Source: Candidatus Aquicultor sp. (GTDB lineage: Bacteria > Actinomycetota > Aquicultoria > Aquicultorales > Aquicultoraceae). From it: DNA of 64,000 nt. The stretch is from assembly GCA_036504445.1 (NCBI GenBank), contig DASXVE010000028.1:1-64000 (forward strand), read 5' to 3'. The notes under the pieces were generated by a model that ran no database searches, was not told where the DNA came from, and saw only the letters and a list, made by a program, of their open reading frames with translations. Both the position numbers and the translations under genes were made by a program. Positions 1 through 64,000 of the stretch are shown here, piece by piece; position 1 is the stretch's first letter, and each line of letters opens with the position of its first letter.

Positions 1-1
1 A

Positions 2-1123
2 AGGTTTGAGGCATGCGATTGGTGCCACGGCACCGGCGCAGGCTCAGGCTACAACATCCAAATGGACAACAATGACAACTACACCACTGAGTACAACGTT
101 GGTCACACCATGGGTTACGGTATTGACAACGGCAAGTGGAAAGCCCCAGATGATACCTATCCGGCATTTACGCCGAATTATTACATGGGTGGCTTCTCTT
201 GCTTCGATTGCCACAGCCCGCACGCTAACCCGGCACGTATGATGGGCTATGATGCAAACGGCGAACCGATTCAATCGATCGTTGATGTCATGACCGGCCA
301 AGTCTACAACATGGGTAACCCGGGCCACGATATGTACACATCAGGCGGCGAGGGCTTTGCTCAGACAATCGTAGACAATGTTAACCATGTCTACAAGTTC
401 GCGTGGGTACCGGCACTCGGCGGTCCGCTTCCGATGAAGGCAAAACCATACTACCTCGCAGGTAGCTGGCTCCTTCTGAAGAACCCGGACAAAGAGATCG
501 CATCACGCGCATACACCAATGTTCCTGTTGATGTATGGTCGTTCACAAGCACAAACGGCGTAGCTCCATTCGGCGGCGGTCCGGTTAAGGATTCTACCTA
601 CACCGCGATCGCAGCGGGTTCCGAGATTCCCGATGATGTCTACTATGATGGCAAATTCGGAATGGCTCTCAATGAGTTCGACTCAGTCAAGGGATTCCCG
701 GTCAACAAGATGCCGATCAACTGGAATACGCCAATCGGTAGCGCGGCTATCCTCGATACCACGCAGATGTTTGGTTTCGCTCCACAGGGCGTACCAAACC
801 TCGGTAGCGATCCATACTATCCGACAAGCATGTTCAGTCTTAATGGCTCGACATTCTCAGGCGATCAGTACGGCTACAATGTCCGCAACCCGTTCTGCAA
901 ATCGCTTATCGTTGATGAGTTCTGCACCGACTGCCACGACGGCAACGCAGGTCTCTCGACCATCGCAGCTCCGCTGTTCAGTGAGGATCGCGCGCTTCGC
1001 GGTCAGACTGTCACCGGTGACAACTCGGGCTTCTCGATCTCTGGCACTATCAGCGGTTCCAGCCCGAACTGGAAGGGTTCATACGACATCGGCTATGGCC
1101 ACGATACTAACTCACGTCACTGA
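2..1123 (+). CDS. Multiheme c-type cytochrome, 5' partial, upstream of an in-frame TGA
   Basis: The reading frame is already open at the window edge, so the true start and signal peptide lie upstream. Three CxxCH haem-attachment motifs are visible: CDWCH at 14-28, CFDCH at 200-214 and CTDCH at 923-937. Each would bind a covalent haem c, with His as proximal ligand, outside the cytoplasm. Between the motifs is a long Gly/Pro/Tyr-rich stretch without haem sites, typical of large extracytoplasmic electron-transfer cytochromes. The frame meets TGA at 1121-1123 after GHDTNSRH. The same frame reopens immediately and carries three more CxxCH motifs, so I treat this and the next entry as one protein. 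Partner and substrate cannot be read from the sequence. Confidence 0.85.
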   Translation, partial: RFEACDWCHGTGAGSGYNIQMDNNDNYTTEYNVGHTMGYGIDNGKWKAPDDTYPAFTPNYYMGGFSCFDCHSPHANPARMMGYDANGEPIQSIVDVMTGQVYNMGNPGHDMYTSGGEGFAQTIVDNVNHVYKFAWVPALGGPLPMKAKPYYLAGSWLLLKNPDKEIASRAYTNVPVDVWSFTSTNGVAPFGGGPVKDSTYTAIAAGSEIPDDVYYDGKFGMALNEFDSVKGFPVNKMPINWNTPIGSAAILDTTQMFGFAPQGVPNLGSDPYYPTSMFSLNGSTFSGDQYGYNVRNPFCKSLIVDEFCTDCHDGNAGLSTIAAPLFSEDRALRGQTVTGDNSGFSISGTISGSSPNWKGSYDIGYGHDTNSRH

Positions 1124-1156
1124 AGCCGGGCTATGAAGTTCAATCCGGAGGATGGA
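1121..1156 (+). other. Candidate selenocysteine (UGA) codon with SECIS-like hairpin
   Basis: TGA at 1121-1123 is in frame with both halves of the cytochrome. Downstream, TTC-A-ATCC (1139-1146... left arm 1140-1146) can pair with GGAT-G-GA (1150-1156) around loop GGA (1147-1149): six pairs and one A.G mismatch. The loop starts 24 nt after the UGA and its first base is G. That fits the published bacterial SECIS pattern (short stem, G at one of the first two loop positions, loop about 16-37 nt from UGA). The fold was done by hand. A premature stop in a dying gene is the main alternative. Confidence 0.5.
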
Positions 1157-1876
1157 CAATTGACAGGCCCAAGGTGCCGTAACTGCCACAAAGGTTCAAG
1201 TGGTTGTGGTGCTTGCCACAATAGCGATCCGTATGATCCAGTTGATGGTATAAATACATCAACGGCTGGCATTGCAGAGGATAATAGCCACGCTGCTATT
1301 ACCTATCTGTTCGCATCGATGTTCACTATGGTTGGTATGCCAAGCCCAACACCAGATATGGTTGCACCGATTACTGCGTATGATCCGGCGAAGACAAGCA
1401 TGGGCGATGCAAACCCGGTCGAGTCGGTTCCTGCACTTGATGCGAACCATCAGCCTATCATCGGCCAAGTCAAGAAGTCACGTACCGTTAGCTGGTCAAG
1501 CGATTGGAGAGCAAACACAGGTACAGTTGGAAGCGGTATAAATCAAACCTGCTCTGACGATGGTCTTAGCTTCCCGCACCGTACACTCGGTTGGAAGATG
1601 CTGAAAGACGACCTCTTCGGTATCGACCCGGCGGCAGCTGATACAAACGGCGCACCAGGCTTTATCCATGCTGGTCAAACAAGGACAGGCTTCTACCCAG
1701 GCAATAAGGCACATGACCTTGACAGCGTCTGCTTAGACTGCCACAATCCGACGGTTTGGGGTGCTACAAGCACACTTAACCACACGGATATCCAGGGTAT
1801 CAATCCAATGACAGGTGCAGACACAATTACTGCTGACAATATGAACGACGACCTCCTCTTGAGAGGCCTGCCGTAA
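1133..1876 (+). CDS. Multiheme c-type cytochrome, C-terminal part after the in-frame TGA
   Basis: Same frame as the preceding cytochrome segment. It contains CRNCH (1175-1189), CGACH (1205-1219) and CLDCH (1730-1744). The first ATG at 1133 has no Shine-Dalgarno sequence before it, and the first residues (MKFNPEDGQLTGPR) are not a signal peptide. As an independent protein it would stay in the cytoplasm and could not be haem-loaded by the cytochrome c maturation system. Hence it is probably translated as a continuation of the upstream segment through the UGA at 1121. If the UGA is never read through, this is the dead half of a pseudogene. The C-terminus is complete at TAA 1874-1876 and is followed by a strong terminator. 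Confidence 0.75.
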   Translation: MKFNPEDGQLTGPRCRNCHKGSSGCGACHNSDPYDPVDGINTSTAGIAEDNSHAAITYLFASMFTMVGMPSPTPDMVAPITAYDPAKTSMGDANPVESVPALDANHQPIIGQVKKSRTVSWSSDWRANTGTVGSGINQTCSDDGLSFPHRTLGWKMLKDDLFGIDPAAADTNGAPGFIHAGQTRTGFYPGNKAHDLDSVCLDCHNPTVWGATSTLNHTDIQGINPMTGADTITADNMNDDLLLRGLP

Positions 1877-1951
1877 GAATTGTCACAGCATAACTTACGC
1901 GTAATACTTGCAAAAGCTTACAAGGAATTAACAACAATTCGTATACAACAC

Positions 1952-1987
1952 AAAAGAGGCCCGTTTTTACACGGGCCTCTTTTTTTT
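1952..1987 (+). terminator. Intrinsic terminator (probably bidirectional) after the cytochrome
   Basis: Perfect 10-bp stem AGAGGCCCGT (1955-1964) / ACGGGCCTCT (1971-1980), loop TTTTAC, then eight T's (1980-1987). Four A's precede the left arm, giving a short T-run on the minus strand, so it may also end the convergent dprA transcript. Confidence 0.93.
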
Positions 1988-2008
1988 ACTGTTGATATAT
2001 TTGCTATA

Positions 2009-3166
2009 TTACTTCACTCTAACGTAGCTGCCCGCAATATCCTTTTTGAGATAGCCGTTGATCTCAAGTATTACCAGTAATATCGATAACTCAGATACGG
2101 CAGATGTAGCATACCCAGCGGACCCGATAGATCCGGTTGCACCGGTTTCGCATAAACTAATCTCTCTAGCAATTTCGTCCAACCTTCTTGGTTCCCAGCC
2201 GATAATATTGAGAACATCGCGTTCCTTGTCTGATAAGGCATCGAGCTTACCGTTATCGCCCGCACGTGAGGACTTAATGCCGAGGACTTCAAACACGTCA
2301 GAGGCGTCCTCTATTAAGAACGCGCCCTGTTTAATTAGCTTATTTGTCCCCTTGCTTGTTTCATTCTTAGAAAATCCTGGCGCTGCGAACACTTCCCGCC
2401 CGTACTCAAGCGCGAAATCGGCGGTAATAAGAGCGCCGCTCTTTTCACTTGCCTCAACAACAATGACCGCCTTGCACATTCCCGCGACAATCCGGTTTCT
2501 GGCCGGAAAATTGTGCGCCATCGGGATAGTACCCGGCGGATATTCTGAAATAATCGCCCCATTTTCAATGACCCGTTCAAATAGCTGACGGTTTTCCGGC
2601 GGGTAGATGATATCAGGCCCGCTCCCAAGAACCGCGAGCGTAACGCCGCCCGCTTCCAGTGCACCTTTATGGGCAGCGCTGTCGATACCGCGTGCGCCGC
2701 CTGAAACGATTACTATGCCCTCTTCAGCAAGCTCTGCTGCGAGCTCTTCTGCAAGAATCTTGCCGTGAGAAGTTGAACGCCGTGCGCCTACAATGGCCAC
2801 AGCCGTACTATATGGTTCTAGATTACCCTTTACGAACAGCGCTCGGGGATGCCCTTCCGCATAACGCAGCAGCTCGGGAAATATGTCTTCCTCACTGGTA
2901 ACAATAGAGACGCCTTTGCTACGTAGCTTATTGTATTCTTCCTCAAGGCTCACGGCCGCTCTAAATGCTACTGATTCAGCTGCGAGCTCCGGTGTTAAGC
3001 CCAGCGCAACGAGCCCGTCCGTATCCATCTCCCAAAGGGCTTCTGCCCCGCCGGCCGCATCCACTAGGCGGTAAATACGATTGCGAAACGGTGGGCACAG
3101 CTTCACACCGAGCCAGTGCTTATTATTCCTTTCATGCACTTCGAGTTGTGTTTCCATTAAGGCCAT
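2009..3166 (-). CDS. dprA: DNA-processing protein DprA
   Basis: 385 aa. DprA (Smf) binds incoming single-stranded DNA and loads RecA during natural transformation. The central Rossmann-like domain has the family signature SGGARGIDSAAHKGAL, preceded by AIVGARRSTSHG and followed by the segment around ISEYPPGT and FPARNRIVAG. An N-terminal helical region contains the helix-hairpin-helix-like part, and a C-terminal winged-helix (DprA_WH) extends to about residue 385. It is 76 bp downstream of comM in the same direction, the classical comM-dprA pair. Two near starts exist (Met1 and Met4). Length and motifs are normal. Confidence 0.95.
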   Translation of the reverse strand: MALMETQLEVHERNNKHWLGVKLCPPFRNRIYRLVDAAGGAEALWEMDTDGLVALGLTPELAAESVAFRAAVSLEEEYNKLRSKGVSIVTSEEDIFPELLRYAEGHPRALFVKGNLEPYSTAVAIVGARRSTSHGKILAEELAAELAEEGIVIVSGGARGIDSAAHKGALEAGGVTLAVLGSGPDIIYPPENRQLFERVIENGAIISEYPPGTIPMAHNFPARNRIVAGMCKAVIVVEASEKSGALITADFALEYGREVFAAPGFSKNETSKGTNKLIKQGAFLIEDASDVFEVLGIKSSRAGDNGKLDALSDKERDVLNIIGWEPRRLDEIAREISLCETGATGSIGSAGYATSAVSELSILLVILEINGYLKKDIAGSYVRVK

Positions 3167-3242
3167 TCCCCGCTAACGTTATTTATCTGAGAACTATATG
3201 GTTGGCAGCATCAAGCAACGCGATGCTACTATGGATATTATT

Positions 3243-4799
3243 TTACATATACTGCCTATCAAGCGCTCGATACTGAACCGATTCGGCGATATGTGTGATT
3301 CCAATATCGCGTTCTTCTGCCAGATCAGCAATTGTTCTAGCTACCTTGAGAACCCGCTCAAACGCGCGTCCGCTCAACCCAAGTTTATCGATCGATATTT
3401 CTATGAACGCCCTTGCCTCGTTTGTGAGGTCGCAAAATAACCCTACTTCCTTTGCCTTCATTTGTGCGTTCGCTCGTATTATGGGCCGCGGCGAAGCGCT
3501 TTTTGCCCTTCCTGGAAGCTTCGAGAACCGATCTCTCTGAATCGCCCGGGCGGCATTCACACGCTCTTTAATGAGCGTAGACGACTCCCCTTTCTTGGAG
3601 TGCAAAAGCTCTTCTTTGGATAATCGCGGGACATCGACATGGATATCGATGCGGTCGAGCAATGGGCCCGATAGCCTACCGCGATAGAGCTGAATCTGTC
3701 GCGGGGTGCACACGCACTGCTTCACCTTATCACCAAGATGAGCGCAAGGGCATGGGTTCATACTTCCCACCAACGTAAAGCATGCGGGATATGTTAAAGA
3801 AGCTGACGCCCTGGAAATCGTCACATGACCTTCCTCCAGCGGTTGACGCAATACCTGGAGCACGCCTTTAGCAAATTCCGGGAACTCGTCCAGAAAGAGA
3901 ACGCCGTTGTGTGCAAGGGATACCTCGCCGGGCCTGGGGTAACTGCCTCCACCGATAAGACCTGCGTGACTAATCGTATGGTGTGGTTCGCGGAACGGTC
4001 GTGTGGTTATCAGAGATTCGCCGCTCTTAAGCATATCTGCGACCGAGTATATTTTTGTCACCTCAATAGCCTCGTCGATTGTCAAGCGCGGCAATATCGA
4101 AGGCAAACGCGAAGCGAGCATCGTTTTGCCCGAACCCGGCGGGCCGATTAAAAGCACGTTATGGGCACCTGCGGCCGCTACCTCGAGCGCCCGCTTAACA
4201 TGCTCTTGACCCTTTACATCTGCAAAATCAAGTTCGAATTGCTCGTTTTCGTTCAGTGATATATCTTTTGATTGCGGCTGAATCTCCAGCATGCCTTTCA
4301 GAAACAACACGGTCTCGCTCAAATCCTTAACCGGCACGATGTCGATGCCATCAACGACCGAAGCCTCACCTGCATTTGGACGAGGTAGTACCACACCCTT
4401 TTTGCCGAGCCGTTTAGCGGCGATCGCTATGCAGAGCGCACCCGTAACCCTGCGGATCTCGCCGGTGAGCGAGAGCTCGCCGGCAAACAGATAGTTTTGA
4501 AGATTATCGTGCGGGATCTGCTCGGTCGCGGCAAGAATACCGAGCGCGATAGGAAGATCGAAGGCAGGCCCTTCTTTACGAATATCTGCCGGCGCCATGT
4601 TGACAACGATGCGCTTTAGAGGAAATTCGAATTCTGAGTTGGATATGCCGCTTCGCACCCGTTCTTTCGATTCCTGTACGGCCGTATCGGCTAAACCGAC
4701 AATATTGACTGACGGAAGCCCGAGAAAAACATCGACCTCCACCTCAACCGGTACTGCGTCCATACCAATGACTGCAGCCGAGAGCACCTTTGCGAGCAT
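3243..4799 (-). CDS. comM: YifB/ComM-family Mg-chelatase-like AAA+ ATPase
   Basis: 518 aa. ComM is a hexameric AAA+ helicase that promotes branch migration during transformation-linked recombination. The N-terminal ChlI-like domain (about 1-165) begins MLAKVLSAAVIGMDA. The AAA+ core has Walker A GPPGSGKT (219-226) and Walker B GVLFLDEF near residue 300. A zinc-binding CPCAHLGD..CVC segment follows and then the C-terminal Mg_chelatase_C helical region. It lies upstream of dprA and probably shares its transcript. Confidence 0.95.
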   Translation of the reverse strand: MLAKVLSAAVIGMDAVPVEVEVDVFLGLPSVNIVGLADTAVQESKERVRSGISNSEFEFPLKRIVVNMAPADIRKEGPAFDLPIALGILAATEQIPHDNLQNYLFAGELSLTGEIRRVTGALCIAIAAKRLGKKGVVLPRPNAGEASVVDGIDIVPVKDLSETVLFLKGMLEIQPQSKDISLNENEQFELDFADVKGQEHVKRALEVAAAGAHNVLLIGPPGSGKTMLASRLPSILPRLTIDEAIEVTKIYSVADMLKSGESLITTRPFREPHHTISHAGLIGGGSYPRPGEVSLAHNGVLFLDEFPEFAKGVLQVLRQPLEEGHVTISRASASLTYPACFTLVGSMNPCPCAHLGDKVKQCVCTPRQIQLYRGRLSGPLLDRIDIHVDVPRLSKEELLHSKKGESSTLIKERVNAARAIQRDRFSKLPGRAKSASPRPIIRANAQMKAKEVGLFCDLTNEARAFIEISIDKLGLSGRAFERVLKVARTIADLAEERDIGITHIAESVQYRALDRQYM

Positions 4800-4861
4800 A
4801 TATCCCCCTATTTGCGCATATGTGTAAGAGCACTATTATGTATCGTAGCTATTATGCTCTT

Positions 4862-6991
4862 CTATGGCAAGAGGTTCCTTTGCAATATCCAGATAAATTT
4901 AGCGGCTTCGCATCGAGACACCGGAGTATCGGGTGCAAACGTTCCATCGGGATAGCCCGATACTATGCCGTATTTTCTACCGGTTAGGATGTACTCTGTA
5001 TCGGTATGGCCGACGATATCGGGGAATCGCTCACCAGTTGTATCAAATTTAAGGATGCCTGCTATAACGACTAATCGTACGGCTTCTGCCCTGGTAACGT
5101 ATTCGCCGGGTTTATACGAGCCCCCCGCGTATGCAAGAACGCCCTTTTCGCTTAATGTTTTTATATACGGATACGCCCAGTGGCTCGGCTGTACTTCCAC
5201 GGTTTTACTTGCTTCGCCGGACGTGGGTTCCCAGCCTAGAGATTTGCATACCATCTTCGCAAACTCCGCCTTTGTTACTTTCCGGTTCGGATCAAAGAAC
5301 CCGGTACCGGTACCGCCAATGACACCTGCGATCGATAAGTCAAACACGTATCCGGTATACCAGCCCTCCGAAACATCTCGAAGACCGATGTTTGGGAACC
5401 CGGCAATCACCAGTGAAGCCGAAATAGGATCATTGGGATGAAATGTTCCATTTGGATTACCGGAAATATATTCGTGCGCGTACATATTCTCGATCTGCAG
5501 TGCGTGCGGATCTGACTCGGGAACATCCCCAAAATACCCCTTATACTGCGCAGGAGCAGATGGTTCGATTGGCGTATCAAGTGGCGTATCCCCAGTTAGG
5601 TCTTCAGCGCCGGCAGCGGAACCGTTGAAAGATATCCAGTCGAGCAACTGCAACCGTGTTAAAGTATCGTTAGGCCTGAACATCCCCGTGCTCGTATCCT
5701 CATCCGTAAACGTACCGGAATTAACCGCCGTCTCGATGTAGTGCACGTACGGGTTGGTACGAGGAACGTCTTTGAAATATCCTTTAAACGCAGGGTCGAT
5801 GGTAGGGCTAAATAGATTTAGTTTCATCACCAGCTTTGCCGCTTGCACCCGCGTTATTTTTGAGCATGCTTTAGACCGGAGGCCATTTGGGAGCAACGAA
5901 TATGCGTATATCTCTCTAAGTTGACCGGAGACGGTAATCTGTGCGCTCCAAACACCGTTAAGACCCGACCGCTTCTCTGCAAGCAGTTTCCCTCCCGATT
6001 CGAGGCGCACTTTGTAGCCGGGAACCGCAAGCCCTTTGATGGTGATCTGAATGCCCGGCTTTTCAGCATTTTCATCGCTTAACTTAAGCGTATCCTTATC
6101 ACCGCCGGTCGGGCTTATAATTACCGGCGGGCACAGTATCGCTTCGATGTTCCGAGTATCGACGGTTATCGTCGCGCTATGAGGGTCGATCACCTGAGCT
6201 TTCTGGGTGGGGTCCTCTGGGTTGTCGAGGCCGTATTCGAGCTGATTGCCTGCTTTATCGACTACCCTAAGGTAGCTCAAAGCCATCTCGCCTGGAAACA
6301 CCTCATCGGGAACTATAATAGCCGCTTCAAGCATTTTGCTTGCTGCATTGTACGTGAGATTAGCGGTTATTTCACCACCGTCATGAGACTCGGATTGAGC
6401 CCAGCTTATAAAGCCTGAATCAACACCTGAATAATTGTCGGCGGCTTTTACCTTGATATAGAGCACATCGCCCGGTCGAACAGTATGGGATGAGAGCTTC
6501 AAAGCACCGACTGTCGGTGCGACAATATCCGGGTGCTCGCTGTGTACCGTAAGATTCGCCGCGCTAAAATCATCGTTCTCGTTAGATGTCCCTACGTGAC
6601 CGCTGTCGTCGTAAACTTCAGTGCCCAAACACTTCCAGAGACCGGGCTCGGCGTATGCGTTGATATGGAGCAGCCCGGTTAAAACACTTCCATTTGAACC
6701 TTCGGACAAATCAATGTTAAGCATCTTACCCGATGGTGACTTCCAAATGGCTACACCGCCGATTATCCTTGACCCACTCGTATCGGCGGTAACTGAAACC
6801 GTCACGGTCTCATCTGCGCTGACATCTGTTTTACTTACAGAAATACTACGTGTGCGAAGGCTTCCTGCGGCATTAGCTTGCGTACGTTGTATGCTTAGTG
6901 TTAAGGGTGTTCGTAAAGCTGAAAAAGCGGGAGTTGTAACCATTGTAAACAAGAAAGCAGCTATAAAAGCACAAGTAGATAGTTTACGCAT
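4862..6991 (-). CDS. S-layer homology (SLH) domain surface protein
   Basis: 709 aa with an N-terminal signal peptide (MRKLSTCAFIAAFLFTMVTT, cleavage near AFSA). Residues about 40-380 look like Ig/Bacterial-type beta-sandwich repeats (for example VSKTDVSADETVTVSVTADT and LSSHTVRPGDVLYIKVKAAD). The C-terminal half holds several SLH repeats: FKGYFKDVPRTNPYVHYIE, YKGYFGDVPESDPHALQIE, FPNIGLRDVSEGWYTGYVFD, HWAYPYIKTLSEKGVLAYAG and FPDIVGHTDTEYI. SLH repeats anchor proteins to the cell-wall polymer. It sits between yraN and comM, a place usually held by rnhB-type genes, so it probably was inserted there. The specific function is unknown. Confidence 0.9.
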   Translation of the reverse strand: MRKLSTCAFIAAFLFTMVTTPAFSALRTPLTLSIQRTQANAAGSLRTRSISVSKTDVSADETVTVSVTADTSGSRIIGGVAIWKSPSGKMLNIDLSEGSNGSVLTGLLHINAYAEPGLWKCLGTEVYDDSGHVGTSNENDDFSAANLTVHSEHPDIVAPTVGALKLSSHTVRPGDVLYIKVKAADNYSGVDSGFISWAQSESHDGGEITANLTYNAASKMLEAAIIVPDEVFPGEMALSYLRVVDKAGNQLEYGLDNPEDPTQKAQVIDPHSATITVDTRNIEAILCPPVIISPTGGDKDTLKLSDENAEKPGIQITIKGLAVPGYKVRLESGGKLLAEKRSGLNGVWSAQITVSGQLREIYAYSLLPNGLRSKACSKITRVQAAKLVMKLNLFSPTIDPAFKGYFKDVPRTNPYVHYIETAVNSGTFTDEDTSTGMFRPNDTLTRLQLLDWISFNGSAAGAEDLTGDTPLDTPIEPSAPAQYKGYFGDVPESDPHALQIENMYAHEYISGNPNGTFHPNDPISASLVIAGFPNIGLRDVSEGWYTGYVFDLSIAGVIGGTGTGFFDPNRKVTKAEFAKMVCKSLGWEPTSGEASKTVEVQPSHWAYPYIKTLSEKGVLAYAGGSYKPGEYVTRAEAVRLVVIAGILKFDTTGERFPDIVGHTDTEYILTGRKYGIVSGYPDGTFAPDTPVSRCEAAKFIWILQRNLLP

Positions 6992-7173
6992 ACAGGGTAT
7001 TCTCCAGTCTCTTTTGACGGTGTTATAAGGGTTATAAAGCCATCATACTACAGGTTGGTGGGTAGGCAATAGAAAGGTTGCACTCGCCGATTAAAGATTC
7101 GCAAAATTCTTCGAATTTACTATAAAGTCGGTTGGTAATCGCGCCGATATAAATATTGTTGCATCCCTAAGAG

Positions 7174-7227
7174 AGCTGAGCGAGCATAGAAAGTTTCTAT
7201 GAGGCCACCGAAAGGTGGCCCTCAGCT
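7174..7227. other. Three-stem structured element between two genes
   Basis: Outer stem AGCTGAG (7174-7180) / CTCAGCT (7221-7227) encloses two hairpins. One is CATAGAAAGTTTCTATG (7185-7201); the other is GGCCACC (7203-7209) - GAAA - GGTGGCC (7214-7220). On the minus strand it lies after the small gene ending at 7253 and about 180 nt upstream of the SLH-protein start. It could be a terminator without a clear T-run or a structured leader. It matches no riboswitch that I recognise. Confidence 0.5.
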
Positions 7228-7252
7228 TATTTACGAGCCAAATATTTTCAGG

Positions 7253-7543
7253 TTAAAAACCTATCGCCTCGATATCCTCAGTCGCAATGGCAACGTACCG
7301 GTGGAGACCGCCGGATTTATCCTCCTCGACAGCATCGGCTATCGATGGCATTGCAATAATCTCACGGCTTTCGTGCTCGCCAACCTCAAAATATTTTGGA
7401 TCGATAAGCATGAGCGTTGTTACATTTATCCTGGCTACACGCCCGATGTATGCCCTGTTGCGGGTGAATATAGTCGCGTTCATGCCGGCGAGGCCTTGGC
7501 TCTCTATGATTTCTCTTAGCTCGCTATTCGTCATATCCTCCAC
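7253..7543 (-). CDS. Small hypothetical protein with an LSm-like beta pattern
   Basis: 96 aa. I do not recognise a named family. After an N-terminal helix (NSELREIIESQGLAGM) the chain alternates short beta-like stretches: NATIFTRNRAYIGRVARI, VTTLMLIDPKYF and REIIAMPSIADAV. This recalls a small beta-barrel (LSm/SH3-like) fold but is only a pattern impression. The start at 7543 is GTG; an ATG three codons in is also possible. It lies upstream of the SLH gene on the same strand and downstream of the unexplained 7.5-8.0 kb gap. Confidence 0.6.
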   Translation of the reverse strand: MEDMTNSELREIIESQGLAGMNATIFTRNRAYIGRVARINVTTLMLIDPKYFEVGEHESREIIAMPSIADAVEEDKSGGLHRYVAIATEDIEAIGF

Positions 7544-7985
7544 CCCATTTGATCGAGTTCGTATCGTTTCATATACAGCTGCGCTTGTGTATAACTCTTG
7601 TTATGACGTATATAACCAAAGAGTCCGTGCGGCACGCCTGAATAACTTCTGTTTTGGCCCACTTAATCCTTCATTGTGCCGTTCACCGCTTTTTCCTACC
7701 GGCATCTAATTTTGGGGGGTACTCTAGGATTAGCCGGGCCGGGCCCATAACATGCAGTGCTTACAAACCATACGGTATCGGTGCAAACGTGAATGCGGTA
7801 TCACTGGGCAGGTGCTCGGTACCCCAAAGGCTTCAAGACCGAGTGTTCCTGTTTCCTGTTCCTTTAGGGCTATTGCTCCCGATAGCTGCTTTAGGGCCTC
7901 CCTTGAGCGCCTGCCCACATATTTTTAGAACGTGTTTGGGTCTGGAAGATAGCTCAAACACGCGCAGGGACGTTCCTCGGTACGT
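7544..7985. ncRNA. Gene-free gap with a long paired region, candidate structured RNA
   Basis: No convincing protein gene in 442 bp. A 12-bp inverted repeat, GGGCAGGTGCTC (7806-7817) / GAGCGCCTGCCC (7905-7916, one G.T pair), encloses about 87 nt. Inside are CTCGGT (7815-7820) / ACCGAG (7838-7843) and GCTAT (7869-7873) / ATAGC (7882-7886), partly alternative to the outer stem. Just beyond, CGTGTTTG and CAAACACG (about 7931-7962) form another hairpin. Read on the minus strand it includes GAGGAACGTCC, reminiscent of the RNase P P4 strand, but the remaining rnpB hallmarks were not found. Strand and identity are unknown. Confidence 0.35.
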
Positions 7986-8333
7986 CTAGAATGCGTTTTC
8001 GATGTGGTTCACTGTAACCTCACGCCCCTCTTGCAGTATCGAAATTACATCGAACCGTATCTCACTGTAACCGCTTATTCTCTTCTGCATTGCAAGATAC
8101 ATCTCTGCGACGGCTCGGATGGTGCGCTGCTTGTGTGGTGTTACCGCTTCGAAAGGTTGCCCGTATCGTGTCGTCAGGCGGGTCTTTACCTCGCAGAACA
8201 CCAAAATGCGGCCGGTTGCCGCTATGATATCTATTTCACCGAGCTTCGTTCGAAAGTTACGCTCTATAATGCGGTAGTCTTTTCGCTGTAAGTGAAGCGC
8301 CGCAAAGTCTTCGCCTTGTTTACCGAGTGCCAT
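7986..8333 (-). CDS. YraN family (UPF0102) endonuclease-like protein
   Basis: 115 aa, normal for the family. Shows the conserved restriction-endonuclease-like pattern: GEDFAALHLQRKDYRIIERNFR, GEIDIIAATGRILVFCEVKTR (Asp and Glu-x-Lys as putative metal-binding residues) and the C-terminal IRFDVISI. The biochemical role in cells is not established. It commonly sits next to comM/dprA; here the SLH gene separates them. The start ATG at 8333 lies in TATGGCACTCGG. It is transcribed after the terminator at 8355-8384, so it needs its own promoter. Confidence 0.9.
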   Translation of the reverse strand: MALGKQGEDFAALHLQRKDYRIIERNFRTKLGEIDIIAATGRILVFCEVKTRLTTRYGQPFEAVTPHKQRTIRAVAEMYLAMQKRISGYSEIRFDVISILQEGREVTVNHIENAF

Positions 8334-8354
8334 ATACCCCCCTATACGTAAGAG

Positions 8355-8384
8355 TAAAAAAGAAAAGCCCGGTAAAACCGGGCG
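8355..8384 (-). terminator. Intrinsic terminator after the MerR-type regulator
   Basis: Stem GCCCGGT (8367-8373) / ACCGGGC (8377-8383) with a 3-nt loop. On the minus strand it is followed by TTTTCTTTTTT. This ends the RsiG-like/FHA/MerR transcript before yraN. Confidence 0.9.
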
Positions 8385-8442
8385 TAATCTATGCTAATCT
8401 CCTATGTCTTAAGCTTCGCCTTAAAGCATCGCTTATTATAAT

Positions 8443-9144
8443 TTATTTCCCCTGCATATACTCTTTAACTCGCTTGTTGAGCAGCAATGCTTTGAGTTGA
8501 TTTGAGAGATCGCTTAGGTTTTCGAGCACTTCGCGAACCCGCTGCGCTTTATCATCGGCTTTTTGCCTGACGATCGGATACAGGATTTGCTGGAACAAAT
8601 CGGATTCCTTTTCCGCGAGGCTTGCGTACATGCGAAGGTGACGGGGCTCGATGCCGTATTTAGACATCTCGCGAGCGATTACCATAATCTTTACATCGGC
8701 CGACGTGTAGCACTTGCCTTCGCTTGTGCGTACCGGTTTTACGATGCCGAAGTTCTCAAGCATTTTTACCGTATCGGGGGCAATGCCGATACTCGCTATC
8801 GCTTTTTCGGTCGGAACCGGCTGATCGTCGGAGGAGATATGGTCTTCGCTCGTATCGCGTGCCAGCTGGCGAACCTCGGGCGTTACCTGACCCATATCCA
8901 TCAAATCAAGGTTTTGCCTGATAACATTCAGCGGCAGGTATTTCTCTTTCTGAAGCCGCAGTGCAAGCTCGAGACGCTTTACATCGTCTTTACGAAATTT
9001 TCGGTAGCCGCCTTCGGTGCGCTCGGGTTTGATGATCTTCTCATCCTCGTAGTACCGGATCTTACTAATCGATAAATCGGGGTAGCGCGGTTTGAGTTGT
9101 TCGACAACTTCACCGATCGTTAAGTAATCCCTCTTTGACGACAT
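8443..9144 (-). CDS. MerR-family regulator, FtsR-like
   Basis: About 233 aa. N-terminal MerR winged helix-turn-helix: LTIGEVVEQLKPRYPDLSIS followed by KIRYYEDEKIIKPERTEGGYR. A second, degenerate MerR-like unit (KMLENFGIVKPVRTSEGKCYT) and a C-terminal coiled-coil for dimerisation follow. I start it at ATG 9144, preceded by GGAGGAAAGGT, rather than at an ATG ten codons upstream. In corynebacteria and mycobacteria a MerR regulator with this layout (FtsR) lies next to the FHA gene odhI/garA and controls ftsZ. The same pairing here supports that assignment; the target genes are inferred, not seen. Confidence 0.85.
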   Translation of the reverse strand: MSSKRDYLTIGEVVEQLKPRYPDLSISKIRYYEDEKIIKPERTEGGYRKFRKDDVKRLELALRLQKEKYLPLNVIRQNLDLMDMGQVTPEVRQLARDTSEDHISSDDQPVPTEKAIASIGIAPDTVKMLENFGIVKPVRTSEGKCYTSADVKIMVIAREMSKYGIEPRHLRMYASLAEKESDLFQQILYPIVRQKADDKAQRVREVLENLSDLSNQLKALLLNKRVKEYMQGK

Positions 9145-9259
9145 ACCTTTCCTCCACTCAGTAGTGAGCTCCATACAAGAAAAAATATTAGGTATTTCGA
9201 ACCTATAAACTACCGCGCTTGCGTCTATTTCTTGTCTTTACCATGTACCGAAATTAGTT

Positions 9260-9724
9260 TTATTTCTTGTCTCTAAAGACAAGCTTGAATTTACCGATTT
9301 GAAGCTCGTCGTCCGAGAACAGCACCTGGCGTTCTTCAATAAGCTCATGGTTAACATAGGTGCCGTTCAAGCTGCCGACGTCAACGATGCTCACCGAATC
9401 GTCGGAAACGATAATCCTGGCGTGGTGCCTTGATACCGTAACATCATCGAGAAAGATGTCACTGCTCGGGTCACGACCAAGCGTTATTTCGTTCTTTTTT
9501 AAGTCGAAATTTTGCCCGATAAACGGCCCTTTCTTGACCATCAATATAGGACCTTTTGCCTTTGTCGCGGGGATAGTAATCTTGCGGCATTCTTCCTCGA
9601 CTTCGATCGGAGATAACGCCATCGTGCTCTCGATATCATTTAATTTTGTTTTTAATGGTTCGCCGCATTTTGTGCACACTGTCGCAAGTGATTCATTTGC
9701 ACAGCCGCATTTTGTGCAATCCAT
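9260..9724 (-). CDS. Zinc-ribbon FHA-domain protein (GarA/OdhI-like position)
   Basis: 154 aa. An N-terminal zinc ribbon has two CxxC pairs (CTKCGC ... CTKCGEPLK). An acidic linker and an FHA domain (about 65-150) follow. The FHA part shows the phosphothreonine-binding hallmarks GRDPSSDIFLDD, SRHHARI and DVGSLNGTYVN. GarA/OdhI proteins inhibit TCA-cycle enzymes under control of PknB-type kinases, but they carry an N-terminal ETTS phospho-site instead of a zinc ribbon. So the partner may differ here. It is in one operon with the two small genes upstream and probably with the MerR regulator 115 bp downstream. Confidence 0.88.
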   Translation of the reverse strand: MDCTKCGCANESLATVCTKCGEPLKTKLNDIESTMALSPIEVEEECRKITIPATKAKGPILMVKKGPFIGQNFDLKKNEITLGRDPSSDIFLDDVTVSRHHARIIVSDDSVSIVDVGSLNGTYVNHELIEERQVLFSDDELQIGKFKLVFRDKK

Positions 9725-9754
9725 AACTGCCCCCGGATTGTCTCGTACCCCGCT

Positions 9755-10000
9755 CTATACGGGGAAGCTTTCCTTTATTCTCTCCTCAAATGCTTGCATG
9801 AGGTCTTTGTTCTCGAGTACCTTCTCAAGCCGATTCTCGTCTACGTTATCTTTTACGTACGGATCCTCGAGAATCTCGCTGAGCTGCCTACCGCCTTTTA
9901 ACTGGCGAATAATATATTCGTCCATCCGCTCGATGAGGATGTTCTCGCTCATCTGACTTACAAGGTCTTGAATCGCTTCTCTAAGTCTCGATTCGGGCAT
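9755..10000 (-). CDS. Small helical hypothetical protein
   Basis: 81 aa, almost entirely helical and charged (EAIQDLVSQMSENILIERMD, then KGGRQLSEILEDPYVKDN and RLEKVLENKDLMQAFEERIK). I recognise no family. A good Shine-Dalgarno (GAGGAGACACC) precedes the ATG. It is 12 bp after the RsiG-like gene and 30 bp before the FHA gene, so it is almost certainly co-transcribed. Size and placement suggest an accessory or partner protein. Confidence 0.7.
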   Translation of the reverse strand: MPESRLREAIQDLVSQMSENILIERMDEYIIRQLKGGRQLSEILEDPYVKDNVDENRLEKVLENKDLMQAFEERIKESFPV

Positions 10001-10012
10001 GGTGTCTCCTCT

Positions 10013-10324
10013 CTAGAACACATCCTCGCCTGAAACATCAACTTTCGATACGCTCGTGAGGCCGCGAGCAAGAATTTCGCTGAGACGGTCTACGTCTCTA
10101 CCCGATATAACATCGGACCCGCCCTCGCGCCGTTTCTTCATCCGTGCGACCAGCTCGGCACGCAGGATATCGATTTTTCCATGCAGCACGCGACGTTTGT
10201 AGGAAACACGCTCTTCTTCCTCGCAGAGTTGGTCTAGGATCTCACGTAGCTCTTCGTCTGTCTTCTCTTTAAAGTCAACTAGCTTGTTGAGGTCTAATTC
10301 GTGTTTATTGCTCATATAACCCAT
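10013..10324 (-). CDS. RsiG-like protein, candidate c-di-GMP-responsive anti-sigma factor
   Basis: 103 aa. The helix around residues 30-60 (LEEEERVSYKRR type) carries Glu37-x3-Ser41-x2-Arg44-x3-His48-x3-Asp52. The c-di-GMP signature of actinobacterial RsiG is E(x)3S(x)2R(x)3Q(x)3D, so all positions match except Gln, which is His here. Flanking residues HGKIDILRAEL also resemble RsiG. Streptomyces RsiG has two motif copies and sequesters sigma WhiG; single-motif homologues act as dimers, and this one has a single motif. No sigma factor gene is in the window. First gene of the transcript; a second start lies at the fourth codon. Confidence 0.7.
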   Translation of the reverse strand: MGYMSNKHELDLNKLVDFKEKTDEELREILDQLCEEEERVSYKRRVLHGKIDILRAELVARMKKRREGGSDVISGRDVDRLSEILARGLTSVSKVDVSGEDVF

Positions 10325-10489
10325 CCCTCATTAGTCGTATTAACTGCAGTTTATCACACTATACCGCCCCCTCCTAGATGCCAGGGCTCCCGGTACGCGG
10401 ATTATTCGGCACGTACTGCATACTACCTCTAATCTAAAGATAAACTTGAGCCTTTAAAAAATCCAGTGTTTTTTTGAAATTATTTGAAT

Positions 10490-11941
10490 TTATTGAATAG
10501 GCTCCCGCTTTAATTTAGGATGTCGTGCGGCTTCAGTTTCGTTTAACCGTGAAACCGTCGTTGTATGCGGTGCTCCAATAACTACGGATGGGTCCGTCTC
10601 AGCTTCACTAGCGATACTTTTAAGCGCATCGATAAGACTTTCCAGGCTAAATATACTTTCCGTTTCCGTCGGTTCGATCATTAACGCCTCATCTACAATG
10701 AGGGGAAAATTGATCGTTGGTGGGTAGATTTTGTAATCGAGCATACGCTTTGCTATGTCCCGGGCGCGTATGCCCTTTTTCCTGTATTGAGCCGCCGAGA
10801 GAACGAATTCATGCATGCACGTAACATCGTAGGGCAATTCGAAGGTACCTTTGAGTTTTTCTTTGAGATAGTTCGCATTAAGCACCGCAAAATCGCTTAC
10901 TCTGCTCAAACCTTCTGCCCCGAGCGCCTTGATATAGCAGTAAGCCCGTACCATAATCGCGAAGTTGCCGTAAAATGCGCGAATCTTCCCTATAGATAAC
11001 GGCCGGTTAAAGTCAAAATAGTAGGCGCCGACGGCGGTGTCGTGCATGACGACGGGGGTTGGCAAAAACGGTTCGAGGGTCTTCTTCACGCCGACCGGAC
11101 CGGAGCCGGGTCCACCCCCACCGTGCGGCGTTGAGAAGGTTTTGTGAAGGTTGAAGTGCATTACATCAAAGCCCATATCGCCAGGCCGGGATTTGCCCAA
11201 GATGGCATTCAGGTTTGCGCCGTCACAGTAGCTGAGTGCGCCAACCTGGTGAATCATCTCGTTAATCGCTTTTACGTTTCTGTCGAAAAGGCCGAGCGTG
11301 TTTGGATTGGTCAATAATATGGCGGCGACTTCTTCGTTGATAAGCCCTTTTAATGCATTTACATCAACTCCTCCCTGTTTATCCGATGGAACCTGAACGA
11401 CCCTGTAACCGAGCATATGGGCGGTAGCGGGATTCGTGCCGTGCGCGGAATCCGGTATGATGACAACGCTTCGCGGGTTGCCGTTATGCTCGTGATAGGC
11501 ACGAATCATCGCCATACCTGTAAGTTCGCCGTGCGCTCCGGCGGCGGGCTGCAAACTTACCGTATTCATACCGCCGATTTCGGCAAGCCACACCCCGAGT
11601 TCGTACATGAGCTTGAGCGCGCCTTGTACTTGCGCTTCATCCTGGTACGGGTGAATGTGCGCAAAGCCCGGCAGCCGTGCCGCGGCTTCGTTCACCTTGG
11701 GGTTGTACTTCATAGTGCACGAGCCCAGCGGATAAAATACCGTGTCGACCGCATAGTTCATATTCGATAAGTTCGTGTAGTGGCGCGCTATCTCACCTTC
11801 GCTGACTTCGGGTAATCGAGGCGCGGTACTTCTGAGCATATGCGGAGGGATCAATTCGCCGACACCACGTTGTGGAACGTCCAGTTCCGGTAAAGAATAA
11901 GCGCTTTTCCCCTGTTCACTGATATCGAATACGGTATTCAT
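10490..11941 (-). CDS. gcvPB: Glycine dehydrogenase (decarboxylating) subunit 2
   Basis: 483 aa. The second half of the split P-protein decarboxylates glycine with PLP and passes aminomethyl to lipoyl-GcvH. The PLP lysine lies in FNLHKTFSTPHGGGGPGSGP. Other family marks are FYPLGSCTMKYNP, LQPAAGAHGELTGM and DSAHGTNPATA. The start overlaps the gcvPA stop by one base (TAATG), so translation is coupled. It is the last gene of gcvT-gcvH-gcvPA-gcvPB. Length is normal. Confidence 0.97.
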   Translation of the reverse strand: MNTVFDISEQGKSAYSLPELDVPQRGVGELIPPHMLRSTAPRLPEVSEGEIARHYTNLSNMNYAVDTVFYPLGSCTMKYNPKVNEAAARLPGFAHIHPYQDEAQVQGALKLMYELGVWLAEIGGMNTVSLQPAAGAHGELTGMAMIRAYHEHNGNPRSVVIIPDSAHGTNPATAHMLGYRVVQVPSDKQGGVDVNALKGLINEEVAAILLTNPNTLGLFDRNVKAINEMIHQVGALSYCDGANLNAILGKSRPGDMGFDVMHFNLHKTFSTPHGGGGPGSGPVGVKKTLEPFLPTPVVMHDTAVGAYYFDFNRPLSIGKIRAFYGNFAIMVRAYCYIKALGAEGLSRVSDFAVLNANYLKEKLKGTFELPYDVTCMHEFVLSAAQYRKKGIRARDIAKRMLDYKIYPPTINFPLIVDEALMIEPTETESIFSLESLIDALKSIASEAETDPSVVIGAPHTTTVSRLNETEAARHPKLKREPIQ

Positions 11942-13281
11942 TAGAGCGACCTCATCACGCGTACCATTGTATCTATCTCGTCTTTTGTGCGCTTTTCAGT
12001 CACGCAGAAAAGGATCGTATCTTCATGCTCGGGTAGGACACGGCCGATATCAAAACCTCCGATTATGCCTTTATCATAAAGGCGCTCGTTTATGCTGGGA
12101 ACCGACCGTGATGACTTGAACGCAAATTCCTTGAAAAATGGGGCATCAGAGAGCGGTTCGAGATAATCAATGCTTTTTAATTGCTCGAATGCGTAGTGGG
12201 CTTTCTGTGTGCACTGTGTCGCAACCTCGCGCAAACCGTTTGGGCCCAGATAGCTTAAGTGAACGGCGGCCGCAATCGCGTTTAATACCTCGCACGTGCA
12301 GATATTCGACGTCGCCCGTTCGCGCTTAATGTGCTGCTCGCGGGTCTGCAGCGTTAGAACATATCCAGTCCTGCCGGCCGTATCGTTGGTAGCGCTGATA
12401 AGGTGCCCGGGTACCCTGCGAAGGTACTCGCCGCGGCAGGCAAACACCCCAAGATACGGTCCACCGAAGCTAAGACTGTTGCCAAACAGCTGGCCTTCCG
12501 CGGTTACGACATCGGCCCCATACTCCGCAGGCGGTTTTAATATGCCGAGAGAGACCGGATCAAACGAAACGAGCAACAGCGCCGGATACCGGGCAGCGAT
12601 CGCGCTGATAGCATCGACGTTTTCAAGATACCCGAAGAAATTCGGTTGCTGGACGATAATGCAGGCGCACCCATCATCCGCCAGCTCCTCAAGCGCGTCC
12701 GTATCGGTTGCACCGTTGCTTACCGACACCGTTTCTATTGTCGCGCCGATTCCCATGGTATACGTTTTGAGAACGGCCCGGTATTCCGGGTGAACTGCCC
12801 CGCTTACGATAATCCTGCGGTTGCCGGTTACATCGTGCGCAAGGAGCGCCGCTTCCGCCATTGCAGTCGAGCCGTCGTATAGTGAAGCGTTGGCTATATC
12901 GAGCCCGGTAAGCTCGCTTATCATCGTCTGGTACTCAAAGAGCGATTGCAGAATACCCTGGCTTACCTCAGCCTGGTACGGCGTGTAAGGCGTGTTGAAC
13001 TCCGGCAGTGATATTATGGCATCGACGATGCTCGGTATAAAGTGGTCGTAAGCGCCGGCGCCGAGAAACGAGACGTATTCTGTAAGGTCGGCGTTATCTG
13101 CCGCTACGTTGCGCATATGGCGGATAAGCTCGTATTCACTAGTTCCTGCGGGCAGATTCAGCGGCCGGTTAAGCCGCACATTACCGGGAATCGACGTGCC
13201 GAACAGCTCGTCGACCGTATCAAAACCGGTAGTCTCAAGCATACGCTTCTTATCTTGCGCGGTTATCGGAATGAAATCCAC
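11941..13281 (-). CDS. gcvPA: Glycine dehydrogenase (decarboxylating) subunit 1
   Basis: 446 aa, first half of the split P-protein. Family features: MRNVAADNADLTEYVSFLG, HFIPSIVDAIISLPEFNTPYT, YQAEVSQGILQSLFEYQTMI and SLYDGSTAMAEAALLA. It forms the P-protein with GcvPB in the cytosol. Start and stop each share one base (TAATG) with gcvH and gcvPB, giving tight coupling and presumably equal synthesis of the two subunits. Confidence 0.97.
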   Translation of the reverse strand: MDFIPITAQDKKRMLETTGFDTVDELFGTSIPGNVRLNRPLNLPAGTSEYELIRHMRNVAADNADLTEYVSFLGAGAYDHFIPSIVDAIISLPEFNTPYTPYQAEVSQGILQSLFEYQTMISELTGLDIANASLYDGSTAMAEAALLAHDVTGNRRIIVSGAVHPEYRAVLKTYTMGIGATIETVSVSNGATDTDALEELADDGCACIIVQQPNFFGYLENVDAISAIAARYPALLLVSFDPVSLGILKPPAEYGADVVTAEGQLFGNSLSFGGPYLGVFACRGEYLRRVPGHLISATNDTAGRTGYVLTLQTREQHIKRERATSNICTCEVLNAIAAAVHLSYLGPNGLREVATQCTQKAHYAFEQLKSIDYLEPLSDAPFFKEFAFKSSRSVPSINERLYDKGIIGGFDIGRVLPEHEDTILFCVTEKRTKDEIDTMVRVMRSL

Positions 13282-13661
13282 TACAACCCCTTTATGTATT
13301 CTTCGTATTCCTGCGCGCTCATAAGGCCGTCGGCTTCCGACGGGTTACTGAACCGGATCTTAAACAGCCACCCCTTACCATAAGAGTCATCGTTTATAAC
13401 CTCAGGAGCATCGGCAACGCTTTTATTTACTTCAATAATCGTTCCGCTTACGGGCGTATGCAATTCGGCGGTTGATTTCACCGATTCGATTTCACCGGCT
13501 ACGTCGCCGGCCGATACCTGTTTGCCCGGTTCCGGTAAATCAACGTAGACGATATCACCCAGCGAATCCTGTGCATAATCTGTTATGCCTATCGTGGCTG
13601 TGTTATCTTCAGCCCTAACCCACTCGTGCTCCTTATAGTATTTCAAGTCTTCAGGTATCAT
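13281..13661 (-). CDS. gcvH: Glycine cleavage system H protein
   Basis: 126 aa lipoyl-carrier. The lipoylated lysine is Lys62 in GEIESVKSTAELHTPVSG; upstream ITDYAQDSLGDIVYVDLPEPG is also typical. It shuttles aminomethyl and reducing equivalents between the P, T and L proteins. The L protein (lipoamide dehydrogenase) is not in this operon. An RBS (GGGGGAGAAT) precedes the ATG. Confidence 0.97.
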   Translation of the reverse strand: MIPEDLKYYKEHEWVRAEDNTATIGITDYAQDSLGDIVYVDLPEPGKQVSAGDVAGEIESVKSTAELHTPVSGTIIEVNKSVADAPEVINDDSYGKGWLFKIRFSNPSEADGLMSAQEYEEYIKGL

Positions 13662-13701
13662 AATTCTCCCCCTCTAGCGCATGTAGTAGATTTGTATACC
13701 G

Positions 13702-14808
13702 CTACGAAGCCTTCTCTTGTGTAATACGTGTCTTAGGTGTGTAGATGAAGGGTCGCTCAGCCAGGTGCCCTTGCAGCAGTTTATCGCGGACTCGCAGGTA
13801 GATTGCGAGACCTATTTGATAGAACTCGCTCTTTATGTAACCCAAACCGATACCGGCTTGCAGCACCGGCGAATATCCCCCGCTCGTGACCCAACCTATC
13901 TCATCGAAATTCACTTTATCGAGAATAGTGCTGCCGTCCCGGGCAATCCCCTCATCCATAACAAAGCCGATGAGCCTTTTATCTATTCCTTCTCGTTTTT
14001 GCTCGAGCAACGCTTCTCTGCCGATAAAATCACCCTTGTCGAATGCCACCAAACGCTCAAGCCTTGCCTCCAAAGGTGTGATGGCCGGTGTCAGCTCATG
14101 CCCGTACAGCATGTATCCCATTTCAAGCCGTAAGGTATCGCGCGCACCCAAGCCGCAGGGCGTAACCCCGCTTCCAAGTAACGCGTCCCAGGCGTAGCGC
14201 GCGCCCTTAGGTGCCGCAATAATCTCGTAGCCGTTTTCACCCGTATAGCCTGATTTCATCACCGTATACTCGTACCCATTAACCACAACGTGTCTCACCG
14301 CATAGCGCTTATATGAAGCCGGGTTCTCGTGAAATACATTTTTTAGGATCGTGTCCGACTCGGGCCCTTGTAACGCGAGAAGGCACAACTCTGGTGTGCG
14401 GTTTGTTATGGTAACGGTTTCCGGCGCATGCCCGGCAGCCCAGGTTTTGATAAATTCGGTTCTGGCCGCGTTGGGTACGGCGAGGTATTCGTCCGGGCCA
14501 AGCCGGTAGACTATTTCATCGTCGAGCACTCCGCCGTTCTCGTTGCAATATATCGCGTACGTACCGCAACCGACGGCAACTTTTTCAATATCAGAGGCGA
14601 TCAAGCACTGCATGAGGGCCGTTGCCCCTTGCCCTTTAATAAAGAGTTTGCCTAGATGGGAAATATCGAAGATGCCGACAGACGTACGAACCGCCATATG
14701 CTCCTTAATTATGCTTGAATAATACAACGGCATCTTCCAACCGGCGAATTCAGTAAAGTGAGCGTTCATGGCTTGCTCTGCGTCATAAAGAGGTGTTCGT
14801 TTTAACAT
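13702..14808 (-). CDS. gcvT: Aminomethyltransferase (glycine cleavage T protein)
   Basis: 368 aa, full length. Transfers the methylene group of aminomethyl-GcvH to tetrahydrofolate and releases ammonia. Motifs: FAGWKMPLYY, VGIFDISHLGKL, SGYTGENGYEI, GLGARDTLRLEMGYMLYGHEL and a C-terminal GCV_T_C barrel (GWVTSGGYSPVLQAGIGLGYI). First gene of the operon. I looked in the 189-nt leader shared with typA for the conserved glycine-riboswitch cores and did not see them. Confidence 0.97.
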   Translation of the reverse strand: MLKRTPLYDAEQAMNAHFTEFAGWKMPLYYSSIIKEHMAVRTSVGIFDISHLGKLFIKGQGATALMQCLIASDIEKVAVGCGTYAIYCNENGGVLDDEIVYRLGPDEYLAVPNAARTEFIKTWAAGHAPETVTITNRTPELCLLALQGPESDTILKNVFHENPASYKRYAVRHVVVNGYEYTVMKSGYTGENGYEIIAAPKGARYAWDALLGSGVTPCGLGARDTLRLEMGYMLYGHELTPAITPLEARLERLVAFDKGDFIGREALLEQKREGIDKRLIGFVMDEGIARDGSTILDKVNFDEIGWVTSGGYSPVLQAGIGLGYIKSEFYQIGLAIYLRVRDKLLQGHLAERPFIYTPKTRITQEKAS

Positions 14809-14997
14809 AAATCACCCGTTTAGTTAAATGCTAATTTACCTTTTTCACCTTAAGAAATTCCCTTTTTCCAGTTTGTTGAAACTATGCAACCGGTAGGCTT
14901 GCAAACAGATTGCATCCTGCAAGCATAACCAGGTGAAATGTGATATAGTATGAAGGTTGTCCAATTTTGAAAATTAGAATTTGAGGTTTAATAAAGT

Positions 14998-16830
14998 ATG
15001 CCGCATCAAGTAAGAAGAAAAGACATAAGAAATATTGCGATTATCGCGCACGTCGACCACGGGAAAACCACCCTGGTAGACGCTATGCTCAAGCAAACCG
15101 GTGTGTTCCGGCAGAACGAAGAAGTCGCCGATCGCGTTATGGATTCGAACGATCTCGAGCGCGAGCGCGGGATAACGATATTTTCGAAGAACGCATCGAT
15201 TGATTATAAAGGTATTAAGATCAATATCGTCGATACTCCAGGTCACAGCGATTTCGGCTCGGAAGTGGAGCGGATTCTGCAAATGGTGGACGGAGTGTTG
15301 CTGCTGGTCGATGCCTTTGAGGGACCGATGCCGCAGACAAAGTTCGTCCTTAGAAAAGCGCTTGATTTGCACCTAAAACCTATCCTGGTTATTAATAAAG
15401 TCGACCGGCCCGACGCCCGTGCGCATGAAGTTGTCAATGAGACATTTGATTTGTTTTGCGACCTTAACGCGACCGACGAGCAGCTCGATTTTGCGGTCGT
15501 GTATTGTTCCGCTAAAGACGGCGTCGCCTGGTATGAAGTCGACGAGCAGAGCGACGGTTTAAAACCGCTCTTAGAAACTATAATCCGCCGGGTTCTGCCG
15601 CCCGTTGCCAACCCGGATAAACCGCTTCAAATGCTTATTACCATGCTCGATTACGATAACTATATCGGGAGCCTTGGTTTGGGCCGGATAGTTCACGGCG
15701 AAATGGCGGTGGGCGATCAGATTTACCTGATGCGCCGTGACGGGACAAAACATGCCGGTAAGGTAAGCGGGCTTTTTACCTACAAGGGAATGAAGCGTTT
15801 GCCGGTACAGCACGCAAAGGCCGGCGATATTGTCTGTGTCGCGGGCATGGACGATTTTAACGTCGGCGAAACGATAGCGTCGTTTGAATCACCCGAGGCG
15901 CTACCCTTCGTGAATATCGATGAGCCGACGATTTCGGTCATGATCGGGCCTAACACCAGCCCGTTTGTTGGAAAAGACGGCGGTAAGTTTTTAACCAGCC
16001 GGCACATTCGCGAGCGGCTGGTCCGTGAAGCCAGGGTTAATGTCGGCCTTCGTGTCGAGGAGCCCGATACTGAGGATATGCTCAAGGTATCGGGGCGCGG
16101 CGAGCTGCACCTCTCTATCCTTATCGAAACCATGCGTCGTGAGGGATACGAGCTCGAGGTTTCAAAACCTAAGGTCATTTTTAAAGAGATCGACGGGAAA
16201 CTTCTCGAGCCGCTCGAGTACCTGGTCATTGATGTCGATAGGGAATTCCACGGCTATGTTATCGAAGAGATGGGCAAGCGAAAAGCAGATATGAAGAATT
16301 TTGAGGAGACCGATTCCGGAAGCGTGCGTATGGAGTATATCATTCCTTCGCGGTCGCTTATCGGTTTCAGAAGCGACTTTTTAACAATGACGCGCGGCAC
16401 CGGCACGCTTTATAGCAACTTTTTTGAATACGAGTACTTCAAGGGCGAAATACCGACTCGGGATCAAGGCGTATTGATTTGCCATGCGCCTGGCAAAGCC
16501 GTTAGATACGCACTGAACGGTCTTCAAGATCGTGGCCATCTCTTCATTCCCCCGAATACCGATGTCTATGAAGGTATGATTATTGGTGAAAACAATAAGG
16601 GGGTCGATCTTACGGTTAATGCGGTAAAGGAAAAGAAGCTTACCAACATGCGGTCTTCCGGCGCGGACGATGCGATCCGGTTGACGCCTCACAAAGAGTT
16701 AACGCTCGAGCAGGCGCTGGAGTTTATAGAAGATGACGAGCTTGTCGAGGTAACACCGAAAGCGGTGCGCATTCGTAAAAAGCTGTTAGACGATAACTCG
16801 CGTAAGAAAGCAAACAAGGCCGGTTCATAG
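14998..16830 (+). CDS. typA: Ribosome-associated GTPase TypA/BipA
   Basis: 610 aa, normal length. TypA is an EF-G-like translational GTPase needed for ribosome assembly and stress or low-temperature growth. G1 AHVDHGKT, G2 region ERERGITIFSKNASI, G3 DTPGHSDFG and G4 NKVDRPDA are all present in the first 140 residues. Domain II, EF-G-like domains III and V (LHLSILIETMRREGYELEVSKP) and the TypA-specific C-terminal domain follow. It is divergent from gcvT; a TATAGT box at 14944-14949 is a possible -10. It ends 9 bp from the convergent membrane-protein gene. Confidence 0.97.
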   Translation: MPHQVRRKDIRNIAIIAHVDHGKTTLVDAMLKQTGVFRQNEEVADRVMDSNDLERERGITIFSKNASIDYKGIKINIVDTPGHSDFGSEVERILQMVDGVLLLVDAFEGPMPQTKFVLRKALDLHLKPILVINKVDRPDARAHEVVNETFDLFCDLNATDEQLDFAVVYCSAKDGVAWYEVDEQSDGLKPLLETIIRRVLPPVANPDKPLQMLITMLDYDNYIGSLGLGRIVHGEMAVGDQIYLMRRDGTKHAGKVSGLFTYKGMKRLPVQHAKAGDIVCVAGMDDFNVGETIASFESPEALPFVNIDEPTISVMIGPNTSPFVGKDGGKFLTSRHIRERLVREARVNVGLRVEEPDTEDMLKVSGRGELHLSILIETMRREGYELEVSKPKVIFKEIDGKLLEPLEYLVIDVDREFHGYVIEEMGKRKADMKNFEETDSGSVRMEYIIPSRSLIGFRSDFLTMTRGTGTLYSNFFEYEYFKGEIPTRDQGVLICHAPGKAVRYALNGLQDRGHLFIPPNTDVYEGMIIGENNKGVDLTVNAVKEKKLTNMRSSGADDAIRLTPHKELTLEQALEFIEDDELVEVTPKAVRIRKKLLDDNSRKKANKAGS

Positions 16831-16839
16831 TTTTTACTT

Positions 16840-17703
16840 TTAAGCTGCTCCTTGAGGCGGACCGCCTGGCTGCGCAGGTCCACCGGATTGGGGCGGCGGG
16901 CCACCTGCAGGCGCCTGGGGAGCTACCGGCGTGCCTCTAGCCCACGGCCGTCCGCTTCCGAATTTTGATATCAGGACTGCGCCAAGCCCAAATAGAGTAG
17001 CTATGAAGACAACCAGCCACCCAAAAAGCGGGATAAGCCCGATAAGCCCGAGAATGAGAATACCGGCTAAGACTTGGGCAACCGGAGACTCTTGCGCAAT
17101 ATGCGTAGCTCCGATAAAGCGTCGACCGACCCACCGGGCGGCGCCCACATAGCCATAGAAATAGATAAACGGCAGAGCGATCGCCACGATAGGTATCAGC
17201 GGTATTCCGATGATGCTTATTGCCAGCACCGCGAATATGAACGGGATAAGAATCGTAGCCAGGACCCCTAGTCCCAATGACTGCCAAGGTAACTGTTCAA
17301 CCATGTTTGCCAGCACTTCGGTTGCTTTCGGCAGTGCGGCTACGACTAGTGCACCGAACGCAAGTGTGAGCAATAATCCAAGTATGCTGAATAACCCGTA
17401 GAATGGCACGACGGGACCAAAGCCGGGTCGTCCGCTTCGCGTACCGCCTTCAACAATCGCACCGTGTGCACGCTGGATGTCGCCGCCGTTAATATCCGTG
17501 TTGCCGCCGAACGAGATCACATTGCAGCGGATTGTCTCGTCCCTGCCGACTTCCGTACTCGTGCCGAATCGCACGAGATCCCCGGTGCCGATAGATACCG
17601 GAAATCCTTCCTGTGAATTCCCGGCCCATGCCGGAGACCATGTGGGCGCTGCAAGTGTAACTGCCGCAAGAATCATTATAAATAGCAGAAATAGGCGCTT
17701 CAT
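16840..17703 (-). CDS. Membrane protein with bactofilin-like extracytoplasmic segment
   Basis: 287 aa. Signal peptide (MKRLFLLFIMILAAVTLAAP), then about 60 residues of short polar beta repeats (ISFGGNTDINGGDIQRAHGA) that recall polymer-forming/bactofilin-type ladders. Four transmembrane segments follow between about 105 and 245: LFSILGLLLTLAFGALVVAA, SLGLGVLATILIPFIFAVLA, IPLIPIVAIALPFIYFYG and the AGILILGLIGLIPLFGWLVV region. The C-terminal 35 residues are Pro/Gly-rich. The layout matches uncharacterised polymer-forming cytoskeletal-like membrane proteins. A role in the envelope is likely, the exact function unknown. Confidence 0.75.
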   Translation of the reverse strand: MKRLFLLFIMILAAVTLAAPTWSPAWAGNSQEGFPVSIGTGDLVRFGTSTEVGRDETIRCNVISFGGNTDINGGDIQRAHGAIVEGGTRSGRPGFGPVVPFYGLFSILGLLLTLAFGALVVAALPKATEVLANMVEQLPWQSLGLGVLATILIPFIFAVLAISIIGIPLIPIVAIALPFIYFYGYVGAARWVGRRFIGATHIAQESPVAQVLAGILILGLIGLIPLFGWLVVFIATLFGLGAVLISKFGSGRPWARGTPVAPQAPAGGPPPQSGGPAQPGGPPQGAA

Positions 17704-17762
17704 ATGCTTTCACTCCTTTACTCAACAAGTGTAAGCTATGCGATTAACCGACATGTGAGCAT

Positions 17763-18443
17763 CTATACAAGATGCTCGGTAATCCACTCTCTAACGAGAT
17801 GTTCGGCCTCTTGCGCGGACTCATCAAGGATATGTCCGTTACCTTCAAGAACCACCAGCTTTTTCGGCTCGTGCGCGAGTTCGTACGTCTCGCGGGAGCA
17901 ATTATCGGGCAATACCGTGTCCTCGGTGCCGTGAATAAGCAACAGTGCGCAATTCGGGGGCAATTCATCGACAACATCGGCACCATGGCACTGTGTGGCC
18001 AGCGTCACCACGGCTTTTGTCTCCGGTGTTCGAACCGCCGCCTGGATTACAACCGCTCCACCAAAGGAATGTCCGGTAAGAGACAGCTTTGACCGGCCTT
18101 CTTTTATCATAAAAGATATTCCCGCAAGCACGTCGAATGTCGCTTCATCAAGAATGTGTGCGTAGCGATATCTGACCCTCAGCGATGAGATATTGCCTTG
18201 CAAAAATGCCTCACACAGATTAGGATACAGCCCGCGGGCGGGCGAATCCCAATCGCCCCCTACGCCGCCAACCCAGATCGCCCCGGCTCTCACCTCAGCG
18301 GCATTGTAATACCTGCATTCGATGTCACCGCGCACCGTGCTAAGTGTAATCGGTATATATAAGCCGTGCGGTTTACCCCGTTTTATGTTAATTAGATGAG
18401 GCTCTTGGGGCAGCGCTCCGCCCGGCATGTTCATAAACAGCAC
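17763..18443 (-). CDS. Alpha/beta hydrolase (dienelactone-hydrolase/esterase-like)
   Basis: 226 aa. The nucleophile elbow GHSFGG (Ser), the acid in LLIHGTEDTVLP (Asp) and a C-terminal His (GNGHILDES) give a complete catalytic triad. No signal peptide is evident, so it is probably cytosolic. Substrate is unknown. It stands alone, upstream of the bactofilin-like gene on the same strand. Confidence 0.85.
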   Translation of the reverse strand: MLFMNMPGGALPQEPHLINIKRGKPHGLYIPITLSTVRGDIECRYYNAAEVRAGAIWVGGVGGDWDSPARGLYPNLCEAFLQGNISSLRVRYRYAHILDEATFDVLAGISFMIKEGRSKLSLTGHSFGGAVVIQAAVRTPETKAVVTLATQCHGADVVDELPPNCALLLIHGTEDTVLPDNCSRETYELAHEPKKLVVLEGNGHILDESAQEAEHLVREWITEHLV

Positions 18444-18579
18444 CTCGCGCGTAATATTTATTATTACGCTCGACTATACCCTGTTTCGTCTATCTCATAT
18501 TGCGTAAAGCGTAGCAAGCATACGGTGCTAAGCAAGCGCTTTCCCCGCGGTAATTATATTGAAATAAGCATTCGTTATA

Positions 18580-19498
18580 GTGCTTGGCTGCGTTATTACA
18601 GTGGTAATATTCGCTTACTTATCCATTGACCTTTCCATTAATTACCGATATGTCTATATACAGCATGGTGGTCGAAAATGCATTCCGTTCCGTTACGGTT
18701 TTATACTCATCGCATGCTTACTTCTTACAATAATCCCGCTAGCGCTGGCGTCGCCGATAGACGCAAAACAACGGCAGCTACAGGAATTAAACCGGCAAAT
18801 CGAAGCAAATAAAAGCCTACGGGCCGCTAACGAACAGCGGCAGGTAGCGCTACTCAAGATATCCAAAATAACGATCTCGCAATTACTCAGCTGCAAACGC
18901 AGCTCCAGACCGAGATCACTAAGCAGCAAGCGATTCTTACCCAAGCGCAGCAAGAAAAGATACAGCTCGCCAGCGCCGAGGATGTGCTCGCGGCACATCG
19001 CGCATGGTTACGAACGAGATCAAAACCCTCGATCAACAAGCGTAAACGGCGCAGAAGCCTGCGCCTGGCCGGACTTTAGCGCAAAAGCACGCCACAAGTT
19101 CGGATATCGCAAGCAACAGTCGCTTTGCTTGGCCGGTAAACGCGCCTGTTACAGCGGCTTTCGGTATGCGGTATCATCCGATCCTCAAGACGTTTAGGAT
19201 GCATGCCGGGCTAGATCCAGGCGCGGTTTCGGGCACACGGGTTGTGGCTGCACAAAGCGGTACAATCGCCTTCTCGGGTTGGTTGGGCGGGTACGGCTAC
19301 ATGGTGATTATCAACCACGGTAACGGCATTACTTCTCTTTACGGACATAACTCAAGCCTCACTGTTCATGCGATCCAGTATGTTAATCAAGGTCAGGTCA
19401 TATCCTATTCGGGTTCAACCGGGCTCGCCACCGGGCCGCACCTCCATTTCGAAATCAGGCAGGACGGCGACCCTGTAAACCCCTTAAACTGGCTCTAG
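18580..19498 (+). pseudogene. Decayed M23 (LytM/EnvC-type) peptidase
   Basis: The protein can be followed through three frames. Frame A (from 18580) gives a hydrophobic leader (YGFILIACLLLTIIPLALA) and a coiled-coil start (KQRQLQELNRQIEANK). From about 18855 the coiled coil continues in frame B (DIQNNDLAITQLQTQLQTEI). From about 19010 it moves to frame C, which hits TAA at 19043-19045. Frame C then carries an intact LytM/M23 domain: RFAWPVNAPVTAAFGMRYHP, zinc-site MHAGLDPG (HxxxD) and HLHFE. At least two frameshifts and a stop separate signal and catalytic domain, so no complete enzyme can be made. ATG 19166 could in principle express only the catalytic part. Confidence 0.8.
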
Positions 19499-19561
19499 TT
19501 CAGTTTGATAACGAGCTAGTCCGGGAACATTCAAAGAAATCCATACATTTGGGGTGATCGC

Positions 19562-19993
19562 GTGCACAAAGTTATCAAAACTCTAGGGCTACTGCTTGCA
19601 GCGGAAGGAGTTCTTTTCACGGTCTTCTCAAAAGACTATCTGAAGTTGTATCGCACCGATAAGCTGGGGCCTACCTTTGAAGATACAATCGATACCATAC
19701 TAAAAGCACCGGACAAGACCTTTCGTTTAGCAGGCGTCGCTGAAATCCTTATCGGCGTGGGCGCTGTTATAGTTGCAGCCCGTATTAATACGGGCTCTGT
19801 AAAACATAATGAATCATCGAGGCGTTCTACCGCCCAATCGTTAAGAACAATTGCCGATTCTATTGAGCGGAGCGCGCAATTTGAGCTTATAATAGAAGGC
19901 AAACGAGTTGTGGTGCCGGCAGAAGCAAAGACGAAAATCGAGTTCGAAGCGAAAGACGGCGGAGGCAAACTCGAATTCGAAATAAAATGGTAG
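19562..19993 (+). CDS. Membrane-anchored amphi-Trp-domain-like protein
   Basis: 143 aa, GTG start preceded by GGGGTGATC. Two hydrophobic segments, IKTLGLLLAAEGVLFTVFS and LAGVAEILIGVGAVIVAARI, flank a short loop. The C-terminal 45 residues (IERSAQFELIIEGKRVVVPA ... KLEFEIKW) match the pattern of the small amphi-Trp domain, whose function is unknown. The downstream 85-aa gene is 13 bp away and probably co-transcribed. Confidence 0.7.
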   Translation: MHKVIKTLGLLLAAEGVLFTVFSKDYLKLYRTDKLGPTFEDTIDTILKAPDKTFRLAGVAEILIGVGAVIVAARINTGSVKHNESSRRSTAQSLRTIADSIERSAQFELIIEGKRVVVPAEAKTKIEFEAKDGGGKLEFEIKW

Positions 19994-20006
19994 CGAGGCG
20001 ATACGT

Positions 20007-20264
20007 GTGATTATTAGGTCAAAAGACAAAAAGACCTCCATCATCATCGGTGAGGTTGCGGGTTTTGAGGTAATGCGCGATAGAATATATCCGCCGGGGC
20101 AGGAAACACCTGTTGCCGGTTTTACGCTTGCGGCTGTTATGGCGCGTTACGATTCCCGGATACCCATGGGCGGTTATGAATCTGAGGACGAGGCGGTCGC
20201 TATGCTGCGGTCGATTGAAGCATGGATCGAACAAGGCGGTCGCGGAATTTTCGAAGTCGCTTAA
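20007..20264 (+). CDS. Small hypothetical protein
   Basis: 85 aa, GTG start with GAGGCG upstream. Predicted to mix beta strands (TSIIIGEVAGFEVM) with a C-terminal amphipathic helix (EDEAVAMLRSIEAWIEQGG). No recognised family and no signal peptide. Its end overlaps the convergent carboxypeptidase gene by 4 bp. It likely forms an operon with the amphi-Trp gene. Confidence 0.65.
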   Translation: MIIRSKDKKTSIIIGEVAGFEVMRDRIYPPGQETPVAGFTLAAVMARYDSRIPMGGYESEDEAVAMLRSIEAWIEQGGRGIFEVA

Positions 20265-21493
20265 AATATCGAGCTGACGACACGACTCCAATAGTAACCT
20301 AGGATTTGTGAAAACGTAGCATCTTTTACCTCGGCTTTTGCAACCAGGGCTGTATTTGCAAGAATACGCCCGTTTTGTGACACGACTATCGTGCCAAGGC
20401 GCGTTCCCTTCTTAACCGGCAGACTCGGGCTCGGTTGACTTAATACTTTGACCGAGATCGTTGAAGAGCGGCGTATCAGAACGTCTAGATCTGATGCCGG
20501 TACAAGAACGATTTTCTGCCCGTAATCGAGCCTAAAGACTTTATATACCTTCTTTTGCGATACGACGCGTTGCTTTTCATACAAACTGAATCCATAATCA
20601 AGCAGGCGTGCTGAATCGCAAAACTGAATGTCGGGCCCTTTTGCACCAAGGAGCACGCCGATTAATGATACATCGTCTCGCTGTGCGCCCGACACGAGGC
20701 AAAAACCGGCCTCGTTGGTATGCCCTGTTTTAACGCCGATCATCCCTGGATATTGCCAGAGCAGTTTGTTTGTATTCTCAACAGCATTCTCAACCTTTGG
20801 AATCGTCCTGCCTAGTTTCATGGTTTTTGTCATGACTATCTCTGCAAAGACCTTATTCTTGAGAGCATAGCGGGTGACAAGCGCTAAATCGCGTGCCGTT
20901 GAGTAAGGATGGCCCTCGCCGGGAAGCCCATGAGGATTTACATAGTATGTATTCTCGGCCCCGAGATTGATCGCTTTTACGTTCATCATTTTTACAAAGT
21001 TATCTACGGAGCCGCCTATCTTATCCGCTATGGCGATGGCTGAGTCGTTCGCCGAGGGCAACATGAGCGCATAGAGCAGGGTTCTTAGTTTTATCTCTTC
21101 ACTGGGTACGAGTTTAATACCCCACCTGGTCGCGGGAATAACATCGCTATTTACCGTAACCGTATCTTCAAGGCGGTCGCTTTCGATCGCGAGTATTGCG
21201 GTCATAATCTTCGTTGTGCTTGCGATGGCACGGTGTTGGTCGGCGTTCTTTTCCCACAAGACCTCGCCGGTCGAGGCATCGATAAGAATCCCCGACGGTT
21301 CATCGAGTTGAGGAGGCACCGGGGTTTCGGATGTTTCAGCCCCGGCTACGTCAGTTTTAGCCGATTGCACCGTTTGCGCGTATGCCGGTAGAGTCGGCAG
21401 CAAGCATAAGGCAATTACTATGAAGATAGATATTGTTTGCTTCTTAACAAAACTATAATAAGCCATATCTTCTAGCATATTACGATTAATCAA
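20261..21493 (-). CDS. D-alanyl-D-alanine carboxypeptidase (S11, PBP5/DacF type)
   Basis: 410 aa. Trims the terminal D-Ala from peptidoglycan pentapeptides outside the membrane. N-terminal signal (FVKKQTISIFIVIALCLLPT; translation probably starts at the Met of MAYYSFVKK). Catalytic motifs: SxxK in ASTTKIMTA (Ser92, Lys95), SxN in LPSANDSA and KTG in GVKTGHTNEAG. The C-terminal PBP5_C beta domain (about 310-370) and an amphipathic tail (FSQILGYYWSRVVSSIF) for membrane association complete it. All active-site residues are present. Confidence 0.95.
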   Translation of the reverse strand: MINRNMLEDMAYYSFVKKQTISIFIVIALCLLPTLPAYAQTVQSAKTDVAGAETSETPVPPQLDEPSGILIDASTGEVLWEKNADQHRAIASTTKIMTAILAIESDRLEDTVTVNSDVIPATRWGIKLVPSEEIKLRTLLYALMLPSANDSAIAIADKIGGSVDNFVKMMNVKAINLGAENTYYVNPHGLPGEGHPYSTARDLALVTRYALKNKVFAEIVMTKTMKLGRTIPKVENAVENTNKLLWQYPGMIGVKTGHTNEAGFCLVSGAQRDDVSLIGVLLGAKGPDIQFCDSARLLDYGFSLYEKQRVVSQKKVYKVFRLDYGQKIVLVPASDLDVLIRRSSTISVKVLSQPSPSLPVKKGTRLGTIVVSQNGRILANTALVAKAEVKDATFSQILGYYWSRVVSSIF

Positions 21494-21511
21494 GTGAAAA
21501 GAAAAGATAAT

Positions 21512-22738
21512 CTACAAGGCGTTTTGCAGTTTCTCTAGTTGCGATAATACAAATGAGCGTATCTGGTGGGGGCTTGGCATATCGCGTACAATCTCGCCGT
21601 TTCTTATAAGGGGTTTCAGCAGCGGTACCCAGTCGCCCCCGCACGCACACGGGTTTTGCGGTTTCTTGTCTCTTGGCGTGAGCCGCGAGGCAAAGCATGC
21701 CGCACATCTCCACACTTGCTTGGCGCCCGACATCTTGCCGCGCTTGGCGAGCGGTTTGCCTGCTATTTCTACCAGGTCGTATGAGAGGTCGACCACCGGG
21801 GCTGAGCTGATATAGGTGCCCACGCCGTAAGCGTCGGCATACTCATTGAGCTCCAGAATCTTCTGCTCGTCGAGCCCGCCCGTGCAAAAAAGCTTTACGT
21901 GGTTAAAACCGCGTAGATCGAGTTCCCACCGGACCTCCCGCAGAATCTTAACGAAATTGCCTCTGCGGGAAGCAGGTGTATCAAGCCGGACGGCGTAGAG
22001 CCTATCGCCTAATGTGTACGCGGCTGTTAGCGCGCCGAATTTCTCATCTTCGAATGTATCGATTAACGCCACTCTGCGCACCGAAGGATCGATTACTTCA
22101 TCGAACGCACGAAATGCTGTCGCGGCGTCTTCAAATACCAGGATTAAGGCGTGCGGCATTGTACCGACGGCTTGTTCGCCGATTAACTCCGCGCTCTTGG
22201 CAACAGCAACTCCGTCACAGCCGCCGATAAAAGCATTACGTTCGATCATCGGGCTGATTGCCGGGTGCATACGCCGGGCCCCGAAACTCACCAGCTGTCG
22301 CTCTCCCGCAGCAAGTTTGCACTTGGCAGAACGCGTGGCGATTCCGGACGCCTGGCAGACGAGACCGAGCATCGACGTCTCATAAATGGCGAAATCCGTA
22401 TAAATGCCGCCGACAATAAGAACGATATCTTCAGGTTTGAATAGCATCCCTTCATCTAGCGCATCAACATCGATCGGTATCCCTTCAAACAACCGCGCTA
22501 TCTCTTCTATGCCGGCGCAGACGGCCCACGACCATCCATCGGGAAAAACCGCAGCCCGCATTTCACCCAAAACGTGCTTGCAAACACCCTTTGCTTCGAG
22601 CACTTCTATATCCCGTAGAAAGTATATATCGGTAATTTGGCCCGCTTTTATCTCATCGCCGTCGGCGATCTGAAACCGTTTATCCATTAAAACCAACCCT
22701 GCCGCATTTCTCCTGTCTGCAAAAGGATTCTTATCCAA
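21512..22738 (-). CDS. Nicotinate phosphoribosyltransferase
   Basis: Up to 408 aa. Makes nicotinate mononucleotide from nicotinate and PRPP in NAD salvage. N-terminal segment ADGDEIKAGQITDIYFLRDI, the family segment LVSFGARRMHPAISPMIERN (substrate-binding His) and a C-terminal cysteine cluster (CAACFASR...NPCACGGDW). The latter looks like a zinc-binding tail of the short bacterial/archaeal form. The start may instead be the Met at 22687 (MDKRFQI), which fits relatives better; neither start has an excellent RBS. Confidence 0.9.
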   Translation of the reverse strand: MDKNPFADRRNAAGLVLMDKRFQIADGDEIKAGQITDIYFLRDIEVLEAKGVCKHVLGEMRAAVFPDGWSWAVCAGIEEIARLFEGIPIDVDALDEGMLFKPEDIVLIVGGIYTDFAIYETSMLGLVCQASGIATRSAKCKLAAGERQLVSFGARRMHPAISPMIERNAFIGGCDGVAVAKSAELIGEQAVGTMPHALILVFEDAATAFRAFDEVIDPSVRRVALIDTFEDEKFGALTAAYTLGDRLYAVRLDTPASRRGNFVKILREVRWELDLRGFNHVKLFCTGGLDEQKILELNEYADAYGVGTYISSAPVVDLSYDLVEIAGKPLAKRGKMSGAKQVWRCAACFASRLTPRDKKPQNPCACGGDWVPLLKPLIRNGEIVRDMPSPHQIRSFVLSQLEKLQNAL

Positions 22739-22956
22739 AATAAGCGGACATTATGCACTAGATCGCGGTGTGAGTTGCGCTAGCTATTATACTATGACCC
22801 ATAGCCATCCGGAGAGGTTGTGCGCCCGTATCACAGATAAACATCTTTCTTGAGGAAATGTTTACTAACCGCATTATTGGATATAAAAATACTGCATCCA
22901 CAATCAACGCTCAAAATGTTCTGCACCCTTTTTATTCCAATAATTCGGAGATAGTA

Positions 22957-23268
22957 ATGAAAACGTATGAAGATTTTAGCTGCCAAGTGATACGGCTCGG
23001 CGCGGAGCTGCTTGTAAGCATCCAGGGTGATTTAGACGCATACACGGTGCCTTTACTGCAAGACAATCTCTGGAAACACATGACACCGCAAGTTGAGATT
23101 CTCACCATAGACTGCGCCTGGGTACAATATGTCGACAGTGCATTTCTGCAGTTCCTTACCAGGATGTCGACGCAAGTAAAGAGCATCCATATAATCAACG
23201 CAAGCCGGACAATCAGGAAAATATTCTTGATCACCGGCTTGGATGATATGTTTATATACGATGCGTAA
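22957..23268 (+). CDS. STAS-domain protein (anti-sigma factor antagonist-like)
   Basis: 103 aa from the ATG at 22957, which has GGAG seven bases upstream. An in-frame ATG at 22858 would add 33 residues without an RBS. Typical STAS pattern: ELLVSIQGDLDAYTVPLLQD, then LTIDCAWVQYVDSAFLQFL. The Ser of YVDSAF is at the place where SpoIIAA-type antagonists are phosphorylated. No anti-sigma kinase or phosphatase gene is nearby, so the partner is unknown. Confidence 0.85.
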   Translation: MKTYEDFSCQVIRLGAELLVSIQGDLDAYTVPLLQDNLWKHMTPQVEILTIDCAWVQYVDSAFLQFLTRMSTQVKSIHIINASRTIRKIFLITGLDDMFIYDA

Positions 23269-23276
23269 TCGCTCGA

Positions 23277-23708
23277 TTACATGTTGCTTAATTCGGCTGA
23301 GCTGAGAAGCTTTATTCCTTCCCTCTGCAGGACCTCTACCGCGCGCTCAATATCGTCAAAGCGCATGATATCGATCGCCGCCCTCAAATCTTTATCGACG
23401 AAGCAGTAGAGATATTCGATATTGAGATCGTTTGCGTCCAGCGTATGCAGCACTTTTGATAAACCGCCCGGTTCGTCCGGAACTTTGACCGCGACAACCT
23501 CATTTTTGCTTACCGTAAACTCGTTATTCTTGAGAATATCGTAGGCTTCGCCCGGCCTGTCGACGATGATACGCAGAATGCCGAAATCCGACGTATCGGC
23601 TATAAATAGAGCCCTTATATTTACGTCGTTATCCCCAAGAACCTTGGTAACTTCAGCGAGACGGCCCTTTTTGTTTTCAAGAAATATCGAGAGTTGGATC
23701 ACTTTCAT
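23277..23708 (-). CDS. ACT-domain protein
   Basis: 143 aa from ATG 23708, preceded by GGAGG; an upstream in-frame ATG lacks this. Two tandem ACT domains: VIQLSIFLENKKGRLAEVTK and VAVKVPDEPGGLSKVLHTLD. ACT domains bind amino acids or other small ligands. It is 49 bp downstream of the phenylacetate-CoA ligase gene on the same strand, a pairing common in anaerobes where arylacetate derived from aromatic amino acids is activated. It may sense aromatic amino acids, but this is inference. Confidence 0.9.
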   Translation of the reverse strand: MKVIQLSIFLENKKGRLAEVTKVLGDNDVNIRALFIADTSDFGILRIIVDRPGEAYDILKNNEFTVSKNEVVAVKVPDEPGGLSKVLHTLDANDLNIEYLYCFVDKDLRAAIDIMRFDDIERAVEVLQREGIKLLSSAELSNM

Positions 23709-23757
23709 CGTGTATACCTCCATATCGGACACTATTCAACGGTTTTTCACCTACGAT

Positions 23758-25050
23758 TTACAACTTCCTGTTATCGATAACTCGTTTTGCTTTACCTTCA
23801 CTTCTCTGAATTGTTTTCGGCTCGACCAGCTTAACATCGACCGAGATATTCAGAATGCTCTCGATCTCACGCTTTACCTTGCGCCCGAAGGCTTCGAGAC
23901 CTTTAACCTCATCCGAGAAGAACCGCTCGTTAACCTCTACCTGGATCTGCATGGTATCCATAGTGCCGACTCTATCGACAATAATCATGTAATGCGGTTC
24001 GGTACCCTCAATCTCCATGAGTACGCTCTCAATTTGCGACGGGAATACGTTAACGCCTCGGATGATGATCATGTCATCCGTACGCCCGGTCACTCTATCC
24101 ATACGCGCAAGCGTTCTGCCGCACGAGCACGGTTCAAACGTAACTGATGAGATATCTCGCGTTCTATAGCGGATGACCGGAAATGCCTCTTTGGTAACCG
24201 CTGTAAATACGAGTTCGCCTTTTTCACCGGGCGGCAGCTGTTTGCCGGTGTCCGGGTCGATAGTCTCGACGATGAAGTGATCTTCGTTCACGTGCAAGCC
24301 ACCTTTTTCCGGGCACTCGAAGGCAACGCCGGGGCCGATGATTTCGCTTAAGCCGTAAATATCAATGGCAAGAATATTGAACTTTTTCTCGATGTCTTTG
24401 CGCATATTATCCGACCAGGGTTCCGCTCCGAAGACGCCCGCTTTAAGCTTGAGACGATCCTTAACACCCATCTCCTCTGCAGCTTCGGCTAAATAGAGTG
24501 CGTATGACGGCGTGCATGCGAGCACGGTAGTCCCGAAGTCCTCCATAATAGTGATCTGCCGTTTCGTATTACCTCCCGAAATCGGCACGACGGCGGCGCC
24601 GAGCCGCTCAGCACCGTAGTGCGCGCCAAGACCGCCGGTAAATAAACCGTATCCATAACCGACCTGAACTACATCGTCGGCAGTTGCACCTGCCGATGCG
24701 AGCGTGCGCGCCATAAGTTCCGCCCAGGTCTCAATGTCTTTGGCCGTATAGCCAACAACGATTGATTTCCCGGTCGTGCCCGATGATGCATGCAGGCGGA
24801 CAATGTCTTTCATGGGCGTTGCGAACAAACCAAACGGGTAGTTGTCCCGTAAGTCCGTCTTAACCGTAAACGGCAGTTTCTCGAGATCATCGAGCGATTT
24901 TATTGAATCCGGGCCAACGCCGGCTTCATCAAAGCGCTTCTTGTACATCGGTACGTTGTTGTACACACGCCGTACAGTATCGCGAAGGCGTTCAAGCTGT
25001 AGCTCACGCAACTGTTCGCGCGGCATTGCCTCACATGCTTTATTCCACAT
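23758..25050 (-). CDS. paaK: Phenylacetate-CoA ligase
   Basis: 430 aa. ATP-dependent activation of phenylacetate or a related aryl acid to its CoA thioester. ANL-family core motif [17 protein letters not shown], later [24 protein letters not shown] and the hinge/C-terminal lysine region around RSEGKAKRV. Short PaaK type without extra N-terminal domains. The other paa degradation genes are absent here. A role in salvage or in amino-acid fermentation is more likely than aerobic phenylacetate breakdown. Confidence 0.93.
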
Positions 25051-25309
25051 TGCTTCTGCTCCTCACTCGACTATATACATGGTTAGCCCTGGCTATATGA
25101 TTTACGGCCAAAGGCTGAAACCTTTTCTTTATAATAGCCAAAACAGAACTAACAGGCTAGTTTTATTGTGAATTTGCTATTGGGAATGGAAGTTCTACTG
25201 TTGAGTGTCATGGTTGACGCTAACCGTGATGGTATAAAATGGTTTTTAGAACGAGCTGCTCTTACCATAGTTGCGATATAAGATGCGACCGATGCGCATA
25301 CGAAAATTC

Positions 25310-27181
25310 TTATTGCGGAGTACTCCCTGGAGCAGCCGGTGGAATTACCGGCGTTGGATTTGTAGTCGGTGGAGTTGCCGGTGGTGTAACAGGCGCAGCA
25401 ACGACCTCCGTGCCCACTTTAACAACTGTAGGCTTTGGATCGTACCTGCTAAAGAACTTATCCTTTAAGAATTCAGCGCCGTCTTTGGTAACGGTTCTGT
25501 TGACGGTCACGTCTCGCCCGCTTATGCCTTTATCGAATACTTTCCGGGTGCCCTTAGCCAAGCTTGGATCGTCCTGGCGTTTTTCCGGCGCCGGTTTAAA
25601 ATTGCTCGGGCCGGACGTAGTGTAATCAACCTTTATGTTTTGATTCGTGCTGTAGAAACTTATAGTTATTGAGCCCGTCGTGGTTGAAGTCTTAATAAGG
25701 GTATATTGCTCAAAATTGTTCTTAAATTTAAGATCAGGGCCGCCAAACGACACGGTCGCATCGCGACCTGTGGGATAGTGGCTAATAAAGAAACTATGGT
25801 TATGGCGCTCGACTACTTCGTAGCCGCCGAAGAAGATCGTATTGAACAAGGTTGTAGCAACCTGGCACACGCCACCGCCAAGAGTTGGCACAAGCTCGCC
25901 GTTTACGATTGCGGGCGCTTCCTGGTAGCCTTTTTCCGCCGTACGGGGCCCTATCTTTCCGTTAAAGGAGAACGTCTCGCCCGGTGCCAAAATCGTGCCG
26001 TCAAGCGCACGCCCAAGAGTTTGAATATTGTGCACACGAGAAGCTTGCCCTGCGTTAAAGAACGTTGTGAAGCTCGACACCTGCTCCTTTATGCCCATGT
26101 TCTGCGCGTCTTGCGTGGTTAACTTCGGCTCGGCGGTTTGCGTCGACAGCATTACTTCTTTTGGGTCATCGGTTGTTTTACTTATTTCAGTAATAGCATC
26201 GAAGGCTTTATCGACATCGATTTGCGTGCCCTGACTGCTTGGGGCTATGACCACGGTTTTCCCCGCTATATTAAACATGGCATCCTTGGGCTCGGTCGTA
26301 AGCCCTTCCGTAAGCTCTTTAATATAACTAACGACATCATCCTTATTGAGACTGACATCAACAGTCCAGTGATCTCCCTGGCGTACTTTGTCGAATGCAA
26401 TCCAGTTAGTAATCATATCCGTTGGTATCTGCCACTGCTTATCCTGGTACTTTAAGCTTAGCGGCACTTTAATCATCTGATCGACGATCTTTTTTGCCTC
26501 GGACAAATCGTTCCCTGCGATATCCGGCTTGGTTGTTTTTACCGGCACTTCTATGGAATTCTTTTGATTGGTTGAAAACGCATGCAGGAGTTCTGCAGTC
26601 AGCACAGGCTTGTTAACATGCTTGCCATCTTTGCTGCCGGTAACAACGGCACCGTTTTCAGAAATCTTAATTGCCGCGTCTTGCGCCGCTACATCCACCG
26701 ATTTTGCTATGATATCTTCGAAACGATCGAATTGCTCTTTATTGTACGCATAGATAGGTTCGATATTCGTAGGGGTAAACCAGAGGGTTGCGCGCTTCTG
26801 CGCGTTTTTGGTTAATGTCCTGTTTCGTCCTACGCTAAACGCTTTATCGACGGTTTTGTCGATATCGATTCGCACATCGAGGTCTTTTGCGTTAGCGGTC
26901 CACGTTTTGCCGCCGTAGCGTATCGTAGCTTTTTGGTTCGCGATTTTTAAGTTCAGCACATCTAGGTCGTGACGCAGCGTCGCTTCATCCTTGCCACCCG
27001 CTGCCATACCGCCTACCGTAACACCCGCATGGACCTTGTTCGCGTATAGTATAGTATCGATAATCGCAAACCCGGCTACGGCAATTACTATTACACCTAT
27101 AATTATTGCGATGCTTTTGATTACGGTGTTATGAAAAATTCCTTTTTTATCTTTCTTAGCTGCTACTGCGTACTCTGCCAT
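25310..27181 (-). CDS. VanW-family cell-wall protein
   Basis: 623 aa. Short cytoplasmic N-terminus, one transmembrane anchor (SIAIIIGVIVIAVAGFAIID), then two peptidoglycan-binding_4 type repeats (about 60-330). The VanW domain starts near TTFFNAGQASRVHNIQTLGR and includes GETFSFNGKIGPRTAEKGY and GGGVCQVATTLFN. The tail (about 540-623) has a G5-like strand region and a low-complexity Pro/Thr end. VanW proteins occur in Gram-positive envelopes; a link to vancomycin resistance is not implied. Its precise reaction is unknown. Confidence 0.93.
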   Translation of the reverse strand: MAEYAVAAKKDKKGIFHNTVIKSIAIIIGVIVIAVAGFAIIDTILYANKVHAGVTVGGMAAGGKDEATLRHDLDVLNLKIANQKATIRYGGKTWTANAKDLDVRIDIDKTVDKAFSVGRNRTLTKNAQKRATLWFTPTNIEPIYAYNKEQFDRFEDIIAKSVDVAAQDAAIKISENGAVVTGSKDGKHVNKPVLTAELLHAFSTNQKNSIEVPVKTTKPDIAGNDLSEAKKIVDQMIKVPLSLKYQDKQWQIPTDMITNWIAFDKVRQGDHWTVDVSLNKDDVVSYIKELTEGLTTEPKDAMFNIAGKTVVIAPSSQGTQIDVDKAFDAITEISKTTDDPKEVMLSTQTAEPKLTTQDAQNMGIKEQVSSFTTFFNAGQASRVHNIQTLGRALDGTILAPGETFSFNGKIGPRTAEKGYQEAPAIVNGELVPTLGGGVCQVATTLFNTIFFGGYEVVERHNHSFFISHYPTGRDATVSFGGPDLKFKNNFEQYTLIKTSTTTGSITISFYSTNQNIKVDYTTSGPSNFKPAPEKRQDDPSLAKGTRKVFDKGISGRDVTVNRTVTKDGAEFLKDKFFSRYDPKPTVVKVGTEVVAAPVTPPATPPTTNPTPVIPPAAPGSTPQ

Positions 27182-27235
27182 GTCGCCCTACCTGTGTTAA
27201 ACGATTACTGCTACTGTTTTCACGATACCACACAA

Positions 27236-27931
27236 TTAAATGCTCTTACCTCTTGCTGCGTTAATTCTAATACTATTTTCTTTATGAATAAAAAAGGATA
27301 CGCCTGATAGAGATGACAATTTATCGCGGATGCCACCGGCTATGGTCAACGCTTCGGTTAACACCTCGGATTCTCCTATAGCAAGCACTTCATATGGCGG
27401 GGTAATCATTGTTCCATCAATAAAGATACCATGATTGTTTTGCTTGATGCCAGTGCTACCGATGATTCGTACCCCGTTAATTGAAATTGCTTCCGCTCCT
27501 CCGCTTCTCAGCTCGGTGATGATGTCAACGATATCGGTTGATGTCAGGGCGTTCTCGTCATCCGAAATCTGCGCCCGGATACCGCTGCCCCTTACCTGGG
27601 TCAGGCCCGCGATCACCTTGAGGTTGTTCAGGTTCTTTATGGACTCCTCCATGACCGCCTTGCTATCGTGGTTAATCCTCTCTATTTTATAGAGTTGCAG
27701 CTTTAAGCCCGCTGTTTCCGCGCGCAACGTGTTGATTTCGTTGTTTAAGCTGCTGACCAGTTGGCCTAGGTCGGCCTCGGTTGCGGATTGAAGCACCTGC
27801 CCGGCCGATTGTTGCGCCCTGAGCTGAGTCACGATGAGTAGGCCGATGACCACGCATACCAACGCGATTGCTATTTGGGTGCGCCTTGTTTGACTATTAA
27901 GTGATATGAAAAGTTCTACGACTCGCTTCAA
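27236..27931 (-). CDS. DUF881 protein (second copy)
   Basis: 231 aa. An N-terminal membrane anchor (QIAIALVCVVIGLLIVTQLR), a coiled coil (about 45-105), then the DUF881 domain with VRGSGIRAQISDDENA and INGVRIIGSTGI. The trio DUF881 / small basic protein / DUF881 is a conserved actinobacterial block often near division genes; the role is not established. It is 3 bp from the small basic protein gene. Confidence 0.9.
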   Translation of the reverse strand: MKRVVELFISLNSQTRRTQIAIALVCVVIGLLIVTQLRAQQSAGQVLQSATEADLGQLVSSLNNEINTLRAETAGLKLQLYKIERINHDSKAVMEESIKNLNNLKVIAGLTQVRGSGIRAQISDDENALTSTDIVDIITELRSGGAEAISINGVRIIGSTGIKQNNHGIFIDGTMITPPYEVLAIGESEVLTEALTIAGGIRDKLSSLSGVSFFIHKENSIRINAARGKSI

Positions 27932-27934
27932 CGC

Positions 27935-28276
27935 TTACTCCCAATGCCGTTTCTGGAAATAGTGACGGCGCACCAGCGCGAGGTTTTGGAACAACCGGAC
28001 TCCAAAAGCGACGACCGCTGCTAGATACAAAAGATCGATGCCCAGCCTGTCGCCCATAAAGACGATAAATACAGCCATTAATGTATTGCTGAAAAAGCCG
28101 GTAAAAAAGAGCTTTTCATTGAACTTCATCTCCAGGCTCGCTCGCAGGCCGCCGATGGCGGTGTCAAGCGCAGCCAAGACCGCTATGCCGAGATATTTCG
28201 ACCACGCAGCCGGAATGGGAATATTAAACACTAAGCCGGCTATAATACCGACGGCAAGACCAACCAAGGGCAGCAA
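27935..28276 (-). CDS. sbp: Small basic protein (DUF1290)
   Basis: 113 aa integral membrane protein with about three transmembrane helices (MLPLVGLAVGIIAGLVF, LGIAVLAALDTAIGGLRAS and the LLYLAAVVAFGVRLFQN segment). The motif AALDTAIGGLRASLE is diagnostic. It sits between two DUF881 genes with 0-3 bp spacing, so all three are translated from one mRNA. Confidence 0.92.
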   Translation of the reverse strand: MLPLVGLAVGIIAGLVFNIPIPAAWSKYLGIAVLAALDTAIGGLRASLEMKFNEKLFFTGFFSNTLMAVFIVFMGDRLGIDLLYLAAVVAFGVRLFQNLALVRRHYFQKRHWE

Positions 28277-29005
28277 TTAGTTTCCTCCTTCGATAACCTT
28301 TGCACGCTCTATAAGCAAACCACCGCTATAACCGGGGATCGAGATATCGTTTGTTTGAACGACATCCGCTTGTAGACCGTAAAAAGTCTTTACTTCGTTT
28401 AGTAATCGTTTAGTGGTATCATCCTGGTCGAGCGCCTGTCTAAGTTTTCCTGGATCGCCGACCGCTTTTATAGTATACGGTGTTACTTCCCTGGTCGAGT
28501 TAATCAGGATAGTTCCGCCGGCACAGCGAACGGATGACGTCGATATCAACCGCTGCCCGTTTACCGAAACCGCTTTAGCCCCGCCCGCAAAGAGGCTGTT
28601 TACAACAAGACGAATATCGTAATCGTGAATGACATAATTATTCGGATCATCTTCCTTGGGATAATTCTGGTTATCCCCGAGCGTCACAACAAGCCCGTTT
28701 CCCTTGACCTGCAACAAACCTGCGGCACTGCGAACGTTTTCCAGTGCTCGTGTATAGTCGGAAAGACTGCCCTCGTTCTCGGCAGCCGTCTTTTCATAGA
28801 TTGCGATCTGGCCTCGTTCTTCCTCGATTTGAAATTTCAGCTTATCCCGTTCTTTTTCCAACTTATGCACCGTGTTGATAAGGTCGGTTTTTCGAGGCGT
28901 TGCAAGTGCTGCCTGGTTTCGCTGTTGGGTCTGATACGACGTAGCCAACAAAAAGCCAAGCACAAAACATACAAGCACAAGAGAAAGATGCCAATTCCGC
29001 TTCAC
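28277..29005 (-). CDS. DUF881 protein (first copy)
   Basis: 242 aa, same build as the other copy: membrane anchor (LSLVLVCFVLGFLLATSYQT), coiled coil and a DUF881 domain (VKGNGLVVTLGDNQ, VNSLFAGGAKAVSVNGQRL). First gene of the three-gene block. Its ATG abuts the preceding gap that holds the terminator of the phosphoglucomutase gene. Confidence 0.9.
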   Translation of the reverse strand: MKRNWHLSLVLVCFVLGFLLATSYQTQQRNQAALATPRKTDLINTVHKLEKERDKLKFQIEEERGQIAIYEKTAAENEGSLSDYTRALENVRSAAGLLQVKGNGLVVTLGDNQNYPKEDDPNNYVIHDYDIRLVVNSLFAGGAKAVSVNGQRLISTSSVRCAGGTILINSTREVTPYTIKAVGDPGKLRQALDQDDTTKRLLNEVKTFYGLQADVVQTNDISIPGYSGGLLIERAKVIEGGN

Positions 29006-29317
29006 GTAACTCCCCCAAAGGAAGGATTTCCAGAATCTCAGTATATACGATAGTAACGACAGTTAGAATATGCTGTAACCTGCTGGGATTATTACACAAG
29101 CGGTGTAAAATTGAAGAGGCCAAAAGGCCTCTTCAATAGTTTCCGGCTGCGAAATACAGCTTAAAGTTTTACCTTAAACTTGATAGCTTCGCATTCGGTT
29201 TGTACTATCCCACAAGCGCTTATCAATGCTTTATGCCTACGCGTGCTGCTAACGGTTAACGCTGTTTTTTATAACTTGAAAACATTTTGCAGCTTCCTTG
29301 AGTTCGCCCTAACCAGC
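29006..29317. other. 312-bp gap between two minus-strand operons
   Basis: Holds the terminator at 29107-29136 and, downstream of it on the minus strand, the promoter region for the DUF881/Sbp genes. I saw no further gene or structured element. Confidence 0.6.
29107..29136 (-). terminator. Intrinsic terminator after the phosphoglucomutase-family gene
   Basis: Perfect 11-bp stem TTGAAGAGGCC (29111-29121) / GGCCTCTTCAA (29126-29136), loop of four. It is followed on the minus strand by TTTT. Confidence 0.88.
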
Positions 29318-30733
29318 TTAGGAAAGAAGCTGGGTCGCATACTCTTCGAGTGCTTTAAATCGTCCTTTATCCCGCGATTCAATGTAGACCCGGATAAGCG
29401 GTTCGGTACCGGACGGGCGGCACAGCATCCAATCCCCGCTCGCTAATATGAACTTTATACCGTCTACCGTCCGGGTTTCGATAACAGCCTCACCTGCGAT
29501 AGCTTGCGGCGGATCGTTCTTAAGCCCGTTGAGCAGCTCATCTTTTCTTGCTTGCGTTAAATGTATATCGAGGCGTTTCGTATAGAAATCGCCGTATGCC
29601 GCATAAATATCGCCGAGTATTTCGGTGAGCGGCTTCTTCTCATACGCGACCATCTCCGCAAGGAGCAGGTCGGCAAGCAGGCCGTCTTTCTCGGGGATAT
29701 GACCCTGGATGCTCAAACCGCCGCTCTCTTCACCGCCAACGACAACCGGGCGCTCCATCATAACCTGAGCGATGTATTTAAAGCCGACAGGTACTTCGAC
29801 GGCCTCCGTATTGTAAGCTTTTGCGATTTCATCGAGGAGGTGCGTCGTCGCTACCGTGCGAACTAAGACACCTTTATACTCTCTGTTTTTCAGCAGATGC
29901 ACCGCCACAAGGCTTAATACCTGGTTGGCCTTGATATACGTGCCGTCATAATCGACCGCGCCGAACCTGTCGGCATCCCCATCGAGCGCGAGGCCGATAT
30001 CGGCTTTGTCTCTAATGACGATATCCTTTAGTTCGGACAGATGCGCCTCGCTAGGATCGGGATACGAGCCGCCAAAGAGGACGTCCCGGTAGTTATGGAT
30101 GGTTGCGACGGCACAGCCCGCTTCCGCCAAGAGCGTGTCCATCAAGCCCTGTGCGGCGCCGTACATCGGATCGAGCGCAACGTTCAGCTTTGTGTTGCGA
30201 AGCGTTTCAAAATCGATCAGCCGCTCGATCTGCTTGGTATATTCCGGGAACGGCTCAATTTCACGAATAAGCTCGTTTCCCTCGACCGGCGAGGTCATAA
30301 GGCGGTTAGCCTGCTGGTTCTCCACGATATGCCGCTCGATCTTTCCCGTGATTTCCGGGCTTGCCGGGCCCGCGTATTCGGGAATGAATTTTATCCCGTT
30401 GTATTCCGGCGGGTTATGACTCGCGGTCAGCATAATAGCGCCGGCCGCGTCATAAATCTTTATCGCGTAAGCAGTGACCGGTGTCGGCATTGACCTGCGA
30501 GGCATATATACCGGTATGCCGTTGCCTGCCAGCACGGATGCGCACTCGTTTGCAAAACGCTCCGCAAAAAACCGCATATCGTAACCAATAACAACACCCT
30601 TATCTGCCAGGCCTTCACCCTTTACATAATCGGCGATTGCCTGTGCAACCACTTGAACATTCGAGATTATAAACGTATCGTTCATAACCGCACGCCAACC
30701 ATCCGTTCCAAACTTAATAACCGATTCCGCCAT
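29318..30733 (-). CDS. Phosphoglucomutase/phosphomannomutase family protein
   Basis: 471 aa from ATG 30733 (AGGTGAAC just upstream). Interconverts hexose 1- and 6-phosphates. Motifs: FGTDGWRAVMND, the phosphoserine loop LTASHNPPEYNGIKF, metal loop ALDGDADRFGAVD, sugar loop VGGEESGGLSIQGHI and phosphate-binding CRPSGTEPLIRVYIES. All four catalytic loops are intact, in contrast to the domain in the neighbouring fusion gene. The substrate (glucose, mannose or glucosamine) cannot be decided. Confidence 0.95.
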   Translation of the reverse strand: MAESVIKFGTDGWRAVMNDTFIISNVQVVAQAIADYVKGEGLADKGVVIGYDMRFFAERFANECASVLAGNGIPVYMPRRSMPTPVTAYAIKIYDAAGAIMLTASHNPPEYNGIKFIPEYAGPASPEITGKIERHIVENQQANRLMTSPVEGNELIREIEPFPEYTKQIERLIDFETLRNTKLNVALDPMYGAAQGLMDTLLAEAGCAVATIHNYRDVLFGGSYPDPSEAHLSELKDIVIRDKADIGLALDGDADRFGAVDYDGTYIKANQVLSLVAVHLLKNREYKGVLVRTVATTHLLDEIAKAYNTEAVEVPVGFKYIAQVMMERPVVVGGEESGGLSIQGHIPEKDGLLADLLLAEMVAYEKKPLTEILGDIYAAYGDFYTKRLDIHLTQARKDELLNGLKNDPPQAIAGEAVIETRTVDGIKFILASGDWMLCRPSGTEPLIRVYIESRDKGRFKALEEYATQLLS

Positions 30734-30832
30734 GTTCACCTCTTATTCTTTGTTCAGGGCACGAACAGAGGCTAAAGCTGATAGACATCTTGCCAAAGCC
30801 TCTAATCAGTATCACCGTTTTATGTTGGTCTA

Positions 30833-33334
30833 CTACTCTTCAGTTTCAACTACTTGCTTAACGAAATCGACAAACCGGTCGACCTCATATTCAGCTTCTT
30901 TCTCAGAACTGCCTTCGGCGTATATGCGAACAACCGGTTCGTCCGGGTCCGGCAATACAAGCGCCCAGCTGCTGGTATTCTTGATCTTTACGCCGTCGAT
31001 AAGCTCGATATCATTATCTTTTGATTCTTCCATAACACGTCGCATAACCAGACCCTTTTTATCCCACGGACAGAACGTGTTCTTATGCGACAGGAAATAC
31101 GCCGGCAGGCTGGCCACGTGCTCCGATAGCGGCCTGCTCGACATTGCCAGATACTCCATAAGCTTAAACAGCGTCATGACGCCGTCATATGCCGGTATGA
31201 ATTTCGGGAAAATATAACCCCCGCCTTGAGCGCCGACGAAGACCGTACCACCTTCGAGCGCGGCCTCCATGAGCGATCTTGTGCTGACTTTCGTGCGTAT
31301 GACATCGCGGTTAAACATGCCGGCCATTTGTTCGACAACCGATGATACGGTAAGCGGCACGGCAATTTTTCCGATACCCTCGTATTGTGCGGCGAACGCT
31401 GTGAATAAGTGTAATGCCTCATCCGGCGTCAGCAACTTGCCACGATCATCAACGATCGTAACTTTCTCGCCGCCGCTGTCGATCATGACGCCAAAATCGG
31501 CCTTAAACGTCTCGACGACTTTTGAAAGCTGCTGCACTGCGGCGCCTACCTGCTCGGGCGATATCGTCGTCCTGCTCTCGTTGGTGTATGCGTTAAGCCC
31601 GATAACATCACAATTAAGCTTTTCCAGAAGATGCGGCATGATCAGAGCCGTGCTGCCGAACGCATAGTCGACAACGACCTTAAACCTGCGCTCCTGGATC
31701 TTTCCAAGATCGACCGCGTTCAAAAGCGCGTCCCGGTACGCTTCAATCGAGCGCTGCGGGAATTCGGTCTCGCCGATATCGTTATAGAACACGCGTCTGA
31801 AATCCTGGCGGAAATAGTTCTTCTCGATATCGCGCTGGACGCCTTCTTTAATATTGATACCGTTTGAATCGTAGAAATGTATCTCCATCGATTGCTGATC
31901 GAACGGGGATGTGCGGATATGTACGCCGCCCATCTCCTGGCCGATCTGAATCAGGAACCTGTTCATCGAGGACGAGGCAATTCGAAGGTCATTACAGTCT
32001 ACGCCGGTGGAGTTTAAACCGGCGACCATCGCTCGTTTTATCATGCGCGCCGGCCGGCTCGCATCCTGGCTTACGACAACGCGAGCGCCTTTCTTAAGGG
32101 TCGTGCCGTATGCCATCGCAAGTTTCATCGCAAGATCGACGGTGATGTCGATATTTATGAGACCACTGACGCCTTTCGCGCCAAAGAGGCTTCGCATGCC
32201 TCGCGATTCCCAAATCAGATTGGAATTGATAACGGCCGCTTCATCAACGCGTTTGAACGGGTAAATCTTAACGTCATGGTTGATAACCGCGCCGTCGCCG
32301 ATAACGGAATCATCGCCGATGACAACGTTCTCTTCAATGCGAACGCCGTTCTTGATATCGCAGTTTTTGCCGATAAGCGCCCCGTGGATGTGGGTTTGCG
32401 GCCCGATAAAAGCGTTGTCCCAAATAACGCTGCGGTGTACGTGCGCGCTTGATTTCATAACGACGTTATTGCCGATAACCGAGTATTCCTCAATTTCGGC
32501 ACCCGGCTCAATCTTGGCGTTTTGACCGATAACGACCGGCCCCGAAATATCGACCGAGAGGTCGACATCGGCTCCGTCGCCGATCCATACGTTGTCGCGC
32601 ATGCGGATACCCGGCGGTTGAATCTTCGATTTTAAATCCATGATATCGCGATGCGCCTGCATATATTGCTCAAAATTGCCGATATCGCACCAGTAGCCGT
32701 CGAGGATGCACCCGTACATCGGCGCGCCGTTGGCAAGCAATATCGGAAAGAGATCTTTGCTGAAATCGAACTTCTCGCCTTTAGGAATATATTTGAATAT
32801 CTCCGGTTCGAGCACGTAAATGCCCGTGTTTACGGTGTCGCTGAACACCTGGCCCCAGGATGGCTTCTCAAGAAAACGCTCGATTTGGCCCGATTCTTCG
32901 GTGATGACAACGCCAAATTCAAGCGGGTTTTCAACCCGCTTGAGCGCGATTGTGACCAGCGCGCCTTTTCGCCTGTGATATTCTACCAGGCTGGTCAGGT
33001 CGAAATCGGTCATAGCGTCACCGCTGATTACGATGAACGTCTCGTCCAGAAAATCTTCGGCCTCTTTAACGCTCCCCGCCGTGCCGAGCGGCTGGTCCTC
33101 GATAGAGTAGTGCATGTTAACGCCGTAGTCGTCACCCATGCCGAAATAGTTCTTGATGATCTGTGGGAGAAACTGCAAGGTGGCCACTATATCCACTATC
33201 TCGTGTTCCCTGAGAAGATCAAGGATATAGCCCATGCACGGCTTGTTCAGAATCGGCACCATTGGCTTCGGCTGATTACTTGTTAAGGGACGCAGCCTTG
33301 TTCCTTCGCCGCCCGCCATTACTACTGCCTTCAT
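30833..33334 (-). CDS. Mannose-1-phosphate guanylyltransferase fused to a PMM-like domain
   Basis: 833 aa. I start it at ATG 33334 (MKAVVMAGGEGTRLRP, GGAGG upstream); a 25-residue upstream extension has no support. Residues 1-235 are the nucleotidyltransferase, 255-360 a left-handed beta-helix of hexapeptide repeats (VWIGDGADVDLSVDISGPVV). From about 380 to the end is a phosphohexomutase fold. In that domain the phosphoserine loop TASHNP is replaced by RTSPFDQQSMEIHF, so it is probably not a working mutase. It makes NDP-mannose or a similar sugar for envelope glycans and is partnered with the active mutase downstream. Confidence 0.92.
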   Translation of the reverse strand: MKAVVMAGGEGTRLRPLTSNQPKPMVPILNKPCMGYILDLLREHEIVDIVATLQFLPQIIKNYFGMGDDYGVNMHYSIEDQPLGTAGSVKEAEDFLDETFIVISGDAMTDFDLTSLVEYHRRKGALVTIALKRVENPLEFGVVITEESGQIERFLEKPSWGQVFSDTVNTGIYVLEPEIFKYIPKGEKFDFSKDLFPILLANGAPMYGCILDGYWCDIGNFEQYMQAHRDIMDLKSKIQPPGIRMRDNVWIGDGADVDLSVDISGPVVIGQNAKIEPGAEIEEYSVIGNNVVMKSSAHVHRSVIWDNAFIGPQTHIHGALIGKNCDIKNGVRIEENVVIGDDSVIGDGAVINHDVKIYPFKRVDEAAVINSNLIWESRGMRSLFGAKGVSGLINIDITVDLAMKLAMAYGTTLKKGARVVVSQDASRPARMIKRAMVAGLNSTGVDCNDLRIASSSMNRFLIQIGQEMGGVHIRTSPFDQQSMEIHFYDSNGINIKEGVQRDIEKNYFRQDFRRVFYNDIGETEFPQRSIEAYRDALLNAVDLGKIQERRFKVVVDYAFGSTALIMPHLLEKLNCDVIGLNAYTNESRTTISPEQVGAAVQQLSKVVETFKADFGVMIDSGGEKVTIVDDRGKLLTPDEALHLFTAFAAQYEGIGKIAVPLTVSSVVEQMAGMFNRDVIRTKVSTRSLMEAALEGGTVFVGAQGGGYIFPKFIPAYDGVMTLFKLMEYLAMSSRPLSEHVASLPAYFLSHKNTFCPWDKKGLVMRRVMEESKDNDIELIDGVKIKNTSSWALVLPDPDEPVVRIYAEGSSEKEAEYEVDRFVDFVKQVVETEE

Positions 33335-33384
33335 ACATACCTCCTGGTTAAAAATAAGCCTGATTGAAAGAGGAACGAAGAAAT

Positions 33385-34044
33385 TTACTGTATATATTCC
33401 ATAAGCCAAACTTCTGTGCGCTTGGGTAGAGTCGAAGCGGTTATCTCAACGCTGCTGCCCTTTTTTGCTACATCGCTCATGTTTGCTAGAAACGCTTCAG
33501 GGCCGACAATCTGCAAAGTGCTGTTACGAGTTTTGTAATGCATTGGGATAACAACTTTTGGCTTAACTTGCTGTGCTATTTCGGCCGCCTGCGTGCCATC
33601 GATCGTGTAATTGCCGCCAACCGGAATCATGAGAACATCGACGCCGTTCAGGGCATCGAACTGCTCTTTAGTCAACGACTCCTCGCCGAAGTCACCCATG
33701 TGGGCGATTCTTCGACCGTCGATGCTAAAGATGAACATTATATTTGCGCCGCGCTTTGAACCGAGCGCTTCATCGTGATATGAAGGAATGCCGTCGAAGG
33801 TTATATCTTCGATAGTCACTACTATCGGAGTCTCGATAATGCGGGGTGTCCCTTTGACCGCCCCTACTTCATCGTGGTCCGTGTGATGGTGGCTGATGGT
33901 AACGATATCTGCTGTGACGTCGGGAAAAGTGTATCCGGTTTTCGGGTTGTATGGATCGGTTAAGATTCTAAGCCCCGCACTGCTTTGTATAATAAAGCAT
34001 GCATGCCCTAACCACGTTATGGCCGTGCCAATTCTCATAGCCAT
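33385..34044 (-). CDS. MBL-fold metal-dependent hydrolase (UlaG-like)
   Basis: About 219 aa from the Met in MAMRIGTAITWLGHACF; an upstream start would add 14 residues. Metallo-beta-lactamase motifs: VTISHHHTDHDEVGA (HxHxDH), HMGDFGEES and C-terminal PMHYKTRN (His). This compact form resembles UlaG/YycJ-like hydrolases annotated as L-ascorbate-6-P lactonase homologues; the true substrate is unknown. It is 50 bp upstream of the guanylyltransferase on the same strand. Confidence 0.88.
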   Translation of the reverse strand: MAMRIGTAITWLGHACFIIQSSAGLRILTDPYNPKTGYTFPDVTADIVTISHHHTDHDEVGAVKGTPRIIETPIVVTIEDITFDGIPSYHDEALGSKRGANIMFIFSIDGRRIAHMGDFGEESLTKEQFDALNGVDVLMIPVGGNYTIDGTQAAEIAQQVKPKVVIPMHYKTRNSTLQIVGPEAFLANMSDVAKKGSSVEITASTLPKRTEVWLMEYIQ

Positions 34045-34136
34045 TAGCTTGTTCCCCTCTGAACGGTTCGCTAATCTCATATTCACAAAGTAACTATAAT
34101 AAGTGAGTACCCGCCTGTTACGAACGAACTGCTAAG

Positions 34137-34697
34137 CTACCCCTTATCCGACAACAGCGATAGGCTCTTGCGTACGTATATTAATCCCGATATCAATGAC
34201 AGCAGGACGCCCGAATAAAATAGTACTATACCCATCGGCTCTATCGCTTTGAACGCACCGCCTGCATCGAATAACAGCAGGAATGCTGAGATCATTAAAA
34301 CAGCGGTCGCAGTCTTTCCCACCATTATAACTTCGCCTTGTTTTCCGGAACCATACATGAAAAGCCATCCGATAACCATGAGCGCGTCTCTGCCAAGCAC
34401 AAGCGCAATCGCCCATAACGGAACAAGCGCGCTTATCTTTACATAAAGCACGATCAGCGCGGCCGCAATCAGAATGCGATCGACGACCGGATCGGCGACT
34501 TTCCCGAACTCCGTAACCTGCCCCAAACGGCGCGCGGCATAACCGTCGAGCCAATCGGTAGCGGCTGCGACACCGAAAGCAAGCGCTGCTACTATGCTAT
34601 ATGTCGCACTCCCCGATAATGCTGCAACAACAAACACCGGCACGAGCAGCAGCCTGAACAAGGTTAAAAGATTCGGTACATTGAGGGCTATCTCCAT
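34137..34697 (-). CDS. pgsA: CDP-diacylglycerol-glycerol-3-P phosphatidyltransferase
   Basis: 186 aa, about five transmembrane segments. Makes phosphatidylglycerol phosphate. The CDP-alcohol phosphotransferase signature D(x)2DG(x)2AR(x)8G(x)3D(x)3D is complete in DWLDGYAARRLGQVTEFGKV and the following ADPVVDR. N-terminus LNVPNLLTLFRLLLVPVFV is typical. A related CDP-alcohol enzyme cannot be fully excluded. It is 7 bp downstream of the SRPBCC gene. Confidence 0.9.
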   Translation of the reverse strand: MEIALNVPNLLTLFRLLLVPVFVVAALSGSATYSIVAALAFGVAAATDWLDGYAARRLGQVTEFGKVADPVVDRILIAAALIVLYVKISALVPLWAIALVLGRDALMVIGWLFMYGSGKQGEVIMVGKTATAVLMISAFLLLFDAGGAFKAIEPMGIVLFYSGVLLSLISGLIYVRKSLSLLSDKG

Positions 34698-34704
34698 GCG
34701 CCAC

Positions 34705-35139
34705 CTATGCTTCTGCGCGTTTCTTCAAATCCGCAAGCATGTCTCTCATGTTGACGCGAAGTTTTTTCGCCAGTAACGGGTGAAGAAGCGCTGCCAGCAT
34801 CGGTATCCCGAACTCAAACTCAATGTTGAACGTGACGTTTGTATTCACGCCGTTCTCATCAAGCTTCCAAAACCCGTCGAACATTTTCAGATCGCCCTCG
34901 ACCAGCTTAAAATCGATCCGGTTTTCCTCCGGTATATAGGTGTCTCTTTCAACCCACCTGATAACGCGCTTATCGACTTCGCTTATCCACTCGGAGACCG
35001 TGTACCCATCCCCTCGCTCAAGCACGGTAACCTTCTTTACGCCTTCCATGATCTCCGGATAGCTCTCGAAATCTGAAATAATCGGATATAGTTGATCCGC
35101 GCTCATTTTTATATCAATCGATTCTTCTACTAAAGGCAT
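34705..35139 (-). CDS. SRPBCC-family protein (polyketide cyclase/START-like)
   Basis: 144 aa. The N-terminus VEESIDIKMSADQLYPIISD and FESYPEIMEGVKKVTVLER show the coenzyme Q-binding/COQ10-type branch of the SRPBCC fold, a hydrophobic ligand pocket. Ligand unknown. RBS AGGAGTTGG before ATG 35139. It forms an operon with the aminotransferase upstream and pgsA downstream. Confidence 0.88.
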   Translation of the reverse strand: MPLVEESIDIKMSADQLYPIISDFESYPEIMEGVKKVTVLERGDGYTVSEWISEVDKRVIRWVERDTYIPEENRIDFKLVEGDLKMFDGFWKLDENGVNTNVTFNIEFEFGIPMLAALLHPLLAKKLRVNMRDMLADLKKRAEA

Positions 35140-35182
35140 GCCAACTCCTTCCGGTCGGTTAATGTTTACATTGTTTTATCGT

Positions 35183-36487
35183 TTAAGATGATGCTAACGT
35201 TTTATGCTTCTCGATAGCCCGGCGCAGGGCGCCGAGCATGAAATCAATTTGCTCGTAGGTGATAATCAACGGTGGTTCAAGCCTGATAACCTGCGGATTG
35301 TTGAGCATATAGAGGACGAGGATGCCCTCTTCTTCAAATTCGAAGATCGTGCTGCCGACGAGTCCTTCATCGATAAACTCAACACCAACCAGCAAGCCTT
35401 TGCCGCGGACATCGGTAATAACGCCGGGATACTCGGCTTTTATCTCTTGAAGCTTTGATAATAGATACGCGCCCTTCTCGGCTGCTTGTTTCGGCAAGTC
35501 TTCCTCGATTATTGCATCGATCGCCGCATTTGCGGCCGCGCATGCAAGCGGGTTGCCCCCAAACGTCGATGTATGCAATAACGGATACTCTTCGAACGGG
35601 GCGAATGCTTTCGGTGAAGCGATGAACGCGCCGATCGGCATAACACCGCCGCCAAGCGCCTTTGCCAGTGTCATAATATCGGGGGCGATACCTTCGTGTT
35701 CGCATGCAAACATAGTACCGGTTCTACCAAAAGCGGTCTGAACCTCATCGAGGATTAAGAGAACGCCATTGTCGTCGCAGAGTTTGCGGACCTGCTTTAA
35801 GTAACCATCCGGAGGGCAAATAACGCCGCCTTCGCCTTGCACAGGCTCCATAATCACAGCGGCTGTGTCGGTATCAATCGTCGCTCTGAGCGCATCGATA
35901 TCGCCAAACGCTACGTGGATGATATCGGGTATAAGCGGCGTAAACTGTTCTTTGTACGCACGTCTGCCGGTCGCGCTTAAGCTGCCCATCGATTTGCCGT
36001 GAAATGAATTGTCTGTGGCGATAATTCGAGACTTTCCGGTTGCGATGCGGGCTAGTTTTAGCGCGCCTTCAACCGCTTCGGTACCGCTGTTGCAAATGAA
36101 GGAATACCTGAGATCACCGGGTGTGATCTTTGCAAGGCGCTCGCATAAATCAGCCATCGGCTTATTCAGCATCGTCCGTGCGCTCGTTTGTGGAATGAGC
36201 TTAAGCTGTTCTTCAACGGCCTTGACAACTTTCGGGTGGGAAAATCCTAGGCTATAGACGCCATGGCCGCTCAGGAAATCGAGGAACTTCTTCCCGTAGA
36301 CGTCATACATGTACGCACCTTCGGTTTTAACCTCAACCGTCGTCCCCAAAAAGCGCATCATGCGCGCAAAACCCGGGTTGACGTACTTCTCGTATTTATC
36401 GATGGTCTCCGCAACCAACGCATCTGCTTCGAATTTCGAAAGTTCGCTGCTACTGGTGACTAATTCCTGGTCCACTTCTACCTCCAT
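35183..36487 (-). CDS. Class III PLP-dependent aminotransferase
   Basis: 434 aa. Acetylornithine/ornithine/putrescine-type fold-I aminotransferase. FLSGHGVYSLGFSHPKVV, ICNSGTEAVEGALKLARIAT, FHGKSMGSLSATG, LILDEVQTAFGRTG and the PLP lysine in MTLAKALGGGVMP are present. No arginine-biosynthesis gene lies nearby, so the amino donor is not certain. It may act on ornithine, putrescine or another diamine. Confidence 0.9.
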   Translation of the reverse strand: MEVEVDQELVTSSSELSKFEADALVAETIDKYEKYVNPGFARMMRFLGTTVEVKTEGAYMYDVYGKKFLDFLSGHGVYSLGFSHPKVVKAVEEQLKLIPQTSARTMLNKPMADLCERLAKITPGDLRYSFICNSGTEAVEGALKLARIATGKSRIIATDNSFHGKSMGSLSATGRRAYKEQFTPLIPDIIHVAFGDIDALRATIDTDTAAVIMEPVQGEGGVICPPDGYLKQVRKLCDDNGVLLILDEVQTAFGRTGTMFACEHEGIAPDIMTLAKALGGGVMPIGAFIASPKAFAPFEEYPLLHTSTFGGNPLACAAANAAIDAIIEEDLPKQAAEKGAYLLSKLQEIKAEYPGVITDVRGKGLLVGVEFIDEGLVGSTIFEFEEEGILVLYMLNNPQVIRLEPPLIITYEQIDFMLGALRRAIEKHKTLASS

Positions 36488-36544
36488 GTAATCCGTTGCA
36501 TATACGAATACCGTAATAAAGCTAAATCACGTATACACTGTTGT

Positions 36545-36877
36545 TTAAATGCAGCCGGTCGGCTTTGGTAGACCTGCAATTTTGCACGTCTGGATGGCCG
36601 GCCCGCCGGGAAATAACCTGTATATGTATATATTATTGCCTTTGTCTTCACCCAATCGCTTAGCAACTTGCTTTACGAGAACTTTTATCATGGGCGGTAC
36701 TTGAAACTCTTCAAAATACGACCGGGCGACACCGATTATTTCCCAATGCGCCTCGCTCATCTCTATGCCTTCTCGCCGTGCAATAAACTCTGCGACCTCA
36801 CGGTTCCAATCTTCCCGGTGAACGAGAAAGCCGTCGTCATCGGTTTCGTAGTGTTTGCCGTTAAATTCGAAACCCAT
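36545..36877 (-). CDS. dsrC: DsrC/TusE-family sulfur carrier
   Basis: 110 aa. DsrC carries sulfur as a persulfide or trisulfide between enzymes of sulfur metabolism. Helical fold with DGFLVHREDWNREVAEFIA and the flexible C-terminal arm ending TCKIAGLPKPTGCI. Both arm cysteines are present with ten residues between them, the spacing of true DsrC. TusE keeps only the penultimate one as catalytic. No dsrAB genes are in the window. The divergent neighbour is the SQR-like flavoprotein, so both may handle reduced sulfur. RBS GGGAGGCATGAT. Confidence 0.93.
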   Translation of the reverse strand: MGFEFNGKHYETDDDGFLVHREDWNREVAEFIARREGIEMSEAHWEIIGVARSYFEEFQVPPMIKVLVKQVAKRLGEDKGNNIYIYRLFPGGPAIQTCKIAGLPKPTGCI

Positions 36878-37269
36878 CTATCATGCCTCCCGCGAACGTA
36901 TATATGGCTGCACATTACCATTACATCTTATATGACAGCCCTAATTAATCCACTATTAACACCATATTACACTATTTTATACTATTCTTACGAACGCCCG
37001 CCCGTTATAGTGTAGGCAACAAGCAGCGGCGCTAAATATTGTATGAAATTAATAATATTTTGCGAAAACAGCATTTGTTATATTCAGTTTTGCTTATAAT
37101 TAATGATGCTAAAGCCTTTACTCAGCTATCGCTTTTTATATTTGTTTTACTTGCGCGCGGTAGAGGCTGCGTCAAACCAATGATGCCGATATACTGTTTT
37201 AACAATGCTAATTTTAATCGCGAATAATACCGATATCATATAGATACACCACTGCGCGGAGGATTATTT
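36878..37269. promoter_or_regulatory. Divergent promoter region of dsrC and the SQR-like gene
   Basis: 392 bp, clearly more AT-rich than its surroundings, with no credible gene. It should hold the promoters of both genes. I can point to TATAAT-like strings such as CTTATAATTAATG (about 37092-37104), but not to an operator. The GGAGG at 37259-37263 is the SQR RBS. Confidence 0.5.
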
Positions 37270-38499
37270 ATGGCAAAGAACATTCTTATACTGGGCGGCG
37301 GTAACGGCGGCACTATGATCGCCAATAAACTAAGGAAACACCTTGCCCGTGATGTGTGGAATATCACGGTTATCGACAAGGATAACCGTCACATCTACCA
37401 GCCGGGGCTTTTGCTTGTGCCGTTCGGCCTCGAGAACCCCCATAAAATCGTCAAGCAGCGAAGTAAATACATTGCACCGGGCATTACCTTCGTGCTGGAT
37501 ATTGTTACTCGCATAGACCTGGAGAAACGTCTGGTCAAAACCGTCGGTATGCGCGAATTCTCATACGATTTCCTGGTGATAAGCACCGGTTGTATGCCGG
37601 ACGCAAGCGAAGACGCCGGCCTATCCGATGCGCTCGGAAGAAACGCCTTCACGTTTTACGATTATGACGGGTCGTTAGCCCTGCAAACAGCGCTTAAGCA
37701 GTTTAACGGCGGCAAACTCGTAGTCGCTATAGCTTCACTTCCGATAAAGTGCCCGGTCGCGCCATTGGAATTTGCGCTTCTTGCAGATTGGTACTTCACA
37801 AAACGAGGGATTCGCAATAAAGTCGATATCCGGTTTGTAACGCCCGCTATGGGAGCTTTTACCAAAGCAAGAACATCAGCGGTCCTAGGGGAGATCACAG
37901 CCGAGAAAAACATCGCTATCACGGCGAATTGGAACCTGGGTACAGTGAACGCCGGCGAGCGGCGGATCGAAAATATGCCGGGTACCGAACGTATCGACTA
38001 CGATCTGCTCGTCGCGATACCAACTAATGTCGGTGCCAAAGTAGCGACGGATTCCGATATAGATGATGGAATGGGCTATGTCCCCACCGATCCGCACACC
38101 CTACAGGTAAAAGGTTATAGTCAAGTGTATACGCTCGGTGACGCATCGAATACCCCGGCTTCAAAGGCCGGTTCAAGCGTCCACTATCAAACCGATACCG
38201 TTCTTCATAATATATTATGTGAGATTCACGGCCGCTCTCCCGAGCCACTCTATGACGGACATGCCACCTGATTTATAGTTACCGGCGCCGGGCGCGCCGT
38301 CCTCATAGACTACAGCTACGAGGTCGAACCGCAATTCGGCTCGTATCCCTTCTCGTGGGGCCCGCTCTCTCTCCTCGAAGATACACGGCTGAATTGGCAT
38401 GCCAAGAAATCGTTCGGTAGGGTATACTGGCGCATGCTTCTCCCCGGTAAGAATCTGGGCGCTGCGGCCTATTCTTCCAAAGGAAAGAAAGAACAATAA
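37270..38499 (+). CDS. SQR-like FAD oxidoreductase with in-frame UGA (candidate selenoprotein)
   Basis: 409 aa if TGA at 38269-38271 is read through, 333 aa if not. N-terminal FAD-binding LILGGGNGGTMIAN, GLLLVPFG, Cys108 in STGCMPD, conserved Cys161 in LPIKCPVAPLEF and FAD-binding YTLGDASNTPASKAGSSVHY. Related flavoproteins continue with GHxNCFIxTGxGKAxLIDxxYxxEPxxGxFP and end with an amphipathic RWIYWxxLLPGK. Here the frame reads YDGHAT-U-FIVTGAGRAVLID, then YEVEPQFGSYPF, and ends SFGRVYWRMLLPGK. So the UGA replaces the conserved C-terminal cysteine, which in SQRs is a redox-active member of the Cys pair that holds the polysulfur chain. Expected at the cytoplasmic face of the membrane, passing electrons from sulfide or persulfide to quinone. 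Confidence 0.85.
38269..38299 (+). other. Candidate selenocysteine codon with SECIS-like hairpin
   Basis: TGA 38269-38271. A perfect six-pair GC stem, CGGCGC (38283-38288) / GCGCCG (38294-38299), closes loop CGGGC (38289-38293). The loop begins 18 nt after the UGA and has G as its second base. Both agree with the bacterial SECIS consensus. The stem is inside the coding frame, as in bacterial selenoprotein mRNAs. Folded by hand. Confidence 0.65.
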
Positions 38500-38615
38500 C
38501 ATGTTCACGGACGCCTCTTTTCCGCTTTTCGCTGCTCAAATACACCGTTATATATCGTAATAAACGGGTACATCAATGATTGTATCAGTTACTTTAACGA
38601 TAAGGAGGGTGTGTG

Positions 38616-39428
38616 ATGGCATTCAAATTATTTAACGATATGCAAAACCAGTTCGAAGTCGAGCCGCAGTCGAAAGATGTTCGCGGTTTTGATGTCTTCG
38701 ATAAAGACGGTAACCATATCGGCAACGTAAAAGACCTGCTCGTTGATCCTGATAACGATAATGCCATCAACTATGCGCTTGTAAGCGGCGAGCCGATTAA
38801 CTCCACGCTCGGCGAGGATTTGATTGTGCCGCTGCGTAAGATGGACATCGATGACGCTGATAGATCCGTGCACCTTGATAAGTCGCTCGACGAACTCAAG
38901 GGCTTCCCAAAATATAGTTCAATCGACGATCCTGATCTCAGGCAAAAAGTTGATGGCTTCTTCGGCCCTGAAATGTATCAGCGACCGATTGAGGGCAGGG
39001 AGCGTTTAGGCAGACCGATGACGATACCGGTTATCGAAGAACATGTGGAAGTAATGAAGCAGGTTGAGAACACCGGTGAAATAGCGGTTACGATGGAAGA
39101 GGAAATGGAGCGGCGACCGATTACCGAAGAGGTACACGGCAACCGCATCGAAATCGAGCGCCATAAAATCGATAATCAGCCGCTGGCTGATTACGAGAAA
39201 GCACATGATGTGCGCGAGCTTAAGCCTGGTGAAACCATTTCTATGCCGGCAACCGAGGAGCGCATCAGAGTCACTAAAAAGCCGGTCGTTGTCGAAGAAA
39301 TCGTCGTGCGACATATTCCGACGACACGTCAGGTCGCGGTCGATGTCGAGCTTGAGAAAGAGCATGTACGCGTGGAAGAGCACAAGGCCGGTGAGCCGGC
39401 GCCACAGGAAAAAAAGCCTGCGGCTTAG
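38616..39428 (+). CDS. PRC-barrel and DUF2382 stress-type protein
   Basis: 270 aa from ATG 38616, RBS AAGGAGGG. An N-terminal PRC-barrel (VRGFDVFDKDGNHIGNVKDL) is followed by a linker and a DUF2382 domain (about 130-260). The latter has repeats such as IPVIEEHVEVMKQVENTGEI, EEVHGNRIEIERHKIDNQPL and IRVTKKPVVVEEIVVR. Such proteins occur in stress-tolerant bacteria (YsnF-like). The biochemical role is unknown. Cytosolic, monocistronic, followed by a terminator. Confidence 0.9.
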   Translation: MAFKLFNDMQNQFEVEPQSKDVRGFDVFDKDGNHIGNVKDLLVDPDNDNAINYALVSGEPINSTLGEDLIVPLRKMDIDDADRSVHLDKSLDELKGFPKYSSIDDPDLRQKVDGFFGPEMYQRPIEGRERLGRPMTIPVIEEHVEVMKQVENTGEIAVTMEEEMERRPITEEVHGNRIEIERHKIDNQPLADYEKAHDVRELKPGETISMPATEERIRVTKKPVVVEEIVVRHIPTTRQVAVDVELEKEHVRVEEHKAGEPAPQEKKPAA

Positions 39429-39466
39429 TGTAGCTTAAGGCTTGAGTTAGCACGTGCGGATTCCAT

Positions 39467-39499
39467 AAAAAAGAGCGTCCGGCAAGGGCGCCCTTTTTT
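39467..39499 (+). terminator. Intrinsic terminator after the PRC-barrel gene
   Basis: Stem AAAAAAGAGCGTCC (39467-39480) / GGGCGCCCTTTTTT (39486-39499) with one A.C mismatch and one G.T pair, loop GGCAA, six T's in the right arm. Confidence 0.88.
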
Positions 39500-39571
39500 A
39501 TTGTGCGTATAGCAACCGTGATCGGGTTGCAATTATGTTGGTGCGAGACCTGCGCCACCCGGCTTACCCTT

Positions 39572-40333
39572 TTAATTGGCGCTCTCGGTGCTGGTCTTGC
39601 CTATTGTCGTTTTAAGCTCGATTGCCGTCCTGTAATTTTGCTGCGCGAGCGTCTTGTTCCCCTTTTTGTCATAGGCGGCGCCGAGGCCGTTGAACGCATC
39701 CGCGCATTTAGGATCGAGACTTACCGCAGTTGCAAATGCTTGTATTGCATTATCATAGTCCGCCGTATCAAGGTGTACATAGCCGATTTCAACATATGCA
39801 TCGACGTTGTTTTTTTGAATCGCGAGAGCGCTATTGAAATCGGAAAGCGCCATGCCAGGTTGCTTGCTTTTCCGCTGCATTAAGCCCCGATAGTAATATG
39901 CTTCCTTCAACCACGTATCCTTTGAAGCCGTTGCCTTACTCTTATTCTCACCGATTGCTTGATTCAGGTAACGCATGGCCGTATCGGTATCGTTTTTATT
40001 GACGGCAGTGACTCCTGCGTATACCAGAGTGCTCTCATCGTGGGGGTTAATGGCAAGCGCTTGCTCAAACTCGTGTATTGCCTCGTCATATCGGTATACG
40101 AGCGAATGCCAAAGACCTAACTGGATATGCCTATTAAAGCTGCTGTTATCTTTCTGGGTAGCGGATATCGCCACCGGTACGGGTTTATCCGCACGTTCTT
40201 TTGCCGCTTGAGGCTTGAGATAGTAATATGCTACAGCGGTGATAACCAGAATAACGGCTATTAAAACTATCCCGATTGTAGAACTCGTAGACAAACGTTT
40301 CTTGTTCTTGTGCTGTAAGCGGTGAGAGGGCAT
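39572..40333 (-). CDS. Membrane-anchored TPR protein
   Basis: 253 aa from ATG 40333 (GGGGAAG upstream); a longer frame exists but lacks an RBS. One N-terminal membrane anchor (GIVLIAVILVITAVAYYYL), then about five tetratricopeptide repeats (YDEAIHEFEQALAINPHDES, KQPGMALSDFNSALAIQKNN, YDNAIQAFATAVSLDPKCAD). TPRs mediate protein-protein contact. The partner is unknown. It follows the ABC transporter ATPase gene by 19 bp and may be co-transcribed. Confidence 0.85.
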   Translation of the reverse strand: MPSHRLQHKNKKRLSTSSTIGIVLIAVILVITAVAYYYLKPQAAKERADKPVPVAISATQKDNSSFNRHIQLGLWHSLVYRYDEAIHEFEQALAINPHDESTLVYAGVTAVNKNDTDTAMRYLNQAIGENKSKATASKDTWLKEAYYYRGLMQRKSKQPGMALSDFNSALAIQKNNVDAYVEIGYVHLDTADYDNAIQAFATAVSLDPKCADAFNGLGAAYDKKGNKTLAQQNYRTAIELKTTIGKTSTESAN

Positions 40334-40352
40334 ATGTTCTTCCCCTTTCCCC

Positions 40353-41081
40353 CTAGTGCGACAATACCTTCCCGAGGAATGCTTGGGTGCGTTTATGCTG
40401 TGGGTTGCCAAAGAGTTCGGCCGGTGAATTTTCTTCTACGATCACGCCGCCGTCCATAAAGATAACCCGCGTTCCCACTTCGCGAGCAAACCCCATCTCG
40501 TGCGTCACACACACCATGGTCATGCCGCCGACCGCAAGGTCTTTCATAACATCGAGTACTTCTTTAACAAGTTCAGGGTCAAGTGCGCTGGTAACCTCGT
40601 CAAAAAGCATAACTTCCGGTTCCATTGCCAGCGCCCGTGCGATTGCCACACGTTGCTGTTGACCGCCGGATAGCTTTGACGGGAAATGATCGGCCTTTTC
40701 TGCAAGGCCGACGCGATCCAGCAGCTCGCGCCCTTTCTCCTCGCAAGCCTTCTTCCCCTTATTCTGAACCTGGATCGGAGCTATCGTTATGTTCTCAAGC
40801 GCCGTAAGGTGTGGGAAGAGGTTGAACGATTGAAACACCATGCCCACTTTCTGGCGCAGCTTGTTGATATCGTTCTTAGGATCCGTAATATCATCACCGT
40901 CGATATAAATATGGCCGCTCGTGACCTCTTCGAGTTTGTTGATGCAGCGAAGCATTGTCGATTTCCCCGACCCGGACGGCCCGAGAACGACGATGACCTC
41001 CCCCGGCTCGACCTTCAGGTCGATTCCTTTGAGCACTTCGTTATGTCCGAAATATTTGTGTACGCTAACAAGCTCAATCAC
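40353..41081 (-). CDS. Polar amino-acid ABC transporter ATP-binding protein
   Basis: 242 aa from GTG 41081, which overlaps the permease stop (GTGATTGA) and has GAGAGGAGG ten bases upstream. Walker [11 protein letters not shown]-loop, signature [15 protein letters not shown], Walker [15 protein letters not shown] and H-loop [11 protein letters not shown]. GlnQ/HisP type. Energises the permease encoded immediately upstream. Substrate within the polar amino-acid group is undecided. Confidence 0.95.
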
Positions 41082-41799
41082 TGACCGCGAGCCTCCTCTC
41101 CATGTATGCGACAAGACGCGTTAGCGGCAGTGTCATCGCGAGGTATATCAAAGCCGCACCGAAGAACGGTGACTGGTTAGCCTTCCACGCACTCACGTTT
41201 CGTGCCTGCTGTGCCAGCTCGGGCAGCGCAACGACCGATAACAGTGAAGAATCTTTGAGCAGCGCGATAAACTCGTTTGTGAGCGGCGGCAGAACTCTTC
41301 TGAATGTCTGCGGCAGGATAATGTAGCGCATCGCGCCGAGATACGAGAAACCGAGCGAGCGCGCCGCTTCCATTTGCCCCTTATGAATCGATTCGATGCC
41401 CGCGCGGAAGATCTCCGCTACATACGCACCGCTGTTTACACCAAGGACTGCGACTCCGCCGACCATGTCGTAATTCGGAATCATCAATCTAAGATTAGGA
41501 ATCGCGATCGGCAACGCGTACATTGCGATAAGTATCTGTACCAGGAGCGGTGTGCCGCGAAAGAAGTCAGTGTACACCGTTGATAACGCCCGCAATGTTC
41601 TAAAACGGGAGATTTTCATAACAGCCGCAACTATTCCGAGGGGAATCCCGAAAAGCTGGCCAAGCAATGAATACGATATGGTGAGCCAGGCTCCCTTTAA
41701 TAGGATTGGCAATACGTCACCGATAATCGTTGGCGATGCGAATAAGTGGATTATCCTGATACTATCGAGCCATTGTGCGGTGTCGTGTAGGAATGACAA
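41074..41799 (-). CDS. Polar amino-acid ABC transporter permease
   Basis: 241 aa, about five membrane segments. HEAA-type permease of the His/Glu/Gln/Arg class: [59 protein letters not shown] and the ATPase-contact [20 protein letters not shown]. Between the binding protein and the ATPase genes. Its expression is probably lowered relative to the binding protein by the hairpin at 41825-41853. Confidence 0.95.
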
Positions 41800-41824
41800 G
41801 CGTTTGTACTCCTTTTCATACTAA

Positions 41825-41853
41825 GGGGCCCACACTTTAGACGTGTGGGCCCC
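41825..41853 (-). terminator. Strong hairpin between binding-protein and permease genes
   Basis: Perfect 11-bp inverted repeat GGGGCCCACAC (41825-41835) / GTGTGGGCCCC (41843-41853), loop of seven. No long T-run follows on the minus strand, so it is more likely a partial terminator or an mRNA-stabilising hairpin. Such elements raise binding-protein levels over permease and ATPase. Confidence 0.7.
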
Positions 41854-41876
41854 CGTTTTCTCCCTTGCCCTAAGTA

Positions 41877-42704
41877 CTATTTCTTAGTTCCGAACCACTT
41901 ATTGTAGATGGTGTCATATGTGCCGTCGTCTTTGAGCGCTTTGAGCGCTTTGTTTATAGCTTCGCCAAGTTTGGTGTCGTCTTTGCGCATTGCAACACCG
42001 TATGACTCATCTGTTTTAATCTCTTTGACGATCTGAAGCTCAGCTTTGTCTTTTACGATGTAAGCTGAAACCGGCAGGTCGTTGATAACCGCTTGAATCT
42101 GACCGGCTTGTAACGCTGTAAATGCGTCAAGCGCGGTGTCGTACGACTTAATCTCTTTAGCGTTTTTTACGTTCTCTTTCGACCATGCTTCACCGGTTGT
42201 TCCGGTCTGAACGCCGACGGTCTTACCTTTCAAACCTGCGATATCTTTAATACCGGCGTCTTTTTTTGTAGCGATCGACTGGTTAGAATCAATGTACGGA
42301 TCCGAGAAGAGAACCTCTTTCTTCCTGTCCGCGGTAATTGTCATAGCGCTGACAACCGCGTCGAATTTCTTCGAGTTAAGCGCCGGGATAAGGCCGTCAA
42401 ATTTGTTGTTTGTGAACTTAGCCTCTACCCCGAGCTTCTTAGCAATTGCGCCTAAAAGATCTACGTCGAAACCGACGGGCTTGTCGGCCTCCATGTTTTC
42501 GAACGGTGGAAACGCAATGTCGCTGCCAATCGATAATACGCCCGGTTGGATTGTATCGACCATTGCTGTTTTCGCTGCGTCTTTTGCAGTTGTGTCTGTG
42601 TTCGCGCCCGTATTATTGCCTGAGCCCGAGCAACCGGCGACTAGCATCATAACGAGCGCAATCGCGGCCACAACGAAGACGAGCATCCTTCCTTTTTTAG
42701 CCAT
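41877..42704 (-). CDS. Polar amino-acid ABC transporter substrate-binding lipoprotein
   Basis: 275 aa from ATG 42704 (GGGG upstream); the longer frame has no RBS. Lipobox LVAGC after a hydrophobic signal (MLVFVVAAIALVMMLVAG), then a Ser/Gly/Thr linker. SBP_bac_3 features: IAFPPFENMEADKPVGFDVD, AMTITADRKKEVLFSDPYID and GKTVGVQTGTTGEAW. The lipid anchor holds it outside the membrane. Its promoter region ends at the casposon insertion site about 80 bp upstream. Confidence 0.95.
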   Translation of the reverse strand: MAKKGRMLVFVVAAIALVMMLVAGCSGSGNNTGANTDTTAKDAAKTAMVDTIQPGVLSIGSDIAFPPFENMEADKPVGFDVDLLGAIAKKLGVEAKFTNNKFDGLIPALNSKKFDAVVSAMTITADRKKEVLFSDPYIDSNQSIATKKDAGIKDIAGLKGKTVGVQTGTTGEAWSKENVKNAKEIKSYDTALDAFTALQAGQIQAVINDLPVSAYIVKDKAELQIVKEIKTDESYGVAMRKDDTKLGEAINKALKALKDDGTYDTIYNKWFGTKK

Positions 42705-42784
42705 CACTTCAAACCCCTTTCTGCGTATAAAAACCGAATTAATGCTGGATATATTGTGCATCTATAGGTTTGCAAAGTCAATTA

Positions 42785-42800
42785 GTTATTGGTTGAGGGG
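42785..42800 (+). repeat. Left target-site duplication of the casposon
   Basis: GTTATTGGTTGAGGGG, identical to 58126-58141. The last two G's can belong to the element, so the duplication is 14-16 bp. Casposases are known to produce 14-15 bp duplications. Confidence 0.9.
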
Positions 42801-42834
42801 GTATATAGATACCCAGGCCCCCCATCGCTTAAGA
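42799..42834 (+). repeat. Left terminal inverted repeat of the casposon
   Basis: Starts GGGTATATAGATAC, then CC, AGGCCCCCCATCG, C, TTAAGA. Its reverse complement matches 58090-58125 at 32 of 36 positions. It contains the small palindrome GGTATATAGATACC. Confidence 0.92.
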
Positions 42835-42942
42835 ACCGACCTTCCGCACTTTGATGTACTCTTGCTGTAGGAGATATAATTTGACTAAATACAAGATAAG
42901 GGCGAATCGGATAATACATCAGAGACGCGAAGGAGAGCACTC

Positions 42943-43758
42943 ATGTTCAGCGAACCATTTTTCCTATTGTCGCAAGAGGGGTATATCACACGGTCGTGTA
43001 TCTGTACGGGCTTAACCGAGATTAGAAAGGCAAATCTTGACGACAAAGGGCGATTCTATACGGGTTTCTTTCAATTAGCAATAGGGATTGAAAGGCTTGC
43101 AAAGCTCGCCTTAATTCTTGATTACATGGTTGATAATAAGCTGACGTCCCCAGGTGAAAAGTACGTTAGACATTTCGGCCATGATGTTGAAGGCCTGTTC
43201 TTTAAGCTTAAGGAAACAGCAGAACAGAAAGGTAGCACTACGCTATCAGGATTCGGACTGGAACCCATTCCTAGCGAGATTCTATCGTTTATATCGGAAT
43301 TTGCGCGAAAAACTAGATATGCAAATCTTGACGGCTTGGCGAAAGGCGTAACTGAGAAAGAGCCCGTTGCCGAATGGCATAATATATTGATGAAAGTACT
43401 TAAGCAAAACGTTGCTGCTGAGAAAATCGCAAAAATACTTGCTCAGGGTGCTGCTGTTGCTAATGCAATAAGTCCGTTTACAATTATTCATGCTTTTGAT
43501 CTACAAAACAATGCGTTGACTGTAGAAGAATGGCTAACGGTTCCTCAGTTATTGGATAACGCGTCAAGATACGTTGTTTACGAAGTAACCAAGATACTTA
43601 GACTGATGATCGATTTTACGAATGAGCTTGCATGGTCAGCACGGGAGATAGATGTTAAGAACAGCAAACATACGTGCCATATACCTGAATTACGGGAGTT
43701 CTTCTATTTTCTACCTGATGACCGGTCTTATATATTAAGGAAGAAACGCTGGCCCTAG
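42943..43758 (+). CDS. Casposon cargo: hypothetical protein with HEPN-like N-terminus
   Basis: 271 aa, RBS GAAGGAGAG. Not a named family that I recognise. The first 100 residues have the pattern GFFQLAIGIERLAKLALILD ... FGHDVEGLFFKL. That pattern (a GIExLxK helix followed by a GHD-x-x-x-L helix) is common in HEPN-fold proteins of defence and toxin-antitoxin systems. A canonical Rx4-6H catalytic motif is not obvious. The remainder is helical. First gene inside the left end of the casposon. Confidence 0.6.
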   Translation: MFSEPFFLLSQEGYITRSCICTGLTEIRKANLDDKGRFYTGFFQLAIGIERLAKLALILDYMVDNKLTSPGEKYVRHFGHDVEGLFFKLKETAEQKGSTTLSGFGLEPIPSEILSFISEFARKTRYANLDGLAKGVTEKEPVAEWHNILMKVLKQNVAAEKIAKILAQGAAVANAISPFTIIHAFDLQNNALTVEEWLTVPQLLDNASRYVVYEVTKILRLMIDFTNELAWSAREIDVKNSKHTCHIPELREFFYFLPDDRSYILRKKRWP

Positions 43759-43851
43759 CAGATACTGTACTAGATAGGTGTGTTACATATTCACATAATG
43801 CTATGCTAAGATATGTGACAGTAAAGCCCTTTTATTCCTAGAGGTAAATTA

Positions 43852-44487
43852 ATGGCGTTACGCTTGAACAGGTTTTCATACCGCTTTGCTGAGCAAGTAT
43901 TAAATAGCAAGTTGGCACTAAAAGAAGAGGTTGAGGCCATCGCAAAAGATGCCATTAAGAAACTAGCGCTAGACCTTGGCATACTCAATAATATTAATCT
44001 CAAAGCAAGCGATAACTTAGGGTCGTGGTGGGCAGGTCGTGAAGGCGGGCCACCCGAAGTTGCAATATATGTCGATACTTTACGTGAGGTTTACGATACA
44101 CGTGAATTAGGGGTTAGACAATTAAATCCGTCGGGTGGCAATTATGACTGGTCAGGCGTAAAAGAGCGATTCATACACGCGTTGTTCCTGTTTGATAATC
44201 GTTATGAAATAGAGGCCGTGTCGTGGATTTATCGAGCCTGGGAGATTCTAAAAGAGGATTGGAAAACCGTCAGACCGACAGGATACCAGCAGTCGGAGCA
44301 CGGTCTCCTAACCTATATAAAAGCTAACTCTGTGATAGCGCCATTCGACCCAGATGACTTTAAATATGCAATAGGTCGATATCATCGCCACGAAAATCCT
44401 CATCCGTATTCGGGAACAATCCTAACGCCAACGGATTGCAGAGGTGCAATGCAGAAGATAATCTTATATTTTGTGGCTAACTTCTAA
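43852..44487 (+). CDS. Casposon cargo: hypothetical protein
   Basis: 211 aa, no recognised domain. Begins with a helical segment (EEVEAIAKDAIKKLALDLGI). The middle is rich in aromatic residues (GSWWAGREGGPPEVAIYVDT), and the C-terminal half is helical with His/Arg-rich YAIGRYHRHENPHPYS. RBS AGAGGTAA. Same direction as its neighbours and likely part of the same left-arm cargo unit. Confidence 0.6.
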   Translation: MALRLNRFSYRFAEQVLNSKLALKEEVEAIAKDAIKKLALDLGILNNINLKASDNLGSWWAGREGGPPEVAIYVDTLREVYDTRELGVRQLNPSGGNYDWSGVKERFIHALFLFDNRYEIEAVSWIYRAWEILKEDWKTVRPTGYQQSEHGLLTYIKANSVIAPFDPDDFKYAIGRYHRHENPHPYSGTILTPTDCRGAMQKIILYFVANF

Positions 44488-44554
44488 TGCAAAAGAAGCA
44501 TCTTAATTTTTGCCTTGAGAAGTTATTCATAAACTGAAAGAGTACGGTCGAGCC

Positions 44555-45823
44555 ATGGATTATAAGAACGAAATAACAAGATTAGCGAGCGAGCATCACA
44601 TAAACTCAAGCGAGTTTAACGGATTGGCTTGTCGCGTTATTCTACGGGAATTTGACTTAACGCTAGATCAATTAAAGAACTCGCTTAAAGAGCTTATTCA
44701 AGAAGATAAGATATCGATAAACTTTGGCGATAGACACCCAAACCCTTACATAAAAGCGCTACCCGAGGAACCTGCTGAGACGCAAATTGCGAAACTTGAT
44801 GCATCGAATTTAGAGCATGTTTGCGTTTATCCGTCACGAACCCGTCTCGCCGAGATTGTTGATACATCTAAATACGAAAATCAGCCATTTACTTTAAGGC
44901 TTGCCTTAGGCGAGGCACAGTTAGCTCTTGCCTCATTCGATCTAACTGTCCTTGAGGTGTATAGGAATGACCCCAGGTATTATTACATAAACGATGATAT
45001 CTCGGGTTCAATAAGTATTACAGATGAATATTATCAATCAGCAGCGATGTCGGAGGCTGATAAGGTGCTTCTGGAAAGTTTCGGTTTCGCCTATGATTCC
45101 GATTTCAATAGGGCCGTTTGCGTCTGCCTGAGATACTTAACAAGGCTTAGTCCAGAGCATCAACAAATATGGAAATCTAAAGAGCTTCAAGGCGAATATA
45201 AGCCACACCCCGATTATTACCGACAGATAATTGGCGATTGGGGTATCGGTATATCAATTTTTGACGCCTTCATTGAAGAGCTTAAACACATAAATGCTAT
45301 ATGCCAACTGATTGGTCGCCCGAATCTTTTTAGGGAAGATTTTAAAGATAAGCGCAAGCCTAGAGAGTTTAGCTTCTTAATAAGGCCAACGCTGAAGGAA
45401 TTTAATGACTTTATTCATCTACTGGATAAGCTCTTGTCTGATAACATTAATCGTAAATTCTTCCTGAACGACGTCTCGTTTGAACGTGAAGAAGAGCGTG
45501 GAGACGGAAAAATCGTAATCCATCCTAAGGGTACGGTTCAAATTCTAGAGGAATGGCTTAGACTGAAACTCAAAGCAGAAGACCCAGACCCAATCGACTA
45601 CATCATCAATCCTCTAAAGAAGATTAGAAAGCTAAGGCAACGCCCCGCTCACGCCGTAGATGATAACGTGTTTAATCAAGAATATTTCAAGGAGCAGAGA
45701 GAGCTGATAATGGAAGCATATGATAGCTTAAACTTAATTAGACATTTTCTAAATAACCATCCTAAGGCACGGAGCTATAAGATTCCCGATAATCTTGACT
45801 CGGGAAAGATATGGGTATATTAA
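44555..45823 (+). CDS. Casposon cargo: hypothetical protein with HEPN-like RNase motif
   Basis: 422 aa. N-terminal part (about 1-80) looks like a small winged-helix (CRVILREFDLTLDQLKNSLK, then ELIQEDKISINFGD). The middle is unassigned. In the C-terminal helical region, KLRQRPAHAVDDN contains Arg-x4-His, the form of a HEPN RNase active site, followed by helices (FKEQRELIMEAYDSLNLI). This suggests an RNA-cleaving defence or toxin protein. It is an inference from a short motif only. Confidence 0.6.
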   Translation: MDYKNEITRLASEHHINSSEFNGLACRVILREFDLTLDQLKNSLKELIQEDKISINFGDRHPNPYIKALPEEPAETQIAKLDASNLEHVCVYPSRTRLAEIVDTSKYENQPFTLRLALGEAQLALASFDLTVLEVYRNDPRYYYINDDISGSISITDEYYQSAAMSEADKVLLESFGFAYDSDFNRAVCVCLRYLTRLSPEHQQIWKSKELQGEYKPHPDYYRQIIGDWGIGISIFDAFIEELKHINAICQLIGRPNLFREDFKDKRKPREFSFLIRPTLKEFNDFIHLLDKLLSDNINRKFFLNDVSFEREEERGDGKIVIHPKGTVQILEEWLRLKLKAEDPDPIDYIINPLKKIRKLRQRPAHAVDDNVFNQEYFKEQRELIMEAYDSLNLIRHFLNNHPKARSYKIPDNLDSGKIWVY

Positions 45824-45896
45824 GAAGCCCTGCTTAACTGCTGTCTTTCGTTTTCTTTGTCTCACCTCGAATACTCGGCACGAGCAGTCTGGACTC

Positions 45897-46208
45897 CTAA
45901 TCCCTAACTCGCATAAACAGGCTCACAACTCTTAGAAGGGTATCTCTCGCATCAGTGGTAAGATCATCACTTGAGCGTATCGCCAATTCAAGATTACAGG
46001 CTACACCAGCCTCTTCACCTTTGATGAGATAATCGGTTGTCACGCCTAAAGTATTCGATAGGTCTGCTAGCTTTTCAGCTGATGGAGACCTTCGATCAAG
46101 CTCCCACAGCGATATGAGTTGGTCTGTTACATCTACTCTTGCCGCGAGCTCCTTTTGGGTAAAACCGAGGCCCTCTCGCCGCGTTCGTATTCTGCTTCCT
46201 ATAGACAT
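45897..46208 (-). CDS. XRE-family HTH regulator on the casposon
   Basis: 103 aa from ATG 46208 (MSIGSRIRTRREG); a 23-residue upstream extension is unlikely. Helix-turn-helix GFTQKELAARVDVTDQLISL and ELDRRSPSAEKLADLSNTLG, then the usual tail GVTTDYLIKGE. Short C-terminal dimerisation or sensing part. It is transcribed against the cargo genes on both sides and may repress them or the element's own genes. Confidence 0.85.
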   Translation of the reverse strand: MSIGSRIRTRREGLGFTQKELAARVDVTDQLISLWELDRRSPSAEKLADLSNTLGVTTDYLIKGEEAGVACNLELAIRSSDDLTTDARDTLLRVVSLFMRVRD

Positions 46209-46399
46209 ATGCAACCCTGCTTTGTTTGCTCTTGTGTTATTAAAGACAACGTAGCAATGGGTTTTGGTGTTGAGCAACGACTTTACATATTGTTGAGTCC
46301 AAGCACAACGTACGCTATACTTTATGGTAGCCCCTTGTTAGCCAGAGGGCTCTGCGATTGCCATCCATAAATCGATGCATCGTCGTGGAAGGTCAGACC

Positions 46400-47356
46400 A
46401 TGAAGCTTAAGGAGCAAGACGTGATTCTTACCCGTAGAAATGTTGGTCAACTCTGCAAGATCGCTCTCATCCTCTTAGGTATAGTTATGGTTATTTCTTT
46501 AAGCGGCTGTAGAGGTGCCAATGATAGTGAAAAAACGGTAAGTCAGGGAAAGATTGATCTTGGTAAACAAGAAATCGAGTATAAAGTGAAAGAGAAACCT
46601 CCTACGAGCGAGCCCGCTAACTCAGCTCCTATCTCATACGAAGGGAAATCGCCTCGTTTTGTTAATGCAGGAGAACCTTTCACTTGCAATTTTTCAATCC
46701 AGAACAACACCGACATCCCGATTATTGCTGCAAGTATAGCTTTTAAAGATTGCTCGATGATAAAAGGGATTGGGGCTGATAATGGCTGGAGCTATAATCC
46801 GGGAGGTAACTTAGCTTTGCCAAGCGTAAGCATCCAAAATATTGATATTGAGAGGGGTTCTAGTCTTCAATCAAAGGCAAGCATCATGATACTTGAGCCT
46901 GGCACATATCAATTCGAGATGTTGCCAAGTGTTAGAGCGGGCTCCTGGAAAGCATTGGGGGCTTATGTAGTCACAGTCATTGTCAACGACACTAATGGAG
47001 CCCAACAGACGCGGTTAAATATTGAGGCGGCAAAGAACAATGCTAAAGAGCTAGATCAAATCAATTCCGATATTCGACGCGTTGATTTTGATATTGATCG
47101 GGTTACGTCAGAAATTGAAAATAGAAAAAACAACATAGACGAAATCAATGGAGAAATTAAGGGTGTACAAGAAGAGATAGCAGATGACCCTGAGCATGCT
47201 AGTGATCACAGCGTGCAAATTGAAGATTACAAAAACCGAATTCAGGACAATAAAACCACTTTGGATGAAGCGCAAAAGCAATTAAGAAGTCTAACCGATC
47301 AGAAGAATAAGTTATTAAGAAGAAAACAACAGCTAGAGGCAAGCTCGGGCGATTAA
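46400..47356 (+). CDS. Casposon cargo: putative lipoprotein with C-terminal coiled coil
   Basis: 318 aa from ATG 46400. A 20-residue polar N-terminus, a hydrophobic stretch (IALILLGIVMVISLSGC) ending in a lipobox-like LSGC, a beta-rich domain (about 65-205; FTCNFSIQNNTDIPIIAASI) and a long coiled coil (INSDIRRVDFDIDRVTSEIE) to the end. No family recognised. An exposed lipoprotein is unusual cargo; surface exclusion or adhesion would be guesses. Convergent with the polymerase gene. Confidence 0.65.
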   Translation: MKLKEQDVILTRRNVGQLCKIALILLGIVMVISLSGCRGANDSEKTVSQGKIDLGKQEIEYKVKEKPPTSEPANSAPISYEGKSPRFVNAGEPFTCNFSIQNNTDIPIIAASIAFKDCSMIKGIGADNGWSYNPGGNLALPSVSIQNIDIERGSSLQSKASIMILEPGTYQFEMLPSVRAGSWKALGAYVVTVIVNDTNGAQQTRLNIEAAKNNAKELDQINSDIRRVDFDIDRVTSEIENRKNNIDEINGEIKGVQEEIADDPEHASDHSVQIEDYKNRIQDNKTTLDEAQKQLRSLTDQKNKLLRRKQQLEASSGD

Positions 47357-47395
47357 TGCTTGCAACTTGCCCCTAGCGATTAAGTTTGTTTTGTA

Positions 47396-50300
47396 TTATA
47401 GGTACGTAGCCAAGTCCAACCTGCTTATTTTGCCATTAGCAAGTTCAATTCTTGCTCTCTCTAGATTCTGTGCGAATGTGTTCTTCGAAATATTCCATCG
47501 TTCGCACGCATAATTAATATCAACGTACTCGGGAAAATCTGTTATTTTACTCTGCAAGAAATTCTTATATGGTTTATTCATTTTCGCCTCATTAGAACGA
47601 GGCATTAATTTGTATTTAAATATTAACGGGTTATCTTTTACCTGCATGATGTACCATTTATTATGTATTTCCGCCAATAATTGGGCCTTGTTATTACCTA
47701 AAGATTTTTCCTTGCGATAGAAAAACCGTGAAATATCAAGCAACGGGAACTTAAATTGTTTACCGCCAATTCGCACGATTACGGTTAATTTATTAATATC
47801 TATCGCTTCTTTTTCAGGGGTGTAATTACCAAATACGCGATATAAAGCGAGCCGTGAAATTAATACATCATCCACTTTTTTAATTTCCGAGGGTGTAAAT
47901 CGTTTTTCGTGCAGGGATTTATTAATAATAGATTTATTTATATTCCAAACGGCGGCAGCCTTATTTAACGTTAAATGCTCAGGAAATACTGTTAGTTTGG
48001 TAGTGATAACGCCGTTTGAATAAATTAATTCGCCAATAATATTTTTTATTTCTGGGTTTTTAATTACTCGTTTATTTATTAATTCAGCGTAATTATTATC
48101 AGAAATAAAAAACCATTCGCCGTTCTGTTTTACCAGGAGCTTTAATTTAAACCCTTTTTTATTCCAAAACGGCACGTAATAATAGCAATCGAATTTATAT
48201 TTACCGTGCAATTCTTTTATTTCATAAACGGTAATATTTTTCGTCAATTTATTCTTTTCAATTGCAGCAATAATAATTTGCAAAATACCGATTAATTGTT
48301 TCGGACAACTTTCGCTTTTTAATTGTTTTTGTAATACTTGCTCAGAAATACCGTTATTTATTAAATGCGCAGCGATATTACTAATACCAATATCTTTTGC
48401 TTTTGCAATTATCTTTTCTCTAGTCTGATTAATATGAGCACAGCAGGTAGTATCATCTACGCCAAAGACATTTGCCTCTTCGAGCTCATTTGCTTCTTTT
48501 CCGATATAGGCAACATCCAATGCTTTGACATGCGTTCGGTACAGCGTACCTTTATACTGTTCAGGACAACTCTCGCCAGTATCGGTTATAAATTTTAATT
48601 CACGGTGGTATGCATAGCGCTCGACTACATCGCCATAAGTTTTAAGCAATCTATGCTGCGAGAACGGGTCTCGCATAAGTGTTCTTAAATAAAGGCGGTT
48701 TCCCGTTTTGCGATCTACTAAGAATTCGGCAACGTCTTCAATGCTGCCCGGCTCGGTAAACGGTGAGATCGGCGTGACCTCTTCAGCCATATCGTACTTG
48801 TCCTTGTACCACACACTCATAAAGTTAAAGGGCTTAATCTGCTTACAATACGGCTTGCCTTTATTAATATTGCTAAACGAGTTATATAGATGCGGCTTGG
48901 TAACGGAGTGTTGACCCATTGCAAAGTAATCAAACCAGGAGGGTCTATCAAAGGCAAAGCCAAGCTCCTCTGAGAGAATAAAGCGCCAGATATCTTCAAC
49001 CCAATCGCTGTCTCGATCTTCTGCAAAACCCTTCTTGATAGGGTTTTTCAAATGCCCAAGCCCGTGATCTGATTTCTTGCGGATAACGGGCACACCATCA
49101 ATTACGTTAAAGAGCACATAGCGCTTCGATGAGACCATATAGCAGTAAAGCGGCTCTAAATCGCTAGACAACCCCGCTTTGGGGTTACTCCAGTCCTTGA
49201 GCGCGTAGTTTTCATCTTCTATCTTTAAGATGCTACCCGTAATGATCTCTTGGTTATAGGGATTAAGCGAGGCAAATCGATCAACGATTGTTCGCGCAAC
49301 ACAAAGTTCTTCCTCGTTATTAATCGCCATTGCCATTGAATCGGTGTCGCAAAAGACGTAAGGGAGCCCCGCATCGGATACGCTTTTTTCAATCATGGCA
49401 AGTATGAGCCGGGAGGCTCCTGTAATCATAACCGCCGTTAAGGGGTTGGTGAAAAAGCCGGTTTCCTCAACCCTCTCTACTGCAACGGGAAAGTGCTCTA
49501 ACCCATAGATATCGACTTGCTCAGTTTCATCGAGCTCGTTTCGGTTGAGCTCGATATAGATGCCGTATGACGTTGAGTTGGCAAGTATTTTCAAGAACAG
49601 CTGCAGGCTGCTTAAGCCCGCATAATCAGGGTTCTCTTTACCAAGCTCTTTCATGTTTGCCTTTACGAGTGATCGCTGTTCAATAACAGTTTTAAAGAAA
49701 TCCTCACTCGCTGGGTCTACCTTGACCTTGCCCTGTAAGCTCAAAGGTTTGAGCCCTGCCTGCGGTGTGCCGGGTATAAAGCGGAAAGCCTGTACGATAT
49801 TCGGAGTTTTACCCGTTAAGAGTTTTGAGACGATTACATCAGCTAACGTGTACCACATGGGTTTGTCCATAGTTAGTTTATTGAGTCCGATCTGATACGT
49901 CTCGCTGTACTTGGCGCGAATGGGCAAAACGTCGCCTTGTGGGATGATCTGCACTAAACCGGGAATCTTTGTCCAGATATCTTTATCAAACAAGGCATCA
50001 AGAGTTATCCTGTCAATGAACTCCTGCACTTCGTCCGTTGCCTCAACTGCTTCAATGCGCTCAGCAGTAACCCAGTCCCAGAGTTTTTGCAAGCTAAAGA
50101 CGGTTGGATACATCGAGACCACATCAGTGTAGAGCACGCGCTGCATGGTTTTTCTGATGCGGCACTCGCTTCTTCCGCCATAGTATGCCGCCATAGCAAA
50201 GCCTAAGATATTCTTATCGAAATCAGGCTGCTTTTCTAAAAATGGCTTGATGCCCATCGCCTTTAAGTATGCTTTTCCAATGCTTGCTGGCGAGTAGGCC

Positions 50301-51208
50301 TTTGTCGGAAGTAAGCCAATCGGGTGGTGTTGATACTCCTCGATTAATTTGCGATAGAGCTGCCAGGTGATCTCAACATCCTGGCGGTTATACTCAATAT
50401 ACTCAGATGTGACGATGCCATGTTCTTTAGTGTCAAGCTTTACGCCTGCCTTAAAAAGCTCGCAGGCTTTCTTGAGCGAAAATGAGCCATTAGTAAGCGC
50501 AAAGATAAGCGTTCTTAAGTCGAGAAAATGCCCCCTAAAATACGGGACCGCATCCCGCGACTTTGCTGGCTTCTTAAACTGGATAAAGGCCTTCTTTGAA
50601 TCGAGGTTTCTAATCGCAAGCTCAGGAGTGAAGATATCATCTCGTAAGGTAAGGCTTATATATTCTTTGTATTGTCCTCGCGTGTGCGACCGTGCCGAGA
50701 GTGCAATGCGCGAGAGATCAAACGGCAAATTAAAACCTGCACAGATTGTGCCAAGTTCATAGACCTCTTTTAATAGGATATCAATAAACTCGGCTCTTGA
50801 TATAAGTCTAATACCGTGCTCTTGGGCATAAGTTTCAAGAATGCATAGTTCATCGACCTCTATGCCCTCACCATAGAAGATGACCTCGTAGGCTAGCACG
50901 AAATCATCGTGCCAGTGATCGTGCAGGTTGAGCCCGTCTTCTAACACCTTCAGCAGGTTTCCCTTGTAGCGGTTATACAGACCGCCAGCTTGCTCGAATT
51001 GGTACACCCTGGCAGAGCCGAACTTTAGGTTCTGATAAAAGTCGGTCGTCGTTTCGGTATCAAATACTAATACCCGCTGCCCGAAGGGTATGAGCTTTTT
51101 GTCATCATGCTTCTTTTTGCGCTTGGTATCCTGAGCGCGAAGCGCTGGCTTCTCGTAAGCGGTAAACACCCGCGTTGCGATCTCTGTTACTTGATCTGTT
51201 GCTCTCAT
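47396..51208 (-). CDS. Casposon family-B DNA polymerase
   Basis: 1270 aa from ATG 51208, which follows the HNH stop by 4 bp. Exonuclease: Exo I FDTETTTD (Asp50, Glu52), Exo II CAGFNLPFDLSRIA (Asp164), Exo III YNRQDVEIT (Asp277). Polymerase: motif A TDVVSMYPTV (Asp362), motif B KILANSTSYG (Lys540), motif C FCDTDSMA (Asp621, Asp623). So proofreading and synthesis sites are complete; the enzyme should replicate the element. An insertion of about 170 residues lies between motifs A and B, where protein-primed polymerases carry TPR insertions. Residues from about 880 on form a separate HTH-rich extension with AT-rich codons. Third gene of the leftward core operon. Confidence 0.92.
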   Translation of the reverse strand: MRATDQVTEIATRVFTAYEKPALRAQDTKRKKKHDDKKLIPFGQRVLVFDTETTTDFYQNLKFGSARVYQFEQAGGLYNRYKGNLLKVLEDGLNLHDHWHDDFVLAYEVIFYGEGIEVDELCILETYAQEHGIRLISRAEFIDILLKEVYELGTICAGFNLPFDLSRIALSARSHTRGQYKEYISLTLRDDIFTPELAIRNLDSKKAFIQFKKPAKSRDAVPYFRGHFLDLRTLIFALTNGSFSLKKACELFKAGVKLDTKEHGIVTSEYIEYNRQDVEITWQLYRKLIEEYQHHPIGLLPTKAYSPASIGKAYLKAMGIKPFLEKQPDFDKNILGFAMAAYYGGRSECRIRKTMQRVLYTDVVSMYPTVFSLQKLWDWVTAERIEAVEATDEVQEFIDRITLDALFDKDIWTKIPGLVQIIPQGDVLPIRAKYSETYQIGLNKLTMDKPMWYTLADVIVSKLLTGKTPNIVQAFRFIPGTPQAGLKPLSLQGKVKVDPASEDFFKTVIEQRSLVKANMKELGKENPDYAGLSSLQLFLKILANSTSYGIYIELNRNELDETEQVDIYGLEHFPVAVERVEETGFFTNPLTAVMITGASRLILAMIEKSVSDAGLPYVFCDTDSMAMAINNEEELCVARTIVDRFASLNPYNQEIITGSILKIEDENYALKDWSNPKAGLSSDLEPLYCYMVSSKRYVLFNVIDGVPVIRKKSDHGLGHLKNPIKKGFAEDRDSDWVEDIWRFILSEELGFAFDRPSWFDYFAMGQHSVTKPHLYNSFSNINKGKPYCKQIKPFNFMSVWYKDKYDMAEEVTPISPFTEPGSIEDVAEFLVDRKTGNRLYLRTLMRDPFSQHRLLKTYGDVVERYAYHRELKFITDTGESCPEQYKGTLYRTHVKALDVAYIGKEANELEEANVFGVDDTTCCAHINQTREKIIAKAKDIGISNIAAHLINNGISEQVLQKQLKSESCPKQLIGILQIIIAAIEKNKLTKNITVYEIKELHGKYKFDCYYYVPFWNKKGFKLKLLVKQNGEWFFISDNNYAELINKRVIKNPEIKNIIGELIYSNGVITTKLTVFPEHLTLNKAAAVWNINKSIINKSLHEKRFTPSEIKKVDDVLISRLALYRVFGNYTPEKEAIDINKLTVIVRIGGKQFKFPLLDISRFFYRKEKSLGNNKAQLLAEIHNKWYIMQVKDNPLIFKYKLMPRSNEAKMNKPYKNFLQSKITDFPEYVDINYACERWNISKNTFAQNLERARIELANGKISRLDLATYL

Positions 51209-51212
51209 TGTT

Positions 51213-51758
51213 TTAAGTCTCCATAAAATAGGTTGATAGCTTCTTAATTGTTGCTTCGTGCTCGTGGACGAACTCATTAAAGAGCGCTTCAAGCTCAAAG
51301 TCGGGGTTGAGCCTGCCGGTAATCGAGTCCTGCACGAGCTTAATGAAGATAACCCCCGTTACCCCGACTTGGGTTACGAGTTGTCCTACCGTCATCCCAG
51401 ACTCAGGAAAATCGATTACCGTGTCTTTGTCGGAATTGGCAAGCTGTGCTCCGTATACAAGGAAGTTTTCCGCAAGCATGGCAAAGCCATCCGTTATTGC
51501 CATTAAGAACGCAATAAACTTCTGGTACGGCGTGCGGCCTTCCAATAGAAGCTCCTCTAGCCAATCGGCTTTCTTGCGCTCATAGATGGTGTGACAATTG
51601 AGGCAAATGGTCACCGTTGGCCCCTCGCGTTTGCCGATTAAGTGATGCGCCTCAAAGGGAACCTCTTTGAGTACAGCAGCGCGGCTTTCACCGCAGATAA
51701 AGCAATGCGTCTCGCTAACCCTGTTTCGTGCTCGCTGTGACGCGATTAGTTCATTCAT
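51213..51758 (-). CDS. Casposon HNH endonuclease
   Basis: 181 aa from ATG 51758, directly after the RBS ATGGAGGTAACA that overlaps the preceding gene's end. N-terminal zinc-finger HNH: CFICGES, then FEAHHLIGKREGPTVTICLN and CHTIYERKKADW. His-His, Asn and the final His plus two CxxC pairs fit a treble-clef HNH nuclease. The C-terminal 100 residues are helical. HNH nucleases are a regular accessory of casposons. Coupled to the polymerase (4-bp gap). Confidence 0.85.
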   Translation of the reverse strand: MNELIASQRARNRVSETHCFICGESRAAVLKEVPFEAHHLIGKREGPTVTICLNCHTIYERKKADWLEELLLEGRTPYQKFIAFLMAITDGFAMLAENFLVYGAQLANSDKDTVIDFPESGMTVGQLVTQVGVTGVIFIKLVQDSITGRLNPDFELEALFNEFVHEHEATIKKLSTYFMET

Positions 51759-51760
51759 TG

Positions 51761-52456
51761 TTACCTCCATAAATCGTAAATGTGTAAAATATCGGTTTCT
51801 CCCGATTCGATGTGTCTTCCAAGAATCGTGCGGTCAGTAATAAAGCGATGGCGTTTGCCAAGAGAATCGGTCACGTACTTTCCTTTAAACTTTTCAAGCG
51901 CTGAGGCGTCGCCCTTTTGCTCGAAGAGCTTTACCGCATTGTGGTAGTCGCCAATCTTGCTCGCTTGCCGTGCCCCTTTTACCGTGATTGAGTACTTGCC
52001 GTAGCGGTCATAGAGAAACATCGGGCGCTCTAGGTTGTCGGTTTGCTTGAAATAGCCTTCCGGGGTAAGAGCGCTTCTGAAAAGCTCTCTAATCGTTCGC
52101 TTATCAGCAAGCTCTGAAAATAATGGTGACTCAGAGCGACGGGCAAACATCTCATCAAAACTGACGCTTTTTCCGGAAAGCTCGGCAAGACGCTTAGCCT
52201 CATCTCGCATCTCAAAGCCGATCTCATAGTTGGTGCGCTCTTTACTGGTAAGGCGTGAGAAGATTGGCGTTTGCCTAGATCGTGCTTGTGGCCTTGCGCT
52301 TATGAGCTCGCCGTGTCCTCTGGCTTGTTTGAGGCTGATATCAAGCCCATAAGTCTCAGATACCTTTAGAACTCGCCTTGAATATGGGTCGTTAAGCGGC
52401 TTTCCGTGCTCGATGCGCTCTTCGAGCCATGCTCGTACTGTTTTTGCTTGTGCCAT
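51761..52456 (-). CDS. Casposon core operon: hypothetical protein
   Basis: 231 aa from ATG 52456 (RBS AAGGGAGGTGAA). No family recognised. Basic, mostly helical: TVRAWLEERIEHGKPLNDPY, RQASKIGDYHNAVKLFEQKG, and a C-terminal beta part (GRHIESGETDILHIYDLWR). First gene of the operon with HNH and polymerase. Conserved placement next to a polymerase would fit a replication partner such as a primer/terminal protein or a processivity factor, but no motif supports one of these in particular. Confidence 0.7.
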   Translation of the reverse strand: MAQAKTVRAWLEERIEHGKPLNDPYSRRVLKVSETYGLDISLKQARGHGELISARPQARSRQTPIFSRLTSKERTNYEIGFEMRDEAKRLAELSGKSVSFDEMFARRSESPLFSELADKRTIRELFRSALTPEGYFKQTDNLERPMFLYDRYGKYSITVKGARQASKIGDYHNAVKLFEQKGDASALEKFKGKYVTDSLGKRHRFITDRTILGRHIESGETDILHIYDLWR

Positions 52457-52587
52457 GTTTTTCACCTCCCTTAAGAGTGGGCTTTCGTAGTGGCGCAAAC
52501 ATGCGCCGTTTATCCTTACAAGCCATAGCCTACCAGGGGGTTTGAAAAAACATGGACGTTTTCAGGTACCGCTGTAAAATAGGGTGT
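52457..52587. promoter_or_regulatory. Divergent control region of the casposon core genes
   Basis: 131 bp between the leftward polymerase operon and the rightward HTH-cas1 pair. Contains hairpin GGCGCA (52492-52497) - AACA - TGCGCC (52502-52507), a possible operator for the adjacent MerR-type protein, and the two RBSs. Confidence 0.5.
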
Positions 52588-53637
52588 ATGTATTCAGAAT
52601 GGTTGACCAGCGAAGAGCTGTTTCAAAAACTCGAAGAAAACAATTTAGAAGTTACATCTGTTCAGCTTAAGAAATGGCGGGAGCGCAAGGTTTTGCCTGA
52701 AATTAAGCAGGTATCCCTTGGTAGAGGCAAAGGAACCGAGACCCGCTACCCCCCTGAAACGGTCGAACGAATCCGTCGAATCTGCGAGCTTCAAGAGGAT
52801 AAACGCTTTAAGAAGAATCTAGAGTTTTTGCGCTGGCAACTCTGGCGCGAGGGTTATCCAATTAGCTATGAAGTCATTATCGAGACCATCGAGACCGAAG
52901 TCATTGGTGCAATTCAAGAGCTACGCATCTACAAGCGCGATCCTCTAAGCTCTATCATTGCACTTGCGAAAGAAGCGGCGAAGAATCCCAAACTTATCCT
53001 TAAGTTTCCTGGCGTTAGCATAAAGCGAATTGGGTTGTACGGTATAGGCAAGGTTACATCAATTCTGCTTGAAGCGGTTTTACAGAAAAGCGATATCTTA
53101 ACTTATACGGAAATCGTCGAAGGAGAACCCAGCCCGGCCTATATTGTCGAGCGAATAATGCGGCTTGATAGAGCGCGGACTGATACCGTTGGCGATGTCG
53201 GCCCCTGGCTTAAAGGGCCACCTGAGGAGCAATTTCAAGGATTTTCCGATATCATGAGCTATCCCGCCATGAAACGTGCCTTGCGACACGCCAGTGAAGC
53301 CGACATTGAGCAAGCAAGAGACGACCTCCTATTCTTTACCGATACATTGTGTTTCATCTTGGGCATTGTTGCCAAACTATGTGACAGAAACGCGTTCGGT
53401 TTTAGAATTGCCGCCACGTATTTGAGGCGCTCGCAAAACTCGCTATTTCAACAGGCTGGCCTTACCCTCATGGTAACATCTATGCGGAAGAGCCATTTTA
53501 AGCACAACCTTATTGCTTTTCGGCAAGGCGTAGAACAAGGATTGGATAACTATATTCAGATAGATGAGTATATAAAGGAGCACGGTATAGCCGCGCTAAA
53601 AGAATTGCACAATAACCCCGCTTACCAGCAGAATTAG
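52588..53637 (+). CDS. Casposon MerR-type HTH protein
   Basis: 349 aa from ATG 52588 (MYSEWLTSEELFQ); an ATG 12 codons upstream lacks an RBS. The N-terminal 80 residues form a MerR/Xis-like winged helix (WLTSEELFQKLEENNLEVTS, then VQLKKWRERKVLPEI and TRYPPETVERIRRI). The long C-terminal part (about 100-349) is helical and unassigned. It may regulate the core promoters or bind the element ends with Cas1. It is 65 bp upstream of cas1 in the same direction. Confidence 0.8.
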   Translation: MYSEWLTSEELFQKLEENNLEVTSVQLKKWRERKVLPEIKQVSLGRGKGTETRYPPETVERIRRICELQEDKRFKKNLEFLRWQLWREGYPISYEVIIETIETEVIGAIQELRIYKRDPLSSIIALAKEAAKNPKLILKFPGVSIKRIGLYGIGKVTSILLEAVLQKSDILTYTEIVEGEPSPAYIVERIMRLDRARTDTVGDVGPWLKGPPEEQFQGFSDIMSYPAMKRALRHASEADIEQARDDLLFFTDTLCFILGIVAKLCDRNAFGFRIAATYLRRSQNSLFQQAGLTLMVTSMRKSHFKHNLIAFRQGVEQGLDNYIQIDEYIKEHGIAALKELHNNPAYQQN

Positions 53638-53702
53638 CTTATAACTACCGCTCGTTTAGGGTATAATTATAAGTATATAACTCCTGGTAAAAGGCGGTCT
53701 TT

Positions 53703-55034
53703 ATGGATAAACGAGCACTGGTCTTAACCGGCCACGGTTTAGATATACGGGTGCAATACGGTGGGCTTAAAATTAGAGATGGATTCCCCCACAAACAAGA
53801 GATTCGAGATACCTTCATCAATCGCGGCCTTAACGATATTGAGCATATCGTGATCTTAGGGCAAAGCGGCAGCATCACCTTTGATGCTCTCAAATGGATT
53901 GCCGATCAAGATATCGCGGTTACCTTTGTTGATTATAACGGCGAGCTTCTAACAGACTTTATTCCCAAAGAGCATACCTCGGGCGTAACAAAGAGAAGAC
54001 AGGCATTAGCAACGCAAGAGCTGAACCTAAAGATTGCAACGTGGCTGCTGCAGGAAAAGTTTAAAGCGCAAGCAGAAACGCTCAAACATATTTCACAGCG
54101 ATACCAGAAAACCACATGGCTAGACACTGCAAGGGTAACGACAATTCAGGCTGCGGTTGCCTTCATTGCGGAGAAAGTAAGAGAGCTTAAGACCGCTGAT
54201 GATGTTAATAATCAGCGAGCCCAAGAAGCGATAACCGCTGCTTATTATTGGGAGTGTTTCTCAGGCATTCCACTAATGTGCGTACAAACAAAGAAAATCC
54301 CGCAAAATTGGCTAAGTCTTAACAAACGTCATTCACCAAAGACGCATTCACCTCGCAAAGCAATAGACCCGTTTAACGCTGCGCTTAACTATCTTTATAG
54401 TGTGCTTGAGGTAATGATCAAACATGCTGCAATAGCGAAGGGCTTAGATGTCGATTTTGGAGTTATGCATGCGGACCGATCTAATAGAACCTCACTTGTC
54501 TTTGACCTCATGGAGCCCATCCGCCCGAAAGTCGATGTGCTGCTCTTAGATTGGTTCATGCAGCAAACCTTTGAGCCAAAGGATTTCTTTGAAACCCGCG
54601 AAGGCGTATGCCGCATAAGCCAAGACATTTCAAAAGAGATCATCCCGCTTCTTAACGATCTTAACCCGAACATTACAAAGGTTATAAAAGAGTTTGCAGG
54701 GTTCTTCAAAGATAAGCACACGATTGCAATATCTGTTAGTGATCAGAGCTTTCGAGCTGGTAAGGGAGAGAACAAAACGGTTTGCTTGTGTTGCAATGAA
54801 GAGTTTATCCCCAAGAAGCCCGGACAGCTCTATTGCTCAGAGCAGCATAAGAATAAACACCATCGGCAAATGTTGCGGGCAGAGAGAAAAGAGAACGGAC
54901 AATGTATTCAATGTGGCAAGCACATGGATGGTCCTCGCATTGGGGCTAACGGTAGGAAGGTTTATTCTTGTGAAGAGTGCTCTGGTTATTATAGTGAAAA
55001 GTTTAAGAAATGGAAGCAGCTCCAGCAGTCATGA
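53703..55034 (+). CDS. cas1: Cas1 casposase with C-terminal zinc fingers
   Basis: 443 aa. N-terminal beta domain (1-80; HIVILGQSGSITFDALKWIA), then the helical catalytic domain. Active site: Glu175 (RAQEAITAAYYW), His256 (GVMHADRSNRTSLVF), Asp268 and Glu271 (FDLMEPIRPKVD). The spacing His+12 and +15 equals that of authentic Cas1. NAALNYLYSVLEV is also typical. After residue 360 come two zinc-finger-like units: CLCCNEEFIPKK...YCSEQHKNKHH and CIQCGKHMDG...YSCEECSGYY. These replace the HTH tail of archaeal casposases and likely recognise the inverted repeats. No cas2 or cas4 nearby. RBS AAAGGCGG. Confidence 0.95.
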   Translation: MDKRALVLTGHGLDIRVQYGGLKIRDGFPHKQEIRDTFINRGLNDIEHIVILGQSGSITFDALKWIADQDIAVTFVDYNGELLTDFIPKEHTSGVTKRRQALATQELNLKIATWLLQEKFKAQAETLKHISQRYQKTTWLDTARVTTIQAAVAFIAEKVRELKTADDVNNQRAQEAITAAYYWECFSGIPLMCVQTKKIPQNWLSLNKRHSPKTHSPRKAIDPFNAALNYLYSVLEVMIKHAAIAKGLDVDFGVMHADRSNRTSLVFDLMEPIRPKVDVLLLDWFMQQTFEPKDFFETREGVCRISQDISKEIIPLLNDLNPNITKVIKEFAGFFKDKHTIAISVSDQSFRAGKGENKTVCLCCNEEFIPKKPGQLYCSEQHKNKHHRQMLRAERKENGQCIQCGKHMDGPRIGANGRKVYSCEECSGYYSEKFKKWKQLQQS

Positions 55035-55071
55035 TTTAAACATCTCGCGTCTGATTGCAAGATACCTCCTC

Positions 55072-55124
55072 AAGCATTCAGCGTCTAAATGGCTGTATTT
55101 GCAACCAGTAGACGCTGAATGCTT
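55072..55124. repeat. Perfect 16-bp inverted repeat behind cas1
   Basis: AAGCATTCAGCGTCTA (55072-55087) / TAGACGCTGAATGCTT (55109-55124) around a 21-nt loop, between cas1 and the convergent 488-aa gene. No T-run follows, so a simple terminator is uncertain. It may stabilise both mRNAs or act as a recognition site. Confidence 0.85.
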
Positions 55125-55165
55125 TGTGGTTAAACGAGTGTGATTAATTTATCGCTTCAAGAATT

Positions 55166-56632
55166 TTAGGAAGCGGTTTCCTCGTCATCATATCTCGTTT
55201 CGCCAGGCCTTTTATTGAAGTCTTTAAGCGTTTGCTCAAGCTCATTGAGCTCTTTTCTAGTGTAGCGAGAGCCTGGCAAGCTGCTCGCATATCTAGCCAT
55301 ATCAGATACTGTCTTGCCCTTTACGCCAAAAACTAACCCTTTGAATGTATCTATAAATGCCAATAGGTTGCCTTTAACGTATTTCTTGGCCTTGCCATCA
55401 TATAGTACAACTTCATTAAGGCTGTAGTCATAATCTTGCACCCAGACATCGGAAGTCCGTGTCTTAGTTGCAAGGTTTCTCACGACTGTCTCTGCCGATC
55501 TCCGCCTATGGGCATCGCTTAGCTTGCTAATGTTACTTATTGAGATAATGTTGCTGAGCGACATCGGGTCGATTAGGGGCTCGTCGAAAATCAAGCCGCC
55601 AAGACTGAGAACTAAATCGCTATGGCTGCTGAATAATTGTACACTCTTGGTATCAACGTGTTCTAACATGTATCCTTTATGCCGATTATTCGCAATATCC
55701 GCCTTAATAGATAGCCCTTTTACCTCAAGGGGTTTACTTAACGCAGACGCTACATATTGCATGAAATCTGGCTCATCAATGTACCTTGCAGTTGGCCATG
55801 TTATTGCTTCATCCTTTTGAAGCTGTTCGACAATACCATGTAACCCTCGGCTCTTTAAATGCCTCGCAATTTTCATCGTTGGAGCATGTTTCTTACCCTT
55901 GCGCTCTTCAACGTATAAGTTCATTTGAGCGATCAAGGCACTTTGTTGCTTCTCCAAGGTTTGCAACTCTGCGATAATTGCCTCATCATCCTTGCTTCTT
56001 AGGCTTCTTTTCTTGAAATAATCCTGTAACAGCTGCTCAGCACGGTTAGTTACTTGGTCGAATTGCTTAGCTAACTCAAACTCTACAAGGATTGGATACT
56101 GCTCTTGGTGTGTTTTCCAACCCTCAACAGTTTTTCTTATCCCAGGGATTCGCGTATTAAGGCGATTAAGACGCCTTACGTGCATCTGACCAGATAAGAT
56201 TCGCTCAAGATCAGCACCTATCTTATCCGTATTAATCCTAAAGTGCTGAACGCATCTTGAACCAACAATGAGATGCTCGTTTGTGAGATCATTGGAGATG
56301 TAACAGATATTTTCGATAGTCCTATTGCATAAACTACATTTAACAATCTCACCCTCAGCTGCAACCCGCACGCGTGTTGCATACCATTCGTCTTTCGCCC
56401 TGTTACGCACGTCAGGGTAAACGTTATCGAAGAAGTTCTGTACCGGAAATGGTTGTTCTTTAACCAATTCCTCAGTAACTCTCTCATTTAGCTCTAGAAA
56501 CTCGTAAATTTCGGGGTAATCTTCGATAATCTTGCTTTTCAAAAGTAGTGCTCGTTCTTTTCTTAAAACACGAAGTGCCGTAAAAACCACGCTCCTTATT
56601 AGGTCAAGAACTGCAGATAAAGCTATTACCAA
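55166..56632 (-). CDS. Casposon cargo: large hypothetical protein with zinc-knuckle
   Basis: 488 aa with a TTG start at 56632; a GTG near 56587 is an alternative, so the start is uncertain. A possible zinc site is in VKCSLCNRTIENICYISNDL and NEHLIVGSRCVQHF (two CxxC/GSxC elements). The middle has long helices (QLQTLEKQQSALIAQMNLYV type). The C-terminal third is mixed. No family recognised. A nucleic-acid-binding role is plausible from the zinc knuckle and the basic composition. First core-proximal gene of the right arm. Confidence 0.65.
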   Translation of the reverse strand: MVIALSAVLDLIRSVVFTALRVLRKERALLLKSKIIEDYPEIYEFLELNERVTEELVKEQPFPVQNFFDNVYPDVRNRAKDEWYATRVRVAAEGEIVKCSLCNRTIENICYISNDLTNEHLIVGSRCVQHFRINTDKIGADLERILSGQMHVRRLNRLNTRIPGIRKTVEGWKTHQEQYPILVEFELAKQFDQVTNRAEQLLQDYFKKRSLRSKDDEAIIAELQTLEKQQSALIAQMNLYVEERKGKKHAPTMKIARHLKSRGLHGIVEQLQKDEAITWPTARYIDEPDFMQYVASALSKPLEVKGLSIKADIANNRHKGYMLEHVDTKSVQLFSSHSDLVLSLGGLIFDEPLIDPMSLSNIISISNISKLSDAHRRRSAETVVRNLATKTRTSDVWVQDYDYSLNEVVLYDGKAKKYVKGNLLAFIDTFKGLVFGVKGKTVSDMARYASSLPGSRYTRKELNELEQTLKDFNKRPGETRYDDEETAS

Positions 56633-56649
56633 TAATCTATTTCGACGCT

Positions 56650-56841
56650 TTATAACTCGAAAGCGGTAATAAGGTATTTATGTAGCGCTTTTAATGTTTC
56701 GGCATTGTATTGGGTGATCAAGTTGTGAGAGTTTGCTAATACCGGGGTGTTAGCTATCCCTATAGAGGCTGTAGCGATCTCATCGTTGACATATACGGCG
56801 GTATTTAATTGTTTTGGGTTGCTTAATGGTTTTTGCAACAT
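56650..56841 (-). CDS. Casposon cargo: possible small protein
   Basis: 63 aa, ATG start without a clear RBS, ends 18 bp before the 488-aa gene on the same strand. Begins MLQKPLSNPKQLNTAVYVND. Composition is protein-like, but nothing supports a function. It could be a chance frame. Confidence 0.35.
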   Translation of the reverse strand: MLQKPLSNPKQLNTAVYVNDEIATASIGIANTPVLANSHNLITQYNAETLKALHKYLITAFEL

Positions 56842-57031
56842 ATAGAATTATTTTGTATTTATTATACCATTGCTCGCCAAGCGATCAACTACAATTACCC
56901 AGTTTGTTATGAAAATCTGTCGTAATGCCTGGTTAATGCAGCTAATAATACCCAAACAAATGTTCTATTGCGGATTAAAAGAGGTTCGTCTTTAGGCTTG
57001 CCAGTTGGCGTGTTATACATAAAGTCCAACC

Positions 57032-57895
57032 TCATGCAGGACATTCTGATAGTAAACGTATAGCCATATGAATAGTCGCTAGGTATATGTAAAATATCCA
57101 ACTTAGCCAAACCGGATTATAATCGCTCTTTTGCTTGCTATTATGATGCCTAATGCCGAAATTATTGGCGATATTGAAAAGAGCGTTTTCATCTTCTGTT
57201 CTTAAAACTTCTTTCAATCGCGGTCTTAAGAACTCAAAGATATCTGCAAGGTCTCTGACTGCGTCCCTTCTCTCTTGGGCAGATGACTGCCGCCTTCGAT
57301 ATTTCGCTATCGCTAGATGAATCCGCTTATCGACATTTTTAGCGTCATAGTTTGGGATATCTGCGTCTAGCAAGTAATTGAGACCTGAATTACCCTTGAT
57401 CTGGATTTCACCATTAGCTGAAATCTCATAGCCTTCTTTGTAGTCACGCAAGAAATCGTTTACTTCATAGCGTAATTCTGCCTGTGCAGGCACTTTATCG
57501 AAAAGGTTATAGTGCCAGCCACAATTACAATAATCGTGATAATAACCATCAACAGGTTTCGAGATTAGATCGTAAAGCAGCTCGATCGTGTCAAAGATAT
57601 CTTCCTCGGAATACTCTTTGTACTTATCGGCAATGGGCCACAGATGCGATTTTCGCAATTTTCTAAAGACGTAAGCTTCAGGGTTTGACCCCGTAGAGCC
57701 AGGCAACCAACCCCCAGGCGTATCTACACAAGCATATCCGAATGCCTCTTGGAAATACGCATTAACCTCAAACATAGAGTAGACACTGAAAAAGAGCTCC
57801 CTTAACATGTCTAAATCTAGGTTTGCTTTGGGATTTGTTCCGACTCTCATTGAGTAGTATTGGCGTTGGTACAAATCATCCATAGGGACGTCCAC
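57032..57895 (-). CDS. Casposon cargo: hypothetical protein
   Basis: 287 aa, GTG start at 57895 or ATG four codons later. The C-terminal third has the pattern SSAQERRDAVRDLADIFEFL, then ALFNIANNFGIRHHNSKQKS and WIFYIYLATIHMAIRL. I recall similar ends in hypothetical proteins of genomic islands, without an assigned function. No catalytic motif or signal peptide seen. Last gene before the right inverted repeat, transcribed inward. Confidence 0.65.
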   Translation of the reverse strand: MDVPMDDLYQRQYYSMRVGTNPKANLDLDMLRELFFSVYSMFEVNAYFQEAFGYACVDTPGGWLPGSTGSNPEAYVFRKLRKSHLWPIADKYKEYSEEDIFDTIELLYDLISKPVDGYYHDYCNCGWHYNLFDKVPAQAELRYEVNDFLRDYKEGYEISANGEIQIKGNSGLNYLLDADIPNYDAKNVDKRIHLAIAKYRRRQSSAQERRDAVRDLADIFEFLRPRLKEVLRTEDENALFNIANNFGIRHHNSKQKSDYNPVWLSWIFYIYLATIHMAIRLLSECPA

Positions 57896-58089
57896 ATCCT
57901 AGTAGCTATCGGTTGGCAGCATCAACACCATAGTATCATATGTCAGCTCAGTTCTATGACCGCCAGCTCTGGGAAGTTTCAATTACTTAGGATACGGCTA
58001 ATTTCTTCTCGCAAGGATTAATAACATGGCGGGTTAACGAAATACGAAGCGGTCTATATGTCAATTTGATACATGGGTATCCGCACGCA

Positions 58090-58125
58090 TTTTAAACGAT
58101 GGGGGGCCTATGTATCTATATACCC
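58090..58125 (-). repeat. Right terminal inverted repeat of the casposon
   Basis: Read from 58125 leftward on the minus strand it is GGGTATATAGATAC, AT, AGGCCCCCCATCG, T, TTAAAA. Four mismatches to the left repeat. Confidence 0.92.
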
Positions 58126-58141
58126 GTTATTGGTTGAGGGG
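58126..58141 (+). repeat. Right target-site duplication of the casposon
   Basis: GTTATTGGTTGAGGGG, exact copy of 42785-42800, directly outside the right inverted repeat. Confidence 0.9.
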
Positions 58142-58376
58142 TATGCCGATAGTATTATAGGTTTCGGAGGAGTTTTAAGTCTTGTCCTGGAGGCATTATT
58201 GGCCCGGCCGTTAAAGCAAGACCCGTTGTTGCGTGGGCAGCAAGTTCGTCGGGTTCACACTCTCCTTTCTCTTCGTTATATACCCTGTTAAAAGGATAAC
58301 TAAGTGATTATAGTATAAATCACGGAACTTATGAATGACCGGAACGGGTAAACTTTTCATCTGAAAGAGAGCTTCC

Positions 58377-59258
58377 ATGAATAAACGGGTCATAATATTT
58401 ACGATGTGTATAGCACTGGTTTCCGGAACGCTTTTCGGGATGGTTGCATATTATGGGCAGGGTCATAAGCATCTCCGAAAATCGAACTATCTAAAAAACA
58501 GGCAGGCCGAGCCCCGTGGTGATAACGTGCCAACGCGTGTAGCTGTAGACATACCTCAGGGCGCTGACTCGACCGGCCAGGCAAATAATAGTAACTCTGA
58601 TAGCGGTGGTTTAGTCCGGCTGCCGCCGGTTGTGCCGGAACTTGTTAAGCACGGGTCAAGGACCTCAAAACTCGTCGCGTTGACGTTCGATCTCTGTGAA
58701 GCCCAGCGTGACCACGCTGGATTCGATACGCAGATCGTTCGCATTCTTACCGCCGATAGTGTAAAAGCGACGTTTTTTATGGGCGGCAAATGGGCCGAGA
58801 CACATCCGGGGCCCGCACGGATTTTAAGCGGCAACCCGCTTTTTGAAATAGGAAACCATTCGTATTCACACCGTGTCTTCACGAAAATCTCGCCGGAAGA
58901 AGCGAAGGAGCAGGTTCTGAAAGCGCAAGCGAGTTTAACAAGGCTTACCGGCAAAACACCGAAATACTTCAGGTTTCCCGCCGGTTCGTATACACCTGTG
59001 AACTTGAAGATGGTCGGTGGGCTTGGCTTAAAGGCAATTCAGTGGGATGTTGTGACAGGTGATCCCGACCGGAACGTAGCCTGCGTTAATATTATTCGTG
59101 CAGTGAAGAATGGAGCGCGCGGCGGCTCCATAATCATTATGCACGCAAACGGTAGAGGATGGCACACCGCGGAGGCACTTCCCGATGTTATCGCATACCT
59201 GAGAGGCCACGGCTATACGCTTGCGACCATCTCCGAATTGTTGAACTCCGGAACTTAG
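58377..59258 (+). CDS. Polysaccharide deacetylase (NodB/CE4 fold, TFDLCE subtype)
   Basis: 293 aa. N-terminal membrane anchor or signal (VIIFTMCIALVSGTLFGMVA), a 60-residue linker, then the NodB domain. Motif 1 is VALTFDLCEAQRDHAGFDTQ: the second Asp of the usual TFDDGP is replaced by Leu-Cys-Glu. Motif 2 GNHSYSHRVF keeps both metal His residues; RFPAGSYTP and IIIMHANGRGWHTAEAL follow. The TFDLCE form is a known CE4 subgroup. It probably removes acetyl groups from a cell-wall glycan outside the membrane. RBS AGAGAGCTTCC is weak. Confidence 0.9.
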   Translation: MNKRVIIFTMCIALVSGTLFGMVAYYGQGHKHLRKSNYLKNRQAEPRGDNVPTRVAVDIPQGADSTGQANNSNSDSGGLVRLPPVVPELVKHGSRTSKLVALTFDLCEAQRDHAGFDTQIVRILTADSVKATFFMGGKWAETHPGPARILSGNPLFEIGNHSYSHRVFTKISPEEAKEQVLKAQASLTRLTGKTPKYFRFPAGSYTPVNLKMVGGLGLKAIQWDVVTGDPDRNVACVNIIRAVKNGARGGSIIIMHANGRGWHTAEALPDVIAYLRGHGYTLATISELLNSGT

Positions 59259-59412
59259 AATTGCAAACTTTACTTTCTGGTGACACCATAAATGGGGTAC
59301 GTTACCTCTTCGTTTTCAAAGTTTAGAATTGCGGAATCAATATTGTATTACAAACAGAGACTGTGGATACAATCATATAAACAAGCAATGCCTTAATTAT
59401 CAGGAGCGTAAT

Positions 59413-60954
59413 TTGGCAGAGGTTGATAGTAATCGGGAAGAGCATTCACATAAATCATCGCGGATACCCAATGGGCAACCGAGCCATGCCGAAAAAAAAG
59501 CCGAACAATTAGCAGAGCTCGATGCGGTCCTTAATGCCGTAGCCGATCCCGTCGTCATCTATGATGAACGAGGCAGCGTGCAAAAAGTAAATGAGGCAGC
59601 ACGTGAGATCTATGGCTTTGATCCTACGGTCATAGACAGGGCTGTGTCTATTAAACGACTTAACGCACGTCATATAGACGGCCGCTCCTACACCGTGGAA
59701 GAGCTTCCTTCGACGCGAGCGCTCAAGGGTGAGCATGTTCTTAGCGAGCGTCTAAAAACGAACAATCTCTACGGTAGTGAAGTTATCTTCGAAGAATCAG
59801 CCCTCCCCATCTATGCCGGCGAAGCTATCATCGGAGCCGTTATGGTTCTTCACGATATCACCGAGCAGGAGCATGCGCTATTAGATATTCGAGAATCGCG
59901 CAAGCAGGTCTTAGATGTCCTTGAGAGTATCAGCGACGGCTTCTTCGCGCTTGATTCACTCTGGCGCTTTACCTATATAAACAGCAAGGCACAGCAACTT
60001 TTGGGCATTGTAAAAGAAGATGTCTTATTCAAGGGAATATGGGATAAGCTTCCTAACGCGCAAGTATTGCGCCTTTACAAAGAGTTTACCGGCGCCGCCT
60101 CGCAGAAAACCGCAGCATCATTTGAAGAATTTATCCCACCGCTTGGTCGGTGGTTTGAGTTTCATGTCTATCCATATGAGAACGGCCTCTCGATTTACTT
60201 TTCTGATGTCACTGAGCGAAAACATGTAGAGGAACAGTTGCGGCGATACCAGCTCTTTGCCCAGTCTGCCCGGGATATCTTGCTCTTCGTTCGAAAAAGC
60301 GATGGACGGATAATCGAAGCGAACGATTCCGCAATCAGCGCATATCAGTACAGTAAAGATGAATTGCTTTCGATGTCGGTTTTTGATTTGCGCGTAGAAG
60401 CCCAGGGGTTGGTTACTGAGCAGATTGAAAAAGCGGCAGCCGAGGGGATTCTATTCGAGACGACACACCGTAGAAAAGATGGCCGCACATTTCCCGTCGA
60501 AGTAAGCTCACGGCAAGCCGAGATTAGCGGCGAACACATTCTGGTAAGTGTTATTCGAGATATTACTAAGCGCAAGCAGACAGAAGATGCCCTCAAGAAG
60601 AGTGAGCAACGATATCGGGAGCTTGTCGAGCAATCACCCGATGGTCTTTTTGTGCAAATTGGCGATAGAGTTGTCTATGCCAATACCAGAGCCACGGAAT
60701 TGCTAGGTGCAAAAACACCTGATGAGCTTATTGGTAGATCAATATTTAGCCTTTTTAACGAAGAGTACCATGAACTAATTAGGGCGCGCATTGAGCAACT
60801 ATTACAAGGAAAGCCGGTCGGCTTAATTGGAGAGAATATGATCCGTCTTGACGGGACGAGTTTTTCTGCCGAAGTGGCAGCAGCGCCGATTATGTATGAC
60901 AATAAGCCTGCGATCCAGGTCATATTTCGAGCGTCCATCACAACAGAATCGTAA
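59413..60954 (+). CDS. Multi-PAS sensor protein without output domain
   Basis: About 513 aa from TTG 59413 (AGGAG upstream); an ATG at 59329 without RBS would add 28 residues. Four PAS-type domains: AELDAVLNAVADPVVIYDER, then LDVLESISDGFFALDSLWRF, SARDILLFVRKSDGRIIEAN and LVEQSPDGLFVQIGDRVVYA. No histidine kinase, GGDEF or methyl-accepting domain follows; the frame stops soon after the last PAS. It could be a sensory partner, or a truncated kinase. The second PAS is closely related to one in each of the next two genes. Confidence 0.88.
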   Translation: MAEVDSNREEHSHKSSRIPNGQPSHAEKKAEQLAELDAVLNAVADPVVIYDERGSVQKVNEAAREIYGFDPTVIDRAVSIKRLNARHIDGRSYTVEELPSTRALKGEHVLSERLKTNNLYGSEVIFEESALPIYAGEAIIGAVMVLHDITEQEHALLDIRESRKQVLDVLESISDGFFALDSLWRFTYINSKAQQLLGIVKEDVLFKGIWDKLPNAQVLRLYKEFTGAASQKTAASFEEFIPPLGRWFEFHVYPYENGLSIYFSDVTERKHVEEQLRRYQLFAQSARDILLFVRKSDGRIIEANDSAISAYQYSKDELLSMSVFDLRVEAQGLVTEQIEKAAAEGILFETTHRRKDGRTFPVEVSSRQAEISGEHILVSVIRDITKRKQTEDALKKSEQRYRELVEQSPDGLFVQIGDRVVYANTRATELLGAKTPDELIGRSIFSLFNEEYHELIRARIEQLLQGKPVGLIGENMIRLDGTSFSAEVAAAPIMYDNKPAIQVIFRASITTES

Positions 60955-60969
60955 AATGGTGATTTCGTG

Positions 60970-62781
60970 CTAGCATTCGGCTTGTTGTCGTGCTTCAACT
61001 GCCTCTTCATACAGGCGGGCGTTTTCTAGGGCCAAAGAAATTGACGATGCAAGCTTCTTGGCAAAATCTACTTGCGCATCGGAAAAGGCAACCGGTGCGG
61101 AGTGATAGTTAAAGTAGAGAACGCCAAAGATGTCTCTCCTTATAAACAGGGGTATAGTTAAAAACGATCGGAAGCTATACTGCCGAATAAACTCTTGATT
61201 CATCCTTTTATCGCTATATGCGTCGTCGACTATTAACGGTTCTTTGGTTTCAGCAACAATGGCTGCCTGTGGCGATTGCTCATCGGTAACCTTCAAATCT
61301 ATAATATTGTCTGCAAAACCGTAGGCATAGCGCACTATCCAGTAATCGTTTTCTCGCTCAAGGATTGCAGCCGACTCCACCCCGATTGCCCGCGTAGCGT
61401 CACACACGACTTTGTCCATTGTCTCTGCGACATTTAACGACGAGTGGATATCTTTCATGCTGCTGTTTAAGGTATCACTGAGCAGCTTTGATCGGATACT
61501 CTCAGTGACATCCACAAGCGAAAGAACAAGCCCCACTACAATACCCGTTTTGTCTTTGATGGGAGTCAGCGTCCAATCCCAATATGTGACGCCGCGCCAC
61601 GGCTGATCGGCGTATTCGAAAGGTTTGGCTTTATACTCTACCGCCTTACCCGCATCGCGAACTTGTTTAAATATCGTCTCGTTGTCTTCATTGGGAAATA
61701 TATCAAAGTGGTTCTTCCCCAAAAGTTCTTCTTTTGCGTGGCCTGAGCCCTTCTCGTACGCTGAATTGACCAGGACGAAATTGAATTCCGGGTCGAGGTA
61801 TATGGTCTGCGCTCTTGTACTCTCAGTAACCGCCTCGAGGATATCCCGCTCTGTTTTCAACGCCGACGCAAGGCCCTTTACCTGCTCTTGCTCCTTCACT
61901 AATTGCTCTAGCAGATGTTCGCGTTCCTTTTCCGCTTCCTTCTTCACGGTGATATCGGAGAAATATACCGTGAGCCCGTTCTCGTACGGATAGACATGAA
62001 ACTCGAACCACCTATCCAACGGCACGATAAGCTCTTCAAATACGGTGGCGGTTTTTTGCTCGCTGGCACTAATCAGCTCTTTATAGAGGCGCAAGATCTG
62101 GGCGTTAGGGAGTTTATCCCATATTTTCTTAAAGAGTACTTCTTCTTTGCGCATGCCGAGCAGCTGCTGTGCCTTCGTATTGATGTACGTGAAGCGCCAC
62201 AGTGAATCAAGCGCGAAGAAGCCATCGCTAATACTCTCAAGGACATCGAGCACCTGCGTGCGCGATTCACGCACGTCTTCCAGGGCAAACTGGAGGTCTT
62301 TCGTTTGCTGTGCGACCTGTGTTTCAAGCTCGCTGTGGGCTTTTCGAAGCTCTGTTTCAGCTTGTTTTCGCACAGTAACGTCTCTTGTGACGGCAAGCAT
62401 CCCAATTTTCTTGCCGTGCTCATCTTTGAGTGCGGTAGTCGAGATATCGACACATATCTCTTCGCCGTTTCTCTTTTGATGGATATTTTCACCATGCCAG
62501 AAACCATCCGTCCTAAACGAACTCAGTGCTGCCTGTTCGTCTGCCGGTGAGAGCCATCTGAATTGGTACGCATCTTGCAGCGGTATGCCAATCGCTTCAG
62601 CGGCGGAAAGGCCGTACAACTTCTCGGCGGCCGCGTTCCAGTATGCGATGCGGTTTTCGTTATCCGTGCCGATTACGGCATCGCTTACCTGTGCGAGCGC
62701 ATTAGCCTGAAACGATAATTGCTTTTCAACTTGCGCATGCCCTTGCGTTTCTTGCGCGATATGATTATGTTCGTTCTCCAT
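60970..62781 (-). CDS. PAS-PAS-PAS-GAF sensor protein without output domain
   Basis: 603 aa from ATG 62781 (GGAGA upstream). PAS 1 (SFQANALAQVSDAVIGTDNE), a coiled coil, PAS 2 (LDVLESISDGFFALDSLWRF), PAS 3 (YLDPEFNFVLVNSAYEKGSG) and a C-terminal GAF (LNVAETMDKVVCDATRAIGV). No kinase or GGDEF domain. Convergent with the upstream PAS gene (15 bp between stops) and divergent from the GAF-PAS gene, so the three do not form one operon. Confidence 0.88.
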   Translation of the reverse strand: MENEHNHIAQETQGHAQVEKQLSFQANALAQVSDAVIGTDNENRIAYWNAAAEKLYGLSAAEAIGIPLQDAYQFRWLSPADEQAALSSFRTDGFWHGENIHQKRNGEEICVDISTTALKDEHGKKIGMLAVTRDVTVRKQAETELRKAHSELETQVAQQTKDLQFALEDVRESRTQVLDVLESISDGFFALDSLWRFTYINTKAQQLLGMRKEEVLFKKIWDKLPNAQILRLYKELISASEQKTATVFEELIVPLDRWFEFHVYPYENGLTVYFSDITVKKEAEKEREHLLEQLVKEQEQVKGLASALKTERDILEAVTESTRAQTIYLDPEFNFVLVNSAYEKGSGHAKEELLGKNHFDIFPNEDNETIFKQVRDAGKAVEYKAKPFEYADQPWRGVTYWDWTLTPIKDKTGIVVGLVLSLVDVTESIRSKLLSDTLNSSMKDIHSSLNVAETMDKVVCDATRAIGVESAAILERENDYWIVRYAYGFADNIIDLKVTDEQSPQAAIVAETKEPLIVDDAYSDKRMNQEFIRQYSFRSFLTIPLFIRRDIFGVLYFNYHSAPVAFSDAQVDFAKKLASSISLALENARLYEEAVEARQQAEC

Positions 62782-63113
62782 TAGCGCCAATCTCCGAGCG
62801 GGTATTTCGTTACTTACCTCTATACCGTTGATTCTAAAGCAGTGGTGTGTCCCTGCCAAGGATGTGCAAAGAGACAACCATGCAATGCTACTACAATTAT
62901 AGGTAAACTGCGTCACCGTGTAAATCATCGTGATTACGGTTATTGATGCCTTTGTGTTTCGGTTGCTTATACGGGTAGCCGAAGAATATCCCGCAAACTT
63001 TAAGTTAACGGGCTTTCGCCGAATGTGCGCGATTTTTTCGCGGTTTAGGGAAAATAAGTAACAATGAATGAAACTTTAAGCAGCGGGATGTTGAGCGATA
63101 GGATGCTGATGGT
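62782..63113. promoter_or_regulatory. Divergent promoter region between two sensor genes
   Basis: 332 bp without a credible gene. It must hold promoters for both directions. I see no clear operator or hairpin. Confidence 0.45.
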
Positions 63114-64000
63114 ATGACATTATTAAATCATAATAAGGTCAAAATATTATTATCGATAAACGATACTATAAGCGGCACTCTTGATTTAAAGGAGCTGATA
63201 CAGCAGCTCGCGGATATAATTTCGGAATCGTTCGGCTTTCCTCGCGTCGCGATCGATCTAACCGAACGATCGGGAGAGATCGTAATCAGCGCGGTTCATG
63301 GATATCCGGGCGAGCTTGTCGGTCGCCCGGTCGACCTTCTTGCTTTCAATCCTGATTTCGCGCGCCTCCTAACAGGAGAAGTCCTGATTATTGATTACGA
63401 TGATCCGTCTCTACCGCCGGCCTCACGCAAAGCTCTTGACGAAGTTAATGCATTGCGGTTGTTAAACGTGCCCATTATGCGTGCGGGAAGGCTCCTTGGA
63501 ATAATCGTCGCCGACGAGCCCGGTGTGAAGCGCACTTTTACCGAAGACGAGATGCGTCTCTTAAGTGCTATAGCAAACCAAGTGGCGTTGGCCGTAGAGA
63601 ATTCACATTATTACGAGGAGCAGCACGAGGCGGCTACTGAAATCAGAGAATCGCGAAAGCAAGTTCTCGATATCCTTGAAAGCATCAATGATGCCTTCTT
63701 TGCCATGGATAACGATTGGCGATTTACCTACGTAAACACAAAAGCCGCGGAACTTATCGGCAAGCCCAAAGAGGAGTTGCTGTTTAGAAACATGTGGGAA
63801 GCGGTACCATGGCTGGCGGGTTCTATTTTTGAAATTGAGTACCGCAAAGCGAAGACGGAGATGAGACCGGTCTCGTTTGAAGCACCCTTCCTGCCGCCCA
63901 GTCGCTGGTTAGAGGTACGAGTTTATCCTTATGAGAACGGCATCTCCGTATATATCGCCGACATTACGGAGCGAAAGCAAGCTGAAGAAGCCCTCGAAGA
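63114..64000 (+). CDS. GAF-PAS sensor protein, 3' partial
   Basis: 295 codons visible, frame open at the window edge. Start ATG 63114 (MTLLNHNKVKILLSINDTIS). GAF domain about 10-165 (LADIISESFGFPRVAIDLTE, FTEDEMRLLSAIANQVALAV). A PAS domain about 185-290 starts LDILESINDAFFAMDNDWRF and ends in VYIADITERKQAEEAL. The linker and the following coiled coil suggest more domains downstream, possibly a histidine kinase. The PAS domain is homologous to those of the two preceding genes but more diverged. Confidence 0.88.
   Translation, partial: MTLLNHNKVKILLSINDTISGTLDLKELIQQLADIISESFGFPRVAIDLTERSGEIVISAVHGYPGELVGRPVDLLAFNPDFARLLTGEVLIIDYDDPSLPPASRKALDEVNALRLLNVPIMRAGRLLGIIVADEPGVKRTFTEDEMRLLSAIANQVALAVENSHYYEEQHEAATEIRESRKQVLDILESINDAFFAMDNDWRFTYVNTKAAELIGKPKEELLFRNMWEAVPWLAGSIFEIEYRKAKTEMRPVSFEAPFLPPSRWLEVRVYPYENGISVYIADITERKQAEEALE

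Follow-up and report, generated by a model that had tools for sequence, protein, structure and literature searches.

A predicted selenocysteine at the C-terminal catalytic position of a Candidatus Aquicultor sulfide:quinone reductase and its probable repeated gain in this enzyme family

The locus and the encoded flavoprotein

The window, i.e., the whole analysed stretch of 64,000 nucleotides, contains on its plus strand a gene of the sulfide:quinone reductase (SQR) type with an in-frame UGA and, divergent from it, a gene for a sulfur-relay protein. The features of this locus are as follows.

36545..36877, minus strand: TusE/DsrC-type sulfur-relay protein, divergent neighbour of the SQR gene (Pfam DsrC, 1e-41; TIGR03342, 148 bits versus a cut-off of 53.5)
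37258..37262, plus strand: GGAGG, judged by sequence a probable ribosome-binding site, 7 nt upstream of the ATG at 37270
37270..38499, plus strand: predicted selenoprotein SQR gene with the UGA read as selenocysteine (Sec), 410 codons including the TAA stop
37750..37752, plus strand: codon of Cys161 (KCPVAP), equivalent to Cys201 of human SQOR and invariant in a 28-sequence alignment
38269..38271, plus strand: UGA codon 334, predicted selenocysteine, equivalent to Cys379 of human SQOR; TGA in 9 same-family genomes
38272..38496, plus strand: 75 C-terminal codons 3' of the UGA, the normal C-terminus of the family with the final helix included
38283..38299, plus strand: bacterial SECIS-like hairpin, stem 38283-38288 / 38294-38299, loop 38289-38293 (CGGGC)

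In the frame that starts from the ATG at 37270 the TGA is codon 334 and is followed by 75 codons up to the TAA at 38497-38499, and translation of 37270-38499 with the TGA taken as Sec gives a single open protein of 409 residues, which carries U at position 334 in the motif DGHAT-U-FIVTG. This bears out the initial annotation, where the TGA at 38269 was described as lying in frame inside an SQR gene and the 75 further codons were taken for the normal C-terminus of the family. Among the Sec orthologues the protein after the TGA is 53–60% identical, and for this reason the stretch 3' of the TGA is considered to be translated.

According to Pfam the product is a Pyr_redox_2 flavoprotein, and it possesses a GGGNGG FAD motif near the N-terminus. 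Among solved structures, those of human SQOR are nearest to it in sequence (8dhk, E 6e-47, 163 bits, the alignment reaching window residue 394); in this alignment Cys161 falls on the Cys of PVKCAGAP (Cys201) and the UGA on the Cys of YDGYTSC (Cys379). Both K160-C161-P162 and DGH..C334 are invariant in 28 aligned sequences when UGA is counted as C. The AlphaFold model, built with 27 homologues, has a mean pLDDT of 92.6, and its best match among all PDB entries is again human SQOR (TM 0.88), the SQR features present in the window protein being the two-Rossmann flavoprotein fold, the FAD motif, and the redox pair C161/U334. The human enzyme, a type II SQR (PDB 6OI5, 6OIB, 8DHK), is thus similar in fold, over a full-length alignment, and in the positions of its Cys201/Cys379 pair, which correspond to Cys161/Sec334, but it is ~27% identical to the window protein and has Cys at residue 379.

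The initial annotation also made the C-terminal Cys position the partner of Cys161 in the KCPxAPxE motif, which agrees well with the alignment, as the two positions are those of the human catalytic pair Cys379/Cys201. The term "third redox cysteine", which was applied there to the UGA site, comes from the numbering of the three-Cys type I SQRs; the UGA lies on the column of catalytic Cys379, and in human SQOR, the closest solved structure, the active site is the two-Cys pair Cys201/Cys379.

The neighbouring TusE/DsrC-family protein (36545-36877) ends in GLPKPTGCI and is encoded in a genome without dsrA and aprA. It is a possible sulfane-sulfur acceptor of the SQR; no TusE/DsrC gene was seen beside the SQR orthologues. 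A role of the SQR within dissimilatory sulfate reduction was rejected for the window's genome, from which aprA and dsrA are absent, while relatives do have aprBA adjoining. In four of these relatives (G005, G006, G007, and G009) aprB-aprA-like genes are divergent from the SQR orthologue and in three of the four they are followed by an HdrA-like gene, the neighbours being identified by profile in G006 only and by eye, from near-identical starts, in the others; in G006 a tusD gene lies in the same stretch. Around the orthologues no neighbourhood shared with the window was found except the SQR itself, apart from one match to an ABC ATPase (L078) at 30% identity. Elsewhere in the window (53703-55034) a 443-residue open reading frame resembles, by eye, a Cas1-type CRISPR-associated protein.

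The function of the protein is assigned by homology, its fold is common to NDH-2 and flavocytochrome c, and its genome has neither aprA nor dsrA; these points would also suit a selenoprotein that uses the same Cys/Sec pair but works as a flavoprotein disulfide reductase of another type, such as one that reduces persulfides, CoA-disulfide, or quinones. Such an assignment is unlikely, however, since human SQOR is the best match (163 versus 68 bits for flavocytochrome c; TM 0.88 versus ~0.72 for NDH-2), the SQR cysteine pair is conserved, the score on the CoA-disulfide reductase profile TIGR03385 is 19 versus a cut-off of 579 bits, and the orthologues of the four above-mentioned relatives stand divergent beside aprBA-like genes, in G006 with TusD as well. 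The known FAD-dependent CoA-disulfide reductase selenoprotein (TIGR03385, motif UGxP; PMC13188914) likewise belongs to the flavin disulfide-reductase superfamily but represents another subfamily with another Sec motif.

Conservation of the UGA, selenocysteine machinery, and the hairpin

Counting the window's own, 9 genomes of this taxonomic family have the TGA at the identical SQR column (7 complete genes and 2 contig-end fragments), the identity of these orthologues being ~60–65%. In full-length homologues elsewhere the column is occupied by TGC or TGT. The initial annotation had predicted Cys at this position, and the alignment confirmed it for all full-length Cys homologues with the lone exception of L045/L099, which is 25% identical and lacks both cysteines.

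If the UGA were a true stop, the locus would encode a truncated 333-residue flavoprotein or a pseudogene, or else the codon would be a sequencing error in place of TGC or TGT. Standard annotation would indeed end the gene at this codon, UGA is otherwise used as a normal stop, and the hairpin of the window alone is unremarkable. Nevertheless this explanation is very improbable: 9 separately assembled genomes have TGA at the identical column, the frame beyond it retains 53–60% identity at the protein level, truncation would remove a catalytic residue together with the C-terminal region, and the genome has complete Sec machinery. The retention of the TGA in independent genomes argues in particular against a sequencing error.

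The machinery, for which the 2.57 Mb, 100% complete genome of the window was searched, includes tRNA-Sec with anticodon TCA (G000:C25:100324-100415, 76.6 bits, over the Rfam cut-off) and selA, selB, and selD, each above its curated cut-off; every component looked for in connection with the earlier proposal is thus present, and selD-selA-selB-selC form one cluster within ~5 kb on G000:C25. The selD gene (L064, minus strand, G000:C25:104126-105046) has itself an in-frame TGA inside SKSG-x-AAK, and therefore at least one other selenoprotein is predicted in the same genome.

SelB was over the cut-off in 16 of the 18 sampled genomes with a Sec-type SQR (the window's and 15 of 17 others). It was not found over the cut-off in two Sec-type genomes, G010 with a completeness of 77% and G007 with one of 97%, where the missing gene may represent a gap of the metagenome-assembled genome. 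In G007 (L018, L073, L100) the TGA of the SQR is kept while the other SQR, L100, has apparently reverted to Cys, and because of this reversion of the paralogue a loss of the Sec machinery is also possible there. The genome that encodes the Chlorobium-like Cys sister gave no SelB over the cut-off.

The six-pair hairpin reported by the initial annotation at 12 nt 3' of the UGA, with G at loop position 2, was found at this place and has a 5-nt loop, CGGGC. It folds at -11.3 kcal/mol, which is ordinary for this GC-rich stretch, is no more stable than expected by chance (z -0.31 versus dinucleotide shuffles), and is equalled in stability by 20% of synonymous recodings. Because the shuffle and recoding tests of the single sequence were not significant, the window hairpin alone was set aside as independent proof of a SECIS element. 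When 6 distinct orthologues are compared, pairing is seen in 94% of the stem cells, the loop GG is invariant, and shifting the stem register drops pairing to 36–50%. Two stem pairs are changed on both sides (G-C to A-U and A-U to C-G), this covariation resting on the 6 sequences and its level being matched by 23 of 500 shuffles. The nearest Cys member, the sister protein L048, has no comparable hairpin, and the Rfam search of the hairpin region returned no relevant family.

Insertion of an amino acid other than Sec at the UGA (Trp or Cys, via a suppressor or near-cognate tRNA) would leave the frame just as open, and selenium incorporation is itself a prediction. This possibility is even more remote than that of a true stop, since the homologues have Cys in the UGA column, the genome encodes tRNA-Sec(UCA) over the Rfam cut-off (the search for UGA-decoding tRNAs covering the tRNA-Sec hits) together with selA, selB, and selD, and the Sec members keep a SECIS-like hairpin that the closest Cys member lacks. 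The earlier claim that Sec replaces the C-terminal catalytic Cys is supported by the Cys/UGA column, the Sec machinery, and the conserved TGA. Due to the alignment of the catalytic pair, the Sec machinery, the conserved TGA, and the conserved hairpin, the best reading of the gene is, with high confidence, that of a predicted selenoprotein SQR.

Relation to family NF049943 and distribution of selenocysteine in the SQR tree

The initial annotation regarded an SQR selenoprotein as not yet known, and here it was mistaken. The NCBIfam model NF049943, named "type III sulfide quinone reductase, selenoprotein subtype" and characterized by the motif HxxU, is listed in a 2026 review that cites deep-Sep (PMC13188914), and in the literature searched the model is named in this review only. 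The deep-Sep study of 2025 described an NAD(P)/FAD-dependent oxidoreductase from two species of Desulfosediminicola as a new selenoprotein, together with homologues that have Cys, further TGA-bearing homologues elsewhere, and structures resembling SECIS elements (PMC12013277). With the UGA read through, the window protein scores 577.1 bits on NF049943.1 (SQR_III_seleno) versus the cut-off of 525 and covers profile positions 1-406 of 406, while the protein ending at the UGA reaches only 471 bits, under the cut-off. Its HATU corresponds to HxxU, the Sec column is the same, and a SECIS-like structure lies directly 3'. The window SQR is a further member of the selenoprotein family predicted in 2025, and its kind is not new; the earlier reading was right but not the first, because the model, the review, and deep-Sep already cover this family.

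There are differences as well. The deep-Sep organisms are Desulfosediminicola, while the window clade appears to represent an independent gain. The deep-Sep proteins would belong to the clade sampled here from the Nitratidesulfovibrio phylum, which gives the top NF049943 scores; the hairpin of that clade has the loop GGTC and lies ~7 nt farther from the UGA than the window's, and Cys members split the clade from that of the window (AU p 1.8e-34). Many Cys SQRs (including L111-L126) also score above the 525-bit cut-off, and therefore NF049943 alone cannot tell Sec from Cys, and a model designated as "selenoprotein subtype" could mislabel Cys SQRs. The term "type III" is the NCBI label (SqrC), the present tree being built without an SqrC reference and the best solved relative being the human type II enzyme.

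The tree comprises 99 distinct proteins, for which 296 genomes were sampled from the phylum the window belongs to and 395 from the Nitratidesulfovibrio phylum, with direct fetches in addition, and Sec occurs in it in three places. The first group is the actinobacterial clade of the window, with seven rows and a support of 99; a Cys protein from a Chlorobium metagenome-assembled genome is its sister. The second, from the Nitratidesulfovibrio phylum sampling, is the clade around L146-L169 with the hairpin CGAGAAGG-GGTC-CCTTCTCG. The third is a second SQR paralogue (L066-L070) present in five relatives of the window's genome (G003, G004, G008, G009, and G010), with UGA at the Cys column (GHIIU/GHVIU) and the hairpin ACAAGG...CCTTGT or close variants; two of its genes are placed as follows.

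3642-4778: paralogue gene L066
3222-4358: paralogue gene L067

This paralogue has the UGA in the same column as the window SQR but is ~34% identical to it and carries another hairpin. It scores ~355 bits on NF049943, under the 525 cut-off, and is probably, judging by its sequence, an unannotated selenoprotein subtype.

Forcing the first and second groups together cost 171 log-likelihood units (AU p 1.8e-34), and forcing together the first and third cost 376 (AU p 1e-40), in tests performed on quick trees with trait-defined groups and some long branches. One origin for all Sec SQRs was rejected by these tests, and the three unrelated hairpins at different positions agree with separate Sec gains. 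Parsimony required five changes on the tree. Cys members nested in the Sec clades (L143, L145, and L147 in the second group, L100 in the third) look like Sec-to-Cys reversions, and L145 still has a SECIS-like hairpin. In the plasmid collection the homologues were all distant (below 60% identity). At one and the same catalytic position of SQR, Sec probably arose by convergence no fewer than three times, the distant paralogue included, and was lost no fewer than two times.

Proposed mechanism and significance

The target of HS- in the human enzyme SQOR is the Cys379-Cys201 trisulfide; Cys379 bears the sulfane sulfur until an acceptor takes it off and, once free, completes the cycle, while the charge-transfer complex and the adduct with flavin are made by Cys201 (PMC11039317). 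In the window SQR, SelB would bring Sec-tRNA(UCA) to the UGA at 38269, helped by the hairpin just 3', and Sec334 would take the place of Cys379 in an otherwise human-SQOR-like enzyme. By analogy with the human protein (PMC11039317), HS- would attack the oxidised Cys161/Sec334 bridge, residue 334 would carry the sulfane sulfur and hand it to the acceptor, and the flavin adduct would form on the Cys161 side, with electrons passing via FAD to quinone. Both the actual insertion of Sec and the oxidation of sulfide by this protein are predictions of the present analysis. Near neutral pH a selenol is more nucleophilic than a thiol and a better leaving group. At sulfur release and at re-formation of the bridge Sec334 would thus act as the stronger nucleophile and leave more readily, and a higher reactivity or kinetic advantage may result from it.

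Standard annotation shortens Sec-SQR genes by ~75 codons and thereby drops a catalytic residue, and the paralogue of the third group (L066-L070) would escape the NCBI model as it stands. What is added here, and is moderately novel, is the repeated and, with reasonable confidence, independent use of one SQR catalytic position for selenium. Sulfide oxidation by this enzyme depends on the passage of one sulfur from a catalytic Cys to an acceptor, and with close Sec/Cys enzyme pairs, recent reversions included, it can be tested directly why selenium is spent at this position by some anaerobes. If the repeated gains are true, SQR residue 334 would be a recurrent Cys-to-Sec hot spot, and the family would provide a natural set to measure what selenium buys in sulfide oxidation.
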